Source: Methanospirillum stamsii (GTDB lineage Archaea; Halobacteriota; Methanomicrobia; Methanomicrobiales; Methanospirillaceae). Taken from it: a stretch of DNA of 64,000 nucleotides. The notes beneath the pieces are model-generated. The model was not told the origin of the DNA. It saw only the letters and a list, made by a program, of their open reading frames with translations, and searched no databases. The stretch is taken from NCBI RefSeq assembly GCF_003173335.1, contig NZ_QGMZ01000016.1, forward strand, positions 1 to 64,000, written 5' to 3'. Shown piece after piece: positions 1-64,000 of this stretch; the first letter of the stretch is position 1, and the number at the start of each line of letters is the position of its first letter. The position numbers were made by a program, and so were the translations under genes.

Positions 1-62
1 CAAAAAATTGTTTGAAGAAAAGCGAATTAGTCATTTGTAAGTTATAAATTCATAAACTTAGG

Positions 63-412
63 CCCTGAAGGTGCTTACCTCCGGAGAGTCGTCCGGACCG
101 ATGGGAATTGATGAGTATGCAGAGCAGGAATCCGAAGATTCGGGGGACTCTTCCGGATGCCTGTTTTCTCTTCCGGGAAATGTAACAGTCCGGAAGAGCG
201 AGATTCTCACGTCCGGTCTTTTGTCCGGGGGCAAGTTCGTGTCTTCCCGGTCGATCCGGGATGCTCTTCTCGCAGAGTATTTTGTGAACGGGTCCGGGCT
301 GTTTCTGTCAAGGGCAGTGTCAGATGACGGAAACCGGACGATGAGGTTTGGTTCTGATGTTTCCGGAGTGATGAATGTGACTGAGAGGATGGTGCTTGGC
401 GATGTGGATTGA
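63..412 (+). pseudogene. 5'-truncated copy A of a repeated exported-protein gene
   Basis: This is the C-terminal half of a protein also found at 3095-3755 (copy B) and 4869-5093 (copy C). Similarity to copy B starts abruptly at about base 63 (CCTGAAGGTGCTTACC); the DNA before it is unrelated, so the signal peptide and first third of the gene are missing. The rest is open and nearly identical to copy B, with blocks such as LTSGESSGPMGIDEY and FGSDVSGV, and ends at the TGA at 410-412. No start codon with a ribosome binding site precedes it. GC is higher than in the AT-rich surroundings. The family was not recognised; the complete form seems to be a secreted or lipid-anchored protein. It may be a recombination remnant and not an expressed gene. 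Confidence 0.6.
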
Positions 413-554
413 ACTGGTTTTACTTGGGATTTCGGTGATGAATTGTGTCGGGACCGTCGGGATTTGGCTCCGGTATGTCCGGGAATTCCGGGGAGTAGTG
501 CAAATGGTCCGGGTGAGTGAAGAGGGGGATGTGGAGGTGAAGGGATTGAGGTAG
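402..554 (+). CDS. tiny one-helix membrane protein of the repeated module
   Basis: A 50-residue ORF begins with ATG at 402 and overlaps the end of the preceding frame by 11 bases, so translation could be coupled. Residues 3-25 form one hydrophobic segment (ELVLLGISVMNCVGTVGIW), followed by a basic stretch and an acidic tail. The same peptide is fused in frame to the end of copy B (up to 3755) and occurs as a shorter form at 5083-5178. Conservation in all three copies, always directly after the exported-protein gene, argues that the two genes were once a functional unit. No function can be assigned. Confidence 0.45.
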   Translation: MWIELVLLGISVMNCVGTVGIWLRYVREFRGVVQMVRVSEEGDVEVKGLR

Positions 555-710
555 AAGGAGATAGGGGAATTTCTTTTTTTTGAGGGAATAATGAGGATTC
601 GTTTAAATTCTTGTATTCTGGATATCACATTATGTTTTTTTGGGCAATCACTATACTCTATTAGCAGTGAAAGCGGTATAATTATCAGGTATAACGACGG
701 AAAATAGTGC

Positions 711-1022
711 ATGATTCAGCTTATTCTTGATAAGGGAGATGAGATTAAGCGGATTTGCATGAAATATAAGGTGAAAACACTCAGCCTTACCGGATCAGGT
801 TTTTCAGGTACCTGGGATCCCCTTCATAGTGATATTGACTTAATTATTGAATTCCAGTCGCTTAGCCCAGAAGAACATGCTGATTGCTACTTTGGTATGG
901 TTGAAGAACTGGAGAGTTTACTTGGGTATCAGGTTGATCTTATTGAAATGAGTGCAATTTCCAATCCATACCTTCGGGAATCGTTCTTATCATCACAGGA
1001 ATCTTTGTATGCAATCACCTGA
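711..1022 (+). CDS. mntA: MNT-type nucleotidyltransferase, antitoxin of a HEPN/MNT pair
   Basis: This 103-residue protein is a minimal nucleotidyltransferase. The motif GSGFSG...SDID places the catalytic G28-S29 and acidic D41 and D43, and D76 in QVDLIEM is the likely third acidic residue. In the HEPN/MNT (HepT/MntA) family the small nucleotidyltransferase neutralises the HEPN toxin, in studied cases by AMPylating a tyrosine near its active site. The gene overlaps the following hepT-like gene by 14 bases, the usual tight coupling for this system. It lies directly after repeat copy A. Family assignment is firm; toxin-neutralising activity is inferred from the family. Confidence 0.88.
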   Translation: MIQLILDKGDEIKRICMKYKVKTLSLTGSGFSGTWDPLHSDIDLIIEFQSLSPEEHADCYFGMVEELESLLGYQVDLIEMSAISNPYLRESFLSSQESLYAIT

Positions 1023-1365
1023 TATACGAGTATATCTCCACGATCTTAAACATTCATGTGAACTTATTCATTCATTTATAGAAGGGTGTAATTTCGAGAC
1101 ATATATTTCTGATCCCATGAGAAAATCTGCTGTAGAACGCCAGTTTATTCTTATTGGGGAAGCATTAAACCAGATGCTTATTCACTTTCCTCAAGAAAAA
1201 GAACATTATCCTTATGCCCCACGGATAATCGCATTTAGAAATCGTCTCACTCATGCTTACAGAACCATATCAGATGATATAATCTGGGGAATTATCAAAA
1301 AATCTCTCCCCTTATTCTGTAAAAAGGTTAATCAGTTATGTGATCAGTACGAGGAAAACCGCTGA
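1009..1365 (+). CDS. hepT: HepT-like HEPN-domain toxin (DUF86 family)
   Basis: This is a 118-residue helical protein starting at ATG 1009, inside the end of the nucleotidyltransferase gene. The HEPN ribonuclease motif RX4HXY is present as R77-NRLT-H82-A-Y84, and the adjacent tyrosine is the residue AMPylated in studied HepT/MntA pairs. HEPN toxins of this type cleave RNA and stop growth when free of the antitoxin. An upstream in-frame ATG at 952 would lengthen the protein by 19 residues inside the partner gene and is less likely. The active-site residues look intact, so the pair may be functional. Confidence 0.88.
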   Translation: MQSPDIRVYLHDLKHSCELIHSFIEGCNFETYISDPMRKSAVERQFILIGEALNQMLIHFPQEKEHYPYAPRIIAFRNRLTHAYRTISDDIIWGIIKKSLPLFCKKVNQLCDQYEENR

Positions 1366-1602
1366 ATTTAGTAAACTAATTTTTGAATGTATCTTTGATT
1401 CGAATAGTTGAATACAGACACGGATTATCAGTTATTACATCCGGAGTCACCCGATTTTGAAAAAGAAGAGCCCTATGTCTCTCTCCAGGGTATCCAGCCA
1501 ACCCACTCCACTTTTGAGGGAGAAGGACTCTTACCTACCATGCTTAGCCCCTTAACAACCAAGCTTGCGGATTAAGAAGGGGGCTTATACTCCTTACCTA
1601 CC

Positions 1603-1881
1603 ATGTCACAACCTCTCCCTCCTCACCTTGAAAAAGCAATTCACAAGGTTGGGATGAGGGGAATTCCTTCTGATGTTCAGACATTGATTGCTGAGTTATG
1701 TGATATCAGGCCATATTCTCTAACTGAATTCGCAGACCTTCTTTGTCAGACACTGAAATGGAGCTATCATAACTATCTAAAACCAATGATCCGGGATAGG
1801 GTTCTTGAGCTTACCATACCAGATAATCCCCGGTCTCCAAAGCAAGCCGTCCGGACGAGATCCAGAAAGGAAGATACATGA
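1603..1881 (+). CDS. C-terminal winged-helix fragment of a RecG-like/AlbA_2 regulator
   Basis: This is a 92-residue ORF. Its second half (SLTEFADLLCQTLKWSYHNY, then LKPMIRDRVLELTIPD and PKQAV) matches the C-terminal winged-helix segment that ends many AlbA_2-domain 'RecG-like' or Schlafen-type regulators. The AlbA_2 and ATPase-like domains are absent. An in-frame stretch at 1441-1560, closed by a TAA at 1573-1575, reads like the acidic linker of such proteins, so a larger gene may have decayed here. No ribosome binding site precedes the ATG. The sequence CTTACCTACCATG occurs twice (near 1529 and 1593), which could mark a small duplication. It is probably a remnant. Confidence 0.45.
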   Translation: MSQPLPPHLEKAIHKVGMRGIPSDVQTLIAELCDIRPYSLTEFADLLCQTLKWSYHNYLKPMIRDRVLELTIPDNPRSPKQAVRTRSRKEDT

Positions 1882-1943
1882 TGAAGAATGAGAGAGAAAT
1901 ACCAAGAAGTAATGAACCCCGAACAAATATCCGGAGGATCTAA

Positions 1944-2996
1944 ATGTCTCATGATGTTCGTCTCTGGAAAGTGTCTCCATCTGACGGTAAAGAGATTCAG
2001 GAGATTTATAAATCGCGATTGAATCTTGAAGAGCGGTTGGAACGATGGATTGAAGAGGATATTTCCATTATTTCTTCCGGATACCAGATCATAGGCAGGC
2101 AAGTTGAGACGTCATTTGGTACCTATGTGGATCTTCTGGCAATGGACCAGGCGGGGGATCTTGTTATCCTTGAATTAAAACGAGATAAAACGCCACGTGA
2201 TGTTGTGGCCCAGACTCTTGACTATGCTTCCTGGGTCAAAAAACTAACCGCCGAACAGATAATCGGGATTGCTGAAGAGTATTTTTCAAAAACGGGAGCC
2301 GAAACATTTGAAGAGGCGTTCTTCAAAAAGTTTGGTACTGCTATTCCTAATGAATTGAATGTCAGCCATTCTATGCTGATTGTTGCTTCGGTTATAGATG
2401 AGAGCACCGAACGGATTGTGTCATATCTTTCAGAGGAACATGGTGTCCCGCTCAATGTCCTTGAATTTCAGTATTTCAAAGATAATTCGGGAGTTGAATT
2501 CCTGTCACGGGTGTTTCTGATTGATCCTGATGAGGCAGAATCGAATACTGATCGGGTTAGTAGTGGGAAACGCCCTAAGAATCTTTCAAAAGAGGAACTA
2601 CAGGAGATTGCTACCAATAACGGAGTTGGTGGCCTTTATCAGTCATTATTTGAGGGTCTTCTTCCCTGCTTTGATGGGGTAAAAACAACCCGGACATCTA
2701 TCGGTTTTATTGGAAAGAATGTGGTAGGAACTAAAACCCCAGTGACGTTTTCATTAATTCCCTTGAAAAGTTCAAAGGAAAAAGGGATCAGATATGAACT
2801 CTATCTCACCAGACTTGCAGAGTATTTTCATACGACAATTGATGAGATTGAGAAGATCCTGCCAAAGAGCAGAGATATATTTCATTATAATAATGACCCA
2901 AGTCCTGAATGGAGTGGTTACCAGGGATTTTTTGAGAATGAGGATGTGGTCCGGTTATTTTTGGATGGCGTTCGCAGGATGAAGAAGAAGGTATGA
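1944..2996 (+). CDS. DUF91/NucS-like PD-(D/E)XK nuclease-domain protein
   Basis: This 350-residue protein has an N-terminal DUF91-type nuclease fold. The core is G-T-YVDLLAMD followed by ILELKRDKT, giving the active-site set D63, E77 and K79, with the helix motif Q90-TLD-Y94 just after. This is the layout of NucS/EndoMS and related restriction-like endonucleases. The C-terminal part (about residues 200-350) is not recognised; it contains KRPKNLSKEEL and may bind nucleic acid or a partner. The start is well supported by GGAGG at 1934-1938. The gene sits between the HEPN/MNT pair and repeat copy B in what looks like a defence or accessory patch. A role in DNA repair or defence is inference. Confidence 0.72.
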   Translation: MSHDVRLWKVSPSDGKEIQEIYKSRLNLEERLERWIEEDISIISSGYQIIGRQVETSFGTYVDLLAMDQAGDLVILELKRDKTPRDVVAQTLDYASWVKKLTAEQIIGIAEEYFSKTGAETFEEAFFKKFGTAIPNELNVSHSMLIVASVIDESTERIVSYLSEEHGVPLNVLEFQYFKDNSGVEFLSRVFLIDPDEAESNTDRVSSGKRPKNLSKEELQEIATNNGVGGLYQSLFEGLLPCFDGVKTTRTSIGFIGKNVVGTKTPVTFSLIPLKSSKEKGIRYELYLTRLAEYFHTTIDEIEKILPKSRDIFHYNNDPSPEWSGYQGFFENEDVVRLFLDGVRRMKKKV

Positions 2997-3094
2997 GACA
3001 GTAGAAAAGAGGTTGATCCGGATATATCAGATTAATCCTTTCCTGAGCTATTTTGTTATAAGGTATGAAATTTGAAGGATTTTGTCATGATGCA

Positions 3095-3755
3095 ATGAAA
3101 TGGTTTCAACATCCTTCTTCTCATCTTCGGGGCCGGATGTGCAGACGAGATCTCATCGTCGATTGTGTGTGACGGTGCAACATGGGTCTCTTCGTCCGTC
3201 CTCGGACCAGATTCAGCGTACGCTAGCAGTTTTTTCACGACCGACCTTGCTTCGCTCGTGAGAAACCTGAAGCTTGAGGACTCCCTGAAGGTGCTTACCT
3301 CCGGAGAGTCGTCCGGACCGATGGGAATTGATGAGTATACAGAGCAGGAATCCGAAGATTCGGGGGACTCTTCCGGATGCCTGTTTTCTCTTCCGGGAAA
3401 TGTAACAGTCCGGAGGAGTGAGATTCTCACGTCCGGTCTTTTGTCCGGGGGCAAGTTCGTGTCTTCCCGGTCGGTACGGGATGCTCTTCTCGCAGAGTAT
3501 GTTGTGAACGGGTCCTGGCTGTTTCTGACGAGCGCAGTGTCGGATGACAGGAACCGGACGATGAGGTTTGGTTCTGATGTTTCCGGAGTGATTGGTACTG
3601 AGTTATTTTTTCCCGGGGTGGCTCTTGGGATTTCGGTGATGAATTGTGTCGGGACCGTTGGGATTTGGCTCCGGTATGTCCGGGAATTCCGGGGTGTAGT
3701 GCAATTGGTCCGGGTGTGTGAAGAGGGGGATGTGGAGGTGAAGGGGATGAGGTAG
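3095..3755 (+). pseudogene. copy B: frameshifted exported-protein gene fused to the tiny membrane gene
   Basis: This is the longest copy of the repeat module. ATG AAA TGG TTT at 3095-3106 encodes MKWF. One extra C at 3107 then breaks the frame. Removing that base gives MKWFNILLLIFGAGCADEI, a clear lipoprotein-type signal with cysteine after GAG, and the frame then stays open to 3755. The body shares nearly all of copies A and C. Near 3590 the sequence differs from copy A, so the exported protein runs straight into the tiny membrane protein (GISVMNCVGTVGIWLRY) instead of ending first. The gene is thus broken at the start and rearranged near the end. It is the best guide to the intact ancestor, about 220 residues. 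Confidence 0.6.
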
Positions 3756-3973
3756 GGGAGAGAGAGAAGTTTTTTCGGGTAATTTCAGTTCATGGAGTAA
3801 TAAAAAGAGATATCGTTACAGTTCTTATATAACGGTTGAACCACAGTATCTCTAGACATTTCAATTTTTAAAATTATTTTCTTCAGTGAAAATCAGTCTA
3901 TGATACAGAAGATTACGATTCCCGATCCATACGATACTAATATTTGAGAAACTAAATATTGACGAGTTTAACA

Positions 3974-4309
3974 ATGGATGATTGCTCCAAAGACACCAAT
4001 TTTTCTATAGATATTTCATGGATACACCAAGAAACACGGATTGTGATACGTCGTCATGCTTTTGAGCAAATGTATTCCAGGAGAATTTCTGAAGAAGAGG
4101 TAGAAGAAATTATTCGTATTGGAAAGATCATTGAAAGTTATCCTGATGATTATCCATTTCCAAGTGCTCTCATTTGTGGTTATTTAAAAAACCGATCACT
4201 ACATGTAGTCGCTGCATTTAACAGGGATGAAGATGAGATAATTGTAATTACTACTTATGAGCCGGATGAGATACATTTTGAATCAGGAATAAAGAGGAGG
4301 AGATTATGA
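3974..4309 (+). CDS. DUF4258-type toxin-like protein
   Basis: This 111-residue protein carries a DUF4258 domain: the N-terminal R-x-H-A-x-E-x-M pattern (RRHAFEQMYSRRISEEEVEE), then a strand-rich part (LHVVAAFNRDEDEIIVITTY). DUF4258 proteins resemble RelE/BrnT ribonuclease toxins and are commonly paired with small YgiT-type zinc proteins. Its stop overlaps the ATG of the YgiT-type gene by four bases (ATGA), the typical toxin-first arrangement. A TTG five codons upstream (3959) is possible; ATG 3974 gives a normal family length. Toxicity is inferred from family and pairing. Confidence 0.78.
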   Translation: MDDCSKDTNFSIDISWIHQETRIVIRRHAFEQMYSRRISEEEVEEIIRIGKIIESYPDDYPFPSALICGYLKNRSLHVVAAFNRDEDEIIVITTYEPDEIHFESGIKRRRL

Positions 4310-4560
4310 AGTGTGCTATGTGCAAGCGGGGTGAAACAAAGCCAGGTGTTACCTCAGTCTTGCTTACCCGGGGTGATTTTACCCTTGTTATGCGGGAAGT
4401 TCCGGCAGAAATTTGTGAAATTTGTGGAGAAGACTATATTGATGGAAAGATTGCAAAGGATCTTTATCATCTGGCAGAGAGGATGCAGAACCAGGGGACA
4501 CTACTTGATGTCCGGAAATATCAATATCAGAATGATCCGGTTTGTGGAGCTGAAGGATAA
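4306..4560 (+). CDS. YgiT-type zinc-finger antitoxin-like protein
   Basis: This 84-residue protein has two CxxC knuckles (C3-x2-C6 and C37-x2-C40), the zinc site of the YgiT/MqsA N-terminal domain. The family motif E-x-C-x-x-C-G-E-x-Y follows the second pair. The DNA-binding HTH domain of full-length MqsA is absent; only about 40 residues follow the zinc site. Such short YgiT proteins usually sit next to DUF4258 genes and are thought to neutralise them. GGAGGAG at 4295-4301 gives strong translation from ATG 4306, favouring antitoxin excess. The pair stands between repeat copies B and C. Confidence 0.8.
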   Translation: MKCAMCKRGETKPGVTSVLLTRGDFTLVMREVPAEICEICGEDYIDGKIAKDLYHLAERMQNQGTLLDVRKYQYQNDPVCGAEG

Positions 4561-4866
4561 TACTCATTTCTGGTATACTTTAATATCGGTTCCGGGATTA
4601 TCCGAAAAATATCTCATTTTCACTCATTAGTCTCCGGATAATAGTATCACTTTTTAAGTAAAAGGTAAATTTAAACCGCTTTTTGAAAACGTAAATAATA
4701 CTGATTATACATTGATATCAGACCAAATTATCATGTAGTCCATGTCAGGATTATGATTTTTCAGAAATATCGTTCTGACTTCATGGAAGAGTTGGAAAAA
4801 TTATCTCCGCTTTTATTTGAATATTCCACCTTGATCAAAATAGCTGAATTCACAAACGGGTAATAT
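4561..4866. other. gene-poor stretch before repeat copy C
   Basis: No convincing gene is seen. A 36-codon frame at 4753-4863 (MIFQKYRSDFMEELEKL...) ends exactly at the repeat boundary and may be the start of a gene cut off by the repeat, but it has no recognisable motif. Confidence 0.4.
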
Positions 4867-4868
4867 AG

Positions 4869-5093
4869 GTCCGGAAGAGTGAGATTCTCACGTCCGGTCT
4901 TTTGTCCGGGGGGAAGTTCGTGTCTTCCCGGTCGGTACGGGATGCTCTTTTGGCAGAGCATGGTGTAAACGGGTCCGGGCTGTTTCTGTCAAGGGCAGTG
5001 TCAGATGACGGAAACCGGACGGTAAAGTTTGGTTCTGATGTTTCCGGAGTGATGAATGTGACTGAGAGGATGGTGCTTGGCGATGTTAGTTGA
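4869..5093 (+). pseudogene. 5'-truncated copy C of the repeated exported-protein gene
   Basis: This is the shortest copy. Similarity to copies A and B starts at GTCCGGAAGAGTGAGATT and continues in frame to the TGA at 5091-5093. It covers only the last 74 residues (from RKSEILTSGLLSGGKFVSS to VLGDVS). The break point differs from that of copy A, so the copies were cut independently. The 3' end keeps copy A's arrangement, with the tiny membrane gene starting inside the last codons. It has no start signal and is almost certainly not translated from its own start. Confidence 0.6.
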
Positions 5094-5178
5094 ACTGGTT
5101 TTGTTTGGGATTTCGGTGATGAATTGTGTTGGGACCGTCGCAATATGGGTATTGTATATTCAAAGGTCAAAGACCTGA
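5083..5178 (+). CDS. shortened tiny membrane protein of repeat copy C
   Basis: This 31-residue ORF (MLVELVLFGISVMNCVGTVA, then IWVLYIQRSKT) is homologous to the 50-residue ORF at 402-554. It is identical over GISVMNCVGTV and then diverges, so the acidic tail is lost. One membrane helix is evident. The divergence point near 5140 marks the right end of repeat copy C. It may be a remnant. Confidence 0.35.
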   Translation: MLVELVLFGISVMNCVGTVAIWVLYIQRSKT

Positions 5179-5565
5179 TGACTGGTCAGAAAACCTTGAC
5201 CATTATCTATATGGCTGCCCTGAAAGAACAACGAATAATGGAACTGAATGAGTAATTTCATGGAAACCCGGATATACTCTTTCTTGATACTTTTTTCATT
5301 GTGGATCTAATAAACAGGAAGACAAAGTATTTCCTGCTCAATTTTTGGTGATATTGGTACCATGTCTATACATGCATTCACCATTGAGAATATATCACAT
5401 TGTTGGAACGATGTAAAGAAAAACTTCTCCTTGCTCCCCTGTTAGCTGCTTAAGATATATTTGGTGAACACTTTCCTTTGGTTTTTTTCATAGCCCAGGT
5501 ATTCTATTGCATGGCATATCTTTAATTTCCGCTATTTAGAATATGGGCATCAGGGAGTAATGGGT
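5179..5565. other. intergenic stretch upstream of the PEGA gene
   Basis: No supported gene is seen. A 36-codon frame (5145-5255) has no recognisable motif. AT-rich stretches before 5560 could carry the promoter of the PEGA-protein gene, but no single TATA box stands out. Confidence 0.4.
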
Positions 5566-7536
5566 ATGCAAAAAAGATCTATTCAGGCACTTAGTATTCT
5601 TCTGGCAGTATTGCTGGTAACTATAATAGTAACAGGAATTACAAGTGGAGATTTGAATAAAAATGTGAATTTAATTTCTAAACCCTCACTTTTACTTAAG
5701 AATAATAATCTGACTCTGCATAAAATTTCCAGTTCCATTGATTCTTCTATTACAGGCCCGATATCAGGAAAAATTATTGATCCAATACCAAATATTACCA
5801 TTAAAAAGGGAAATTTGTTAAAAGTAGGCAATATTTCTCTTTATAAATTAGTGGGAATATATCAACCGTTTACATCTGGTTCAAACCAAGGGGGAAGTCT
5901 ATATGGCAAACCACTTTCAGGTCAATTGGATACCTCATCAAATAATCAGGAGAATGAAGGTACCATAAGTGTTACTTCCACACCGTCAGGTGCAGAGATA
6001 TTCGTGGATGGAACTGATATGGATGGAAAGACACCATCTGACATTACAGGTCCTCCAGGAACATATACCATTAGTCTGTCTCTAAACGGATATAAGACAG
6101 TAGAGAAAACAGGGACAATAACTTCGGGTGAAATTACTTCTTTACACTTCACCCTGGAATCTGTAGGTGAAGAAAAGCCGGGAACGGAAAAAAGTGGTGG
6201 TAGTTCAGATGAAACCGGAACCCTCACCATAACATCCACGCCGGATGGAGCATCAATTTTTGCTGATGGCAGTAATCTGGATGCAAAAACACCATCTGAA
6301 TTTGATGCTGATCCTGGTTCCTACGTGATCAGTGTATCGTTGGAGGGTTATAAGACTGCAGAAAAACAGGTTACGGTTACTTCAGGGGAAATTGCGACAG
6401 CTAATTTTTATCTTGAACTTGCTGGAGAAGGGCAGGCAGGCATAGATGAGAACACCGGGGAATCGGGAGGTATAGGAACCCTCTCCGTGAAATCTACACC
6501 AAGTGGAGCATCAATTTTTGCTGATGGCAGTAATCTGGATGCAAAAACACCATCTGAATTTGATGCTGATCCTGGTTCCTACGTGATCAGGGTATCGCTG
6601 GATGGATATAAGACTGCAGAAAAACAGGTTACGGTTACTTCAGGGGAAATTGCGACAGCTAATTTTTATCTTGAACTTGCTGGAGAAGGGCAGGCAGGCA
6701 TAGATGAGAACACCGGGGAATCGGGAGGCATTGGAACCCTCTCCGTGAAATCTACACCAAGTGGAGCATCTATTTTTGCTGATGGCAGTAATCTGGATGC
6801 AAAAACACCATCTGAATTTGATGCTGATCCTGGTTCATACGTGATCAGTGTATCGTTGGATGGATATAAGACTGCAGAAAAACAGGCAGCGGTGACTGCA
6901 GGAGAAGTTACCTCAGTGAGTTTCAATCTTGAACCTACTGGAGAAGGTAGTACCGAATCCAGAACAGGAAGTATATCATTTAGTTCTACTCCTGATGGAG
7001 CAACAGTATTTCTTGACGGAGAAGAAATTCCCAATAAGGTAACTCCCTTTACAAAATCTAATATTCCCAGAGGAATTCACAAGGCGTTTGGAGAACTCGA
7101 TGGAATTAAAACCGGTTCTATTCAGATACAGGTTGAAGAAGGATTCACGTCTGAAGTATCATTTCTCTTTAAACCAGGGGGAACTTCTCAATTTGGATAT
7201 TCCGGATATTCCAATTATGGTTCTGGAACATATCACTCAGGGGATAATTCACCGTTTGGTTATTCAGAATCAGATGATTATAGTGCCGGATCATTTTCAT
7301 CCGGAGGTAGTGGATTTGGAAGTGGTTCATACCTGACCCTCCAATCTTTACCATCCGGGGCAGACGTTTTCATTAATAATCAACATATTGGAAAAACACC
7401 AGTTAGCCAGGAAGAACTGAGTCCAGGAACATATTCTATCCGATTTGAGAAAGAAGGATACCAGGATACTGAATTTACAGTTACTGTTTCTGGATCCAGC
7501 ATGAAAACTGTGACACGAAGTATGAGCCCATTGTAA
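5566..7536 (+). CDS. exported surface protein with six PEGA domains
   Basis: This 656-residue protein has an N-terminal hydrophobic helix (LSILLAVLLVTIIVTGI), so it is probably secreted or anchored by its N-terminus. After a 110-residue Asn/Ser/Lys-rich spacer come PEGA domains starting near residues 131, 218, 304, 390, 465 and 590. Each has the pattern STPSGA-x-IFxDG...TPS...PG-x-Y-x-I...GYKT. Domains 2-4 are nearly identical at DNA level, which points to recent duplication. A Gly/Ser/Tyr-rich linker (residues 535-585, repeats of GYSGYSNYGSG type) precedes the last domain. PEGA domains are common in surface proteins of methanogens; binding partners are unknown. ATG 5566 has AGGGAG eight bases upstream; ATG 5560 is closer to it. 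Confidence 0.85.
   Translation: MQKRSIQALSILLAVLLVTIIVTGITSGDLNKNVNLISKPSLLLKNNNLTLHKISSSIDSSITGPISGKIIDPIPNITIKKGNLLKVGNISLYKLVGIYQPFTSGSNQGGSLYGKPLSGQLDTSSNNQENEGTISVTSTPSGAEIFVDGTDMDGKTPSDITGPPGTYTISLSLNGYKTVEKTGTITSGEITSLHFTLESVGEEKPGTEKSGGSSDETGTLTITSTPDGASIFADGSNLDAKTPSEFDADPGSYVISVSLEGYKTAEKQVTVTSGEIATANFYLELAGEGQAGIDENTGESGGIGTLSVKSTPSGASIFADGSNLDAKTPSEFDADPGSYVIRVSLDGYKTAEKQVTVTSGEIATANFYLELAGEGQAGIDENTGESGGIGTLSVKSTPSGASIFADGSNLDAKTPSEFDADPGSYVISVSLDGYKTAEKQAAVTAGEVTSVSFNLEPTGEGSTESRTGSISFSSTPDGATVFLDGEEIPNKVTPFTKSNIPRGIHKAFGELDGIKTGSIQIQVEEGFTSEVSFLFKPGGTSQFGYSGYSNYGSGTYHSGDNSPFGYSESDDYSAGSFSSGGSGFGSGSYLTLQSLPSGADVFINNQHIGKTPVSQEELSPGTYSIRFEKEGYQDTEFTVTVSGSSMKTVTRSMSPL
6250..6890 (+). 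repeat. 258-bp in-frame tandem DNA repeats within the PEGA gene
   Basis: The segment starting GCATC(A/T)ATTTTTGCTGATGG occurs at 6250, 6508 and 6766, exactly 258 bp (86 codons) apart. Units 1 and 2 are almost identical over their full length, including the linker encoding GEGQAGIDENTGESGG; unit 3 diverges after about 130 bp. This is an expanded PEGA-domain array that could change in copy number by recombination. Confidence 0.85.
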
Positions 7537-7670
7537 TAAAATGCACCGATTCAGCCGGTCTCATCACCCAATTTTCAAATCACCCATAAAATTCCACAAA
7601 TTAATCATGTTCCGTTTTTAAAAGAAATACCGAAAATCATTTAAGATGACAATTTGAGTGAAATTTTCAA

Positions 7671-8060
7671 ATGAATTTTCCAGAAGAATTTTAATTGAAA
7701 TTAAAGTGGATTCCATCTGATGTTATCGAATATAATATTTGCCATCATGAAAAACCATAAAACTTGAGATAAGAGTCAAAGAACTTGAATCCAGCCTTAA
7801 TCCCAATAGTACGAATGGCGGGAAACCTCCCTCATCAGATGGGTATGCCCTGAAAAAAATCGTTAATGAGAAGGAAATCAAAAAAGCCATGAGACTATCC
7901 CGGGCATAAAGGAAATGCCCTCAAACTAAGTGCTCATCTGAAGTACTCAATCGGATACATATGATTACATTCATTCCTCTGCAGCAACCCGCCGGACTTA
8001 TCGCTCCATGCTTTTCACTCAAAAAGCCGCCATATCATCCAGAATAGAAGGGACACAGAA
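7671..8060 (+). pseudogene. decayed IS66-family transposase N-terminal remnant
   Basis: Several frames here spell parts of an IS66-type transposase start. They are MNFPEEF with an early stop, RVKELESSLNPNSTN followed by GGKPPSSDG, the standard coiled-coil and NS-x-N-S-x-KPPSSDG block of the family, and then pieces resembling the zinc-binding segment. Stops and frameshifts break every frame, and no DDE catalytic domain follows before the gene at 8295. A second remnant of the same start lies at 10409-10594. Confidence 0.6.
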
Positions 8061-8294
8061 ATCCTATTCTGTTACCCTTCAGTCACCAAAATCAATACAA
8101 TTACAGGTTCTTGTTGCAGGTTTTTTCTTACCTTTTTTATGACCTTTATCATTGGAATTGTAATTGTAATTCTGGCGATTATTCTCCGGTACAAGATGCA
8201 TCCGGATTACAGCAACACAAAAGAGATGGTTGTTCAAAATAACATGTAAAAAAAATGATCTATTCAAATCATCTTCATTCAGCACCTGAAAAAA

Positions 8295-9653
8295 TTAATA
8301 GGTATATTCAGGTGGCTCCCAAATATCATACGCACATTCCTCGTTGGGGCAACAGTGTCCGCCTGAACACCCGTATTCACAATCCCTGTCTCTATACTTT
8401 TCTACGAACGAACCTCCTGAAGGATCGTCAGGTGAATACACATATTCACAATAATACTCTCTCGAGGTGTCCTCATCCAGGCAGATATCCTTGTTTATTT
8501 GAATCGGACCAGGATTTTCCGGATCTAACACTATTTCTGTATCGCACAAGCAGTAGCCGTTGATACATCCGTTCGGGCATTCAATCTCTATGGCCTGAGG
8601 TCCGTTTTCTCCACAGATGTACTCAATAACATGGGTACCGTCTTCAGAACAGCGTTCTGATACATTATATGAACAACGGGATTCTCCCCTTACCACAGTA
8701 GTTGTTGAACCTGGCGGTCCTGACGGGGTTGATACCTCCTTGGTACAGTGTTCAGTATACACCAGACTGGGGATTAAGGGATCAAGCCCGTCAGAATCTC
8801 TACACCCGCATCCATTTCCGGATACCTTGCCGTACAGTGTCTCCCAATAGTAAACATCCCTCCCTTCTGATGCTGAATACTGCGATAATTCCAGGCACGA
8901 AACACCGGTCAACCGTTCAATCTCAGGGCAGCAGTATACCTCGCCACTGACCAGCGGGAGAGAACAAGCATCACAGAGATCTCCAACCCCGTCATGATCA
9001 ATATCTCCCTGAGCGGGATCAGAAACATCCGGGCAGACATCGAAGAGGTTTCCGATTCCATCTCCGTCTGAATCCCCACTAAGAATAGATTGCGAACCGG
9101 TAATCGTGCCACTATCATGGATTGTCAGACTTGGACGCGGAGTCGGGGCAATAATTGTGGCCACCTGATCAGAAATTTTCTTGGAACTGACTGGTATCGG
9201 CGATACCATTGGAACTCCCTCCGACTGGGGGGGTTTCTCCCTGAAACAGTACATCGGGTCTCCGGCATCAGACTGTCCACACAATATTTTATCTTTCGAA
9301 CAGGAGATCATTTTCTTTTCTTTTGCCTGGTTCTCTGTCAGGCAAATACATGTTCCATTACATGGTGTTGTCTCCTGACCTCCGGTATTAGCAGGGGTAA
9401 TTTTGCTGAACGAAGTCCCAAGGATTTTAGGACTGACAACAACAGGAGAGATATTCGGTCTGAAACAAAAGAGAGGATCTCCATTTTTCGCTTTTCCACA
9501 GGAGAGCATATCTTCTTCACACGGTACCATGTGTTTCTCTTTTGCCTGCAACGCGGTAAGACAGGTACAGCCATCAGGACATTGAATCGCAATGGATATT
9601 CCTGCCAGTAGAAGCACAACCAAAAATCCCAACACAATCCATCCGGTTTTCAT
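8295..9653 (-). CDS. exported Cys-rich protein with twin Cys modules and calcium-type repeats
   Basis: This 452-residue protein starts with a signal peptide or membrane anchor (MKTGWIVLGFLVVLLLAGIS). Two similar 40-residue modules follow, CPDGCTCLTALQAKEKHMVP and CNGTCICLTENQAKEKKMIS, each ending in C-G-x(7)-GDPx-x-CFR, near residues 25-65 and 98-138. Next come DSDGDGIGNLFDVCPD and DIDHDGVGDLCDAC, typical of thrombospondin type-3 calcium-binding repeats. The C-terminal 200 residues are Cys-rich and probably disulphide-bonded. The start was chosen for AGGTGG upstream; an ATG 34 codons earlier would put a charged stretch before the signal. The protein is likely at the cell surface; its function is unknown. 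It is flanked by IS66 remnants. Confidence 0.75.
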   Translation of the reverse strand: MKTGWIVLGFLVVLLLAGISIAIQCPDGCTCLTALQAKEKHMVPCEEDMLSCGKAKNGDPLFCFRPNISPVVVSPKILGTSFSKITPANTGGQETTPCNGTCICLTENQAKEKKMISCSKDKILCGQSDAGDPMYCFREKPPQSEGVPMVSPIPVSSKKISDQVATIIAPTPRPSLTIHDSGTITGSQSILSGDSDGDGIGNLFDVCPDVSDPAQGDIDHDGVGDLCDACSLPLVSGEVYCCPEIERLTGVSCLELSQYSASEGRDVYYWETLYGKVSGNGCGCRDSDGLDPLIPSLVYTEHCTKEVSTPSGPPGSTTTVVRGESRCSYNVSERCSEDGTHVIEYICGENGPQAIEIECPNGCINGYCLCDTEIVLDPENPGPIQINKDICLDEDTSREYYCEYVYSPDDPSGGSFVEKYRDRDCEYGCSGGHCCPNEECAYDIWEPPEYTY

Positions 9654-10408
9654 TAAACCACCTGAATGGAAATCAATCAGGGTATATATAAGATTTGTTG
9701 GAGCAAACACAAAAAAAACAATCTGTGGATTGTAGAAATCCGGAGAACGATACAATTTCCATCAGGAAACAAAACAGGACCGGTTTCAGGTTTAAAATAT
9801 TGCGCTGGTAAAATGAACATCCGGACAGGTAAACGAATTTTTTCTCTGTCTTTTTTTTATCTGATATTTCTAATATCCTGAGGAAGTTTAGAGGTCAAAC
9901 AACCGGTGACGTGCCACATGAAAACAGGTGAACAACCTCATTCCATGAAAACAATGATGTGCATAGGGAGATGTACACAATCGTAGAGATCTAAATCCCA
10001 ACCGGAGGTATCACTCCAGCTGTTTCAATACTTCTCGACCAGATATTCAGATTCACCTTCATCGTACAAAGATCTATTTCGGTTTGATTTTTGTCATATG
10101 GAACGAGGGGATTATTCATGAATCTCAAAACACACTCTTTCACTCTTTTTACCAGTCTAATTAGTTTCGAAAAAAAGTTCTAATTCTACCTCTTTTTCCT
10201 TCAAAACAATGTACTAATGAAAGGATCAATCTTCTAATACCAAAAATATGTGCACCTCACAAATAATTTATATAATGTAACTATTCAGGTGGCCTGAGCG
10301 CTCTCCTCGGAATCACCCTAAAATCTTCCCAAATATCTTCTTTCGTCTCTAAAAAAAGATTTCTACCAAAAGATCTTTTTATAATGAAATAAAGCGTTTT
10401 TTTATCAA
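9654..10408. other. long gene-free AT-rich stretch
   Basis: Both strands are full of stops and no motif was recognised. The promoter of the minus-strand Cys-rich protein should lie in the first 100 bases. The stretch 10290-10400 directly precedes an IS66 transposase remnant and may hold the old insertion-sequence end, but no inverted repeat could be confirmed by eye. Confidence 0.4.
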
Positions 10409-10594
10409 ATGGACTTTCCAGAAGAACTTAAATCTAAAATACTTGAATGTCCTCCTGAAGTAATTACATACATCGTATTTCTTTAAGAACGAATTGAGAA
10501 ATTAGAAGCAAGAGTTAGAGAATTAGAATCCCGACTAAATCTTAATAGTAAAAACAGGCTCTTTGTCAGCTTCAGGGGGTATGATTTAGATTGA
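10409..10594 (+). pseudogene. second decayed IS66-type transposase start
   Basis: ATG at 10409 opens MDFPEELKSKILECPPEVI, then TYIVFL and a stop, then ERIEKLEARVRELESRLNLN before losing the KPPSSDG block. The first bases (TCAAATG-A-TTTCCAGAAGAA) match those of the remnant at 7671, so both derive from the same kind of element. Only about 60 codons are left. Confidence 0.6.
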
Positions 10595-10622
10595 ATGAAA
10601 AAAGAGTTTGGGTAATACCTGC

Positions 10623-11378
10623 TTATTCAGGAAGAGGAAATGGCCACATTGCAATGGTATTGGAAGGAATTCCCTCGTGCGATTTCCCGTAATAATTTGC
10701 TGCATAGCCTCTAGTTATATCAAAGTTTCCTTTCACCGTTTCAAGTGAAATTGTGTTTTCCGCACTAGGAGAAGGTGAAGAACTTGACGGATCAAACGTC
10801 TGCAGAATCAGGTGGTTTTCATCTGGATCGATAATGAGCCGATCCTGTCTCTTTATATAAAACTCATTATCAGGGACATCACTGACACCACCCCTTAACA
10901 TGTAACAGTCATATTTATCGCCAATTATAAGATCTGCATCCCTGCTGTAACCAAGAACACCAGAAGAGACTAAAAGATGATTCCCATCCGTTTTCACAAG
11001 GGAATAGATAATGTATCGTGAAGAGTTATCTGCCAGATAATCTGCAAACTGACGAAGTGTCCACTCCGAGTAGGGTTCTGTCTTGAGAGGTGCAGAAAAA
11101 TATTCTTCATCTATCACATTGAATGGAAGCGATCCACTCTTTAATTGTATCAGAGCATTGGATATAACTTCCGGACTCTGAATGATTTGTTTTCCGTCAA
11201 ATAATGTAGTCCCCTTTTCTATTGTGCTTATCCCATCAGTCGGGGAGATGTTGTTTTTCTCTAACGTAACCAGAGGTTTGATAGGTTTTAGTTCAATAGC
11301 CGCTACAGAAGAAACCGAGATGAGACAAAGAAATAATCCGGTAATCATCAGCAATATCAGAATCATTCGATACTTCAT
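10623..11378 (-). CDS. tandem exported paralogue 1
   Basis: This 251-residue protein has a cleavable-looking signal peptide (MILILLMITGLFLCLISVSS, then VAA). It is one of five adjacent, same-strand paralogues (10623-14982). Shared landmarks are LFDGxxIIQSPEVISxAL (about residues 60-77), EPYxxWTLRQFADYLxxNSS (about 105-125), GVLGYS-x(4)-LIxGDKY (about 145-160), a strand block (RLIIDPDxNxLIxQ) and a C-terminal W-P-x-P-LPE. No known domain was recognised; the alternation of strands suggests a small beta-rich extracellular domain. The start codon is preceded by AGGGTGTGTT. This copy is the last in the array and lacks the long downstream block seen between the others. Confidence 0.72.
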   Translation of the reverse strand: MKYRMILILLMITGLFLCLISVSSVAAIELKPIKPLVTLEKNNISPTDGISTIEKGTTLFDGKQIIQSPEVISNALIQLKSGSLPFNVIDEEYFSAPLKTEPYSEWTLRQFADYLADNSSRYIIYSLVKTDGNHLLVSSGVLGYSRDADLIIGDKYDCYMLRGGVSDVPDNEFYIKRQDRLIIDPDENHLILQTFDPSSSSPSPSAENTISLETVKGNFDITRGYAANYYGKSHEGIPSNTIAMWPFPLPE

Positions 11379-11528
11379 AACACACCCTCTAAATGAGCAA
11401 GATCGTTGTGGACATATAAAAATTTTCCTTATGAGATTGGAATTTTATTAAAATCTGCAGAAATAGAAGTGAATACGTATCTAACTGATATTTCATTCAA
11501 TAAAAAAAGAGTAATATTATTAATATTC

Positions 11529-12290
11529 TTATTCTGGAAGTGGATATGGCCACAGCGATATGACATGGATCTGTTGGTAATGATTCGATTTCCCGAAAAA
11601 AGTATTAGAGATGCCATTTGGAGACCAAAGCCGACTATAATAAGGTTCTATCAGAATTGTTTCTTCCTCATCCGGGGACAGGGATGATCTAAATCTATAA
11701 AATTCCTGAATTATCAACTGGTTTGAATCTGGATCAATCATTAACCGCAACTGACTAAAATCCCACAGATCTAAATTGCATTCAGGGTAAACAGAACAAG
11801 ATAACACATATTGGTCATATTTATCTCCAATGATAAGATCCACACTCGGGTTGTATCCCAGAACTCCACGAGTTGTCTTAGTGTAATCTCCATTCGTTCT
11901 CGTAAGTGAATATAGAATCGTCCGTGAAGAATTCGCTTCAAGATAATCTGCAAACTGACGAAGAGTCCAATCCCAGTATGGTTCCTGAAGAGGAAGAGAT
12001 CTTGCCATATCTACAGGTTCTCCATCAACTTCGTATAGATAGACACCACTCTTCATTTTTTTTAATGCAGTGGATATAACCTCCGGACTCTGAATTATCT
12101 CTGTCCCGTCAAATAATCTGGTCCCCACAGCTTTTGCGATAACATGAGTATTTACAGAGAGGTTTTTTTTCTCCATCGGAATAAGTGATTTGGAAATTTT
12201 TGGTTCAAGTGCCGTTACAGAAGAAACAGAGATTATACAGAGCAATAATACTGTTATCATCAGAAATAGCAGAGTTTTTCGATACTTCAT
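11529..12290 (-). CDS. tandem exported paralogue 2
   Basis: This 253-residue member of the five-gene family is closest to paralogue 3. The signal peptide, SPEVISTALKKMKSG, YWDWTLRQFADYLEANSS and GVLGYNPSVDLIIGDKY are conserved. It has YPECNLD near the middle where paralogue 3 has YPDCGLW, giving a pair of cysteines (SCSVYPEC) not found in paralogues 1, 4 and 5. ATG 12290 was preferred to 12311 because AGGGTGTGTT precedes it as in the other copies. Its function is unknown. Confidence 0.7.
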   Translation of the reverse strand: MKYRKTLLFLMITVLLLCIISVSSVTALEPKISKSLIPMEKKNLSVNTHVIAKAVGTRLFDGTEIIQSPEVISTALKKMKSGVYLYEVDGEPVDMARSLPLQEPYWDWTLRQFADYLEANSSRTILYSLTRTNGDYTKTTRGVLGYNPSVDLIIGDKYDQYVLSCSVYPECNLDLWDFSQLRLMIDPDSNQLIIQEFYRFRSSLSPDEEETILIEPYYSRLWSPNGISNTFFGKSNHYQQIHVISLWPYPLPE

Positions 12291-12429
12291 AACACACCCT
12301 AATATGAGCAAAAGAGTGATGAAAATATATATATTTGCGGGTGAAGAATGGACATTTTAGGAAACTACTAAAATGCAAGTGAATACTTTTCGAACGGGTG
12401 AAATTTCAATTAAAAAAGAAGAGCCCTGG

Positions 12430-13197
12430 TTATTCAGTTGTTGATTCAGGAAGTGGATATGGCCACAGAGTTAGGAGAACGATTGGGGGATCACTATACG
12501 TTCTTCCGTAAAAGTGATTTGGGAAGGCATTGTTAGAGGCAATTTGACTATGAATATGTTCAATCATAATTGTTTCTTCCCAATCCGGGGACGGGGATGA
12601 ACTTGATGAATAAAATTCCTGAATTATCAACTGATTTAATTCTGGATCAATTATTAGCCGATAATGACCTGTTCCGTGCCTCCATAAACCGCAATCAGGG
12701 TAAACAGGACAAGAAAAATAATACTTGGCATATTTATCTCCGGTGATGAGATCTATACTCGGGCTGTACCCCAGAACTCCTTCAGAAATCAAAATATAAT
12801 CTCCATTCGTTCTCATGAGTGAATATTGAATAGTCCGTGAAGAATTCGCTTCAAGATAATCCGCAAACTGACGAAGAGTCCAATCCCAGTATGGTTCTCC
12901 ATGAGGTCCTCCCTGATCTTCAGGTTCTTCATCACCATCGTTTAGGAACACACCACTCTTCATATTTTTAAGTGCAGTGGATATAACCTCCGGACTCTGA
13001 ATTATCTCTGTCCCGTCAAATAATCTGGTGCCCACTCCTTTTGTGAGAGTATAAGAAGTCGGGGAGAGATTTTTTTTCTCCAATGAAGCAACGGATTTGG
13101 AAATTTTTGGTTCAAGTGCCGTTACAGAAGAAACAGAGATTATACAGAGCAATAATCCTGCTATCATCAAAAATATCATACAATTACTATACTTCAT
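12430..13197 (-). CDS. tandem exported paralogue 3
   Basis: This 255-residue member of the family has a signal peptide ending near SSVTALEP. The variable loop after residue 85 (DGDEEPEDQGGPHGEP) differs strongly from the neighbouring copies, while the following WTLRQFADYL block is unchanged. It keeps the two-cysteine segment SCPVYPDCGL shared only with paralogue 2. Together with nearly identical signal regions this suggests that 2 and 3 are the latest duplicates. Confidence 0.7.
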   Translation of the reverse strand: MKYSNCMIFLMIAGLLLCIISVSSVTALEPKISKSVASLEKKNLSPTSYTLTKGVGTRLFDGTEIIQSPEVISTALKNMKSGVFLNDGDEEPEDQGGPHGEPYWDWTLRQFADYLEANSSRTIQYSLMRTNGDYILISEGVLGYSPSIDLITGDKYAKYYFSCPVYPDCGLWRHGTGHYRLIIDPELNQLIIQEFYSSSSSPSPDWEETIMIEHIHSQIASNNAFPNHFYGRTYSDPPIVLLTLWPYPLPESTTE

Positions 13198-13333
13198 AGT
13201 ACACCCTCAACATGACCAGATTACAATAAACACATATATATTTGCTGGTGAGGCCCGGACAATTTAGGGAGCTGTAGAAATATAAATGAATAATTTTCGT
13301 ACCGGTGCATCATTCAATAAAAAAAGAGCAATG

Positions 13334-14101
13334 TTATAAAAATTCTGATTCAGGAAGTGGATTTGGCCACAATGATAGAATCACAACCGGACGAACCTCA
13401 CTTACGATACCATAAAAAGGTCTCGCTCTGCCCAAAAAAGAGATTACATTAGGACCGCTGGGAGTCATACTGAGACCTATTAATTCTTCCGAGATAGGGG
13501 TTGGATTACCTTCCACATAATTTTGTAATACCAATTGATTTTCATCGGGTAAAATCGTGATGCGCCATTGACTAGAATGTTTCCGAAATACTCCATCGTT
13601 TGCAACATTCTCAATTCTAGTGCCATAAACATCAAATTTATCTCCTGTAATCTCATCCCGAACCACACTATATCCAAGGACACCATTTGATACTGAGGTC
13701 AACGATCCAGCTGTGGTTTCAATTGAATAAAGGAGAGTATTCGAAGTATTTGATGCAAGATAATCGGCAAACTGGCGAAGAGTCCAATCCCAATAGTGAA
13801 CCTGTTCATCAGATGGCGAACTATCAGGTACCTCTTCCTCACTACTCAAGACCTGAGCACTCTTCAGCAATTTATATGAATCAGATAATACGGTTGAATC
13901 CTGAATAATCTCTGTCCCATCAAATAATTTGGTCCCCACTGCTTTTGTGAGAACATAAGATGTGGGGGAGAGATTTTTTTTCTCTAACGAAGTAAGAGAC
14001 TTGGAAATTTTTGGTTCAAGTGCCGTGACAGAAGTAACAGAGATCATACATAGTAATAATCCTGTTATGATCAGCAAAACCAGAATTGCTCGTAACTTCA
14101 T
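13334..14101 (-). CDS. tandem exported paralogue 4
   Basis: This 255-residue member has a signal peptide (ILVLLIITGLLLCMISVTSV). The Asp/Glu/Ser-rich loop before YWDWTLRQFADYLASNTSNT is shared with paralogue 5. The middle region has no cysteine pair. The second half (about residues 165-240) differs most from the other copies, although the final SLWPNPLPE is kept. Its function is unknown; it is presumed cell-surface or periplasmic-space. Confidence 0.7.
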   Translation of the reverse strand: MKLRAILVLLIITGLLLCMISVTSVTALEPKISKSLTSLEKKNLSPTSYVLTKAVGTKLFDGTEIIQDSTVLSDSYKLLKSAQVLSSEEEVPDSSPSDEQVHYWDWTLRQFADYLASNTSNTLLYSIETTAGSLTSVSNGVLGYSVVRDEITGDKFDVYGTRIENVANDGVFRKHSSQWRITILPDENQLVLQNYVEGNPTPISEELIGLSMTPSGPNVISFLGRARPFYGIVSEVRPVVILSLWPNPLPESEFL

Positions 14102-14244
14102 AACACACCCTCAATATGACCAAAAGGTAGTGAATCTATATATATTTACTGGCGGGGAACGGACATTTTAGGGGGCCGCAGAAATACACCCGGATACCTT
14201 TCGAACGAGTGTAAATTTAATAAAAAAAGAAAATCTCCCAATAT

Positions 14245-14982
14245 TCAGGGAGCTGAGGTCGGAATCGGGTATGGCCATATTGCCAGAGTAGTAACCGGGA
14301 CCCCATAGTCCCTGGCGCCATAAAAAGATGTAGTTTTGCCATTGCTGGAGCCATAACTCGTGGCTATAGCAGAAAGAGGATATTCATCTTCAAATATCGG
14401 GGTTGGGGATGAACTATCCGAGTCATAGTTCTGAATTATCAGTTTGTTATCATCCGGCATAATTATGACACGCCATTGATAGGGGTAACCCATAAATTCG
14501 TGATCAGGAACACCACTCACACCATAGGATAAGCGATATACATCTTGCTTATCTCCGATTATTTCTCTGTTATGCGGACTATATCCAAGGACCCCATGAG
14601 ATGATGTAAAATAATCTCCATCAGTTCTCACAAGAGAATAGAGAAGAGTATTTGAGGTATTTGATGCGAGATAATCGGCGAATTGTGAAAGATTCCAGAT
14701 CCAGTAAAATACCTCTTCATCAGATGGTTGACTATCTGTTGCAGCCTCTTCATCGCCTGAATCTGTAACACTCTCAAACTGTTTCAATGCTTTAGATATC
14801 ACAGTTGGACTCTGAATTATCTCCCTCCCATCAAATAATTTTGTACCTACATCCTTTTTTATTACCTGCGTTGCAGGAGATTTGGATGTTTTTAGTTCTA
14901 ATGCTGTTACAGAAGAAAAAGAGATAATCCCCAGTAATAGACAGGTTATAATCAGTAATACCAGAAGCCTGTGACATCTCAT
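14245..14982 (-). CDS. tandem exported paralogue 5
   Basis: This 245-residue, first-transcribed member of the array has a signal peptide (LLVLLIITCLLLGIISFSSV). It is shorter after the signal because the usual LEKKNLSPTSY stretch is missing. It conserves LFDGREIIQSPTVIS, WIWNLSQFADYLASNTSNT, GVLGYSPHNREIIGDK and the C-terminal WPYPIP. ATG 14982, with AGGGTGC upstream, fits better than ATG 15000. With copy 4 it forms one subgroup of the family. Confidence 0.7.
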   Translation of the reverse strand: MRCHRLLVLLIITCLLLGIISFSSVTALELKTSKSPATQVIKKDVGTKLFDGREIIQSPTVISKALKQFESVTDSGDEEAATDSQPSDEEVFYWIWNLSQFADYLASNTSNTLLYSLVRTDGDYFTSSHGVLGYSPHNREIIGDKQDVYRLSYGVSGVPDHEFMGYPYQWRVIIMPDDNKLIIQNYDSDSSSPTPIFEDEYPLSAIATSYGSSNGKTTSFYGARDYGVPVTTLAIWPYPIPTSAP

Positions 14983-15206
14983 ATAATGCACCCTTATCAT
15001 GACCAGATAGCAGTGAAATTATATAAATATATTGCCTTCTGGCATAATTATTTACTTCGCAAAAACAAACAAAATATCAGGCGATAATATCAAATTTATC
15101 CTCAAAATAGAGAAAATACGATTTTTATAGACATACCATAATCATTCACAGAAACTGATCAGTAGACAATTTCAGAAAGTCCGGTATTATTGAGATAAAA
15201 AAAGGA

Positions 15207-15821
15207 TTAAGTAGAATTATATGCCGGAGTTGGGACCGGACGAGGTTTATAGGTTGTTGTTGGAACCGGAGTTGGCGTTTTTTCTTCTGTTGCACAGACA
15301 TCAATCTCCGGAGAGTGGAGAGGAATAACAGATTCAGCGATTTTAATAAATTGTTCTTCCTTACCTTCTGCATCTTCAATAGTATCATAAGTACCGGTCA
15401 CTGCAACAACATTCCCGTCAATTAATCTGATAAATAGATTTGAAACCTTTCCATCAGCATATTTACCAAACTCAGTGACATTATCCACACCATAAACCGG
15501 CTCGGTGAGATTTGCAATACCTGCTTTAGAATTAAACTGTTCTAAGTTTACCTTCAGATTTTCTTCAATGATAGTTGAACAGTTAGTATTCTGATAGATA
15601 TGGATAGCAATAACATTTGTAATGTCATTATTATCCATAACTCCGGTTGCCGGACCTGCATATGAACTCATTGCAAAATTTGACCAGTCGGAAGGCAATT
15701 TTACCACAAATTCGGCGTTAATAGTCTGATTGGCATAATCTCCGGAATTTTCAGCAGTGACAGGGAGCATTACTGCTACCATCAGGATACACATAAAACT
15801 GCTTAATCGAAATAGATCCAT
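15207..15821 (-). CDS. exported protein with Pro/Thr-rich tail
   Basis: This 204-residue protein has an N-terminal signal (FMCILMVAVMLPVTAENSG). The mature part (FVVKLPSDWSNFAMSSYAGP ... IAIHIYQNTN ... LFIRLIDGNVVAVTGTYD) resembles the compact alpha/beta domain of small secreted proteins that describe a velocity-like fit to PsbP or DUF1795, but the match is too weak to name. The last 25 residues are Pro/Thr-rich (KTPTPVPTTTYKPRPVPTP), a cell-wall or surface spacer style. ATG 15821 was taken; ATG at residue 10 of this form is an alternative start for the signal peptide. It is not related in sequence to the five paralogues next to it. Confidence 0.6.
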   Translation of the reverse strand: MDLFRLSSFMCILMVAVMLPVTAENSGDYANQTINAEFVVKLPSDWSNFAMSSYAGPATGVMDNNDITNVIAIHIYQNTNCSTIIEENLKVNLEQFNSKAGIANLTEPVYGVDNVTEFGKYADGKVSNLFIRLIDGNVVAVTGTYDTIEDAEGKEEQFIKIAESVIPLHSPEIDVCATEEKTPTPVPTTTYKPRPVPTPAYNST

Positions 15822-15881
15822 ATCACAACGTACGGTTCTAACGATAATGAATTTTCTGGTGTGAAAATACAGACATGCCAT

Positions 15882-16163
15882 TATTTTAAATAAACCTGAT
15901 TAACCCAAAAAATACTGATGAATGTTATCAATACATGAAATCTCCCGCGTTCCATAACTACAACTTTCGTATGATCCTCAATATAACACGAAATAATCCT
16001 TGAATTCTCACAATTTCTGTAATATTTTAACAGTTAGAAAAACCCGGATTAATAAAACCAATTACCTAAATTTTTTTTAAAAAGAATTTCTGTATCTAAT
16101 TATTTTGTGATTATCAGTAGGAACTATGGATTTCTGAATTTTCATTTTCATTATTCGTTACGG
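15882..16163. other. intergenic stretch between divergent genes
   Basis: No gene is seen. The AT-rich sequence should contain the promoter of the minus-strand exported protein at its left and the upstream promoter region of the feo operon at its right. Confidence 0.4.
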
Positions 16164-16167
16164 CTAA

Positions 16168-16206
16168 TTTAATATAGGTAGACGTAAAAGTTTAGATGAG
16201 ACTAAA
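16168..16206 (+). promoter_or_regulatory. feo operon TATA box and candidate metal-repressor operator
   Basis: A TATA-like TTTAATATA lies at 16168-16176. About 25 bases downstream, over the expected transcription start, is TTTAGATGAGACTAAA at 16191-16206, an inverted repeat with 5-base arms (TTTAG/CTAAA) and a 6-base spacer. Its spacing and position fit repression by a dimeric DtxR-type regulator, and the last gene of the operon encodes one. Assignment is inference from position and symmetry. Confidence 0.45.
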
Positions 16207-16221
16207 ATTATTAGGTGAATC

Positions 16222-16464
16222 ATGTCCATCATCACAGTCGAACAACTCCCCCCCGGATCTTCAGGAATTGTATCTGAAATTCAGGGAGAAACGGCAATTC
16301 GTCGTAGATTAATGGAAATGGGAATATTACCCGGCTCCAAACTGACACTGGTAAAATGGGCCCCCCTCGGAGATCCCGCTGAATGCCAGATCCGCGGTTA
16401 CAAACTGTCTCTTCGTCGTGCAGAGGCAGCATTGATAACGGTTGATACAAAAAAGGGGGAGTGA
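16222..16464 (+). CDS. feoA: FeoA ferrous-iron transport accessory protein (first copy)
   Basis: This 80-residue SH3-like FeoA protein has the family pattern MSIITVEQLPPGSSGIV, then R-R-x-MEMGILPGSKLTL and GYKLSLRRAEAALI. FeoA is a small cytoplasmic partner of FeoB needed for ferrous-iron uptake. It is the first gene of a tight operon; the second feoA starts six bases after its stop. Duplicate feoA genes are common in archaea and anaerobes. The start is ATG 16222 with AGGTGA upstream. Confidence 0.92.
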   Translation: MSIITVEQLPPGSSGIVSEIQGETAIRRRLMEMGILPGSKLTLVKWAPLGDPAECQIRGYKLSLRRAEAALITVDTKKGE

Positions 16465-16470
16465 GACACG

Positions 16471-16695
16471 GTGGTTCCTCTCAGTCTGATGAAAACCGGC
16501 GACAAGGTTGTAGTCAGGGCCATCCAGGGAACCGGACACCTTGCAAAAACCCTCGGCCAACTTGGTATCATTATCGGAATTGAACTAACCATTATCCAAA
16601 AAGCCAAAGAATCCGTAATTGTCCGTATCGGTGAGAGCAGATACGCTCTTGGAGCCGGAGCAGCCAGTATGGTTCTGGTTGAACCACAAATTTGA
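16471..16695 (+). CDS. feoA: FeoA ferrous-iron transport accessory protein (second copy)
   Basis: This 74-residue FeoA-like protein (GTG start at 16471, GGGGGA upstream) contains TGDKVVVRAIQGTGHLA, LGIIIGIELTII and YALGAGAASMVLV. It diverges from the first copy, so it is not a recent duplicate. The two may form a hetero-oligomer on FeoB, although this is not shown for the family in general. feoB begins eight bases downstream. Confidence 0.9.
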   Translation: MVPLSLMKTGDKVVVRAIQGTGHLAKTLGQLGIIIGIELTIIQKAKESVIVRIGESRYALGAGAASMVLVEPQI

Positions 16696-16702
16696 TGATC
16701 TT

Positions 16703-18691
16703 ATGAAAGATATTCGCATATTACTAGCAGGTAACCCAAATGTGGGTAAAACGACCCTGTTCAACAGCCTGTGCGGTGTCCACCAACACACCGGAAACTA
16801 TCCGGGAGTCACTGTTGAAATCAAGGAAGGAAAACGTCAGATAAATGATCATTCCCTTTTTGTATCCGACCTTCCTGGAACGTACAGCCTTTCAGCATTC
16901 ACCCCGGATGAACAGGTGGCCCGTGATGCACTCCTGACATCCAATCCGGATGCGGTTGTGCAGATTGTTGATGCAACAAACATTGAGAGAAACCTCTTTC
17001 TCACAACTCAGTTGATGGAGATAGGCCTTCCAATGGTAATCGCTCTGAATATGAGCGACCTTGCAGACGAGCAGAAGATTACCATTGACGCTGAATGTCT
17101 GGAAAAGAACCTGAAAATCCCGGTGGTCAGGATAGTTGCACGAAATGGAGAAGGGATAGAAAAATTAGTTGATACAATCATCCGGGTTACAGAGAAAAAG
17201 ACACCTGTAGATTACAAAAAAATTGAGTACCCTCATTCTGTTACAACGCACATCGCAGAAATCGGCAATTATCTGAGTTCGCATGTATCTCTCCTTGGTA
17301 AGTTATCACCCCATTATGCCGCAATACGCCTGATGGAAGGAGATGAACACCTGGAAAAAATGCTCCATGATCAGGGACTCGTTATTCCATTCATCGACAA
17401 ATGTGATCCTGCTGAACGTGACGGTATTGCAGAAGACATTCTTCTTGCCCGGTACCGGACTTCGGAAGAGGTAACAACCTGTGCAGTAAAATGCTCCATG
17501 GGAGCCGTAATGCCTGCCGATCTTATTGATCAGGTATTGACACATCGATTGTTCGGAATCCCAATTTTCCTTTCATGCATGTGGTTTGCCTTCCAGATTA
17601 CCTTCAGTGCATCCAATCCGTTCCTTGTGGGGATTGAGTATCTATTCGGAATTTTTACCGAAATGATGAATGGTGTCGAGATGGATCCATTTATCAGATC
17701 ATTCCTGGCTGACGGAGTAATCGGAGGTGTTGGTTCTGTCCTCGTATTTGTTCCAAGTATTTTTGTCATGTTTATCCTCCTTTCAATCCTGGAAGATACC
17801 GGATACCTTGCACGGGCTGCGTTTGTCATGGACCGGTTCATGCATTCGGTAGGATTGCATGGTAAATCATTCATTCCGTTCCTGATAGGATTTGGATGTA
17901 ATGTTCCGGCCATCATGGCAACCCGTACACTCCAAAGCAAAGCTGACCGGATAATCACCATCATCACCATTCCGTTCATGTCATGTGCAGCACGGCTCCC
18001 GGTATACGTCCTGTTTGCAGGAGTATTCTTTGGAGCTGCAGCAGGAAATGTAATATTCTTCCTGTATGTCCTGGGAATTGCTGTAGCCATCATATCAGCC
18101 ATGATATTCCGTCGCTTCGTATTCAGGGACGAACCGTCCCCCTTCATCATGGAACTGCCACCCTATCGGAAACCAAGCGGATTGGCAGCAGCAGTTCACA
18201 TGTGGTATAAAGGCAAGGAATATCTCAAGCGTGCAGGTATTGTCATCTTTGGAGGAGTTCTTGTAGTCTGGGCTCTTGCAACCTTTCCAGTCGGTGTGGA
18301 ATATGGATCGGTAGACAGTCTTGCAGGAATCCTTGGTCAGGTTTTCCAGCCATTGTTCGCACCACTTGGATTTAACTGGCAACTGGTCGTAGGTCTCATC
18401 TTCGGATTCGTTGCAAAAGAGGTTGTAGTCGGATCTCTTGGAACTCTCTACGGCGGAGAAGAGATGCTTGAATCATCCCTCGCTGCCGACCCGACATTAA
18501 GTCCGGTCATCGCCCTTGCATACATGGTATTCGTACTCCTCTACTTCCCCTGTGTAGCTGCATTTGGAGTTATCAGGCAGGAATTGGGCAATTGGAAATG
18601 GACATGCATAGCAGTAGGCTGGGGAATTCTTGTTGCATACATCGTTGCATTCATCACCCTGCATGTAGGATCACTCTTCATTGGAGCATAA
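16703..18691 (+). CDS. feoB: FeoB ferrous-iron transporter
   Basis: This 662-residue protein has an N-terminal G-protein domain: G1 LLAGNPNVGKTTLFNSL, G3 DLPGTYSL and G4 ALNMSD. A helical GDI region follows, then the membrane domain with duplicated Gate motifs (LARAAFVMDRFMHSVGLHG with FIPFLIGFGCNVPAIMATRT, and later FVAKEVVVGSLGTLYGG). It imports Fe2+ across the cytoplasmic membrane, driven or gated by GTP. Length is within the family range. ATG 16703 was chosen because the longer frame would overlap feoA. The next gene begins three bases after its stop. Confidence 0.95.
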   Translation: MKDIRILLAGNPNVGKTTLFNSLCGVHQHTGNYPGVTVEIKEGKRQINDHSLFVSDLPGTYSLSAFTPDEQVARDALLTSNPDAVVQIVDATNIERNLFLTTQLMEIGLPMVIALNMSDLADEQKITIDAECLEKNLKIPVVRIVARNGEGIEKLVDTIIRVTEKKTPVDYKKIEYPHSVTTHIAEIGNYLSSHVSLLGKLSPHYAAIRLMEGDEHLEKMLHDQGLVIPFIDKCDPAERDGIAEDILLARYRTSEEVTTCAVKCSMGAVMPADLIDQVLTHRLFGIPIFLSCMWFAFQITFSASNPFLVGIEYLFGIFTEMMNGVEMDPFIRSFLADGVIGGVGSVLVFVPSIFVMFILLSILEDTGYLARAAFVMDRFMHSVGLHGKSFIPFLIGFGCNVPAIMATRTLQSKADRIITIITIPFMSCAARLPVYVLFAGVFFGAAAGNVIFFLYVLGIAVAIISAMIFRRFVFRDEPSPFIMELPPYRKPSGLAAAVHMWYKGKEYLKRAGIVIFGGVLVVWALATFPVGVEYGSVDSLAGILGQVFQPLFAPLGFNWQLVVGLIFGFVAKEVVVGSLGTLYGGEEMLESSLAADPTLSPVIALAYMVFVLLYFPCVAAFGVIRQELGNWKWTCIAVGWGILVAYIVAFITLHVGSLFIGA

Positions 18692-18694
18692 ACA

Positions 18695-19144
18695 ATGTCA
18701 AACACAACATACCCTCATAAATACCTCTATGGGTGGACAGGAATTGTAGCTCTTTCCACCTTCATCGCCGGCCTCTTATCAATACTTGAAGGAGCAGGAA
18801 TTGCATTCGGGCTCTCCATCTTACCGGATATTCCGGGAGGATGTATCCTGGTACTGCTATCACTCATATTTGGAACTGCGGTTCTGAAAGGCAGATCTGA
18901 CCGTCCGGGATGGATCAGTTTTTCATATGTTGCAAGTCTCCTCCTTCTGGCATTTGCAGGATGTTCCATTCTGGTTGAAGGGGGAAACCTTCTCACCGCA
19001 ATAATGGAAGGAGAAGAAGAAGTAAACCTCATCTCGATTCTTAGCCCGGCATTTATTTGGGCAGGAATCATTGCAATCCCCTTGTACATTGGAGTATCAA
19101 AACTCATGTACAAGTGTTCATACAGGAGTGATTGCTGTGAGTGA
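18695..19144 (+). CDS. four-helix membrane protein of the feo operon
   Basis: This 149-residue protein has four predicted membrane helices (near 15-36, 42-60, 75-95 and 115-137) and a short cytosolic tail ending KCSYRSDCCE. The three terminal cysteines are notable in an iron operon. GGAGC precedes ATG 18695, and the gene follows feoB directly. Its last codons overlap the GTG of the next gene. It matches no family I can name; it may assist FeoB or take part in signalling to the regulators downstream. Confidence 0.65.
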   Translation: MSNTTYPHKYLYGWTGIVALSTFIAGLLSILEGAGIAFGLSILPDIPGGCILVLLSLIFGTAVLKGRSDRPGWISFSYVASLLLLAFAGCSILVEGGNLLTAIMEGEEEVNLISILSPAFIWAGIIAIPLYIGVSKLMYKCSYRSDCCE

Positions 19145-19499
19145 AGGTCTTGAAATCCTTCACCTTATCCATTCAAGGAAAGGATGCCTGCTCTCCGAAC
19201 TGGCTCTTGAACTTGGAATTCCTACAAGTTCGGTCTCATCCTGGGTATCAATGCTATGCAGCACTGGATATCTTAAAAAAGATTTGGGAGAATCAGTAGA
19301 TTTTTCCTGCAAAAAAAACGGGATGAAATGCTCATGCTGCAATTGTTCCTGCGAAAACCAGATTAAAACTAACGAAAGCAGAGTGGAACTCACAAAACGC
19401 GGACTCGCACTCATCAGGAGGAAATGGGATGAAAAAACCGGATCAGAAGTTATCTCAGGCAATGGAAGATTACCTGGAAACAATCTATGTTCTCAGTAA
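19137..19499 (+). CDS. small winged-helix protein with a Cys cluster, FeoC-like
   Basis: This 120-residue protein starts with GTG 19137 (AGGAG at 19124-19128). Residues 3-48 form a winged-helix DNA-binding domain (HLIHSRKGCLLSELALELG, then IPTSSVSSWVSML). Next is a dense cysteine cluster, C58 and then C65-x-C67-C68-x-C70-x-C72, suited to an Fe-S cluster or metal ion. FeoC proteins pair a winged helix with a Cys-rich loop, so this may be an archaeal counterpart; sequence identity cannot be judged by eye. The 3' end overlaps the next gene by 71 bases in another frame. It is probably an iron- or redox-responsive helper of FeoB or of the DtxR-kinase. Confidence 0.6.
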   Translation: MSEGLEILHLIHSRKGCLLSELALELGIPTSSVSSWVSMLCSTGYLKKDLGESVDFSCKKNGMKCSCCNCSCENQIKTNESRVELTKRGLALIRRKWDEKTGSEVISGNGRLPGNNLCSQ

Positions 19500-20658
19500 A
19501 AACAAAGGGTACGCCAGAACTGGTGAAATTGCCCGCTCTCTTAATGTATCGCCCTCTTCCGTTGTTGAAATGGTAGGAAAAATATCCAGACTTGGATATG
19601 CTGAATGGAGACGGTATGAAGGTGTTTTTCTATCTCCTGAAGGCAGGATGAGAGGAGAAGTAATCCACATCCGTCATCAAACACTGCGACAATTTTTTGA
19701 ATTCATCGGAGTTGCCCCGGATGTTGCAAACAAAGAAGCATGTATCATCGAACATGAACTCTCTCCGATAACCACCTCGGCAATTGGAAATCTGGTCAGT
19801 TTTTTAAACACCCCGGCAGGTTCACAAACGATTTCTGCACTTGAACTCTTTTTAAAGATTCAGGATTCCGGGCTTCCCTGGGAACATTCCAGCACTATCC
19901 AGGAGCCTGCATTTAATGAAATGGTTATTAAATCAGCCATTAAATCACAGGCAAATCATGATATCCTATCGGTTATCACCCGTCATGACCTCCTCAATAC
20001 CATAACTGCACTTCACCGATATCTTGACCTACTAAAATCCATGTCTACCGGAGAAGAGATGAACCTGGTTGTTTCAAGGATAGAATCAACGATTCAGGCA
20101 ATTAACAGACAAATTTCAACCAGTTCAGACCAACTTATTCCAGGACTTTCAGGACAGAAATGGATGAATCTTGGAGGTATGGTGTCAAATGCAACAGCCA
20201 TGTTAGACACAGGATCTATTGTTATTGAATATAATCTGGGCTCTATTGAATTATTCGGAGATTCTTTGCTTGAAAAAGTAGTATTTAATCTTCTGGATAA
20301 TGCAATCAGACATGGTAGAAATGTATCACGAGTTGTCTGTGGATTTTCACATGTTGAACAGGGATTGATTGTATATATTCAGGATGACGGAAGCGGAATA
20401 CCAGAAGATGAAAAACAGGCATTATTCAGACCGTCACAGAATAATACAAGGTCCGGACTGTATCTTGCATACCAGATCCTGAGTGCAAGTGGAATGCAAA
20501 TCAGGGAATGTGGACAAATCGGAGTTGGAGCCAGGTTTGAAATTACGGTACCGAACGGACTTTACCGGATGAAGGAAAAAGAAGAAACCGGATTGAAACC
20601 TATTTATTCAGATAATTCCGTATCTGTAAATAAAACCTGCTTTTCTCAGGCTCAATAA
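19429..20658 (+). CDS. DtxR/MntR-type metal-dependent regulator fused to a histidine kinase
   Basis: This 409-residue fusion starts with an MntR/DtxR winged helix (residues 9-73: MEDYLETIYVL, YARTGEIARSLNVSPSSVVE). The metal-binding dimer domain follows (74-145: IRHQTLRQFFEFIGV, EACIIEHELS). Likely ligands by alignment are D14, E17, H83, C105, E108 and H109, a mix of MntR-type (D, E) and DtxR-type (C) positions. Residues 176-375 are a histidine kinase: H-box ITRHDLLN with H186, N-box NLLDNAIRHG, G1 DDGSGIP and G2 SGLYLAY. There is no membrane helix or PAS domain. AGGAGG precedes ATG 19429, inside the upstream gene. As last gene of the feo operon it probably represses feo when iron is bound, and could transmit the metal state to a receiver protein. 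I know of no described example. Confidence 0.82.
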   Translation: MKKPDQKLSQAMEDYLETIYVLSKNKGYARTGEIARSLNVSPSSVVEMVGKISRLGYAEWRRYEGVFLSPEGRMRGEVIHIRHQTLRQFFEFIGVAPDVANKEACIIEHELSPITTSAIGNLVSFLNTPAGSQTISALELFLKIQDSGLPWEHSSTIQEPAFNEMVIKSAIKSQANHDILSVITRHDLLNTITALHRYLDLLKSMSTGEEMNLVVSRIESTIQAINRQISTSSDQLIPGLSGQKWMNLGGMVSNATAMLDTGSIVIEYNLGSIELFGDSLLEKVVFNLLDNAIRHGRNVSRVVCGFSHVEQGLIVYIQDDGSGIPEDEKQALFRPSQNNTRSGLYLAYQILSASGMQIRECGQIGVGARFEITVPNGLYRMKEKEETGLKPIYSDNSVSVNKTCFSQAQ

Positions 20659-20858
20659 CTAAGAGCCAGATACTATATCTTTTTTTGTTTTAGTGTGTAT
20701 CATTTTGTTTCCAGTTATGGTAGTGACGCTAATATTTTTAAAACAGCGATAATTCCGGATAAACAGAACAGAACCCGGGAGAGATCGAATAATCACTGAA
20801 TTTCACCATAACAGATACTGATTATCGAACGAAGGAAAGGCAATCTGCTCTGGTTTAT

Positions 20859-20960
20859 TCAGGTGTGGCGATTATACGATCCTGATTGTCCTGTTTTCCA
20901 ATGACTGCAAACAATAACAAATGTTACCAGGAAAAGCCAGACAATAATGACAACCTGCAT
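20859..20960 (-). CDS. 33-residue single-helix membrane peptide
   Basis: The ORF reads MQVVIIVWLFLVTFVIVCSH followed by a polar tail (WKTGQSGSYNRHT). It is a classic tiny membrane protein with one helix (residues 2-18). It starts six bases after the stop of the 47-residue ORF upstream on the same strand. Such small peptides often stabilise transporters or kinases. No family was recognised and the ribosome binding site is weak, so coding status is uncertain. Confidence 0.4.
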   Translation of the reverse strand: MQVVIIVWLFLVTFVIVCSHWKTGQSGSYNRHT

Positions 20961-20966
20961 GACTGA

Positions 20967-21110
20967 TTATGATTGATTATCTGCCTTCTCTATCTTCTGA
21001 TTACCTGTCAACCGGGTAGTGTTTTCTATTGGAGCATCCATGTATTTCCATAAGAATTCAGGGACAAGTTCCAAAGCCATCACTCCTCTGATTGACGCAT
21101 GACAACCCAT
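20967..21110 (-). CDS. 47-residue small protein with very strong ribosome binding site
   Basis: ATG 21110 is preceded by AAAAAGGAGGTAAA, close to an ideal Shine-Dalgarno sequence. The product starts MGCHASIRGVMALELVPEFL and continues WKYMDAPIENTTRLTG, with no membrane helix and one Cys-His pair near the start. Strong initiation and tight spacing to the next small ORF argue that it is real. It is probably cotranscribed with the His-rich coiled-coil gene at 21208-21390. Its function is unknown; it lies in the metal region. Confidence 0.5.
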   Translation of the reverse strand: MGCHASIRGVMALELVPEFLWKYMDAPIENTTRLTGNQKIEKADNQS

Positions 21111-21207
21111 TTTACCTCCTTTTTAACCGTGTTTCACCATGTATGCCGGAACCCTTGGATCGGATTACTATTAGGCCCCGGACATACAAGATGACTGTAC
21201 ATCTCGA

Positions 21208-21390
21208 TTAGAGCGGATCGGGATTTATTACAGACCCTTCAGTTTCACCCATGAGATGATGCATGTGCTCATCAAGGTTTTTTATATGACTGATAAGTGC
21301 CTCTAAATCACGCTGAACATGCTCAATGTCACCATGAACATGATTGAGTTCTTCTTTTAAATGTGTTATTAGATCGGATTTTTCACTCAT
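21208..21390 (-). CDS. His-rich coiled-coil small protein
   Basis: This 60-residue protein is nearly all one amphipathic helix (HLKEELNHVHGDIEHVQRDL, then EALISHIKNLDEHMHHLM) with heptad spacing and eight histidines, several at i/i+3 or i/i+4, a spacing able to bind metal. ATG 21390 was chosen for GGAG five bases upstream. A TATA-like AAATATAAA lies on the minus strand about 45 bases before it. It heads a possible three-gene run of small proteins. It may be a metal-buffering or adaptor protein, which is inference from composition and position. Confidence 0.6.
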   Translation of the reverse strand: MSEKSDLITHLKEELNHVHGDIEHVQRDLEALISHIKNLDEHMHHLMGETEGSVINPDPL

Positions 21391-21519
21391 TAACGCTCCA
21401 AACGCGGGATTGTACCTCCCGCATACCAATTTTTATATTTTGGTAGTGATGAGAGGTGACCTAAAATTTTTTTGATATAGGGAAAAAAGTTCAACTCCGG
21501 ATAAACTCACTCTGATTTC

Positions 21520-22809
21520 CTATGAAAATGGAATAGGTTCATGAAGTTCAGCAAAGATCCGGGAAACTTTTCCATCCAGACCAGGACATGAAGTGGCATA
21601 CAAAAAAATTTTCTGATTCTTACCCTTACATTTCAGAATTAACGGATATCCGCTTACATGGTTCTCACCATAGAGCAGTTCATTGCAGATAGTCCTGATT
21701 TCATCAGGATCCAAAAACCATCTGCTAATATCGGTTCCGATGAGAAACGTTCGCGAAAATCCAATCATATTTTCTGTGGCAGCATTCACATCCCAAATAG
21801 TAAGATCATGAGAAATTGTAACCAGGGGATCGATATGAGTTTCAATGAGAGTCCGGTGATAGTGATTCACCTGAGATAAATCAGCCTGAATTTGTTTTTC
21901 CCTGGATACATCACGAAAAGATTCGATTGCCCCGATGATGCATCCCTCAGGATCATACAGATGAGTGGACTTTACCCTGAAGGTAACCGGCAGAGGAAGA
22001 CATGAATCCGGATTGTTTACCTCTGCAATGATCATACCCTCCCTCTCTTCAAGAATCGTCCATGAGTCAGGAGGTGTCACTCCGGAATGAATAAGGGTAT
22101 CTGCAACTGCTATTTTTGATGAGGCATAAAACGGAATTTTTTCAGAATAATCTGATTTTCCGATAATATTTCCGGAATTTACCCCGGTCAGTTCTTCCAT
22201 GCCATGATTCCATGCAAGGACACACCCTCTGGTATCTATGGCATAAGCCGGGTCAGGAAGATGATGAAAGATAGAATAAATAAGCCGTTCTGATTCACGA
22301 ATTTTTTCTTCATACCTGTTCTTTATGACAGCCTGATGAATGACATGAGATAGTTCTGTAAATTGTGCTTTGGGACTACCGCCTTTTCGGATATAATACG
22401 ATGCACCACGGTTTAATGCCTCAATTACAACTTCTTCCCGTCCTCTTCCAGTAAAGAGAATAAAAGGGATATTATACCCGTTACTCCGCAGACAGGAGAG
22501 AAATTCAATACCATTCACATCAGGCATATCAAAATCTGATACAATGGCATCAAAAGACTCTGATAACAGGAGAGAAAGACCTTCAAGTGCAGATGAGCAG
22601 CATATTGCTTCAATGTTTCCGGATTTCTCAAGAAATAACCGGGCAATCTCAAGTAGTGCAGGTTCATCATCAACTATCAGAATACGATGTTTTCTCTTTT
22701 TTATTGTCTCCGAACTATCAGGGGCAGATATTAAGGAGGAGGGAAAAGAGAGAGTTGACTCAGATATAATATGCTGTGACATCCGATCTAAATGAATCGT
22801 TGAAAGCAT
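21520..22809 (-). CDS. response-regulator receiver with two PAS domains, no output domain
   Basis: This is a 429-residue cytoplasmic protein. Residues 41-160 are a receiver domain (ILIVDDEPALLEIARLFLEK, phospho-acceptor Asp in SDFDMPDVNG, FTGRGREEVVIEAL, Lys in YYIRKGG). Two PAS domains follow (about 172-300 and 312-429). There is no kinase, DNA-binding or enzyme domain after the second PAS. It resembles the N-terminal part of the kinase at 25533. It could act as a phosphate sink or signal by protein contacts, and is the nearest receiver to the DtxR-kinase fusion. The start is uncertain within the first 35 disordered residues. Confidence 0.8.
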   Translation of the reverse strand: MLSTIHLDRMSQHIISESTLSFPSSLISAPDSSETIKKRKHRILIVDDEPALLEIARLFLEKSGNIEAICCSSALEGLSLLLSESFDAIVSDFDMPDVNGIEFLSCLRSNGYNIPFILFTGRGREEVVIEALNRGASYYIRKGGSPKAQFTELSHVIHQAVIKNRYEEKIRESERLIYSIFHHLPDPAYAIDTRGCVLAWNHGMEELTGVNSGNIIGKSDYSEKIPFYASSKIAVADTLIHSGVTPPDSWTILEEREGMIIAEVNNPDSCLPLPVTFRVKSTHLYDPEGCIIGAIESFRDVSREKQIQADLSQVNHYHRTLIETHIDPLVTISHDLTIWDVNAATENMIGFSRTFLIGTDISRWFLDPDEIRTICNELLYGENHVSGYPLILKCKGKNQKIFLYATSCPGLDGKVSRIFAELHEPIPFS

Positions 22810-22930
22810 GGAGTAATCTCTTTATTATTTGGTAAATTTAGAAAATGCCCAAATTTTTTTCGGACTATCGGAAATAAAAAACCATGATAGATCTGAGAAT
22901 AGGGAAATAAGAATGTCAATAATTCAAATA

Positions 22931-22945
22931 GTTTGATGATCTAAC
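22931..22945. promoter_or_regulatory. candidate operator before the MarR gene
   Basis: GTTTGATGATCTAAC is a 15-base inverted repeat with one mismatched pair. It is followed by an AT-rich TATA-like stretch (AAATATAGATAA) and the start of the MarR-type gene at 22979. Position suggests autoregulation by that protein. Confidence 0.35.
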
Positions 22946-22978
22946 AATATGAAATATAGATAATAGGAGAAAGCAACA

Positions 22979-23407
22979 ATGGAAGATCATAGTACCTTAA
23001 AAGAAGAACTTAATGAAAATCTCGTTGAATTTTTTGATCGTTTCACTTCCTGGGAATCATCAGTCATAGAATCCTCAAACCTGAAAATATCTGATGCACA
23101 TGCCATTGAGATTCTCGGGCATTACGGCAGGATGAATATGAAAGATCTTGCAGGAAGACTCGGAATCACCACTGGCACAACAACAATTACCGTTGACCGG
23201 CTTGAAAAAGGGGGATTTGCCCAGAGAGTCAGAGCAGAACATGACAGACGATCCTATATTATTGAACTTACTGAAGAAGGAACCCAGGCTTATGAGGAAC
23301 ACCACCGGCACCACCTGAACCTGGCTGCTGAAATTGCAGAGTTACTTGGAGATGAGGAAACCCGGACCCTGATTGTTTTACTAAAAAAGATAAACGAAAG
23401 GATCTGA
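22979..23407 (+). CDS. MarR-family transcriptional regulator
   Basis: This 142-residue protein has the MarR winged helix: HAIEILGHYGRMNMKDLAGR, LGITTGTTTITVDRLEKGGF and the wing RVRAEHDRRSYIIELTEEG. Dimerisation helices lie at both ends. It ends 21 bases before the metal-exporting P-type ATPase and is almost certainly in one operon with it, so it probably controls metal efflux. Unlike ArsR or CadC regulators it has no Cys cluster; metal may be bound through the several His residues near the C-terminal helix (EEHHRHHLN). GGAGAAAG precedes the start. Confidence 0.88.
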   Translation: MEDHSTLKEELNENLVEFFDRFTSWESSVIESSNLKISDAHAIEILGHYGRMNMKDLAGRLGITTGTTTITVDRLEKGGFAQRVRAEHDRRSYIIELTEEGTQAYEEHHRHHLNLAAEIAELLGDEETRTLIVLLKKINERI

Positions 23408-23428
23408 ATCCGGAGCAGTGGGTAGATA

Positions 23429-25369
23429 ATGTCAGCCGAACATGTTCACTGCGATTTAGAAGGATGCCAGGATCATGGGTGTGGGTGTGCTCATGATCAT
23501 GAAAATGCCGGAAAATCCCTCATGAGAGAGATTATCATACTTGTCTTTGCCGGTATTCTGGTAGTAATTGCAGTTTTAACAGAATATTCGATAATTCCGG
23601 TAAAAGAAATTGAGACTCCGGCTGCTCTTGCAGCGTTAGTCCTCACCGCTTTTCCCATATTAAAAGAAGCCGTCCAAGGGCTTATCAATCGAAGATGGGA
23701 TGTTTGCGAACTGGCAGCACTTGCTCTTGTTGCTGCAGTATTAATCGGAGAATTTACCGCAGCAGCAGAAATTGCACTCATTCTGACTATCGGAGAGCTT
23801 GTTGAAGACTACCTCTATTCAAGGACCGGAAAAGAAATTAAGGCCCTGCTTTCAGATTTTCCCACAAAAGCCAGGATAATCAGGGATGAAGAAACAATAG
23901 ATGTACCAATAGAAGAGATACGTGCAGGTGACCGGATCATAATCAGGCCTGGAGACGTTTTTCCGGTGGATGGAGAGGTAAATGAAGGGCATTCAGATGT
24001 TGATGAATCCTTTCTTACCGGTGAAAGCCTCCCAATCCTGAAAAATCCGGGTGACATGGTCTATTCAGGAAGCGTGAACCTGGATGGGGTGGTTGTCTAT
24101 ACAGTAGCCCGCCCGGCAGACCAGTCATCCTATGCAAAAGTTGTCGAACTGGTGAAAGAAGCAGGGACACGAAGACCCCCTTCACATCCGATGATTGACC
24201 GGTTTGCAAAATATTATACTCCGTTCATCCTGCTCATTGCCGGAGGAGTGGTTCTCCTTACAACCGATCTAATCAGGGGGATTACCATTCTCATCGTCGC
24301 CTGTCCCTGTGCTCTCCTCCTGGCAACTCCTTCTGCAGTTCTGGCAGCAATCGGACCAGCTGCAAAAAAAGGAATACTGATCAAGAGTGGAAGATATCTT
24401 GAAATCTGTAAAAATATTTCGGTCATTGTATTTGATAAAACCGGAACCCTGACCTCCGGAGAGATGAATATATCCTCAATAATTCCGGAAAAGGGGATTT
24501 CAGAAGAAGAACTCCTCTCTGTTGCCACCGCTGCAGAAAGAAAATCTCCCCACCCGATTGCAAAAGCAATCATAAAAGAAGCAAATAATCACGGGATAGT
24601 ATATTCCGGTCCTGTAACCGGACGACACATTCCAGGCAAAGGAGCTTTGGACACCATACAGGGAAGTCCAGTTATTGTAGGAAACAGGGATTTTTTACAT
24701 GAAAATTCAATTTCAATACCAGATGCTGCTTTGGATTCAAAATCCAATATCAACCACTATGAAACCGAAGTCATGGTTGCAAGAGATGGACAGTATATCG
24801 GAAAAATAATGGTTGCAGATACCCTGCGCCATGATACAAAAAATGCACTGGTTTCTCTCCGGAAACTGGGATATAATAAAATTGCAATGATTACCGGAGA
24901 TAACCAAAATGTTGCCGGGACTATTGCAAAAGAACTGGACATTCCTGAATCTATGACTTTTGCGGGGTTTCTTCCCGGACAGAAGGAGGAATATATTGCT
25001 AAACTCCAGGATAACGGAGAAGTTGTCTGTTTTGTCGGTGACGGAACTAATGACGGGCCGGCACTTGTAAGAGCTGATCTTGGAATAGGGATGGGAAGCC
25101 GGGAAAATACCCTGGCACTGGAGAGTTCAGGGGTGATCCTCATGCAGGAGGGACTAAGTTCTCTCCCATCTTTCCTATCCCTTGGAAATCTGACCAGCAG
25201 GACAATTAAAATAAATATTATTCTTGCAATGGCCCTCAATCTTATCCTCATAATTTTCGCTGGAACCGGGAGTATATCACCAGTAATGGGAGCAATAGGC
25301 CACCAGGTAGCAACAATAGCAGTCCTGCTTAATTCTATCAGGCTTTCATCCTGTCGAGCAGGGGTGTGA
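23429..25369 (+). CDS. heavy-metal-translocating P1B-type ATPase
   Basis: This 646-residue metal pump has a TGES actuator motif (198-201), CPC in the transport helix (292-294), the phosphorylation motif DKTGT (D336), the HP-locus SPHP near 380 and GDGTNDGPAL near 545. Instead of an HMA domain the N-terminus is a His/Cys stretch (residues 5-24: HVHCDLEGCQDHGCGCAHDH). The last helices read MALNLILIIFAG and AIGHQVATIAVLLNS, lacking the Lys and Asp expected in ZntA/CadA zinc pumps. The metal is therefore unclear; Zn, Mn, Co or Cu remain possible. It is cotranscribed with the MarR regulator and most likely exports excess metal, balancing the iron uptake system nearby. Confidence 0.9.
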   Translation: MSAEHVHCDLEGCQDHGCGCAHDHENAGKSLMREIIILVFAGILVVIAVLTEYSIIPVKEIETPAALAALVLTAFPILKEAVQGLINRRWDVCELAALALVAAVLIGEFTAAAEIALILTIGELVEDYLYSRTGKEIKALLSDFPTKARIIRDEETIDVPIEEIRAGDRIIIRPGDVFPVDGEVNEGHSDVDESFLTGESLPILKNPGDMVYSGSVNLDGVVVYTVARPADQSSYAKVVELVKEAGTRRPPSHPMIDRFAKYYTPFILLIAGGVVLLTTDLIRGITILIVACPCALLLATPSAVLAAIGPAAKKGILIKSGRYLEICKNISVIVFDKTGTLTSGEMNISSIIPEKGISEEELLSVATAAERKSPHPIAKAIIKEANNHGIVYSGPVTGRHIPGKGALDTIQGSPVIVGNRDFLHENSISIPDAALDSKSNINHYETEVMVARDGQYIGKIMVADTLRHDTKNALVSLRKLGYNKIAMITGDNQNVAGTIAKELDIPESMTFAGFLPGQKEEYIAKLQDNGEVVCFVGDGTNDGPALVRADLGIGMGSRENTLALESSGVILMQEGLSSLPSFLSLGNLTSRTIKINIILAMALNLILIIFAGTGSISPVMGAIGHQVATIAVLLNSIRLSSCRAGV

Positions 25370-25532
25370 GGCAAAGAAGACTTTTTATAGGGATAAAGGG
25401 ATATTGATGTAATACATCCCTGACTCCTCGTAATAAAATTGCAATCACACAGGGATTTTCTCATTTCCGGCATCTAAATCCGGGTTTTATTGCCCCTTAA
25501 AATGAGGGGAGACAGATAATGGAAATGTAAAA

Positions 25533-28466
25533 ATGATCCATATCCTTTATGTTGATGATGAAGAAGTCCTCCTTGACCTTGCAAAAATATTTTTGGAAAA
25601 GAATAGGGAGTTTTCTGTAGATACCGCACTTTCTGCAGTGGAGATTATTGAATCCGGGACTATCTCATCGTATGATGCAATTATATCCGACTACATGATG
25701 CCGGAGATGGATGGGATCGCTTTCTTAAAAGAGATTCGCAAAAAATTCCCGGATATTCCCTTTGTCCTGTTTACCGGAAGAGGACGTGAAGAAGTAGTAA
25801 TTGAAGCCATCAATTACGGCGCTGATTTTTACCTCCAGAAAGGAGGAGATCCGAAGGCACAGTTTGCTGAACTGGGGCACAAAGTTGCACAGGCAGTCAA
25901 ACGAAGAAAGGCGGAAAAAGAACTGGTTAATTCTGAAAACCGATTCACACAGGTTTTCCAGGCGAATCCTACCATTGCAGGATTATCTGAACTACATTCA
26001 AGTCGTTTTGTAGATGTAAACGAAGCTTTTTTGAGCCGCCTTTCTTTTACCCGTAATGAGGTCATCGGGAAAAATCCCATCGAATTGGGGATAATCACCG
26101 AAGAAACACAAACTTCTATCTTCCAATCTTTTCAGGAAAATGGATATCTCCACAACTATGAGACGAAATTTTACACGAAGAACAAGGAATCATTACATGT
26201 TCTGGTCTCGATAGATGTCATTTCATCATCCGGTGAAGACATCCTGCTTGTCCAGGCAATTGATATTACCGAAAGAAGTTATGCAGAAGAGAAAATGCGC
26301 CAAACCCTTGAAAATCTGGGGAAAACGCAAAGGATTGCACGGGTAGGTAACTGGAGTCTTGATATTAATACCCGGAAATATTCTGCTTCAGATGAAATAT
26401 ATCACATGTTTGGTTTTCCTCCGGGAACCGAGGTCAGCTATGAACAGATAGCCGAGATGATTCATCCGGATGACCGGCCTAAAATGAGGGAACTATTCAA
26501 CCAGGCTGTTAAAACCGGCAGACCCTACAATACAGAGATGCGTATTATTCTGCCGGAAACCGGAGAGGAACGATATATTACCACAATAGGGGAGCTGGAA
26601 ATCGACAGTGAGGGTAGTCCGGTCAGGGTTTTCGGAGTAAACCAGGATATCACCGAACTAAAAAAGACATCCTGTGCCCTGATAGAATATGAAACACAGT
26701 TTCAGCAGATCATCGATAATTTCCCGGTTTCCATAACAATAGTTACTCTGAAGGGAAACCTCCTTTACGCTAATCCACAGGCCGTAAAACTTTTTGAACT
26801 TGACAAGAGTAATGAAATTTCATCAATCACGGTCAATGATTTTTGGGCCAACCCCGATGAACGGAAAGACTGGGTAAAGAGACTGAAGACAGACAATATC
26901 GTCACAGATTATGAAGTCGAATTTTTTTTGCCATCAGGGAAACGAATCTGGATCATTCTTTTTGGCATTTTTATCTCTTTTAAGGGTGAAAAATGCATTC
27001 TCTCAGCTCACCATAACATCACAGACCGAAAAATTGCCGAGAAAGAATTAAAAAAGAGTGAGGAGAGATACCGGTTCATAACAGATAATTCAACAGACGT
27101 TATCTGGACCATGAATCTTGAGGGCTGGTTCACTTTTGTAAGCCCCTCAGTGTATCATTTAAGAGGGTATACCCCGGAAGAAGTGATTGAAAAACCTGTA
27201 GTTGATGCAATTTCTCCGGGATCTGTGGGCCTTGCAATGCAGATCATGAATAACACCCATGAGAAGGTAAAAGCAGGTTTAAGGCCGGAACCTGAGTTTT
27301 TCGAGGTTGAACAACCCTGCAAGGATGGATCCACTGTCTGGACCGAAGTTGTTGCAAGATCGTTGTATGATAAAAATGACAACATCATTGGATTTCTTGG
27401 GATAAGCAGAGATATTACAAAACGAAGAGCAGCAGAACGGGCATTAAAGGAAAGTGAACAAAAATTTATCACAATTTTCAACCAGACCCCGGATCCCATC
27501 TTAATTATTGATACAAAGGGCATTATCCTTGAAGTAAACAAAGGATTTGAAGAGATATTTGGAAAGAAAAATACCGAAATTACCGGAAAGAATCTGAAAA
27601 ATATTGGTATATTTCAGGATAAAGTGAGGGAGATGAACCTGCTTATTTCAGATGATAAAAGCGGACAGATAACCAGGACTGAAATTGAGTTCACCAATAA
27701 GAATAACATCCCCTTTTATGCTGAAGTCGCTATTTCGCGAATAAATATTCAAAACCAGGCAGCAAGTCTTCTCCAGATTCATGACATTAATGAGATAAAA
27801 CGGGCACATGATGCGGTCAAATCAGCAAACAATAAACTGAGCATTCTCTCCAGTATTACCAGGCATGACGTGTTAAACAAAGTAATGATTACATCTCTCT
27901 ATAGTGAAGAGATGCGAGAGAGTGTAACCGATGAAAAACTCAAAAAATACCTTGATACTATTACCGAAAACTCATCTTATATCGCCCGTCTTATCAACAT
28001 GACAAAAGAATACCAGGAGCTGGGAACGAGTGCCCCGATATGGCAACGGGTTCCAGACCTGATTCAAAGCGAGACAATTCTTGGACTTTTACAGAACATT
28101 ACCCTACAATCAGACCTTGATAACCTTGAGATTTATGCAGATCTTATGCTGGAAAAAGTATTGTATAATCTCGTGGATAATTCGGTTCGTCATGGAAAAA
28201 ACCTCACATTCATCAGATTTTCATATCACATCAAAGAAAATGACTGTATTCTTGTGTATGAAGATGATGGTGGCGGGATTGTAGAAAATGAAAAAACGAA
28301 GATTTTTGAGAGGGGGTTTGGAAAAAATACCGGGATGGGATTATTTCTGATACGTGAGATCCTGTCTATTACCGGAATTCAAATATCTGAAACCGGAACC
28401 TATGGAAAAGGTGTTACATTTGAAATGCTGATTCAGGCAGGAAAATGGCGGATATCAAAAAATTAA
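25533..28466 (+). CDS. hybrid sensor: receiver, five PAS domains and histidine kinase
   Basis: This 977-residue cytoplasmic kinase starts with a receiver domain (1-120: ILYVDDEEVLLDLAKIFLEK, SDYMMPEMDG, FTGRGREEVVIEAI). About five PAS/PAC modules follow (130-250, 260-375, 380-500, 505-630, 635-755). The C-terminus has the archaeal H-box SSITRHDVLNKVM (H778), N-box NLVDNSVRHG, G1 EDDGGGI and a G2 loop GMGLFLI. It has no membrane helix, so it senses internal signals such as redox state, ligands or the state of other kinases. Placing the receiver at the N-terminus is common in methanogens. It ends in a shared terminator with the chemoreceptor gene. Confidence 0.9.
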   Translation: MIHILYVDDEEVLLDLAKIFLEKNREFSVDTALSAVEIIESGTISSYDAIISDYMMPEMDGIAFLKEIRKKFPDIPFVLFTGRGREEVVIEAINYGADFYLQKGGDPKAQFAELGHKVAQAVKRRKAEKELVNSENRFTQVFQANPTIAGLSELHSSRFVDVNEAFLSRLSFTRNEVIGKNPIELGIITEETQTSIFQSFQENGYLHNYETKFYTKNKESLHVLVSIDVISSSGEDILLVQAIDITERSYAEEKMRQTLENLGKTQRIARVGNWSLDINTRKYSASDEIYHMFGFPPGTEVSYEQIAEMIHPDDRPKMRELFNQAVKTGRPYNTEMRIILPETGEERYITTIGELEIDSEGSPVRVFGVNQDITELKKTSCALIEYETQFQQIIDNFPVSITIVTLKGNLLYANPQAVKLFELDKSNEISSITVNDFWANPDERKDWVKRLKTDNIVTDYEVEFFLPSGKRIWIILFGIFISFKGEKCILSAHHNITDRKIAEKELKKSEERYRFITDNSTDVIWTMNLEGWFTFVSPSVYHLRGYTPEEVIEKPVVDAISPGSVGLAMQIMNNTHEKVKAGLRPEPEFFEVEQPCKDGSTVWTEVVARSLYDKNDNIIGFLGISRDITKRRAAERALKESEQKFITIFNQTPDPILIIDTKGIILEVNKGFEEIFGKKNTEITGKNLKNIGIFQDKVREMNLLISDDKSGQITRTEIEFTNKNNIPFYAEVAISRINIQNQAASLLQIHDINEIKRAHDAVKSANNKLSILSSITRHDVLNKVMITSLYSEEMRESVTDEKLKKYLDTITENSSYIARLINMTKEYQELGTSAPIWQRVPDLIQSETILGLLQNITLQSDLDNLEIYADLMLEKVLYNLVDNSVRHGKNLTFIRFSYHIKENDCILVYEDDGGGIVENEKTKIFERGFGKNTGMGLFLIREILSITGIQISETGTYGKGVTFEMLIQAGKWRISKN

Positions 28467-28467
28467 A

Positions 28468-28484
28468 AAAAAGCATAGCTTTTT
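28468..28484. terminator. bidirectional terminator between convergent genes
   Basis: AAAAAGC-ATA-GCTTTTT forms a 7-bp hairpin with A- and T-rich arms. It lies just after the kinase stop and before the stop of the converging chemoreceptor gene, so it can end both transcripts. Confidence 0.6.
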
Positions 28485-28506
28485 CTTTTCTACCAACTTC
28501 CAGATA

Positions 28507-31449
28507 TTAGACCTTAAACTGAGCCATTTCCCGTGAGATTGACTCGGCAATAGAACTTACATTAGAGATAACTTTACTAATCTGTTCCAGAGATGCAGAT
28601 GCTTCTTCGGTTGCCGCTGCAGCGTTTCCTGCTTCTTTTGAGGTATTCTGGATGAGTCCGGACACTTCATTAACACTTGCAGTGATTTCTTCAACTGATG
28701 CTGCCTGTTCTTCAGATGCAGATGCAACGTCCATTGCATTTTTTGTGATGTCTTCAACAGAATCTGCAATTTTTGTGAACGCACCAAGAGTTTCTTTAAG
28801 CGCATCGCTCCCTTCAACTACCACATTTCCGGCAGTTTTTATGGCATCGTTAGCTTTACTTGCCTTAGACTGTAGTGCCGAGATCATCTCGGCAATATTC
28901 TCTGCAGATGCCCGTGAATCCTGTGCAAGTGATTTTACTTCGGCTGCAACAACCGCAAATCCCCTCCCTGCTTCTCCTGCCCGTGCAGCTTCTATTGCAG
29001 CATTCAGAGCAAGAAGATTTGTCTGGTTGGATATATCAGTAATTAACCGGACGATTTTACCAATTTCGTCCATCTGCCGGTTGATATCCTTTACAATCTC
29101 ATCAACTTCGCGGGTTGAATCCATAATTCCGGTCATGGCAGATTCGGATTTTTTTGCAAGACCAATCCCGTTTTTAGAGATAGTATTCGCTTCGGAGGCA
29201 GAGACTGAAACCAGTTCTGCACGCTGGGATACTTCACCGACCGTGATGGTCAGATCTTCCATTGCTTTTAAGACCTGTTCGATGCCATCTTCTCCCTGCT
29301 CAGCATTTGCACTGACACCTCCGGCATTTTTCGCAATCTGCTGTGCTCCAGAGGAAACTTCCTCGGTACTTGCCGTTGCTTCTTCAGCATATGTAGCTAG
29401 ATCCTGGACCTGCATCTGAATCTTCAAAATAGCATCGCATACATGAATTCCGATGTTATCCAGAGCATTTTTAAATCCTATCCATTCACCTGCAACCTGA
29501 AGACCAGAATCAACCCGGACAAAAAAGTTAGAGTTTGCATATTCCTGGCAGACACGGATTGCTTCTTTCACCGGAGTTATCACACTGTCAAGAATTTCAT
29601 TTACTCCCACGATAATCCGGCGGTATTCACCCTCGTGGTTTGCCACATCAACCCTGACATTAAAATTCCCTTCAGAGGCCGCCTTGACAAGGTAAAGTGT
29701 TTCATCAGTCAGTGCCTGAAGATTTGAAAAAGCCTTGATTAATCCGGGGACTACGCGATCTTTTTCAGATCTTCTTCCTATCTGCCGGTATTCCTCCAAA
29801 TCACTCATATCACCATCTGCAATCTTAATAATAGAATCGGCAATATGATTTACCCGGGTTCTCACCAGGTTAATACTTCTGGCAAAATCTGCGAAACTTC
29901 CTTTATATGCAGATTCGTCCATGCCGGTTGAATGATCATTAACTGCCATCCGTTCAAGGATTACTGCCGCATCCTGCATTGGCCGGACAATTGCATCAAG
30001 AGTTGCATTGATTCCTTCGATAATCTTCCGGTAATCACCCAGGTGTTTCGACCCGTCTGCCCGTTTTTCCAGATTTCCTTCCAGAGAAGACTGGATAAGC
30101 AGGTTACAATCAGCAATAAGATTTAAAATATTATTCCGGAGCAGATCAAGCTTTTCGTTGGCTAATGTCTGTTTTCCCGGAAGTCTTTCCAGAACCGGCT
30201 CAAAGTTACCTTCTGCATAAGATGCCAGAACAGAGAGAATTTTCAGAACCGAGGAGACATGTAATGCAGCAACATCATTGTATCCAGAAACAATGTCCCG
30301 GTAAAATCCCGGGTATTTATCTAACGGTATGAAAGCTTCAATATCTCCAGCCTTTTGAGCTTTATACATCTCATTGGTATCCCCAATAAGAGTCTTCAGG
30401 CTGTCAATACAGGTGTTCAGGTTGTTTTTAATCTCGTTAAAATCACCGGAATAATCATCAGTAATCTTCTGGGGAAGATCTCCCTTTGAAATCCGGTCAA
30501 CATACTCCGCTGCGACATTCAATGGGCCGATGATACTATCAAGGGTTTTGTTGATTCCTTCGGTAAGATTCCGGATTTCACCATGATACCTGGCAACATC
30601 AAGTCTTGCATCAAGATGTCCTGCCTGACACCGGTCGGTGAGAGCAAGGATATCTTTCACTGCTGTTTTTTCTTCAGTTTTATTGATATAATAAGCAATT
30701 ATTGAAACAAGGTTTCCATCATCGCTATAGAACGGTTTATAGTAATACTGCAGATACACCGTGCCTGCTGGAACAACCGCTTCCATCTCACCAGATACGT
30801 CCTGTTTTAATGCAAGACCTTCTGAAAGCGATCCACCAACCCGGCTTCTGATATCAAAATCAGTGAGTTTTATATTTTTAAGCTCTTCGAAACTTAAATC
30901 AACAAGAGCACCAAAGGCATTATTTCCGGTCCTGATGGAGAGGTCCGGATTAATATCCATAATCGGAGTCGGGGCATTCTGAACAATAAACTCAGATTTC
31001 TTCCGAAGAGATACTATCTCAGTTATCTCAACCGTTGTAGATAAGAGGCAGATCTTTTTCTCATACTCAATCTTATTCAGAGTAACCTGGCAGGGAAAGA
31101 CAGTCCCATCGGATCGCCGATGATCCCATTCAAATGATACCAGTTCACCATTGAGTGCTTGTTCAACAAATTTTTGTGATGCAAATCCGGAGTCAGTCCC
31201 GTCATTTTGCTTTTCCGGAGAAAATTCAGACGGAAGATGACCGATAATGTCATGAACACTTCCTACCCTGAACTGTCTGAGTGTTGCAGCATTGCAGTCC
31301 AGAAATTTTCCATCCGGACCAACAATCTGAACGGATGCAGAAATTCCATCGAGAATATTTTTTAACGTGCCTGGATCGCTGGTGCATATAGTATACGTCA
31401 AGATTATCAAATCCCATATATAAGAATCATGTGAAACAGGAAAACCCAT
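28507..31449 (-). CDS. cytoplasmic poly-HAMP methyl-accepting chemotaxis protein
   Basis: This 980-residue protein has no membrane helix. Residues 20-135 and 145-265 look like PAS domains ([20 protein letters not shown]). Residues 270-660 form a series of HAMP-like units of about 90 residues, marked by repeats of the type EGNxxxRxD...GEYRxIIxGVNxxLDxVI. The C-terminal domain (665-980) carries the chemoreceptor tip [20 protein letters not shown], which binds CheA/CheW. Poly-HAMP chains are thought to change sign at each unit. It probably reports cytoplasmic signals to archaellum control. The first 12-20 residues are of doubtful start because there is no clear ribosome binding site at 31449. 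Confidence 0.87.
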
Positions 31450-32032
31450 TAACTGTTCTTTACCGATATTTTATCCGAAGCAGGCAATTCAATTCCTTAT
31501 GAACAGGTTGCTGCATCAGGATATTTATCATAACCTGGATTTCATCATGAAAACCCTAAAGGAGAATTGTTGGCTTTCATGAGGTATAGCATTTCGGAAA
31601 TAACTTCAGAACTAAAAGAATGGCAGTGAACATCCCAAAATATAAAAAAACATCAAATATGCAATAATTTAAAAAAATAGACCAAAAATTAGCCAAAAAT
31701 TAGAGCCCCATAGAATGATGCTATTGCATTTTTTATTATTGTCTGAGGGTATGGACCTCCTGGATTTTGCAAGGGAATGTGGGGACTTGACGAGCGTTAT
31801 ATGGGATTGAAAATACCCCCAAAATTGAAAAATACGACCATATTATAAAGAATATAAACCCGTTGAAAAATACTCATGAAAATACGACCGATTTGAAGAG
31901 ATTGAGAAAAGGTCTGGAAAAACCCGATAATCCGGGCCTTGTTTTTCCAACAAAATCCTTCTACAATAATCCAGGTATTAGAACTATTAATTTAGGGAAG
32001 GTTTAAGTACATGATGGTTGCATAAGACGTAT
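31450..32032. other. gene-free region with short direct repeats
   Basis: No gene is supported on either strand. The 11-base unit CCAAAAATTAG is repeated back to back near 31682-31704, and GAAAA(A)TACGACC occurs near 31827 and 31875. A TATA-like GGTTTAAGTA at 31999-32008 would place a transcription start near 32033, at the ATG of the next gene. Confidence 0.4.
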
Positions 32033-33271
32033 ATGCTGATATTGCACTCAAAATTCCATTTTTTGCTTATCTTCCTGATGTTTGCGTTGATTCTTCCAAC
32101 AAGCGGACTTGCAGCAATATCACAAGAACCAGGAGTGATAATCACCAGTTATTCCATATCACCAAACGTGATACTTCCCGGAGAGATTGGAACAATAGAA
32201 GTTACCATTGCAAATACTGCTTCACAGGCATCCAAAACGGCATCGGAGATATCAGGAACGGAGCCAGACTCGGTATCACAATCAGTAACCCTCCCGGTCA
32301 ATGCATTTATTGAATCTGCAATTCTGAAAACGAAAGATTTTCAAATTTTATCCGGATGGTATGAAGACATCGGGGAAATAGGTCCGGGACAGTCAACCAC
32401 TCTGACATTTCTTGTTCAGGCACCAATCAAAGAGGGATTATATTTCCCGGAAGTATGGATCCGGGTCAGGGGTGCAGAGAGTGTCAAGTATCCGATTCCG
32501 GTAAATATCAATACCCGGCATACCCTGATTAAACAACCATCAATACGTCTATCAAGATCAACTCCCACCAATATCATTCCGGGAAGTGCCTTTGATATCG
32601 AACTCGGACTTACCAATGAAGGACTTTCCGGAGCACATGACCTTATTATTGCAATAGAGACACCGAATACTTCTCTCTCTTCAAAAAGTCCGGAAAGACA
32701 ATTTATCCAGATGCTAGAGCCGGGACAGACAAAAAAAATCAACCTCTCCTTCCAGACAGACAATGATATCCCGATTGGAATCAGGCAAATTCCTGTCAGG
32801 ATATCTTACATGAATGCTGACGGAACTGAGCTGGAACAAAGAGAAAGAATCGGTATTGTTATTCAGGGCACTGCAGATCTTGGAATCTCTAAACAGACTC
32901 TGGACCCTGAACAAATAGCAGAAGGGGATATGTTCAATCTGGTCTGCAGAATTGAAAATACCGGAACAGATAAGGCCAAAACCGTTCGTGCCACTCTGGA
33001 CATCCCCTTTGAAGGGACTAAGGAAGCATTTGTCGGAACAATCAGACCGGACAATGATGCTCCGGCAGTATTTACCCTGAAAGCAACAAAATCCGGGGAT
33101 ATATCCTACACCATGAAGATAGAATATCAGGATGATTTCGGTATTCATGAAGAAACAATTCCGCTGCATATTTTCGCTCAAGAGAAGAACGGAACCGGAA
33201 TCATAATCTTCATTCTGGCTGTCGTTCTGATAATTGCCGGACTATTATACTGGAGAAAAAGCTACTCCTGA
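32033..33271 (+). CDS. exported CARDB-like protein of an ABC exporter operon
   Basis: This 412-residue protein has an N-terminal signal (FLLIFLMFALILPTSGLAAI), three Ig-like CARDB-type domains (about 35-150, 165-270, 280-385; pattern VIITSYSISPNVILPGEIGT) and a C-terminal membrane anchor (IIIFILAVVLIIAGLLYW) followed by a basic tail. It is therefore displayed outside and anchored at the C-terminus. The permease starts four bases after its stop and the ATPase follows. Proteins of this layout accompany MacB/LolCDE-like ABC systems and may receive or present the exported substrate. TTG 32018 is an alternative start; ATG 32033 fits a leaderless transcript from the TATA-like box upstream. Confidence 0.75.
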   Translation: MLILHSKFHFLLIFLMFALILPTSGLAAISQEPGVIITSYSISPNVILPGEIGTIEVTIANTASQASKTASEISGTEPDSVSQSVTLPVNAFIESAILKTKDFQILSGWYEDIGEIGPGQSTTLTFLVQAPIKEGLYFPEVWIRVRGAESVKYPIPVNINTRHTLIKQPSIRLSRSTPTNIIPGSAFDIELGLTNEGLSGAHDLIIAIETPNTSLSSKSPERQFIQMLEPGQTKKINLSFQTDNDIPIGIRQIPVRISYMNADGTELEQRERIGIVIQGTADLGISKQTLDPEQIAEGDMFNLVCRIENTGTDKAKTVRATLDIPFEGTKEAFVGTIRPDNDAPAVFTLKATKSGDISYTMKIEYQDDFGIHEETIPLHIFAQEKNGTGIIIFILAVVLIIAGLLYWRKSYS

Positions 33272-33275
33272 AATT

Positions 33276-34484
33276 ATGCCATCCCAGCATTTTTCTGTAG
33301 CACTATTCCTGGCGATCCGGTCAATTCAAAGAGGGAACCGGTTTACGTTTTTCCTTACGGTCATGATAATGGGACTGGTTTTTGTAAACCTTGTCTTTCT
33401 CCCGTCCATTATATCCGGAGTCGTTGTCAATTTTAACAGTCAGTCAATCAACTATAATTATGGCAACCTGGTAATAGAACCACGTGAAAATGAAGTGTAT
33501 ATTTCCGGTGTATCAGAAGTTAAGCAAAAAATTTCACAAATTCCGGGGATATCTGGATCTTCTCCCCGGTTTTCTGCAGGAGCTACCTATCATTATCATG
33601 ATAACCAATTGTCCGGGCAGATAACCGGATTTAATCCCCGGTATGAACAGGAGGTCACACTCATCCATACAAAAATGAAGGATGGTGATTTCCTCGCCGA
33701 AGGGGACACAGATAGCATTGTTTTGGGTACATCCCTTGCAGGAAACATTGATGAACGACTTGACCAGGTTGATTCACTGGGGGGCGTTACAACTGGTGAT
33801 TCAATTGATGTCACCTTCAGTAACGGGGTGAGAAGAACACTCCGGGTCAAGGGAATCATTGAATCGGGCGTGTACAGCGTTGACAGAACCGCTTTTATTA
33901 CCTTAAAAGAGATTGAATCTGTTTATGGTTTATCAGATACGGCTACTATACTTCTCGTAAAACTTGACGGAGACGGACAGGAAGACAAGTACAAAAGAAT
34001 TCTCATGGAATACGGCATTGCTGAAAGAATACGGACATACCAGGAGAAAGGACTCGGATTTGTTAATGACGCAATCAGGAGCTTTGAAATCATCAATGCT
34101 ATCTCAACAATGGTAAGCCTTGTTATTGCCATCGTTGTAATCTTTATCGTCATTTTTATCAATACCATCAATAAAAGAAGACAGATTGGAATCCTGAAAG
34201 CAATCGGAATTAATAAAAACATCATCGTATATTCGTACATAATTCAGGTCTTTATCATCGCCAGTTGCGGGATCCTGCTCGGCCTTCTTTTCAGTTCAGG
34301 TCTTGTCCTCTATCTGACCTATAAACCTCTCATGTTTCCGGGTGGTGCGGTTCTGCCGGTTGTAGAAGCCGGTTCAATTATCAGAAGCATCATGAGTCTG
34401 GCCCTGGTTTCTCTCATTTCAGGATTCATTCCCTCGTGGAAAACAGCAAATGAACCAATTCTTGATGCTATCCGGGGGAATTAG
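33276..34484 (+). CDS. MacB/FtsX-type ABC permease
   Basis: This 402-residue membrane protein has one N-terminal helix (about 20-45), a large extracytoplasmic MacB-type periplasmic core domain (about 50-265, with ARFSAGATYHYHDN-like loops) and three C-terminal helices (about 275-395) in the FtsX fold (INTINKRRQIGILKAIGINK is the typical coupling motif). Such permeases use mechanotransmission to move substrates outside the membrane. ATG 33276 was chosen; the longer frame overlaps the upstream gene. The ATPase gene begins at the next base after the stop. Confidence 0.88.
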   Translation: MPSQHFSVALFLAIRSIQRGNRFTFFLTVMIMGLVFVNLVFLPSIISGVVVNFNSQSINYNYGNLVIEPRENEVYISGVSEVKQKISQIPGISGSSPRFSAGATYHYHDNQLSGQITGFNPRYEQEVTLIHTKMKDGDFLAEGDTDSIVLGTSLAGNIDERLDQVDSLGGVTTGDSIDVTFSNGVRRTLRVKGIIESGVYSVDRTAFITLKEIESVYGLSDTATILLVKLDGDGQEDKYKRILMEYGIAERIRTYQEKGLGFVNDAIRSFEIINAISTMVSLVIAIVVIFIVIFINTINKRRQIGILKAIGINKNIIVYSYIIQVFIIASCGILLGLLFSSGLVLYLTYKPLMFPGGAVLPVVEAGSIIRSIMSLALVSLISGFIPSWKTANEPILDAIRGN

Positions 34485-35183
34485 ATGATAGAGGTTTTGG
34501 ATGTCACCCGGGTATACCAGATGGGGCTGGTTGAAGTTCAGGCATTACGAGGAGTCAGATGCTCAATTCAGCAGGGAGAGTTTGTCGGAATCATGGGGCC
34601 TTCCGGAAGTGGAAAATCAACACTTCTTCACATCCTCGGTCTTTTAGACAGCCCGACATCCGGAACGGTGACTATAGACGGGACCGATGTCGGACTCTTA
34701 AAAGAGCAGGAAAAAAGTGAATTCAGACTAAATCATCTTGGCTATGTATTTCAGGACTATGCTCTTGTCCCTGAACTATCAGTCCGGGAAAATGTTGTAC
34801 TTCCTGCAATGGCACGGGGTGCTCCTCCGGATACCTATCTGAAAGAAAGTGAAGAGATCCTGAGGCAGGTTGGTCTCGGTCACCGGATTGATCACCGGCA
34901 GTATGAGTTATCCGGAGGAGAACAGCAACGGGTGGCGATAGCACGAGCTCTCATAAACCGGCCGGGAATTTTGTTCGCTGATGAACCCTGTGCCAATCTT
35001 GATTCAAACACATCCCGGACGATTCTTAACCTCTTCAGGGAATTAAATGAAAAATACGGGCAAACGATCATCATGGTCACCCACGAGGAATGGCATGAGG
35101 AGTTCATGTGCCGGGTGCTTTACATGAAAGATGGCCTGATTGACGGAGAAAAAGCCTGCAAAATGCGTGAAAATAAAAATTAA
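34485..35183 (+). CDS. MacB/LolD-type ABC transporter ATPase
   Basis: This 232-residue ATPase has Walker A GPSGSGKST (residues 37-45), Q-loop VFQDYALVPEL, signature LSGGEQQRVAIARAL, Walker B GILFADEP and an H-loop (VTHEEWH). Its family is the LolD/MacB type that pairs with FtsX-like permeases. It directly follows the permease and completes a three-gene exporter or lipoprotein-handling operon. The substrate is unknown. Confidence 0.93.
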   Translation: MIEVLDVTRVYQMGLVEVQALRGVRCSIQQGEFVGIMGPSGSGKSTLLHILGLLDSPTSGTVTIDGTDVGLLKEQEKSEFRLNHLGYVFQDYALVPELSVRENVVLPAMARGAPPDTYLKESEEILRQVGLGHRIDHRQYELSGGEQQRVAIARALINRPGILFADEPCANLDSNTSRTILNLFRELNEKYGQTIIMVTHEEWHEEFMCRVLYMKDGLIDGEKACKMRENKN

Positions 35184-35186
35184 AGA

Positions 35187-35972
35187 TCATTCTGCTACAA
35201 AGACTTTAAAAGCATCATTATAGACAGGGATTGAAGACCAGACACCGGACCTGACAATATTTTTGTCCCATACATCATAGACGGTTCTGCCGGACCAGAA
35301 ATAACAGGCTAATTCTTTTGCTTCCCGGAAGGTGGGAAATTCAGTCAAAACATTTTCAGGAGGAATTGTATTTAGTTCATTGAGATCTGAACACCATAAG
35401 ATGTCACCGTCGTTATTCATCAGTACAGCAAACATATCCGGAGATAAATCGGAGATTTTTACCGCATCTTCTGCAATTTTTTTGCAGTCAACTGAAAGCA
35501 CGAGATACTGCTCAGCATTTCTCATCCTCACCGGCATGATAATATCCTGAGTAAAAAACAGATCATCCTCATTCATATCTCCTGCATAGAGAAATGAACG
35601 ATTTACAAAGGGTTTTTTGATGCTTTGACCATCCATTGGAATCAAGGAATATCTTTTGTCCAAAAATGCTGAAGAATCCGGATAATGGCGAATTATTGTC
35701 CCATTCTCTCCTACCAGAGCAATTGAGCGAATAAAAGAGTCCGGAACATAAAGAGACGATATCAGTTCCTGCTCCTCCTCTGCAGTAATGTGAGGATCAG
35801 CAAGGCAAAGCGATACAGTTGAGGATTGTGCATCGAGTTCCTGTAGTGAATCAGATATACTGTCTCTGAGTTGTAGACAGGTATCAGACAGAGAATGATT
35901 TCCACTCATATCTCCGGTTACTGTAACTCCCATAATCAGGCAGGAAATGATGAATATCAATAAAAACCTCAT
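35187..35972 (-). CDS. exported Cache-like ligand-binding protein
   Basis: This 261-residue protein has a signal peptide (LLIFIISCLIMGVTVTGD). The rest reads like a Cache/PDC sensor domain without its usual kinase or receptor: a long N-terminal helix (HSLSDTCLQLRDSISDSLQE), two PAS-like halves (IRSIALVGENGTIIRHYPDS and MFAVLMNNDGDILWCSDL) and YFWSGRTVYDVWDKN near the end. It may be a free or lipid-attached solute-binding protein for a sensor encoded elsewhere. It converges with the ABC exporter operon, four bases apart, so there is no shared promoter. Confidence 0.65.
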   Translation of the reverse strand: MRFLLIFIISCLIMGVTVTGDMSGNHSLSDTCLQLRDSISDSLQELDAQSSTVSLCLADPHITAEEEQELISSLYVPDSFIRSIALVGENGTIIRHYPDSSAFLDKRYSLIPMDGQSIKKPFVNRSFLYAGDMNEDDLFFTQDIIMPVRMRNAEQYLVLSVDCKKIAEDAVKISDLSPDMFAVLMNNDGDILWCSDLNELNTIPPENVLTEFPTFREAKELACYFWSGRTVYDVWDKNIVRSGVWSSIPVYNDAFKVFVAE

Positions 35973-36114
35973 AGCATCATATCACCTGTGCAGATTATAA
36001 AAAGTTATCCTGCGAAAAAGCACTCACCGTCCCCTTTTTTTACCCGATGACAGAGATGAAAATATTGAGAAACTATAGTCAACCTTTATTACATTAGGAT
36101 GAAACTGATGTAGT

Positions 36115-38247
36115 ATGAACCAGTCTGAGGGGTCTATACAGTTAAAAGAACAAGATGCTTCTTTAATGTTATCTGATCCTTCTCTCTATATTAATCGGGA
36201 ATTGTCATGGATCCGATTTAATCAGCATGTTCTTGATGAAGCAAAAGACTCGTCCCATCCACTCCTGGAACGAATAAAATTCCTTGCCATTTTTGCAAAC
36301 AACCTGGATGAATTTTTCATGGTACGGGTTTCCGGACTCCACCATCAGCTTGCAGAAGGAGTATTAAAACTGCCTCCGGACGGTCTTACCACATTAGAGC
36401 AACTTGAACGGATAAATCATGATTTAACACCACTTCTTGACGAACAAACACGAGTCTGGAATGATATACTTATCCCTGAACTTGCAGAACAGGGGATCCT
36501 TATTCATAACCGGGGAACTATCGGTGATAAAAAGCGAAAAATACTCAGGAATTATTTTTACCGGGAAATATTTCCGGTCTTAACTCCGCTTGCTTTTGAT
36601 AAATCACACCCGTTTCCTTTCATCTCCAATCTTGCTCTAAATCTCGCAGTCATATTAAGAAGGCCCGGTTCTTCAGACGACCTGTTTGCACGGATTAAAA
36701 TACCAAATAAACTATTCCCCCGTCTTATTGAAATTCCGGCCACTACTGATAATGATGTACATAAAACAAGTGAATTCATTTTTCTTGAGGATTTAATTGC
36801 AGATAACCTGGATCTCTTATTTCCGGGCATGGAGATAGTAGCATCTTATCCCTTCCGGGTTACAAGGGATGCAGATATCGAAATAGAAGAGGATGAGGCG
36901 GACGATTTATTAAGTGCTGTGGAGCAGTCAATCAGTAAGCGATGGATTGGAACTCCGGTCAGAATTGAGACGTCAATGGATATGTTACCGGCAATTTCTG
37001 ACATGATGGGAACAAAGCTTGCGAAATATCCTCACATGTTCTACCGGGTGAATGGTCCGGTGGGAATGGCTGATTTCTTCTGCCTGTTAAACCTGGACAG
37101 ACCTGATTTGAAAGACCCTCCCTTCGCTCCGGCAATACCCGAACGAATTGAGGTAGATCCAGATATTTTTCACGTCATCAGACAACGCGATCTCATGCTG
37201 TTTCACCCGTACGAAAGCTTTCAGCCGGTCATCAATTTTTTAAATACTGCAGCACATGATCCGGATGTTCTTGCAATCAAGATGACATTATACCGGACCG
37301 GAACAAATTCGCCGATAGTACAGGCATTGCTTGATGCCCGGGAACAGGGAAAAGCAGTTTCGGTGCTGGTGGAACTGAAAGCCCGATTTGATGAAGAAAA
37401 TAATATCGGATGGGCAAAAGCCCTTGAACGTGCCGGTGCACATGTAGTATTTGGAATAATGGGCCTTAAAGTCCATGCAAAACTCTGTCTTGTCGTCAGA
37501 AAAGAAAAAAGTGGAATTGTCAGGTATGTCCATATGAGTTCGGGCAACTATAATGCAGCCACCGCGAAAATATATACCGATATCGGACTTTTTACTGCGA
37601 ATGAAGAGATATCTTCGGATGTTTCTCACCTTTTTAACGTGCTTACCGGGTTTTCACAATATAGTTCATACCATCACCTGCTTGTGGCTCCAGGCGGAAT
37701 AAAAAAAGGTATCATATCTCTTATTGAAAAAGAGATGGACCGGCAGAAATCGCATGGAGACGGAAAGATCATTCTAAAATTAAATGCTCTCCAGGATGCA
37801 GAGGTTATCAGGGCATTATATCGGGCATCACAGGAAGGAGTTATCATTCACCTGCAGGTGAGAGGTATTTGTTGTCTTCGTCCCGGACTCGCAGGAATCT
37901 CTGACAATATCACCGTGACAACGATAGTTGGCCGGTTTTTGGAACATACCAGGATTTTTTACTTCCATAACGGGGGTGATCCATTAGTACTGATGGGCAG
38001 TTCTGATCTTATGCCACGGAATCTGAAACGCCGGATTGAAGTCCTCTTCCCGGTTCTGGATCCCGGAATCAGAGATGAAATTATAAAAACCATCCTTCCC
38101 ATTCATCTGCATGATACCGTGAAGACCAGAATCCTGAAACCGGATGGGTCATATGACCGGATCCCTCCTGATCCGGAAAACCCAATCCAGGCACAAAACT
38201 GGCTTTTAGAAAAACAGGGCATATGGAATAGATATATCCAGAACTAA
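36115..38247 (+). CDS. ppk: polyphosphate kinase (PPK1)
   Basis: This 710-residue protein is in the usual PPK1 size range. It has the N-terminal helical domain (LYINRELSWIRFNQHVLDEA), the Head domain and two PLD-like catalytic domains. The autophosphorylated histidine is H454 in LKVHAKLCLV; the second conserved His is in FLEHTRIFYFHNGG, followed by DLMPRNLKRRIEVLFPV. PPK1 reversibly moves the terminal phosphate of ATP onto polyphosphate. The gene stands alone. Polyphosphate is a known reserve and stress compound in methanogens. Confidence 0.96.
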   Translation: MNQSEGSIQLKEQDASLMLSDPSLYINRELSWIRFNQHVLDEAKDSSHPLLERIKFLAIFANNLDEFFMVRVSGLHHQLAEGVLKLPPDGLTTLEQLERINHDLTPLLDEQTRVWNDILIPELAEQGILIHNRGTIGDKKRKILRNYFYREIFPVLTPLAFDKSHPFPFISNLALNLAVILRRPGSSDDLFARIKIPNKLFPRLIEIPATTDNDVHKTSEFIFLEDLIADNLDLLFPGMEIVASYPFRVTRDADIEIEEDEADDLLSAVEQSISKRWIGTPVRIETSMDMLPAISDMMGTKLAKYPHMFYRVNGPVGMADFFCLLNLDRPDLKDPPFAPAIPERIEVDPDIFHVIRQRDLMLFHPYESFQPVINFLNTAAHDPDVLAIKMTLYRTGTNSPIVQALLDAREQGKAVSVLVELKARFDEENNIGWAKALERAGAHVVFGIMGLKVHAKLCLVVRKEKSGIVRYVHMSSGNYNAATAKIYTDIGLFTANEEISSDVSHLFNVLTGFSQYSSYHHLLVAPGGIKKGIISLIEKEMDRQKSHGDGKIILKLNALQDAEVIRALYRASQEGVIIHLQVRGICCLRPGLAGISDNITVTTIVGRFLEHTRIFYFHNGGDPLVLMGSSDLMPRNLKRRIEVLFPVLDPGIRDEIIKTILPIHLHDTVKTRILKPDGSYDRIPPDPENPIQAQNWLLEKQGIWNRYIQN

Positions 38248-38431
38248 GTGTGGGATTTTTCGGGTAATCAAAATAAACGGAGGAATTGAACGCCTGCACT
38301 TAAAATGCACATCATAAATAAGGAAATGACACATATGAATGTATTATCTTTATATACCAAAGTTCAATTGCCACTTATGAAAATTTTTTCTCCAAATTGT
38401 ACAGGAAAATTGCAAACTGTTAGTGATATTT

Positions 38432-38917
38432 ATGAGATTTGAAAAACTGAATAAAAAATTACCGGAAGATATTCTCTCAGTTATTGATGAAGAAGCAGCA
38501 GCCGGGTCCATTACCCGTCAGGAGGCGGTTTCAAAACTGGTTCGTTCTGTCATCAGCATTAAACATGAATCTGAAAATGAGCAGTTAAAATATCAGATAA
38601 AAGAGCTCAACCGGCAGATTGCAATCAAGGATGATGAAGTAACATATTTACGAAACGAACTACATGCCCTTAATGCCGGCCTTTCAAAACTTGCTGAAAA
38701 CATTGTTGTAAATAATGCTGAAAAAAATGATTTTGAGACGCTCCTTACTCCGATAAAGCAGGATGTATCATCATATTCAGATGAGATAAAAAATATCAGA
38801 GAGAAAATAGAAAACTGCCGGCACAGCCCATTTGAAAATCACATTCCACTGATTATAATAGGGATAATAGCCAGCCTCCTCATCATATACCTCATTATTA
38901 GTACCCTGTCCGGATGA
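38432..38917 (+). CDS. tail-anchored coiled-coil protein
   Basis: This 161-residue protein begins with a ribbon-helix-helix-like segment (LPEDILSVIDEEAAAGSITRQEAV), continues as a long coiled coil (about 45-135), and ends in one membrane helix (IPLIIIGIIASLLIIYLIIS) with almost nothing after it. The layout suggests a DNA- or protein-binding head tethered to the membrane by its tail. ATG 38432 was preferred to GTG 38423 since both lie in the same frame and the family-like start is MRFEKLNKKLPED. No family name is known to me. Confidence 0.6.
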   Translation: MRFEKLNKKLPEDILSVIDEEAAAGSITRQEAVSKLVRSVISIKHESENEQLKYQIKELNRQIAIKDDEVTYLRNELHALNAGLSKLAENIVVNNAEKNDFETLLTPIKQDVSSYSDEIKNIREKIENCRHSPFENHIPLIIIGIIASLLIIYLIISTLSG

Positions 38918-39144
38918 TATTAGAAAAAGAACCGGATTTTTTTTATTTTATTGCGTACCTGATGAGTGGCGTGCACTCAATGTATATAAAGGATCATGCA
39001 AATGAACCGATGCGCCTGGAAGGCTTTATGACCCCTTTGCTTCTACTGGAGAAATTACTTTTTTCAGGTAAATAGTAAAAAATGTTCTGGAATGACAACA
39101 TTTATTATTATGATTTTGCAGTGGAATAGCAATACCTGCATCGA

Positions 39145-39783
39145 TCAAACATGAAGCAATGAGGGGAGATTGATCTGAATAACAAACCAAAGACCAAAAA
39201 TAACAAGTGAAATTCCACAAAGAACCAGAATACTCCGGTAAAACCGGACACTAAGAACAGTCCTGCTTCGGTGAATTCCCACCGATACAAGAGTAAACCA
39301 GCCCAGGTCGGCCATCCAATGACCACATATAAATGCAATCAGACCTGCAGTGCCCAGGGCCAGAGAACTAAAAAGAAGGGCGCTACCGACAGAAAACCAC
39401 CAGATCCAAAAATATGGATTGGAAATGCTGGTTACAAAACCGGCAATTACCGGCCTGGTTCTTTTATTTTCTACCCCAATTCCGGAAATTTCTGCATTCC
39501 CTGCACCTAACAGGGTCATCGCTCCAAAGGTAATCAATGCAATTCCTCCGGTCCAGGCAATTACCGGGCCTGCTGATTCGGGTATTGATGACACACCGGC
39601 GGCGATGAGAATAACAATCCCAAACTCAGCAATGATGTGACCGAGAGTTACACGTGGACCGCTTGTCCATCCGATATGAAGAGCAGACTGAATTGTTGCA
39701 ATAAGTGTCGGTCCTGGTGCAAGAGCACCGGTAAGCCCGATGAAAAAGCCCATCATGGCAAGTTCCGGCAGAGTCATAAACAT
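39145..39783 (-). CDS. LysE/RhtB-family transporter
   Basis: This 212-residue membrane protein has the family start FFIGLTGALAPGPTLIATIQ (G-x-x-x-x-x-x-PGP-x) and about six helices (SNPYFWIWWFSVGSALL is the conserved central helix). LysE-family proteins export amino acids such as lysine, threonine or homoserine. ATG 39783 (or 39777) avoids the long basic N-terminal extension that would overlap the divergent RNase H gene. Methanogens often carry several paralogues. Confidence 0.85.
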   Translation of the reverse strand: MFMTLPELAMMGFFIGLTGALAPGPTLIATIQSALHIGWTSGPRVTLGHIIAEFGIVILIAAGVSSIPESAGPVIAWTGGIALITFGAMTLLGAGNAEISGIGVENKRTRPVIAGFVTSISNPYFWIWWFSVGSALLFSSLALGTAGLIAFICGHWMADLGWFTLVSVGIHRSRTVLSVRFYRSILVLCGISLVIFGLWFVIQINLPSLLHV

Positions 39784-39821
39784 CGCATATATGTGTGTCG
39801 CATGTAGATAGTGTACCTCAA

Positions 39822-40232
39822 ATGCTGACAATATACACCGACGGAGCCTCCCGGGGAAACCCGGGACCTGCTGCCTGCGCATACACCATTACCAATTCCG
39901 AAGGAAAATTGCTGGACAAGTCTGTAGAATTCCTCGGAAAAAATACGAATAATGTTGCAGAATATACTGCAGTAATCCGGGCATTGAAAAAAGCCGGAGA
40001 ATACCAGGACAAAGAAATCAGGTTGTTTTCAGACAGTCAGTTAGTTATCAGACAGATTACCGGCAGGTACCGGATAAATAAACCTCACTTAAAAGTTCTC
40101 TATGATGAAGTCATGGCATTATGTAAGCCCTTTACTATTACCTGGGGAGAAGTGCCAAGAGAAAATCCAGGAATTTCACAATGTGACAAACTCTGCAATG
40201 AAGAACTGGACAGGCATACCAATCTCCATTAA
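39822..40232 (+). CDS. rnhA: ribonuclease HI
   Basis: This 136-residue RNase H type 1 starts MLTIYTDGASRGNPGPAA. The four catalytic acidic residues are present: D7, E47 (NNVAEYTAV), D71 (LFSDSQLV) and D122 (QCDKLCNEELD). It degrades the RNA strand of RNA-DNA hybrids. The basic protrusion of E. coli RNase HI is missing, as in most archaeal and Bacillus-type members. It diverges from the LysE gene, with about 38 bases between the two starts holding both promoters. Confidence 0.93.
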   Translation: MLTIYTDGASRGNPGPAACAYTITNSEGKLLDKSVEFLGKNTNNVAEYTAVIRALKKAGEYQDKEIRLFSDSQLVIRQITGRYRINKPHLKVLYDEVMALCKPFTITWGEVPRENPGISQCDKLCNEELDRHTNLH

Positions 40233-40355
40233 GCTTTTACCTCATAATTTTTTGGAAAATTCAGGATGATGAAAAAGTGAGCAATATTGATAAGGAACGT
40301 TGAGCTATCCTATATCTGGGATCAACAGGTTAGTTAAACAATGGAATAATCATTC

Positions 40356-41849
40356 ATGCAGGATTCTGATAGTAATCAACCGATTCGGGTTTTATTTGTT
40401 GATGATGAACCCAGCATGAGCGATATTGCTCATTATTTTCTTGGTGAGAAACTCGGGGGCTGCACCGTCGTACCGGCAATGGAAGTGTCAATCGCCCTCG
40501 AATTACTTGAAAAAGAAGATTTTGATGTTATTGTAGCAGATTATGAGATGCCGGATTTGGATGGGCTTGCATTTCTCAAAATACTCCGGGAACGAGGAGA
40601 TACCATCCCCTTTCTGGTGTGCACCGGAAAAAGCCGTCATGAGGTGGTAATTGAAGCCCTCAATGCTGGAGCAGACTTTTATCTGCAAAAAGGAGAAGAT
40701 CCGATTGTCCTTTTTACAGAGATGAAACAGATGATCTTCCAGGCAGTCAGCAGGAGGCGATCAGAACAGGCTCTTGCATCATCCCGCCATCTGCTTGAAG
40801 AAATGATAGATTTTCTTCCTGATGCCACGATGGCAGTAAATAATTCTCACTATGTTATTGCCTGGAACAGGATTATGGAAAAACTGACAGGCATATCATC
40901 TGAACAAATCATCGGTAAAAACCCCGATATTTCTTCAGTTTTTTTTAAAAATCGTATCATTGCGGAATTGATTGAATTTATCCTTAAAAATGGAGAGAGA
41001 ACAGAATTTTCGCACTATAATAGTACAGTTGAGGACAGGATAATCATTGAGGAATTCCACTCACGAACAGACCACAACGAAGAAAATGATAGTTATTTCA
41101 GAGTAATGGTATCTCCAATTCTGGATACCAGCATGAAAAAAGTAGGTTTTATTGGTTCATTCCGTAATATTACCCTTGAGAAAAGATACGAATTGGAATT
41201 GGTTGAGAGTCGGGAGAATTTCAGGGCACTTGTTGAGAACAACACAGATATTGTGATGCGATTTGACATTCATGGAAGACATCTCTATGTTAACCCGGCA
41301 GTCTCTCCATATATTCCATTTGATTCCCGGTTACTCATTGGTAAAACCTATTCTGAACTACTCTATCCCCCCCGGGATTGTAGAAAATGGGATAGTCTCA
41401 TTCAGAAGGTAATAACTACAGCGTCTCCGGTGGAAACCGATATCACCTTTTTTTCACCCAAAGGAAAAATTATCTTAAACTGGCGTCTTTTTCCGGAGTT
41501 TGATCAGAAAGGTCAGGTAAGGTCTGTTCTTTCAATATCCCGTGACATCACATACCATGAAATGTTAGAGCAGGAAAAACAAGCTCTCCTCTCACAGATA
41601 GAGAGGAATCTTGGAGAATTTGCAATTCTTAACGATGGAATCCGGAACCCTCTCGCAGTTATTACCGGGTGGCTTTCCATGATGGAATCATTACAGGACC
41701 ATGAACGAAAGACACTCATGCTTCAGGTACGGCAGATAGACGAAATGATTACAAAACTTGACCGGAGATGGATTGAATCTGAAAAAGTTCTTGGTTTCTT
41801 ACGCAGGCACTATTCCATACAAAGTCACCCCTATCCAAACCGGAAATAA
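40356..41849 (+). CDS. receiver-PAS-PAS protein with degenerate H-box
   Basis: This is a 497-residue cytoplasmic protein. Residues 10-130 are a receiver (VLFVDDEPSMSDIAHYFLGE, ADYEMPDLDG, CTGKSRHEVVIEAL). PAS domains follow at about 140-285 and 295-410. The end (415-485) has the length and helices of a dimerisation domain, with NLGEFAILNDGIRNPLAVIT, but the expected histidine position holds D427-G428 and no ATPase domain follows. It therefore cannot phosphorylate itself and may pair with other kinases through its helices. It is similar in layout to the protein at 21520. Confidence 0.8.
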   Translation: MQDSDSNQPIRVLFVDDEPSMSDIAHYFLGEKLGGCTVVPAMEVSIALELLEKEDFDVIVADYEMPDLDGLAFLKILRERGDTIPFLVCTGKSRHEVVIEALNAGADFYLQKGEDPIVLFTEMKQMIFQAVSRRRSEQALASSRHLLEEMIDFLPDATMAVNNSHYVIAWNRIMEKLTGISSEQIIGKNPDISSVFFKNRIIAELIEFILKNGERTEFSHYNSTVEDRIIIEEFHSRTDHNEENDSYFRVMVSPILDTSMKKVGFIGSFRNITLEKRYELELVESRENFRALVENNTDIVMRFDIHGRHLYVNPAVSPYIPFDSRLLIGKTYSELLYPPRDCRKWDSLIQKVITTASPVETDITFFSPKGKIILNWRLFPEFDQKGQVRSVLSISRDITYHEMLEQEKQALLSQIERNLGEFAILNDGIRNPLAVITGWLSMMESLQDHERKTLMLQVRQIDEMITKLDRRWIESEKVLGFLRRHYSIQSHPYPNRK

Positions 41850-41874
41850 CAGAGAAATTACATAAACCAGAAAT

Positions 41875-44271
41875 TTATTCTGGAAAAACATCAAAGGGTG
41901 GCCCGGCCGGGAGAGTAATGGTAAATACACAACCTAGCCCGACTCCATCACTATATACAGAGATCTGCCCGTTATGTTTTTCAACAATTTTTCTGCAGAT
42001 TGGAAGACCAAGACCCGTTGATGTCTTATCATGTCTGGAGGTGTCGGATTTATAAAATTCCTCGAATATTTTTAATTTTTCATCAGAACTAATCCCTATC
42101 CCATTATCTGCAACAGTCAGAATCAAAGAACCTGCCTGTATCTGTCCGGCAATATGAATTGTCCCACCTGCTGGTTTAGAGAATTTGATGGCATTCGAAA
42201 CAAGATTGTCAATTAATTCATGGAAAAGAACCGGATCAGCATGGATTATTATGTCGGGAGAAATATCAGTTGTCGCAGTAATCTCTTTGTAACGAAGGCT
42301 CGTCCGGTGGATATCATACACTGATCTGACTGCATCTGCTACATTGACCGGTTCACTATCCGGAATATAATCTACAGAATTTAACTTGGCCAGTTTTAAT
42401 GACTTATTTGCAATAGTCTGAATATGCCGTGCATTTCTCTCGATTATATTTAAAATCAACTTTTGTTCTTCTACGGAGGAATGGGATACTTCGGGAATTA
42501 GACCGATTATTGGAGTAAGAGGAGTCCTGAGGTCGTGACCTAGTTGCATGATAAAATCATTCTTTTGTTCGAGCAGGCGGATCACTTCCTCTGTCCTATC
42601 ATGCACAATCCGGTCAAGATCCTCATTAATTCTGAACAACTGATCCCTGACTACTTCAAGTTCATGAGTTCTCTCCTCTAGTTTTATCATATATTCCCTT
42701 ATCTTCTGTTCATTCTCCTTTCTATGGGTGATATCGGTAACAACTCCGGATGAACCGGCAAATAATCCATTCTCATCAAAAATTGGTGATGCAGATATTT
42801 CTGCATAGAGCAGGTGTTTATTTTTGGTGACCAATACAACTTCATACCGTTCAGCAATACCGTTATGCCGGTTTTGAAGTTTTTTCTCCATTGTTATGGT
42901 ACATGACGGATGAGTCAGATCTGAAATTGATGTGTCTAATAATTCTTCCGGATCATATTCAAGCATTGAAGCCATACGACTGTTAACAAAGGTGGTCTTT
43001 TCATTTTCATCAATAATCCAGATACCTTCGTTTAGTTGTTCTACAAGATTCTGATATTTTTCTTTGCTCTCCCGAAGATGTTTCTCCTGATCCTGTAAAG
43101 ATGAGATTAAATCATTCACATAAGAGATCAAAAGATTTATACTGTTTTCAAGCTGGGAAAACTCAGGGCTTCCTGAATACGAAACACGATGATTGAGATC
43201 TCCATGTGCAATCCGGTTTAAGTCATCAATAATCCTCCTTAACGGCCTGGTCAGATGATATGCAAGGATATACGCAATAAAAAATCCCAATATTGCACCG
43301 ATACCAGCAATTAATGAATGATACAAGAGAATTGACTCAATATGATCCTGCCTTGATGAAGTATCATATTCCAACCTCCCGACAAGATCAAGCATATTTC
43401 CGGATACTGTTTTGTTGTCAGATATTTCAATAAAAAAATAGTAAAGTTCGGAATTGTTTACAGGATCCTCAATTGCAGTTCTGTTTTTTCCCAGGTAACT
43501 ATTTTTGACCTGTTTTATGATATCTTTATCAGTAACTTTCCCGTTCAACTGGTTTGTCCAGATTGAACGATACATTGAATCATAGAGGGTTAAAGACTGG
43601 ATGTGAGGAGTATTATTTACGAATTCTCTCATCACATTCGCATAAGAAAAATTATGTCTCCCTTCTGAATGTCCGGATATCAGGTATGATATTTCGAGGA
43701 GATACTTATTATCGGGAGTTGGATGATAGGCAAATTTTCTGGTACGACCAATGGCAGCGAATCCATATACTGCCCGGTCTGCCTGAAATGAATCACCTAT
43801 CCGGATTTTTGAGATGTCTTCATATACGGCAGGCCAGATTTTAAAATCCAGCCCTTTATCAGATATATAAGTAGTATCAATTACTACCCCGGTTTCGTTT
43901 ATGATGTAAAAATCGGTTATTTTTCTGAGTGAAGGATTTAGATTCTCTTTCATTACGGTCAGGTTTATCCGGGAGGGATCCTGCCCGGACTGATTATATG
44001 CCTCCAGAAATGGAACAAACTGTTCCTTCATTGAGTCATCAAAACTATGATCAAAAAGGAGGAGCCCCTGGTTTACAAGTTGTAAATTATGAATCAGGTG
44101 ATGTTCATTGTAACGGATTTCATTGTCCCATTCATCAAGGAGATGGTTTTTTGTCTGTTCATAAGAAAGAAGAGAAATAGCACCGATAAAAAAAATGAAG
44201 ATAGTGGTCAGCATTACCATGACCAGCACAGGAAAAGACAACCGGGTATTGAGCAGGTTCCACTCTTTCAT
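41875..44271 (-). CDS. membrane histidine kinase with CHASE4-type sensor
   Basis: This 798-residue kinase has helix 1 near 14-36 and an extracytoplasmic domain of about 280 residues with CHASE4 features (NEIRYNEHHLIHNLQLVNQG, LLLFDHSFDD). Then come helix 2 near 320-345, a HAMP domain (LTRPLRRIIDDLNRIAHGDL), a PAS/PAC module, a coiled coil, a bacterial-type HisKA (QLGHDLRTPLTPIIGL, intact His) and HATPase_c (N-box ELIDNLVSNAIKFS, G1 VADNGIGI, G2 GLGLPI). It converges with the gene at 40356, about 25 bases apart. The HisKA type differs from the ITRHD kinases elsewhere in this window, consistent with a separate ancestry. Confidence 0.92.
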   Translation of the reverse strand: MKEWNLLNTRLSFPVLVMVMLTTIFIFFIGAISLLSYEQTKNHLLDEWDNEIRYNEHHLIHNLQLVNQGLLLFDHSFDDSMKEQFVPFLEAYNQSGQDPSRINLTVMKENLNPSLRKITDFYIINETGVVIDTTYISDKGLDFKIWPAVYEDISKIRIGDSFQADRAVYGFAAIGRTRKFAYHPTPDNKYLLEISYLISGHSEGRHNFSYANVMREFVNNTPHIQSLTLYDSMYRSIWTNQLNGKVTDKDIIKQVKNSYLGKNRTAIEDPVNNSELYYFFIEISDNKTVSGNMLDLVGRLEYDTSSRQDHIESILLYHSLIAGIGAILGFFIAYILAYHLTRPLRRIIDDLNRIAHGDLNHRVSYSGSPEFSQLENSINLLISYVNDLISSLQDQEKHLRESKEKYQNLVEQLNEGIWIIDENEKTTFVNSRMASMLEYDPEELLDTSISDLTHPSCTITMEKKLQNRHNGIAERYEVVLVTKNKHLLYAEISASPIFDENGLFAGSSGVVTDITHRKENEQKIREYMIKLEERTHELEVVRDQLFRINEDLDRIVHDRTEEVIRLLEQKNDFIMQLGHDLRTPLTPIIGLIPEVSHSSVEEQKLILNIIERNARHIQTIANKSLKLAKLNSVDYIPDSEPVNVADAVRSVYDIHRTSLRYKEITATTDISPDIIIHADPVLFHELIDNLVSNAIKFSKPAGGTIHIAGQIQAGSLILTVADNGIGISSDEKLKIFEEFYKSDTSRHDKTSTGLGLPICRKIVEKHNGQISVYSDGVGLGCVFTITLPAGPPFDVFPE

Positions 44272-44362
44272 AATGGGATTAACCCGGAAATTTCTTTCCC
44301 TGATACAATAAAAATCCTTGTCTTTAATGTTAGTTTTTTATTGATCTGATACACAAAGACTA

Positions 44363-44527
44363 TCATCCGTTGCGTTTAGCAAAAAAAGCTTTAGCGGCTT
44401 TACATCGTGGGCATACCCAAGGATCAGGAATTTTTTCAAATGGTGTTCCTGCACTCACCCCATGTTCAGGATCTCCAAACCGATCATCATACAGGTAGCC
44501 ACATTTCGTACATACCCAACTGGCCAT
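44363..44527 (-). CDS. rubredoxin
   Basis: This 54-residue protein binds one Fe with four cysteines: C6-x2-C9 (VCTKCGYLYDD) and C39-x2-C42 (DPWVCPRCKA). It acts as a one-electron carrier in the cytoplasm, in anaerobes usually for superoxide or peroxide reduction. The start MASWVC is normal for the family; the longer frame (to 44635) would add 36 unrelated residues. It is a single gene with no visible partner oxidoreductase nearby, apart from the zinc-ribbon gene divergent to it. Confidence 0.93.
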   Translation of the reverse strand: MASWVCTKCGYLYDDRFGDPEHGVSAGTPFEKIPDPWVCPRCKAAKAFFAKRNG

Positions 44528-44750
44528 GTTGATAATCTGTCTTCCCGGTAAAAAAAGGTCATGGTGAAAAATTGATTGGAAAAATATATTCTGCAAAATT
44601 TTCATGATCATCATATATGTAAATTTTACTTTCACCCTGCTTATTAAAGATTCAAATAGTTAAACCAGGAATGCTTAATTGATCAGTAAATTCTGATCAC
44701 CAGACAAAACCATAACACTATCAGTTGTGGTAGAACCCAGGAGGACTGTA

Positions 44751-45272
44751 ATGAAGGAATATTCATCAATATGTCAGAGTTGTGCCATGCCATTCATGAA
44801 AGATGAAGATCATGGAACAGAACAGGACGGAAGACTGTCAGATCTGTATTGCAGATACTGTTATCAGAATGGAGAATTCACCGATAAAGACAGTACAGTT
44901 GAAAAAATGGCTGAACTAGGAGCAGGTATGATCTCCCAGATGTATGGGATGCCAATAGAAAAAGCCAGGGTTTTCATGACCAGTCAGATTAAAACTCTGA
45001 AACGGTGGAGCGGCAGGATTATTCCATCCTGTCAGAGTTGTGGTATGCCTCTCTTTTCTCCGGAGGATGCAGGAACTGAAAAAGACGGAACACCCAGTTC
45101 TCTTTATTGCTTACATTGTTATCAACATGGAGCCTTTACCGAGCCTGATTTGACACAGGAAGAGATGGTTAAAAAGTGTGCTCCATTCCTTGTTGGACAA
45201 TTTGAAATGCCATTAGAAAAAGCAGAAGAGATGTCAAAAATATATACTTCCACCCTCTCAAGATGGAAATAA
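44751..45272 (+). CDS. duplicated zinc-ribbon protein
   Basis: This 173-residue protein consists of two homologous halves. Each begins with CQSCxMP (ICQSCAMPFM, SCQSCGMPLF), then GTExDG, LYCxxCYQxGxFT with a second cysteine pair, and a helical end (EKARVFMTSQIKTLKRW; EKAEEMSKIYTSTLSRW). Such putative zinc-ribbon domains occur mostly as single units; here two are fused. GGAGG precedes ATG 44751. Its function is unknown; zinc binding is inferred from the four cysteines in each half. It may bind nucleic acid or act as a subunit adaptor. Confidence 0.8.
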   Translation: MKEYSSICQSCAMPFMKDEDHGTEQDGRLSDLYCRYCYQNGEFTDKDSTVEKMAELGAGMISQMYGMPIEKARVFMTSQIKTLKRWSGRIIPSCQSCGMPLFSPEDAGTEKDGTPSSLYCLHCYQHGAFTEPDLTQEEMVKKCAPFLVGQFEMPLEKAEEMSKIYTSTLSRWK

Positions 45273-45280
45273 TGACTCTG

Positions 45281-46705
45281 TCACCCAAGAGTGACAAACA
45301 TCATTACTTCTGCATCCTGGAAGGGCTCCTCAGGATTCCCATAATAAAATGAAACGTCATCTCCTGTCTGAAGATTAAATATATTCAAGCCTTCATCAGG
45401 ATTTTCGTAATCACGAAGGGTATTTCCATTTACCCTTACAAACCAGATTTTACTGGCCGTGGAGAAATATTCATTAATCCCGTCAACAATTAGGATCTTT
45501 CCTTTTCTCATTCCACGATCATCGATACTGATATTATTTAATATTTTATCGTTAAAAAGCAGGTGAAGCAATCCCAATGGGGTTTTAGCAGGGATCTCAT
45601 AATCAAGGCCGGAATTCACCGTCACATTGACTGTTCCCTCCGGAAGCGTGTAAACTCCGGAATAGAGAACACCATTATCATCTGTTGTTGCATTTGTGGT
45701 TTCAGGTACCGGGGTTTCACTTTCTACTATTTGAGAGTCAGTCGTGTTATTGATAATAGCAGGTTCTGTAGTTACTGTGGGTGTGACTGTCGGAACCGCT
45801 GTGACCTCGACAACCGGAGCAGTGGTGGGAAGAACCGTTGGAACTGCAGTGACCTCAACTACAGGAGTAGCAGTGGGAAGAACTGTAGGAACCGCAGTAA
45901 CCTCAACTACCGGAGCAGAGGTTGGAAGAACCGTAGGAACCGCAGTAACCTCAACTACAGGAGCAGTGCTGGGAAGAACCGTAGGAACTGCAGTAACCTC
46001 GACCACCGGAGTAGCAGTGGTATTAACCATCGGAATCGTAGTTACCTCAACTACAGGAGCGGTGGTTGGAATGGCAGTTGGAACCGTTGTTATCTCAATC
46101 GTAGGGATAATTACAGGAACTGGTTGTTGAATAACCTGGTAAGATGCCGGCATCTGAAGAGGAGAGAGGTACTGCATCATTCCATTTTTGTTACCAATCT
46201 GGACCCAGATCAGGGCTTTTGCAGCTCCAACCGGCAAGGTAGGATCTCCATATGCAAATAAAATATCATCCCCATCAGCAAGCTTAAAAGTATTGATTCC
46301 CTCTTTTGCCGGAAGAAGGAATTCACGAAGCTGGACGCCATTAACAGTAATATACCAGGTATCATATTCTGAAACAGTGTACGAATTGACACCATCAAGC
46401 GTGAATACCCCTCTTTTTTCCAGCAACTCATCGCCGACACGATATTCCCCAATCATCCCCGTTCCGGCCAGAGCCTGTATTATTCCCACCGGAGACATGG
46501 CAGGCACCTGATACAGGATACCTGAATCTGCACGTATTGAAACATTCCCATCTCCATATGGAATCTGTCCCGAAAAGACCACGACCTGATTCTGAACCGG
46601 TTGAACAACAGTCCCGGCTCCGGCACACAGACACACGAAGCACGAGATCACCACAGCAAACCAGACAATCAAAACCAACTGATATGAATAACCCCTTTCC
46701 TTCAT
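45281..46705 (-). CDS. exported protein with twin DUF4430-like domains and Thr/Pro-rich repeats
   Basis: This 474-residue protein begins with a signal peptide (LVLIVWFAVVISCFVCLCAG). The N-terminal domain (about 35-175) and C-terminal domain (about 345-474) are homologous: IPYGDGNVSIRADSGILYQV / LPEGTVNVTVNSGLDYEI, then a W-x-V-x-VNG and GDDxxFxYG pattern typical of the DUF4430 (transcobalamin C-terminal-like) fold. Between them is a linker of 16-residue units (VEVTAVPTVLPTTAPV), seven to eight times, probably a glycosylated stalk. A 48-bp DNA period at 45790-46100 encodes it. ATG 46705 has GAGGGA upstream. It is a surface protein and may bind ligands; the substrate is unknown. Confidence 0.75.
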   Translation of the reverse strand: MKERGYSYQLVLIVWFAVVISCFVCLCAGAGTVVQPVQNQVVVFSGQIPYGDGNVSIRADSGILYQVPAMSPVGIIQALAGTGMIGEYRVGDELLEKRGVFTLDGVNSYTVSEYDTWYITVNGVQLREFLLPAKEGINTFKLADGDDILFAYGDPTLPVGAAKALIWVQIGNKNGMMQYLSPLQMPASYQVIQQPVPVIIPTIEITTVPTAIPTTAPVVEVTTIPMVNTTATPVVEVTAVPTVLPSTAPVVEVTAVPTVLPTSAPVVEVTAVPTVLPTATPVVEVTAVPTVLPTTAPVVEVTAVPTVTPTVTTEPAIINNTTDSQIVESETPVPETTNATTDDNGVLYSGVYTLPEGTVNVTVNSGLDYEIPAKTPLGLLHLLFNDKILNNISIDDRGMRKGKILIVDGINEYFSTASKIWFVRVNGNTLRDYENPDEGLNIFNLQTGDDVSFYYGNPEEPFQDAEVMMFVTLG

Positions 46706-46882
46706 CAGGTTTCCCTCTGTCAGAAATCCACTCAATGACTGTAAGAATGGTAGACGGTGAAATATTTAAGAGATTTGGAGAGGTTTTTATTTCACGGGTA
46801 AAAAACCCGCAAAATTCACGGTAATTATTATGTATAGAAAGGAATTATTAAAAAAGCGGCAGACAATTATGAGGTATAAGCC

Positions 46883-47407
46883 ATGGCAAAACAGTGGGAC
46901 GGTTTGCTTTTTCGAAGAGTATCTCTTCCGGATTACATGATCGGAAGGATGTATCTTCATCCGATGCCTGGCAGATTTGAAAAAATCACTCAATTTGTAA
47001 ATGAACTGGAACAGAAAAACATACGGAAGATAATATGCCTTACTGGATTAGAAGAGATATCAAGAATATCCCCTGATTATCATGCCCTGATAAAGAAGCA
47101 CCATGACAATTTTCATATTGAATGCTTTCCGATTCCGGATTTTGGTGTTCCGGATGACCCGGAAGCGTTTTTAAGGCTTGCGAGATTGTCTTCTGACCAG
47201 GTAAAAACCGGAGAGGCAGTATTAATCCATTGTGGGATGGGCATTGGCAGGACAGGATTATTTGGAGTACTTCTGCTCATGGTATCCGGACTTACGCGTA
47301 AAGATGCAGAATTTGCTATCCAGTCAGCAGGAGCCGGGGTTCAGACAAATTCCCAAAAGGAATTCATCAGCTGGGCAGAATCAAGAATGGATGATCTGAA
47401 AAAATGA
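46883..47407 (+). CDS. dual-specificity protein phosphatase
   Basis: This 174-residue cytoplasmic protein has the phosphatase P-loop HCGMGIGRTG (C117, R123) and a general-acid Asp in IPDFGVPDD (D86). CX5R in this context defines the cysteine-based DSP/PTP family, which removes phosphate from Ser, Thr or Tyr, and sometimes from lipids or RNA. The helix after the P-loop (LFGVLLLMVSGLTRKDAEFA) is well preserved. It stands alone and converges with the TPR gene. The target is unknown. Confidence 0.9.
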   Translation: MAKQWDGLLFRRVSLPDYMIGRMYLHPMPGRFEKITQFVNELEQKNIRKIICLTGLEEISRISPDYHALIKKHHDNFHIECFPIPDFGVPDDPEAFLRLARLSSDQVKTGEAVLIHCGMGIGRTGLFGVLLLMVSGLTRKDAEFAIQSAGAGVQTNSQKEFISWAESRMDDLKK

Positions 47408-47450
47408 GAGAAAAAATAGAAAAACATCTGCAGTTCCGGTACCAGATAGA

Positions 47451-50400
47451 CTATGATGCCGGAGTGTTTTTCTGCTGAAGATACCGCATCTTCCTTGACA
47501 GTAAAAGCCCAATAGATGGATCGCCACCCAGTGAAAATGTCCGTTCATGAGCTACTGCTGCTTCTTCAAACCTTCCTGCATTTTGCAGGGAATCAGCTTT
47601 TAAAAACCATGCATGGGCGTTTGAGTCATCTGCAGCAAGAATACGCTCGAGGGCTGCTGCAGCGGCATCGTGATCTGCGGTAATCCAGAGTAATTCAGCA
47701 TATAATAACCAGGCCTCATTATTTTCCGGAGCTTTATCTATTACACGCCGGATAAGAGAAAGTGCTTCAGAATAGGTATCAGAGTCATAGAGTGTCTTCA
47801 CTCTTGATAGCAGAAGGACAGGATCATCCGGAATCTGACGAAGCGCTTCCTCCACGGCGTGTGCTGCAGCTTCTTCCCGACCCAGGGACTGCTCAATTTC
47901 AGCTTTTAGTTGCCATGCTTTTGCATTATCCGGATCCTTTTCAAGCACCTGGTCAAGAGAAGGAATTGCAGAATCAAGTTCTCCGGATTTAAAAAGACTT
48001 TGTGCATACCGGAATAACAAATCTGTATCTACCGGCTTTAAAAGAACCGCCTGTGATAATGCAGCAGATGCAGGGGAAAACTGACCCTGATTATAGAGAG
48101 CTTTACCCTTCATTTCCCAGATTTCAGGATCATCCGGGACAACTTCGAGATACTGCTCAAGGCGTGGGATTGATAACGCACATTTACCTGACCGATATAA
48201 GGAAATACCAAGCCTTCTGATAAGGTCCGGATCCTCCTGTACGAATTCGGATGCTTTTTCATAACATTCAGATGCCAGTTCATACTGCATAAGTGCTTCA
48301 TGGGCAGCGCCTTTTCGTTTCCATAACTCGCCATTCTGGGGATCAGATGAGAGTACTCTTCCAAGAATATCTATTGCTTCGGAGTACTTTTCCGCCTCAT
48401 AGAGCACAATACCCTGTAATGATAACAATTTCTTATTATTTGGCGCATATTTACAGGCCTCTGAAAGAGCATTGGCAGCTTCTTCAAACAGACCCTGAGC
48501 ACGTTCGATTTCTGCTTTGAGTTTCCATAATTCCGGATTCTTCTCATCGCGGGACAAGAGTCGGGTTACTTTAGTATATGCCTCACGAAACTGGCCGGTA
48601 TGATACAAAGCCCTTGCGTACCCAAACAGAACCATGGCATCATTAGATTGAGGTTCAGTTATCAGAGCATATGTCTGACATGCTCCCCGGTATGAACCAA
48701 TAGATGCCTGGATTCTGGCTTTTATAATGAGAGAGTCGGCATTGGACGGAGAGAGTTCAAGAGCTTTTCCAATGGATTGAAGTGCATCAGAGAATGATTT
48801 CCGGGAGTTCTGGACATCTGCGAGGAGATACCAGGCCTCAAATAACTGGTCATTGATTGCCAGAGAGTGCTTTAAAATAAATTCTGCTTTTTGCAGTTCT
48901 TTCAAAGATACAAGAGCTTTTGCATGATAAAACCATGCCTGGTAATCTTCAGGATTGTTATCTTCAACCTGTTCAAAACAGGTGATCGCTTCATGAAATT
49001 GAAAGAGTTCAAGAAGTGTAAGCCCTTCCCAAAAAAAGGAGTCATAGTGATCCTTATCTAATTTTAAGGCTTCCCTGAAATGATGAAGAGCTGCTTCGTA
49101 TTGTTTTAACTCGTACTGAGCAACACCCAGGAGGAACAGAACTTCAGCATCAGGCCCGAAAAGTTCAATAAACCGTTCACATGCCTTTATTACCTTATTA
49201 TTTTCGTGCTCATAGGCAAGAGCGTTCAGATAAATAAGCCAGCTGTCGACAGGAATCGGACCTCTTTTACAGGCACGTTCAAATGAGACTACAGACTGAT
49301 CGTATTCTCCGAGCTCAAAACTGGTGATCGCATGATTCAACCAGGACTCCGGTCTTGAACTTTTTGCTTCTGCAGCATGTTCAAATGACTCAAGTGCTGC
49401 CGGGTGGCTGTCAAGAAGCCGTAGAGCAAGACCACGCTGATTCCAGGCAACGGTATTTTCAGGATCCAGTTCCAGGGCTTTTTCATATGCCGCGATAGCA
49501 TCCTGGTATTGTCCGCGTTCAGTCTGAGTATCGCCAAGCATTATCCAGGGGTTAACTTTCTTTGGGTTTAGCTGGGTTGCATGAGTATATGCTGCTGCAG
49601 CCCGGCTGAACTCATACTGGGCTGTTGCTACCATTCCGATGCCAATCCAGGCATTAAAATTTTTGGGGTTTAATTTTAATGACTGCTGAAATGATTTCAT
49701 AGAGTCTTTGTACCATTTTAATTTGTACAGAGCCGCCCCATGGTTGTGCCATACAGAGGAATTATCCGGACCTAATTGTAATGCACGATTAAATGCCTGT
49801 AATGCACTATCATATTTTTTCAGGTGCATAAGGGTCAGACCATGATTATTATAAAAGGTAACAGACTCCTGACCTTCATTTACAATCTGGTTTAATATAT
49901 CAGTAACAGTAGATTTGTCATCAGAACATTCCGCTTTCAGAATAGAATAAGTATACCGGGTCTCAAGATCCCAGGGCTCAATTTTTAGTGCCTGTTCATA
50001 TGCTCCAATCGCCTGAGAGATATCACCCAAATCTGCATAGAGATCTGCAATCATCCTCCATGCATCAGCATATTCCTGATCAATTTTTAACGCTTTTTTT
50101 AAGGCATCAATAGCCTGATCACGTTCTTCTAAATGGACAAGGGTATTTGCCAGCCCAAAAAAAGCAACCGGATCATCAGGGTTTATTTCGATGGCAAAAG
50201 AATACGCATCCAGTCCGTCCTGGTATTCTCCAAGTTGTACATGAGAATATCCCTTCAGCACCCATACTTCTGCCTGGTCTGCCCCCCAGTCAATAGCCAT
50301 ATCCAGGTCAGATAATGCATCTTTAAACTTAGCCAGGGCAAGAAAACAGGCTCCCCGGTACATCCAGCCCTGTGGATTGTCGGATTCACGATCAACAACC

Positions 50401-50663
50401 CGGGTTAATACCGGGATTGCTTCTTTATACATCCCGACTTCATGCATGGAAATTCCAAGACGAAGTTCTGCATTCAGGTTGTCCGGGTCATACTTGAGAG
50501 CGTTCCGGTACATCTTGATGGCATCACGGTGGCGTTCCTGCTTTGCCAGGACATAACCAGTCTGAAACCATAGTTCGGAATTTTCAGGATCGACACGGAG
50601 ACCTTCTTTGAATGCGTAGTATGCCCGGTCATATTGGTCTTTTTTGAGGAACGCCATCCCCAT
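47451..50663 (-). CDS. 1070-residue protein made almost only of TPR repeats
   Basis: Nearly the entire length is built of 34-residue tetratricopeptide repeats, about 30 of them, each with the W-x-x-x-G-x-x-L-x-x-x-x-x-y-x-x-A-x-x-x-F...P pattern (for example AFKEGLRVDPENSELWFQTG and ALELDPENTVAWNQRGLALR). There is no signal peptide, membrane helix or enzymatic domain, so it should be a cytoplasmic superhelix that gathers partner proteins. Repeats are moderately diverged, so this is an old array. The start at 50663 opens directly with a repeat (MGMAFLKKDQYDRAYYAF), so translation could begin a little further upstream. Confidence 0.92.
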   Translation of the reverse strand: MGMAFLKKDQYDRAYYAFKEGLRVDPENSELWFQTGYVLAKQERHRDAIKMYRNALKYDPDNLNAELRLGISMHEVGMYKEAIPVLTRVVDRESDNPQGWMYRGACFLALAKFKDALSDLDMAIDWGADQAEVWVLKGYSHVQLGEYQDGLDAYSFAIEINPDDPVAFFGLANTLVHLEERDQAIDALKKALKIDQEYADAWRMIADLYADLGDISQAIGAYEQALKIEPWDLETRYTYSILKAECSDDKSTVTDILNQIVNEGQESVTFYNNHGLTLMHLKKYDSALQAFNRALQLGPDNSSVWHNHGAALYKLKWYKDSMKSFQQSLKLNPKNFNAWIGIGMVATAQYEFSRAAAAYTHATQLNPKKVNPWIMLGDTQTERGQYQDAIAAYEKALELDPENTVAWNQRGLALRLLDSHPAALESFEHAAEAKSSRPESWLNHAITSFELGEYDQSVVSFERACKRGPIPVDSWLIYLNALAYEHENNKVIKACERFIELFGPDAEVLFLLGVAQYELKQYEAALHHFREALKLDKDHYDSFFWEGLTLLELFQFHEAITCFEQVEDNNPEDYQAWFYHAKALVSLKELQKAEFILKHSLAINDQLFEAWYLLADVQNSRKSFSDALQSIGKALELSPSNADSLIIKARIQASIGSYRGACQTYALITEPQSNDAMVLFGYARALYHTGQFREAYTKVTRLLSRDEKNPELWKLKAEIERAQGLFEEAANALSEACKYAPNNKKLLSLQGIVLYEAEKYSEAIDILGRVLSSDPQNGELWKRKGAAHEALMQYELASECYEKASEFVQEDPDLIRRLGISLYRSGKCALSIPRLEQYLEVVPDDPEIWEMKGKALYNQGQFSPASAALSQAVLLKPVDTDLLFRYAQSLFKSGELDSAIPSLDQVLEKDPDNAKAWQLKAEIEQSLGREEAAAHAVEEALRQIPDDPVLLLSRVKTLYDSDTYSEALSLIRRVIDKAPENNEAWLLYAELLWITADHDAAAAALERILAADDSNAHAWFLKADSLQNAGRFEEAAVAHERTFSLGGDPSIGLLLSRKMRYLQQKNTPAS

Positions 50664-50906
50664 TGAAAGCCATTTCTGAACTTTCTCAGATATTCCTGTC
50701 TCTTTTATAGGACATATCCCCTGGTACGTAGCATATGGTTATTTTGTCTGCCCAGATACTGCATATGATACATCAATCATATGAGGAATATACTATTCCA
50801 TTATCGTCAGTATCAAAGAGGAGGATCTTCGAAAAAATCCTGTTTTTATCACAACAATTTATCGCAATTATTCAAAGATTTTTTTTCCGGAACCAAAGAC
50901 GAAAAA

Positions 50907-51359
50907 TTAAATTTTTTCTATCGAACAGGTTATCCATTCCTGGTTAAAAGACGGGGAATATTTCCGGTAAAAATTGATCGCTGGCTCATTCCAGTCAAGA
51001 ACCTGCCAGAGAACCCCATTCAGATTTTTTCTTTTTGCATCAGCAAGGACTGCATCAAACAGTTTTTTTCCAATACCAAGGCCTCGGTATTCCTTTGTTA
51101 CGACGATATCTTCCAGATATAGCCGCTTCCCTTTCCAGGTTGAGTATCGAATATAATATAACGCAAATCCAACAATCATTCCATCAGTTTCTGCAACAAA
51201 AGCCCACCAGACCGGAGATTCCCCAAATCCGGATTCTTCAAAATGATTAAGGGATACCTCTACTTCATGAAGTGCCCGTTCATATTCTGCAAGTTCGCGG
51301 ATGAGTTCCAAAAGTCGTGGACAGTCAGGAAGAATTGCAGGACGAATAGTTATGTTCAT
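50907..51359 (-). CDS. GNAT acetyltransferase, SSAT-like
   Basis: This 150-residue protein has an acetyl-CoA-binding motif VVTKEYRGLGIGKKLFDAVL and a substrate part (ITIRPAILPDCPRLLELIRE, LAEYERALHEVE) that resembles diamine/spermidine N-acetyltransferases. The C-terminal VLDWNEPAINFYRKY is also standard. The acetyl acceptor may be a polyamine or thialysine, but this cannot be decided from sequence. It is transcribed away from the MarR gene at 51474. Confidence 0.9.
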   Translation of the reverse strand: MNITIRPAILPDCPRLLELIRELAEYERALHEVEVSLNHFEESGFGESPVWWAFVAETDGMIVGFALYYIRYSTWKGKRLYLEDIVVTKEYRGLGIGKKLFDAVLADAKRKNLNGVLWQVLDWNEPAINFYRKYSPSFNQEWITCSIEKI

Positions 51360-51473
51360 CAGTCTCTAATATTTTGTATTTACAAGGTAATATCCATTAG
51401 TCAGAGAAATTGGGAAAACTTATTCTCTCAAAAAACCATACGGCCGGAAATTTAAAAATTCAAGGCAGAATTC

Positions 51474-51977
51474 ATGGCATCTCAAAAAACATATGCAGAA
51501 TTAACAGATATCCTAATCAGGGTAATAAACCAGGCGGTCCAGATAGAACATATTCCTGTTGATTTAGGCCAGGGGGAAAAACTTACTCCATCAGAAATAC
51601 ACATCATCGATATTGCAGGCAGATTTCCGGAAGAGAATTTAAAATCTATTGCAGCAAGATTGGGAGTCACAAAGGGAGCTATTTCTCAGATGGTTAAAAA
51701 ACTGGAGGAAAAACAATATTTACACAGAAAAAAAAGTGAGGATAATAAAAAAACAGTTTTTATTGAACTTACTGAATCCGGAAAAATCGTATTTAACTGG
51801 CACTCAAACCTCCATGACAGAATTTATGCAGAATTCCAGGAAGAATTATTTGAATTTCAGGATGAGGATCTTATCACAGCAATCGGGATCCTAAAAAAAT
51901 ACGAACAGATTCTTAAAAACAGCATCAGAATCAGAGATCATCATAACCCTATGAAAGATAGCGGGAAAATTTTATAG
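51474..51977 (+). CDS. MarR-family transcriptional regulator
   Basis: This 167-residue regulator has a winged helix (SEIHIIDIAGRFPEENLKSI, AARLGVTKGAISQMVKKLEE, wing HRKKSEDNKKTVFIELTESG) and dimerising end helices. It is followed after 22 bases by a GNAT acetyltransferase, with a perfect palindrome across the junction (51974-51994) that could be its operator. The pair resembles small resistance or detoxification operons in which a MarR protein controls a modifying enzyme. Confidence 0.9.
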   Translation: MASQKTYAELTDILIRVINQAVQIEHIPVDLGQGEKLTPSEIHIIDIAGRFPEENLKSIAARLGVTKGAISQMVKKLEEKQYLHRKKSEDNKKTVFIELTESGKIVFNWHSNLHDRIYAEFQEELFEFQDEDLITAIGILKKYEQILKNSIRIRDHHNPMKDSGKIL

Positions 51978-51994
51978 TTTAGAGTCTAAACTAT
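51974..51994. promoter_or_regulatory. perfect palindrome between the MarR and acetyltransferase genes
   Basis: TAGTTTAGAGTCTAAACTA (51975-51993), extended by one A/T pair on each side, is a perfect inverted repeat with a single central base. It overlaps the MarR stop codon and ends six bases before the ATG at 52000. Symmetry and size fit a MarR dimer; as an RNA hairpin it could alternatively act on translation. Confidence 0.55.
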
Positions 51995-51999
51995 TTTCG

Positions 52000-52518
52000 A
52001 TGACACTAAAAGATACTCAAGATTTTCTGTATTCTCAAATTTCTACAGAAGATGGAGAAGAAATTATCAGGATATTTAATTATTACATCGAGAATTCTGA
52101 TGCCGCCTTTTTAGAAAGTTCCGTCACAATCTCATTTTTTGAACAATTAAAGCCATTGCTTGAACACTACCCAAACGTTGCGGTTTGGGAGAGTTATGGA
52201 AATTTCATCGGTTTTGGATTGATGAGACCACATAATCCTCTTCCGGCATTTAAACAAACAGTAATAATCACCTATTTTATTGACCCCGGATACACAGGCA
52301 AAGGAATTGGAACAGAACTCCTTCAGATTCTGGAAACAAAGGCCAGGGAGAAGGGTATAAAAACTATTCTAGCCGAAATATCATCCAGAAATGAAGGGAG
52401 TATCAGATTTCATGAACATCATGGATTTACGATACAGGGTAGGTTTATTGAGGTTGGAATAAAAAATGGGATTCCTTTTGATACTATATGGATGCAAAAA
52501 AATATTCATTGTCAGTAA
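52000..52518 (+). CDS. GNAT acetyltransferase, phosphinothricin-acetyltransferase-like
   Basis: This 172-residue protein has IFNYYIENSDAAFLESSVTI, the acetyl-CoA loop DPGYTGKGIGTELLQILETK, ILAEISSRNEGSIRFHEHHG and F-T-x-x-GRF-x-E-V-G near the end. These are hallmarks of the PAT/MddA subfamily that acetylates small amines such as phosphinothricin or methionine sulfoximine. The start is ATG 52000, just past a perfect palindrome. It is probably regulated by the MarR protein upstream, and a hairpin terminator follows. Confidence 0.88.
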   Translation: MTLKDTQDFLYSQISTEDGEEIIRIFNYYIENSDAAFLESSVTISFFEQLKPLLEHYPNVAVWESYGNFIGFGLMRPHNPLPAFKQTVIITYFIDPGYTGKGIGTELLQILETKAREKGIKTILAEISSRNEGSIRFHEHHGFTIQGRFIEVGIKNGIPFDTIWMQKNIHCQ

Positions 52519-52523
52519 ATCAA

Positions 52524-52549
52524 AAACCGCGGATTAATAAGCGCGGTTT
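52524..52549 (+). terminator. hairpin after the acetyltransferase gene
   Basis: AAACCGCG and CGCGGTTT are perfect complements separated by a 10-base loop, beginning five bases after the stop codon. This 8-bp GC-containing stem is the strongest hairpin seen near a gene end in this part of the window. Confidence 0.55.
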
Positions 52550-52723
52550 CAGGAGAATAAAGTAAGAGGGATGAGATAGAAGGGATAAAAAGAAAACCAC
52601 AGGATTGGTAAGACATTTTTTTTATGCTTTTTTGCCTTGACAAGTATCAGGGTCTTTTTTTGAGTCAATATACCGCAAATTTTATAAATTTTTTTAGTGA
52701 TATTAAAAGCAGGATATATTTTT

Positions 52724-54304
52724 ATGAAATATAATGGCAAGGTGTTGTTATTAATCGGGGTAGAGATATTATTGGTATCTTTTCTGATTATCGGTCAATC
52801 GGTGGGTGATGACTCACAACTGTTGATCCCCTATGAGGATATCGCAAAACCAATCCCGGGTGTTCCAATTCACCCGATAATGGACATATCGGTAAAACAA
52901 GCTGAAGAACACCATAAAAAGATGGTTGAATCTCCACATGCTCACACTTTTTTACCGGCATCCATCCAGATGATACCGGAGTATAAACCTAAAGGGAGTG
53001 TTAACCTGCTCCAGTATTACGCGTATAATCCCGAAGAGCGAGATCAGGGAACCTGTGGGAATTGCTGGGTCTGGTCAGGAACCGCTTCAGCTGCAATTCA
53101 ACATGGAATAAAAAACAGTATCACCGATGATCTCTCAGTTCAACTTTTTAATTCGTATTATCAGAGTGGGGGAACTGATACCGTTGGTGCATGTTGTGGG
53201 GGATTCATGGATGTTTTTGCAGACGTATATGAAAAAATCGGGTATTTCATACCTCTGACAAATAAGGGAGCAGAATATTATGACCGCAACGCAACCACCT
53301 GCAAATCACAAAAACAATTGAATGAAATTGACACGAATTTCAGTTATCCGATAAAATCAATCAATTATGGTGCAATAGACACTACATCATCAAATTCAGA
53401 TGCAATAATCAATATAAAAAGAATGCTCGATTCAGGATATCCAGTTGATATTGCTGCATATTTTACTTCTGAAGAATATACTGCATTCAATAATTTCTGG
53501 TCATTGTATACTGAAGATTATTTATTCCAGTGGGGAGGAGTGGAAGCAAACCGGACAAATTCTGGTGGCCATGAGATGCTTATCATCGGGTATGAAGATG
53601 ACACTGTTTTACCATACTGGGAAATTCTGAACAGCTGGGGTACTGCAGATGGGAACCGGACAAGAGGAACATTTAGAATGCCTCAGAATATTGATTATGT
53701 CAATTCATACGTAAATATCGGTGGAGAAAGATATGCCCAGTTTACCTTCGATGTGGTTGACGTTGAATTTGAAAATTATTCACCGGTTCCAACCCAGACG
53801 CCTGATCCTTCTGTTCCATTAACAGCATCTTTCTCTCTTGACAAATCATCAGGAGTCATCCCCTTATTTGTCAATTTCACCAGTTCATCGACCGGAGCTC
53901 CGGAACACTGGAACTGGGATTTTGGAGATAACTCGTATTCTACTCTAAAAAATCCACGGCATTTATACATGGTACCTGGAAATTATAATGTCACGTTATC
54001 CGTAACCAGAGGGGGTCTGACTTCAGTAACAATGCCGGTTACAATACATGTAAAACCGCCTTACCAGCCGGTAAAAGCCTTCCCGGATGAGAAGGGAGGA
54101 TCTTATCCCGTTCCAACCGATGATGATGATGATGGCCTGTTTGAGGACATTAACGGGAACGGATGGCTTGAATATGGTGACCCGAAACTGTTGTTTGAGC
54201 AGATTTCATATGCCATAAATTCAGAACCGGTCACTCAATTTGACTTTGATGGTAGCGGTTTTATCGGATATGGTGATGTGGTGAAATTATACCAGATGGT
54301 ATGA
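52724..54304 (+). CDS. exported papain-like cysteine protease with PKD and dockerin-like domains
   Basis: This 526-residue protein has an N-terminal signal or anchor (VLLLIGVEILLVSFLIIGQS). Residues about 90-350 are a C1A (papain) peptidase: QGTCGNCWVWSGTA with catalytic C114, GGHEMLIIGYEDD with H283 and ILNSWGT with N303; QG-x-CG-x-CW gives the oxyanion Gln. A short propeptide-like part precedes it. A PKD domain follows (364-444: NWDFGDNSYSTLKNPRHLY), then a dockerin-like end (465-526) with two calcium loops (DDDGLFEDINGNG and DFDGSGFIGYGD). It is secreted and may dock onto the cohesin-like protein encoded next. AGGA precedes ATG 52724. Confidence 0.85.
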   Translation: MKYNGKVLLLIGVEILLVSFLIIGQSVGDDSQLLIPYEDIAKPIPGVPIHPIMDISVKQAEEHHKKMVESPHAHTFLPASIQMIPEYKPKGSVNLLQYYAYNPEERDQGTCGNCWVWSGTASAAIQHGIKNSITDDLSVQLFNSYYQSGGTDTVGACCGGFMDVFADVYEKIGYFIPLTNKGAEYYDRNATTCKSQKQLNEIDTNFSYPIKSINYGAIDTTSSNSDAIINIKRMLDSGYPVDIAAYFTSEEYTAFNNFWSLYTEDYLFQWGGVEANRTNSGGHEMLIIGYEDDTVLPYWEILNSWGTADGNRTRGTFRMPQNIDYVNSYVNIGGERYAQFTFDVVDVEFENYSPVPTQTPDPSVPLTASFSLDKSSGVIPLFVNFTSSSTGAPEHWNWDFGDNSYSTLKNPRHLYMVPGNYNVTLSVTRGGLTSVTMPVTIHVKPPYQPVKAFPDEKGGSYPVPTDDDDDGLFEDINGNGWLEYGDPKLLFEQISYAINSEPVTQFDFDGSGFIGYGDVVKLYQMV

Positions 54305-54314
54305 GGTATTAATC

Positions 54315-54830
54315 ATGAAAAACACTCAATTTATTCTTGGACTGCTGGCCTCACTCGTAATTTGCATCGCAATAATCACCCCGGCTTCTGCCTATTCACT
54401 ATTGTTCTTCAATCCATCGGTAGTAGAATCAAATCCGGGAGAAACACCCGCAGTTGACCTCATGATGGAGGGATTTGATTCAGGTATTTCCGGGTATTCA
54501 CTGTATCTGACGCTTGATAACCCATCAGTCGCATCATTTGGGGAGATTCTCTTTCCAGCATGGGTATCGATGAACAGAGTTGTAACCATCAACAGTTCAA
54601 CGGTATTAATTCAGGGTGCAGACCTGGGTAATCAGGTAGAACCCGGAATCCCATCAGAGAAACTGGCAACCATATCAATTCATGCCAATACCGCCGGATA
54701 TGCAACATTGCATGTCGATCCGGTTATGATTGATGATGACCGGCATGGAAGGTATGACTTGGTGAGTAAAACCGCAAGCATCGTCATCTCAGGTGCAGGA
54801 CCAAGCCCTGTAATTCCTGCATCACAGTAA
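54315..54830 (+). CDS. exported cohesin-like protein
   Basis: This 171-residue protein has a signal peptide (LGLLASLVICIAIITPASAY) followed by one all-beta domain. Its features fit a cohesin: starting LLFFNPSVVESNPGETPAVD, a middle GISGYSLYLTLDNPSVASF and a final TISIHANTAGYATLHVDPVM. It has no anchor and a short Pro-rich tail (PSPVIPASQ). It begins ten bases after the dockerin-bearing protease, so the pair is likely cotranscribed. Cohesin-dockerin contacts are known in some archaea outside cellulosomes. The fold assignment is by eye and could be a related carbohydrate-binding type fold. Confidence 0.62.
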   Translation: MKNTQFILGLLASLVICIAIITPASAYSLLFFNPSVVESNPGETPAVDLMMEGFDSGISGYSLYLTLDNPSVASFGEILFPAWVSMNRVVTINSSTVLIQGADLGNQVEPGIPSEKLATISIHANTAGYATLHVDPVMIDDDRHGRYDLVSKTASIVISGAGPSPVIPASQ

Positions 54831-54841
54831 ACGAGGTAAAA

Positions 54842-55141
54842 ATGAAAGAATTATTTGCATATGAAGAAAAAGCCAGCAGAATTGAACTATTCATACGGAT
54901 AATATACAGTATTATTATCGGAATTGTGCTTTCCATATATGGTTTCATTGCAGGTATCTGTTTAATAATTCAGTTTTTCGTCGTCCTTATCCTAGGGAGA
55001 AGATCCCAGAGCCTTTCGGATTTTATCCAGGGATATCTGGAATATTACGTCCATATCCTTTCGTATACTTCTTTCATGACCGATGAAAGGCCCGGAATAC
55101 TACCTGTTTCTGTTACCATCTACGAAGAAGGGAAAGATTAA
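54842..55141 (+). CDS. DUF4389-like membrane protein
   Basis: This 99-residue protein has a double membrane segment (ELFIRIIYSIIIGIVLSIYG ... ICLIIQFFVVLILG), then an amphipathic stretch (LSDFIQGYLEYYVHILSYTS) and FMTDERP, the typical end of DUF4389 proteins. It begins shortly after the cohesin-like gene and may be in the same transcript. Its function is unknown. Confidence 0.7.
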   Translation: MKELFAYEEKASRIELFIRIIYSIIIGIVLSIYGFIAGICLIIQFFVVLILGRRSQSLSDFIQGYLEYYVHILSYTSFMTDERPGILPVSVTIYEEGKD

Positions 55142-55167
55142 TCCGGTCTCTGTGAGACTTCTCTCTC

Positions 55168-56511
55168 ATGGCCGGCATTATTATCGATGCCAAGGTTGAC
55201 CGGATTCAGGTTCCGGAAAACCTTCGATATTTAAGACTAATAGAAGAACAAAAGGAGCGTTGCGCTGAAAACGGGTGCCAGGCTCCGATGTTCAAATTCG
55301 GACTTGCACAGGTTCCTTTTCCTGTTCCTGCCCCACTCCAAAAAGCGCTTTCACTGCATAGCGGAAAAGGAGGTTATGCAAATCCCATCGGAAATGAAAA
55401 ACTTCGGGAATCTGTTGCATCATTTTACAAATCCAGGTTTGACATGGAGATCGAACCATACCGGGTTGTTACCGGCCATGGTGCAAAAGGACTGATTTTT
55501 TCTCTTTTTACTCTTCTCACCGGTTCTGTAATCATTCCCTCACCTGGCTGGTTAGGTTATCTTCCGCAGCTCCGAATCCTGAATGTTCCCTATTACCGTC
55601 TATATACCTCCAGTGTAAATAATTTCAAAATCAAACCGCAGTCTCTTGAAGCAATGCTCAAGGGGCTGGTTAAAACCCAGCATTTATTAATATTAAACAA
55701 CCCGGGCAATCCGACAGGGGATCTCTATACCAGAGAAGAACTGACGCACATTGCTGAAGTATGTAAAAAATATAACACCCTCATTCTGGCCGATGAAGTA
55801 TACAGCCTGCTTACTTACAATCAGGATTCTTTTTTCAGTATGGGCACCATCTATCCGGAAGGAACCTTTGTAATCCACAGCCTTTCTGCTGCAATGGGTG
55901 CAGGCGGGTACCGGCTTGGAAGTTGCATAATGCCAAAAGGATGTAACCCTGCAGTTATTCGTGATATTGCAAAAATTGCTGCTACTGTCTATACCAGTTC
56001 TGCAACGCCTGTTCAGGAAGCAAGTATTGCTGCATACCAGTCAGGCGAAGAGATGGACCAGTATCTCCATGCAGTAAGATCTATCCATCGTATAATGACT
56101 ACAAAATTATCGGATTTATGCCGTAAGTGCGAGTTCATACGGGTGACTGTCCCAAAGGGAGGATTTTATTTCATGGTAGATATGAATCCACTCACCAATG
56201 AATTGCAAAATGCCGGGATCATGTATTCAAATGACCTGGCACCGGCGATGGCTTCACACCCGTATCACATTGCTACAGTTACCGGAGAGGCAATGATGGC
56301 CCCCTATGGAGATTTCTATATAAGATTCGCGGTAACCGATTATGATGGAGAGGAAGCACTCCTGGAATTTTTGGATAAACCTCCAAAAACTCCGGATGAA
56401 GAGGAGAGATTCTTTAGAAAATATGGTTCACGAATGATTGAAGGCATAGAGATGTTTAAAAAATGGGTGCAGGATATCAGGGATGGTTCATTCAAAATGT
56501 CCGTACCCTGA
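55168..56511 (+). CDS. class I/II aminotransferase-fold protein lacking the PLP lysine
   Basis: This 447-residue protein has fold type I aminotransferase features: GYANPIGNEKLRESVASFY, GHGAKGLIFSLF, NNPGNPTG (177-184), LADEVYSLL (D209 contacts the PLP pyridine in the family) and GAGGYRLG (arginine for phosphate). The Schiff-base lysine expected in S-x-S-K is replaced: S238-L-S240-A241. The codon at 55888-55890 is GCT, three changes away from AAA/AAG. The protein is otherwise full length and undamaged, so it is not a decaying gene. It may bind PLP or an amino acid as a non-catalytic protein, or use another residue. Confidence 0.8.
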   Translation: MAGIIIDAKVDRIQVPENLRYLRLIEEQKERCAENGCQAPMFKFGLAQVPFPVPAPLQKALSLHSGKGGYANPIGNEKLRESVASFYKSRFDMEIEPYRVVTGHGAKGLIFSLFTLLTGSVIIPSPGWLGYLPQLRILNVPYYRLYTSSVNNFKIKPQSLEAMLKGLVKTQHLLILNNPGNPTGDLYTREELTHIAEVCKKYNTLILADEVYSLLTYNQDSFFSMGTIYPEGTFVIHSLSAAMGAGGYRLGSCIMPKGCNPAVIRDIAKIAATVYTSSATPVQEASIAAYQSGEEMDQYLHAVRSIHRIMTTKLSDLCRKCEFIRVTVPKGGFYFMVDMNPLTNELQNAGIMYSNDLAPAMASHPYHIATVTGEAMMAPYGDFYIRFAVTDYDGEEALLEFLDKPPKTPDEEERFFRKYGSRMIEGIEMFKKWVQDIRDGSFKMSVP

Positions 56512-56519
56512 TTCTTTTC

Positions 56520-57248
56520 TTAACTTTCATCCGTCTTTTCAATGCTGACCTCGTAATCAGGTTCAACAAATAACACAGGAGTCTGGTTTGAATATGCACT
56601 TACTCCTTCCTCCAGTGTCATTTTATCCGGGAGTTCAATAAGTTGCAATCCTGAAAGACCATCAGCAGTATAATCTTTCACCATTGTTGCATTGAGTGAG
56701 ATATGTGTCGTGTTCGCAAATTCATTCAGTTTTTCAGTATCTGAAAAAGCGCTTACATTAAACTGGACAAGCAGCCGGAGTGGATTTTCCACGGTATTAT
56801 TCACTGCTTTCGTTGAAACCGGCTTTTCATCTTCTTTTTCTTCTGTCTGATTGCTGGTGCTCTCTATTGTATACACTGCATTGGGTTCGGCGTACAGGAC
56901 ATACGGAAGACTCTCATAATACGCTGTTCCCTCCTCAACGGTCATTCCGGGAGGAAGCAATACCAACTGAAGACCATCAAGACCCAGATCCTCATAATCC
57001 ATCTCAACAGTTGCGCCAATATACTCGTGGGATGCTTGTGCTGCATGTTGCAGCGCAGTGGTATTCCAGAGATCCGGGTTGAATCGTACAAGAATTTCAG
57101 ACTGCATAGTGGTATTGTTTACCGCATCTACTGGATCCGTTACATCGTTACCCCCCTTAGAAACCTGAGTATTGCCATCAGCAAAGACATATACTCCGAG
57201 GAGGATTACAAACCCCAAAACCAGCACCAGACCAATTGACTTGTGCAT
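56520..57248 (-). CDS. exported protein of two subtilase-propeptide-like domains
   Basis: This 242-residue protein has a signal or anchor (GLVLVLGFVILLGVYVFADG). Two similar domains follow, about residues 48-128 and 155-236, each like the N-terminal prodomain of fervidolysin/subtilisin-type S8 proteases: EILVRFNPDLWNTTALQHAA ... GLQLVLLPPGMTVEEGTAYY ... LYAEPNAVY and LLVQFNVSAFSDTEKLNEFA ... LFVEPDYEV. There is no catalytic domain here, so this is a pair of free prodomains. Prodomains of this family are potent inhibitors and chaperones of their proteases. It may control a secreted subtilase encoded elsewhere. Confidence 0.68.
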   Translation of the reverse strand: MHKSIGLVLVLGFVILLGVYVFADGNTQVSKGGNDVTDPVDAVNNTTMQSEILVRFNPDLWNTTALQHAAQASHEYIGATVEMDYEDLGLDGLQLVLLPPGMTVEEGTAYYESLPYVLYAEPNAVYTIESTSNQTEEKEDEKPVSTKAVNNTVENPLRLLVQFNVSAFSDTEKLNEFANTTHISLNATMVKDYTADGLSGLQLIELPDKMTLEEGVSAYSNQTPVLFVEPDYEVSIEKTDES

Positions 57249-57328
57249 AATGAGGATATTGGAGATTGTGAGATAATAGGCTTGTTGTACATCAAAAGAA
57301 TTTCCAGCTATAAAGTCAACCTTTCAAC

Positions 57329-58519
57329 ATGAGTTTACGGGAAGGGAAGCCAACTTATCGGTTTGCTTCCTGCATGAACCATCTTCCGGTTTCATTTCTT
57401 GATGAATTATTCAGGATCTCGGCAGTTCCCGGACTAATCTCATTCGCGGGCGGGCTTCCGGATGCATCGTTTTTTGATCTGGAGGGGATAAAAGCTGCTG
57501 CCGACAGAGTATTTCAAGAACAAGGTAAAAACGCCCTTCAGTATACAACAACAGACGGATACCTTCCTCTTAGGGAAGAAATATCCAAACGATATAAAAG
57601 GCGGCTTGGACTTGACATTAATCCGGACGAGATCCAGATTGTAAACGGATCACAACAATCTCTTGACCTGGTTGCAAAAATTTTAACGAATCCTGGTGAT
57701 ACAATCCTGATTGAACGACCAGGGTACCTGGGGGCAATTGAAGCATTTTCATTTTACCGCCCAAGATTTTCCGGAATAAATCCTGATAAAGAGGGTCCGG
57801 ACATTGAGATTCTTAAAACGAGGCTTTTTGAGGATAATCCCGTATTTTTTTATGGAATTCCTAATTCACAAAACCCGTCAGGCCTGACCTGGTCAGATAA
57901 ACGCAGACGTGAAGTTGCTGAAATATTGTCAGATACCTCATGTCTTTTTTACGAAGATGATGCATTTGGAGAACTCTTTTTTGATGGAAAACCCAGGCAA
58001 CCGGTGATGAGATATAATCCGGAAAAGACCATGCTGAGTGGATCATTTTCCAAGATTATTGCTCCCGGTCTTCGAACCGGCTGGATAAGGGCGCCACCAG
58101 AAGTATTAACCGCATTTAACCGGGCAAAACAAGCTGCAGATCTGCATTCAAATCTCTTCTCACAGATGATACTTACCGAATATATACAAACTCATGATAT
58201 TGATAAAAACAGCAGGCAAATGGCAACCGAATATGAAAAAAGATGTAAAATCATGACAGACCTTGTCAAAGATCTGCTTCCGGATACAATAGACCATACA
58301 AGGCCAGTGGGAGGTATGTTTATGATGCTCACCCTGCCCGATTCCATGCATTCGATGGAAGTGTTTCATAAAGGGATAAAGAGAGGCGTTGCAGTAATGC
58401 CAGGTATCCCGTTTTATACTGACGACGGAGGATGCCGCACAATAAGACTAAATTTTTCTGCTTCATCAGAAGAACAAATTAAAACTGGCATGGAGAGACT
58501 GTCAAAGGTTTTCGAATGA
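57329..58519 (+). CDS. PLP-dependent aminotransferase, LysN/MocR-type
   Basis: This 396-residue aminotransferase of the 2-aminoadipate (LysN/ARO8-like) group has FRISAVPGLISFAGGLPDAS, NGSQQSLDLVAKIL, IPNSQNPSGLTWSDKRRREV, YEDDAFGEL and the PLP lysine in GSFSKIIAPGLRTGWI. It uses 2-oxoglutarate with aromatic, branched or 2-aminoadipate substrates; the exact one cannot be told by sequence. It starts at ATG 57329 and is intact, in contrast to the neighbouring aminotransferase-like gene. Confidence 0.9.
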   Translation: MSLREGKPTYRFASCMNHLPVSFLDELFRISAVPGLISFAGGLPDASFFDLEGIKAAADRVFQEQGKNALQYTTTDGYLPLREEISKRYKRRLGLDINPDEIQIVNGSQQSLDLVAKILTNPGDTILIERPGYLGAIEAFSFYRPRFSGINPDKEGPDIEILKTRLFEDNPVFFYGIPNSQNPSGLTWSDKRRREVAEILSDTSCLFYEDDAFGELFFDGKPRQPVMRYNPEKTMLSGSFSKIIAPGLRTGWIRAPPEVLTAFNRAKQAADLHSNLFSQMILTEYIQTHDIDKNSRQMATEYEKRCKIMTDLVKDLLPDTIDHTRPVGGMFMMLTLPDSMHSMEVFHKGIKRGVAVMPGIPFYTDDGGCRTIRLNFSASSEEQIKTGMERLSKVFE

Positions 58520-58567
58520 TGCTCTGATGTCAATGTTCTGATGATTTGAAATAGAGGAATCTGCAAC

Positions 58568-59140
58568 ATGTATACCATGGAAAGCCAGGCAGAAGATCCA
58601 GCCAAAAAGGCATATATAGAAGGTCTGAAAAAATACCGGGATGGTGAACTGACTGAAGCCTGTGTCTTTTTTACGAGTGCAATTACGGGAGGCATAAGCG
58701 ATTTTGATATCCTGTATTACCGGGGAATGTGCCACCTTGATGCAGGCAGATATGAAGATGCAATGACTGACTTTGAAGTACTTGTCAGGCAATATCCGGA
58801 CAATCCGGAATTTCTATTCAGGAGAGGCTTTATCAGGTATAAAACCGGGGATGTTACCGGAGCGATTAATGATTTCACTCAAATTCCCATGGAATATAAC
58901 GATTTTTCAATCCGTTGGCATTATCTCTCCGTGCTCTATTATAAAACCGGCAATTACGATGATGCTCTCATTGCCATTGAAAAGGCACTCTCAATGTTTC
59001 CAACCATGCCCAAAGTATGGTTCAATGCAGGGATCATCATGAAGGCAGGGGGCCTTTCTGACAGGGCAGACCTTGCCCTTCAGACCGCAGCAAAATTAGA
59101 ACCAAAACTAGGATCTGCAAAACAAGAAATTCTGGAGTAA
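58568..59140 (+). CDS. TPR protein of 190 residues
   Basis: This is a cytoplasmic protein with about five tetratricopeptide repeats (for example YRGMCHLDAGRYEDAMTDFE and DDALIAIEKALSMFPTMPKV), with no enzyme domain or signal. It is much shorter than the 1070-residue TPR protein at 47451 and probably a partner-binding adaptor. It starts 48 bases after the aminotransferase, perhaps cotranscribed with it. Confidence 0.88.
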   Translation: MYTMESQAEDPAKKAYIEGLKKYRDGELTEACVFFTSAITGGISDFDILYYRGMCHLDAGRYEDAMTDFEVLVRQYPDNPEFLFRRGFIRYKTGDVTGAINDFTQIPMEYNDFSIRWHYLSVLYYKTGNYDDALIAIEKALSMFPTMPKVWFNAGIIMKAGGLSDRADLALQTAAKLEPKLGSAKQEILE

Positions 59141-59151
59141 AAGAATAAAAA

Positions 59152-60228
59152 TCAGGAATACTCTACTTTTTTTACCATATTCCGGACAATAACCGAAAGG
59201 ATGAGACAACCTGCTATCATGGCCCCCATAACTGCCCAGTGATAGGCCGGTGCTCCTCCGGATGCAAGAAGCACAATGAGATTTACCGGGTTTGAAGGGA
59301 ATGCCAGGAGAAGCAGCAGGACAATAATGACTGAAGTTGAAAATATAAATTGTGCCTTGGTCCTGTCCCGGTAGTAAACAGCGATTGTTGCTGCAATGAA
59401 TATCAGCGCAGCGCTGGTGAAAACAACATGAAGAAGCACCTCAACCAGTGATACAATTCTAATCCCGTTAACCGTAAGTAAGATGAGCCATAACCCTGCC
59501 TGAACCGGGATAATGGCAATACATGCAAGAATTTTTCCACATACAATCTCTTCAAGAGTTGCAGGCGTGGACCGCAGAGTATCAAGGGTCTGTTGCTGAT
59601 GCTCTTCTGTGATAAGATCAATAACAAGACCTGCCGATATGATAGCAGGCATAAAGAGGAGCATTGGTATAAGAAGGCCATAAATAAACTCATAAAATGA
59701 ATTTTGTGCCACGGGCCTTGAAGGAGTCACTTTTATCGGATGATAATCAAGCCGCTCTTTTCTGACATCACGAAGGATGTCTTCATATTCCAGGAGAATA
59801 TCTTTAATTTTTACCTCGATGACAGTTGACTGAATATCGTTACTAATAGTGTACAGGGTTACCGTAACCGGATCATCAGCATCAGGAGAAGTTTCAGATG
59901 GCCATATAACTGCAGCAAGTTTTCTCTCTTTCAGAGCGCCAAGAGCTAATCCCGGATCCATCTTATAAGGCTTGAACGAAGAGTCTCTTTCGAAGAGGTC
60001 AAAAAGGACTGAGTTGTTCCCGACAAATCCCACCCCATACTGAATACCAGTAATCCTTCCGTACATGGATGGATCATACATTGCAGAAAGACCCACCATC
60101 AGAAATGACGAAAACATTGCAATAAAAAGTTGAAGCAGTATTGCCAGGATGATAGTTTTTTCAGAACCAAGGCTCCGGAGTTCTTTTTTTGCAATAATCC
60201 ATACCAGAGAAAGATTCACCAGAGCCAC
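59152..60228 (-). CDS. ABC-2 permease of a NatA/NatB-type exporter
   Basis: This 358-residue membrane protein has an N-terminal helix (TIILAILLQLFIAMFSSFLM), an extracytoplasmic loop of about 130 residues and six C-terminal helices (LLIPMLLFMPAIISAGLVID with LITEEHQQQTLDTLRSTP, a typical ABC-2 coupling helix). It overlaps the end of the upstream permease-protease gene by 13 bases, so the two subunits are coupled. The ATPase is on the other strand at 62112. Confidence 0.85.
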   Translation of the reverse strand: MALVNLSLVWIIAKKELRSLGSEKTIILAILLQLFIAMFSSFLMVGLSAMYDPSMYGRITGIQYGVGFVGNNSVLFDLFERDSSFKPYKMDPGLALGALKERKLAAVIWPSETSPDADDPVTVTLYTISNDIQSTVIEVKIKDILLEYEDILRDVRKERLDYHPIKVTPSRPVAQNSFYEFIYGLLIPMLLFMPAIISAGLVIDLITEEHQQQTLDTLRSTPATLEEIVCGKILACIAIIPVQAGLWLILLTVNGIRIVSLVEVLLHVVFTSAALIFIAATIAVYYRDRTKAQFIFSTSVIIVLLLLLAFPSNPVNLIVLLASGGAPAYHWAVMGAMIAGCLILSVIVRNMVKKVEYS

Positions 60229-62030
60229 CCCTTCAGCATATACAGATTGTATACCGTATGAACAATTGTAGCGATAGCAATTCCGACAGGCAGTGCATTC
60301 TTACCCCATATCTTCAAAACCGTTCCAGTGCATAAAACCGTCACGGTGTGGAGAAGAAACGGGATCCAGAGCAGACCAATTGAGAGAAACAGGGCAGCCC
60401 CGAAGATTGAATCTGCAATCTGTGAAATGGTAGCAAATAACAGAAGTTTCTCTCCAAGTAAAAACCCAAACCCAATCAGTACAGAGGAGAATACCACAAC
60501 CTTCCAGGTAAGAACAGGAAGACGATGAGATATCAGGGCCACAAACCCGGCTGCTTTTACCATCTCCTCGGTGAATGCTGCAAGGACCATAATAAGAATT
60601 AATGAAAACGGCATAGGAAGGTTAAAAAAGAGCACTAAATACATCATCTGTGCCATGAAAACGAACGGGATGGTCATGATGGTGATAAGAATCAAAGACA
60701 GGAACCAGTACCTGGTTGATACAAGAGCACCCAGATACATAGCAAGAGTATCCAACAGACTTTTTTCAGTAAAAAGCTGTTCCTCATGGAAATTTTTGAT
60801 GCAGATAGCAAAGAGAATGATACTGGTCAGGTAAAATAGCGCTGTAGAATAGAAATAATCGGTGAGGGTATACCCGGTACCGTCAATAACGTGAACGACC
60901 AGGGTAACCGGCGAGAGAAGGCTCACAATATGTACATTTGCAAAAATACTAGGAAAGAACAGGTATGATGTTGCAATCGTCGAGAAAAATATGGAGATGA
61001 AGGAGAGTTCCTTGTAGCTCCGGGATACCATCCCGATAAAGAGTGCAAATGATAAAAAGAAAAGAATCACCGGGATCAGGGGAAGAATTGCAGTTATGTC
61101 TGCTTTAACAGTAAAAAGAATGGCAATAACGATAAGAAGCATTCCCCCGGCATAGGGGATCATCTTGCCAAATACGATGATAACCGGATGGACCGGCGAT
61201 GCTATCAATGCCTCACCCTGACGAAGGGTTCTCTCATTCATGATGCTCATCATGAAAAACTGGGATGAAAAATAAAGTGGAAAGATAAAGACAAATATGA
61301 AGATGATTGTATCAAATGGGAGAGGTGGAGAGAGCATCGACGGGATCCGCAGTTCTCCGAGAGCTTCCTGTTGCTTGAGAATATCAGTATAACGTCCCAG
61401 TTGATCGGTTCCCCGTGCCGCTTCCTGTTCAAGTTGGATCCGGAGTTCGTCCATATCTGCCGGCAGGATTCCTGAAGGAGGCGCAATATCTGTTTCAGGT
61501 TCATCAGGTTCTGGAGGGAGCTCGGTTGCCCGTCTTGGTGCCGCAACCTGCTGTCCTCCCTGGGTTGCCAGAAAATCTAGTTCGCTTACGATATATTCAC
61601 TATCAATCCAGACCGGATACGCTGCAAAAAGATCTTCCTGCTGCCGGTAGAGATGGTCAACATATGACTGGTAATCACGTTCAAAACTTTTCTGTGCTGC
61701 AGCTCCTTTATCACCATTGGTTCGGAGGAGAGAGCCGTCCCTGATTGCAAGGTCAAGACCCATTGACCTGATATTTTGAATATCAGAAGGGAGAGAATAG
61801 ACAAGATATCGTGGATCATTACCAATAATATCAAGATAAACCGGACTATCGACACCAATCCGGTACATACCATCCTGGAGATGAATTCCTTTTTCCGTGA
61901 TAAATCCACTTACCGCTACCAGGAGGATCAGAAGTACTATCGCAACGGGAAGAAGATCACGAGTCATCGTTCCCGAAAAACGTTTTATTTCCCATCTTGC
62001 TATGGTTAGAAGTTGAGAAAGTGCCTCCAT
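60216..62030 (-). CDS. ABC-2 permease fused to a PrsW-type intramembrane protease
   Basis: This 604-residue fusion has an ABC-2 permease in residues 1-420: first helix near 28-45, a long outer loop to about 235, then a block with NERTLRQGEALIASPV. Residues 440-604 are a PrsW-family glutamic/metal intramembrane protease with all its motifs: AAFTEEMVKAAGF (E488, E489, K492), FLLGEKLL (E527), H561 and HTVYN (H591). Linking the exporter and a protease in one chain suggests that a membrane peptide or anti-sigma-like protein is cut and exported. The gene is the first of the minus-strand pair and diverges from the ATPase gene by about 80 bases. Confidence 0.82.
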   Translation of the reverse strand: MEALSQLLTIARWEIKRFSGTMTRDLLPVAIVLLILLVAVSGFITEKGIHLQDGMYRIGVDSPVYLDIIGNDPRYLVYSLPSDIQNIRSMGLDLAIRDGSLLRTNGDKGAAAQKSFERDYQSYVDHLYRQQEDLFAAYPVWIDSEYIVSELDFLATQGGQQVAAPRRATELPPEPDEPETDIAPPSGILPADMDELRIQLEQEAARGTDQLGRYTDILKQQEALGELRIPSMLSPPLPFDTIIFIFVFIFPLYFSSQFFMMSIMNERTLRQGEALIASPVHPVIIVFGKMIPYAGGMLLIVIAILFTVKADITAILPLIPVILFFLSFALFIGMVSRSYKELSFISIFFSTIATSYLFFPSIFANVHIVSLLSPVTLVVHVIDGTGYTLTDYFYSTALFYLTSIILFAICIKNFHEEQLFTEKSLLDTLAMYLGALVSTRYWFLSLILITIMTIPFVFMAQMMYLVLFFNLPMPFSLILIMVLAAFTEEMVKAAGFVALISHRLPVLTWKVVVFSSVLIGFGFLLGEKLLLFATISQIADSIFGAALFLSIGLLWIPFLLHTVTVLCTGTVLKIWGKNALPVGIAIATIVHTVYNLYMLKGWLW

Positions 62031-62111
62031 TAGCGTGATAGTTCGCCGGGATGGTATATCAATCCTTACCGTAAATCTTTAATGTAGCAGAAACAAGGAG
62101 CATACATCAGT

Positions 62112-62993
62112 ATGATAGAAGCATCCTCCCTTTCCAAACAATATGGAGATATGTATGCCCTCTCCGATGTTTCATTTACCTGTAGGGAAGGAGAAATATT
62201 CGGGATTATCGGGCATAACGGAGCAGGAAAAACCACACTTCTGAAGATCCTCTCAGGTCTTATCCTGCCTTCTTCAGGCTCATTAGTGATTGGCAATCTT
62301 GACCTCATCAGCGATCCGATGCAGGTACGATCCCAGATCGGCTATCTTCCGGAAGAATCACGATTGTATGAGACCATGCTGGTACCCGATTATCTCAGTT
62401 TTTTCGGTGAGATATATGGCCTTGATAAAACCACCATCCGGGCACGGGCAGACCTCCTTCTTGCCCAGTTATCCCTCCAACCAGAAGAAAAAAGAATAGG
62501 TAATCTGTCTAAGGGTATGAAAAGAAAGGTTGCAATCGCAAGATCACTCATTCACGATCCTTCAATTCTTATCTATGATGAACCAGGGTCTGGTCTTGAT
62601 CCCATGACCACCCGGTTTATTATTGAGTACCTGAAGCAACTCAGAATGCAGGGTAAAACCATCATTCTTTCTGCGCACAACCTTGCACAGGTTGAGGAGA
62701 TCTGTGACCATGTGATGATCCTCAAGCGGGGAAAAGTGATAGTATATGGCACCATGCCCGAGCTTCGTGAACAGTTTGGATCCATCAGGTACGAGATCTG
62801 GTATATTTATCCTGAAAACCAGACCCCTGAAATTGCCGCTGAGCTTAATGGTAATCTCTGGATGTCTGTTGCGCATTCCATCGAAGAACTCAATATAATG
62901 ACAGGCACCATTACAACAAATGGAGGAACTGTCGAAAGAATTGAATCGAGATACCCCTCCCTTGAGGAAATTCTGGTAAAAATAGGTAAATAA
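62112..62993 (+). CDS. ABC transporter ATPase, NatA-type
   Basis: This 293-residue ATPase has Walker A GHNGAGKTT, Q-loop GYLPEESRLYE, signature LSKGMKRKVAIARSL, Walker B ILIYDEPGSGLD and SAHNLAQVEEICDH (H-loop), plus a C-terminal regulatory extension of about 80 residues. The NatA/DrrA type pairs with ABC-2 permeases. It is divergent from the two permease genes and shares their promoter region (62031-62111). It forms one transporter with them. Confidence 0.92.
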   Translation: MIEASSLSKQYGDMYALSDVSFTCREGEIFGIIGHNGAGKTTLLKILSGLILPSSGSLVIGNLDLISDPMQVRSQIGYLPEESRLYETMLVPDYLSFFGEIYGLDKTTIRARADLLLAQLSLQPEEKRIGNLSKGMKRKVAIARSLIHDPSILIYDEPGSGLDPMTTRFIIEYLKQLRMQGKTIILSAHNLAQVEEICDHVMILKRGKVIVYGTMPELREQFGSIRYEIWYIYPENQTPEIAAELNGNLWMSVAHSIEELNIMTGTITTNGGTVERIESRYPSLEEILVKIGK

Positions 62994-64000
62994 TTAATAA
63001 AATATTTTTGCCATCTCGTAGAGATCCGGATCAACTTTTTTCTGAGTGATTGCATCGCTGAGTGGAATAGAGATAATTTTGTCGCCATGAAGTGCAACCA
63101 TGACACCATACTTGCCTTCGTGAATTTGTTCCACTGCTTTTACTCCATACCGTGTAGCCAGTACACGGTCATGAGCAGTCGGAGTTCCTCCACGCTGAAC
63201 ATGTCCTAGAACAGTGACCCTGGTTTCTGATCCAATACGCTCCTCTATTGCCCTGCCCAGGAGATGACCGATTCCTCCAAGTTGTTCGTGTCCGAACTCA
63301 TCCACTTTTGAAGAAGCGGTAGCAAAACCCATCATATCTTTTGGCTTTGCCCCTTCGGCAATGACAACGATAGAGAACTTCTTGCCCCTCTCACGACGAG
63401 TCCGAAGTCCCTCGCAGACATCCTCAATATCGAATGGCACTTCCGGAATCAGGATCTGGTCAGCACCCCCGGCTATTCCGGCGATGGTTGCAATCCACCC
63501 AGCATGCCTCCCCATTACTTCCAGAACCATGATCCGGTGATGAGATTCTGCAGTTGTGTGAAGCCGGTCAATGGCATCGGTTACGATGGATACTGCCGTA
63601 TCAAAACCGAAGGTGTAATCTGTACCGGATAAGTCATTGTCAATTGTTTTTGGAATACCCACAACCGGAATCTTCATCTGGTGCAGACGGGTTGCAACAC
63701 TGAGCGTGTCGTCTCCACCCACTGCTACAATTGCATCAAGACCGAACTTTTTAATGTTCGTCAGCATCTGCTGGGTCTGTTCTTCACTCTTTAACGGGTT
63801 TGTTCGTGAGGTTCCAAGAATGGTCCCACCTTTTGGAAGAATACCGGTGACAGAAAATTCTGTTAACGGTTCGACATCCCCTTCAACAATCCCTTTCCAT
63901 CCATTTCTGATCCCGACAACTGAGTATCCGTACAGGTGAGCAGTTTTCACTACTGCACGGATCACAGCATTCAGACCGGGACAGTCTCCTCCTCCGGTTA
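62994..64000 (-). CDS. phosphofructokinase with pyrophosphate-type motifs, partial
   Basis: The 5' end of this gene lies beyond the right edge. The open frame shows TGGGDCPGLNAVIRAVVK at its visible start, then the PFK-A fold: GGTILGTSRTNP, VAVGGDDTL, PKTIDNDLSGTDYTFGFDTA, MGRHAGWIA and LGHVQRGGTPTAHDR. In this superfamily GGDD and PKTIDND (Asp and Lys in place of Gly) mark enzymes that use pyrophosphate or belong to mixed groups, while ATP enzymes have GGDG and GTIDND. It makes fructose 1,6-bisphosphate, or runs in reverse. Stops of this gene and the ATPase gene are adjacent, at 62994 and 62993. Confidence 0.93.
   Translation of the reverse strand, partial: TGGGDCPGLNAVIRAVVKTAHLYGYSVVGIRNGWKGIVEGDVEPLTEFSVTGILPKGGTILGTSRTNPLKSEEQTQQMLTNIKKFGLDAIVAVGGDDTLSVATRLHQMKIPVVGIPKTIDNDLSGTDYTFGFDTAVSIVTDAIDRLHTTAESHHRIMVLEVMGRHAGWIATIAGIAGGADQILIPEVPFDIEDVCEGLRTRRERGKKFSIVVIAEGAKPKDMMGFATASSKVDEFGHEQLGGIGHLLGRAIEERIGSETRVTVLGHVQRGGTPTAHDRVLATRYGVKAVEQIHEGKYGVMVALHGDKIISIPLSDAITQKKVDPDLYEMAKIFY

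Follow-up and report, generated by a model that had tools for sequence, protein, structure and literature searches.

In the stretch of DNA analysed here (64,000 nucleotides, hereafter the window), from the methane-producing archaeon Methanospirillum stamsii, the last gene of a feo (ferrous iron uptake) operon encodes a DtxR/MntR-type repressor joined in one reading frame to a histidine kinase module. We propose that this fusion represses its own feo operon in a metal-dependent manner and has a histidine kinase built in, an interpretation for which we see about as much reason to believe as to doubt. Both halves belong to known families; their combination, as far as searched, is undescribed and confined to one genus. 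The features discussed are collected in Table 1.

Table 1. Features of the feo operon, the fusion gene and its neighbourhood (window coordinates)
Feature	Position	Strand	Basis
TATA-box-like element AATTTAATATAG, putative feo promoter	16166..16177	+	AT-rich, conserved in feoA upstream alignment
Operator-like dyad TTTAGATGAGACTAAA (TTTAG-N6-CTAAA)	16191..16206	.	Conserved in genus
feoA 1	16222..16464	+	Pfam FeoA 1.8e-21
feoA 2	16471..16695	+	Pfam FeoA 1.3e-16
feoB, likely start ATG 16703	16703..18691	+	TIGR00437 1e-191
Small hydrophobic (probably membrane) protein without family match	18695..19144	+	Conserved within operon
Winged-helix protein with Cys cluster FSCKKNGMKCSCCNCSCEN	19137..19499	+	Pfam HTH_IclR 3.8e-6
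DtxR/MntR-histidine kinase fusion	19429..20658	+	409 aa; ORF list, Pfam, orthologs
Fusion: winged helix-turn-helix DNA-binding domain, residues 7-66	19447..19626	+	Pfam PF01325 1.9e-19; model pLDDT >90
Fusion: metal-binding and dimerisation domain, residues 70-146	19636..19866	+	Pfam PF02742 1e-10; MntR alignment
Fusion: flexible linker, residues 147-162	19867..19914	+	pLDDT ~40 in model
Fusion: DHp helix pair, residues 163-230; His186 at 19984-19986	19915..20118	+	Model helices; TRHDL invariant
Fusion: ATP-binding catalytic domain with N-box, G1 and partial G2, residues 244-381	20158..20571	+	HATPase_c 5.7e-13; Foldseek HK853
Fusion: unstructured tail, almost neutral evolution	20584..20655	+	dN/dS ~0.7-1.3 in most pairs
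REC-PAS-PAS protein without kinase, convergent with fusion	21520..22809	-	Orthologs adjoin fusion

The original prediction of a DtxR-type repressor and a kinase in a single frame proved exact, and Pfam agreed with it: Fe_dep_repress (PF01325) matched residues 7-66 with 70 bits (curated cut-off 26), Fe_dep_repr_C (PF02742) residues 70-128 with 41.9 bits (cut-off 27) and HATPase_c residues 280-376 with 49.7 bits (cut-off 26.4). As predicted for a PAS part, neither PAS nor any further domain scored above the Pfam cut-off, and Response_reg had no match in the chain. That an assembly or sequencing error fused two separate genes, a possibility raised together with the prediction, is close to inconceivable, because nine independent assemblies, some of them single-contig genomes, carry the identical open fusion under purifying selection; as these orthologs keep the frame open and nothing spoke in favour of an error, it was rejected as an explanation.

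Alignment of the repressor half with B. subtilis MntR (1on1; E 2.7e-21) requires no gaps and pairs residues D14, E17, H83, C105, E108 and H109 of the fusion with D8, E11, H77, E99, E102 and H103, the Mn ligands of MntR (PMC9861239). All six had been proposed as metal ligands from the sequence, and all are invariant in 9/9 orthologs. The set is nevertheless mixed, with an MntR-like Asp and a DtxR-like Cys, through one MntR-to-DtxR swap (E99 to Cys105). Overall, the sequence lies far nearer MntR (E ~1e-22), the nearest solved relative, than DtxR/IdeR (~2e-3); against the MntR equivalog model NF003025, the fusion scores 109.4 bits, below the cut-off of 138. By these comparisons, it is a member of the DtxR/MntR family but not an equivalog MntR, and its repressor is a two-domain MntR-type DtxR. 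The earlier label of an iron-type regulator was thus too strong, since the closer kinship is with MntR and the label rests on the feo context. Iron as the likely signal agrees with the operon, and this context together with a DtxR-FeoB link proposed in Methanococcus voltae (PMC8516115) points to Fe(II). However, the sole studied protein that we found with the Asp/Cys set, PgMntR, binds Mn(II) as well as Fe(II), its DNA binding being favoured by Mn(II) and weakened by Fe(II) (PMC4805248).

In the kinase half, the window copy has H186, an N-box (NLLDN) and a G1 box (DDGSG). The kinase had been described as complete, which applies to these three elements but not to the G2 box, which reads RSGLYL and lacks its first Gly; some orthologs retain GTGLYL or GLGLYL. 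The HisKA profile (PF00512) did not match the fusion, and a kinase encoded at 25533-28466 with a similar TRHD-type motif (TRHDV) is also under the HisKA cut-off (18.2 vs 26.9 bits). Identity to methanogen archaeal kinases is 34-43%. Structure modelling had been suggested earlier as a check. With 9 sequences, the first model was of low quality (pLDDT 58), whereas a 46-row alignment raised the pLDDT to 76, with confident winged-helix, dimerisation and ATPase domains, a flexible linker at residues 147-162 and two helices spanning residues 163-204 (long, containing H186) and 209-230. Foldseek retrieved HK853-type kinases (5e-11). In this model, the phospho-acceptor His186 sits in a HisKA-like DHp helix pair; being a monomer with an undefined linker, the model is silent on relative domain placement and coupling.

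The fusion is present in 9/12 Methanospirillum genomes, and a tenth contains a broken remnant; 49 other relatives of the order have none. A fusion profile run against a 393-genome sample of the phylum, with at most 4 candidates scored per genome, gave no full-length match beyond the window's genome among the matches listed, and a GTDB scan of 84,980 species, which reaches close relatives only, found the fusion only in Methanospirillum. Other long DtxR frames of the order (645, 554, 390, 384, 339, 329, 322 and 319 aa) were inspected by eye; each turned out to be either a DtxR-FeoA protein or a short DtxR lengthened by a chance frame upstream, and none had a kinase. Three candidates from the GTDB-wide peptide scan (L124-L126) are frames of 129-242 aa without a kinase.

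Among the orthologs, the repressor, DHp and ATPase parts are all under purifying selection. For the repressor part, most pairs have a dN/dS of 0.04-0.06 and the closest pair one of 0.16; for the DHp, it is ~0.02-0.09 in most pairs and higher in the most distant ones, and for the ATPase domain ~0.13-0.17 where well estimated, while the last 29 residues change in a near-neutral manner. The winged helix (VSPSSVVEM) belongs to the best-conserved stretches. In the remnant in G004 (L069 5048-5322; G004:C18:11047-11321), only residues 1-92 are left, disrupted by a frameshift and an in-frame stop; the kinase is gone and the preceding feo operon is intact. The conservation in the orthologs and this remnant indicate an old fusion within the genus, with at least one loss. 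Synonymous divergence is uneven along the gene (repressor vs ATPase part: dS 0.7 vs 2.1 for window/L010 and 0.19 vs 0.02 for L012/L014), and such strong differences between domains among L010, L012, L014 and the window suggest intragenic recombination.

These data bear on whether the kinase signals at all. The protein could be a feo repressor with a non-signalling kinase, in which the DHp provides extra dimerisation and the ATP domain is a nucleotide sensor or decaying cargo. Several observations would fit such a protein: among the orthologs, L015 no longer has the ATP-site residues (N-box Asn, G1 Asp and G2), the window copy is short of one G2 Gly, evolution is faster in the ATPase part than elsewhere in the protein, and several genomes have no linked receiver. 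Against it, His186 and the TRHDL motif are invariant in 9/9 orthologs, 8/9 retain both the Asn of the N-box and the Asp of G1, and dN/dS is low in the DHp and the ATPase domain. We hold a silent kinase to be rather unlikely.

The fusion ends the operon, as originally predicted, but does not directly follow feoA-feoA-feoB: two genes separate it from feoB. The genes run feoA-feoA-feoB-membrane protein-Cys-rich winged-helix gene-fusion, and neighbours either overlap or stand no more than 7 bases apart. The 5' end of the fusion gene overlaps the preceding gene by 71 bases, and its ATG start codon has its own Shine-Dalgarno sequence (AGGAGG) shortly 5' of the frame. Gene order, co-direction and the overlap at the operon end are kept in the fusion-bearing genomes with long enough contigs. 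The Cys-rich winged-helix protein matched only IclR/MarR-type and other HTH profiles in Pfam, without a match to the FeoC profile, and a PDB search with it gave nothing useful. Its Cys cluster, located in the wing, is conserved across 9 orthologs; by position and design, the protein looks FeoC-like and may be an archaeal FeoC analogue, possibly an Fe-S sensor. Small Cys-rich HTH genes occupy the equivalent place in G014 and G041.

On the far side of the fusion, orthologs of the REC-PAS-PAS protein were found in 5 genomes of the genus (window, G009, G007, G002, G008). All of them adjoin the fusion, and the rest of the genus has none; several fusion-bearing genomes have no such neighbour. Because all orthologs lie beside the fusion and the broken-fusion genome (G004) is without one, this protein is a candidate phospho-acceptor partner. 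Further downstream (22979-25369), a MarR-type regulator gene is followed by one for a heavy-metal P-type ATPase whose N-terminus is rich in Cys and His; several genomes keep this arrangement downstream of the fusion. Upstream of the operon, the minus strand (13334-15000) encodes two adjacent paralogous secreted-looking proteins of 255 and 251 aa.

An alignment of the regions upstream of feoA from eight genomes revealed the conserved dyad TTTAG-N6-CTAAA. It lies 27 bp downstream of the TATA-like element, centre to centre, and would therefore cover the predicted feoA transcription start. In the window's whole genome, the pattern occurs in 2 places vs 18 for a reversed control pattern, and across five whole genomes once or twice each (control 4-23); its sole place in G003 and G017 is the feo promoter. 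The dyad at feo is exact in the window, G001, G003, G007, G009 and G017 and has one mismatch in G010, G002 and G008, while its right arm is altered in G004, the genome with the broken fusion. In other genera, an exact dyad stands just upstream of a stand-alone DtxR gene in G014 and G036 (0 mismatches, 0.00 expected), in G014 between feoA and the divergent DtxR gene. Most other feo-linked DtxRs of the order have no such dyad nearby, so that our claim is confined to the window's family. The location of the fusion at the operon end and a promoter dyad shared with stand-alone DtxR relatives would fit feo autorepression.

Other potential regulators exist in the same genome, namely further DtxR proteins, including a classical DtxR-FeoA protein (G000:C44) that a second feoB follows elsewhere, and the Cys-rich winged-helix protein. 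One of these, a second DtxR or the winged-helix protein, might control the dyad and feo while the fusion has other targets. Besides the DtxR paralogs, G017 would fit this, as it has the dyad without the fusion. Against it, the stand-alone genes that the dyad accompanies in G014 and G036 belong to the same DtxR subfamily, and the FeoB tree places the FeoB of G017 among those of fusion-bearing operons, which makes loss of the fusion after the dyad had formed likely. G017 may reflect loss of the fusion or transfer without it; its dyad may be read by another protein or be a leftover. We judge control of feo by another regulator to be very unlikely. Scarcely more probable is a cytosolic metal-sensing kinase in which the DtxR domain serves as input only, without DNA binding, and phosphotransfer is the sole output. 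In its favour, many kinases of archaea are cytoplasmic, and signalling in archaea is believed to run mostly via protein contacts (PMC5847659); moreover, Methanospirillum hungatei JF1 has 82 kinases, most of them not linked to receivers, besides 41 response regulators and 18 receiver-only proteins (PMC4704411). An input-only role is at odds with the strongly conserved winged helix, with the dyad at the feo promoter common to stand-alone DtxR relatives and with the operon-end position, which fits autoregulation.

For the metal-dependent feo repressor with a built-in kinase, we envisage the following mechanism. Cytoplasmic Fe(II), possibly Mn(II), would fill the two-metal site formed by D14, E17, H83, C105, E108 and H109 and lock the dimer into its DNA-binding form. 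The metal-bound dimer would occupy TTTAG-N6-CTAAA over the feoA start and switch off feo, the fusion included, as negative feedback. Dimerisation would also bring together two DHp-ATPase modules, allowing autophosphorylation at His186, and kinase activity may be coupled to metal or DNA occupancy via the linker and the long DHp helix. The phosphate might pass to a receiver protein, perhaps the REC-PAS-PAS neighbour or an unlinked receiver. Counting against this mechanism are the degenerate kinase of L015, the G2 Gly missing in the window, the lack of a HisKA match, the dyad without a fusion in G017, the other DtxR proteins and the Cys-rich winged-helix protein as rival regulators, and the fusion-bearing genomes that have no REC-PAS-PAS neighbour. 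More tentatively, one cytoplasmic protein could act as a one-component repressor and a sensor kinase at once, with metal (perhaps operator) occupancy leading to feo repression and to a phosphate signal for other processes, or with ATP or phosphorylation setting DNA binding; it would be the first such metalloregulator.

Full-text searches for a DtxR-kinase fusion found no description. In the passages searched of a census of archaeal two-component systems (PMC5847659) and of the JF1 genome paper (PMC4704411), the fusion is not described, and the words iron and repressor are absent from the main text of the former. The view that no family with this architecture has been described therefore held for the literature searched. 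The iron demand of methanogens is high, yet their iron sensing is poorly understood, and to our knowledge most archaeal histidine kinases are without a known signal or partner. Here, a single protein unites a likely signal (metal), a likely target (the feo dyad) and a kinase. Since the type species of the genus is in culture, signal input, DNA output and phosphotransfer are open to joint measurement. Cell metal may be read by one protein in two ways, as a gene switch and as a phosphorylation signal; if these outputs are coupled, one-component and two-component regulation would be joined in a way absent from the literature searched.

At 41-53% identity, the closest stand-alone DtxRs consist of two domains, are mostly 142-172 aa long and have the same Asp/Cys ligands, and several adjoin feoB genes; in G014 and G015, from other genera of the family, the stand-alone gene is divergent to the same feoA-feoA-feoB operon. 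The suggestion that the kinase took the place of an SH3-like or FeoA-like domain is contradicted by these relatives, which lack such a domain and point to a short DtxR without one as ancestor. The fusion likely arose when a feo-linked stand-alone regulator came to lie behind the operon and was fused to a kinase of the methanogen type.

Among known systems, B. subtilis MntR (PDB 1on1/6kta) resembles the fusion in its winged helix, its metal-binding and dimerisation domain, the lack of an SH3 domain and five of six identical ligands; the fusion differs in having Cys105 for E99, in scoring under the NCBI equivalog cut-off and in carrying a kinase. With DtxR/IdeR and archaeal DtxR-FeoA proteins (e.g., G000:C44), it shares the Cys-x-x-Glu-His primary-site motif and the feo context, but it has neither an SH3 nor a FeoA third domain, and a kinase follows the repressor instead. 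The first ligand is Met in DtxR, where the fusion has Asp. PgMntR of Porphyromonas gingivalis shares the mixed Asp/Cys set (D19, C108), but has FeoA domains at its end, controls an FeoB that transports manganese and has no kinase (PMC4805248). The soluble PAS-histidine kinases of methanogens, such as the one at 25533-28466, share the TRHD phospho-acceptor region and HATPase_c with the fusion, in which their PAS/REC sensor is replaced by a DNA-binding metal sensor. Finally, Bacteroides hybrid two-component systems also unite a kinase and a DNA-binding domain in one protein, with a membrane sensor and a receiver between the kinase and an AraC-type HTH; in contrast, the fusion has no receiver, and its DNA-binding part would itself be the sensor.
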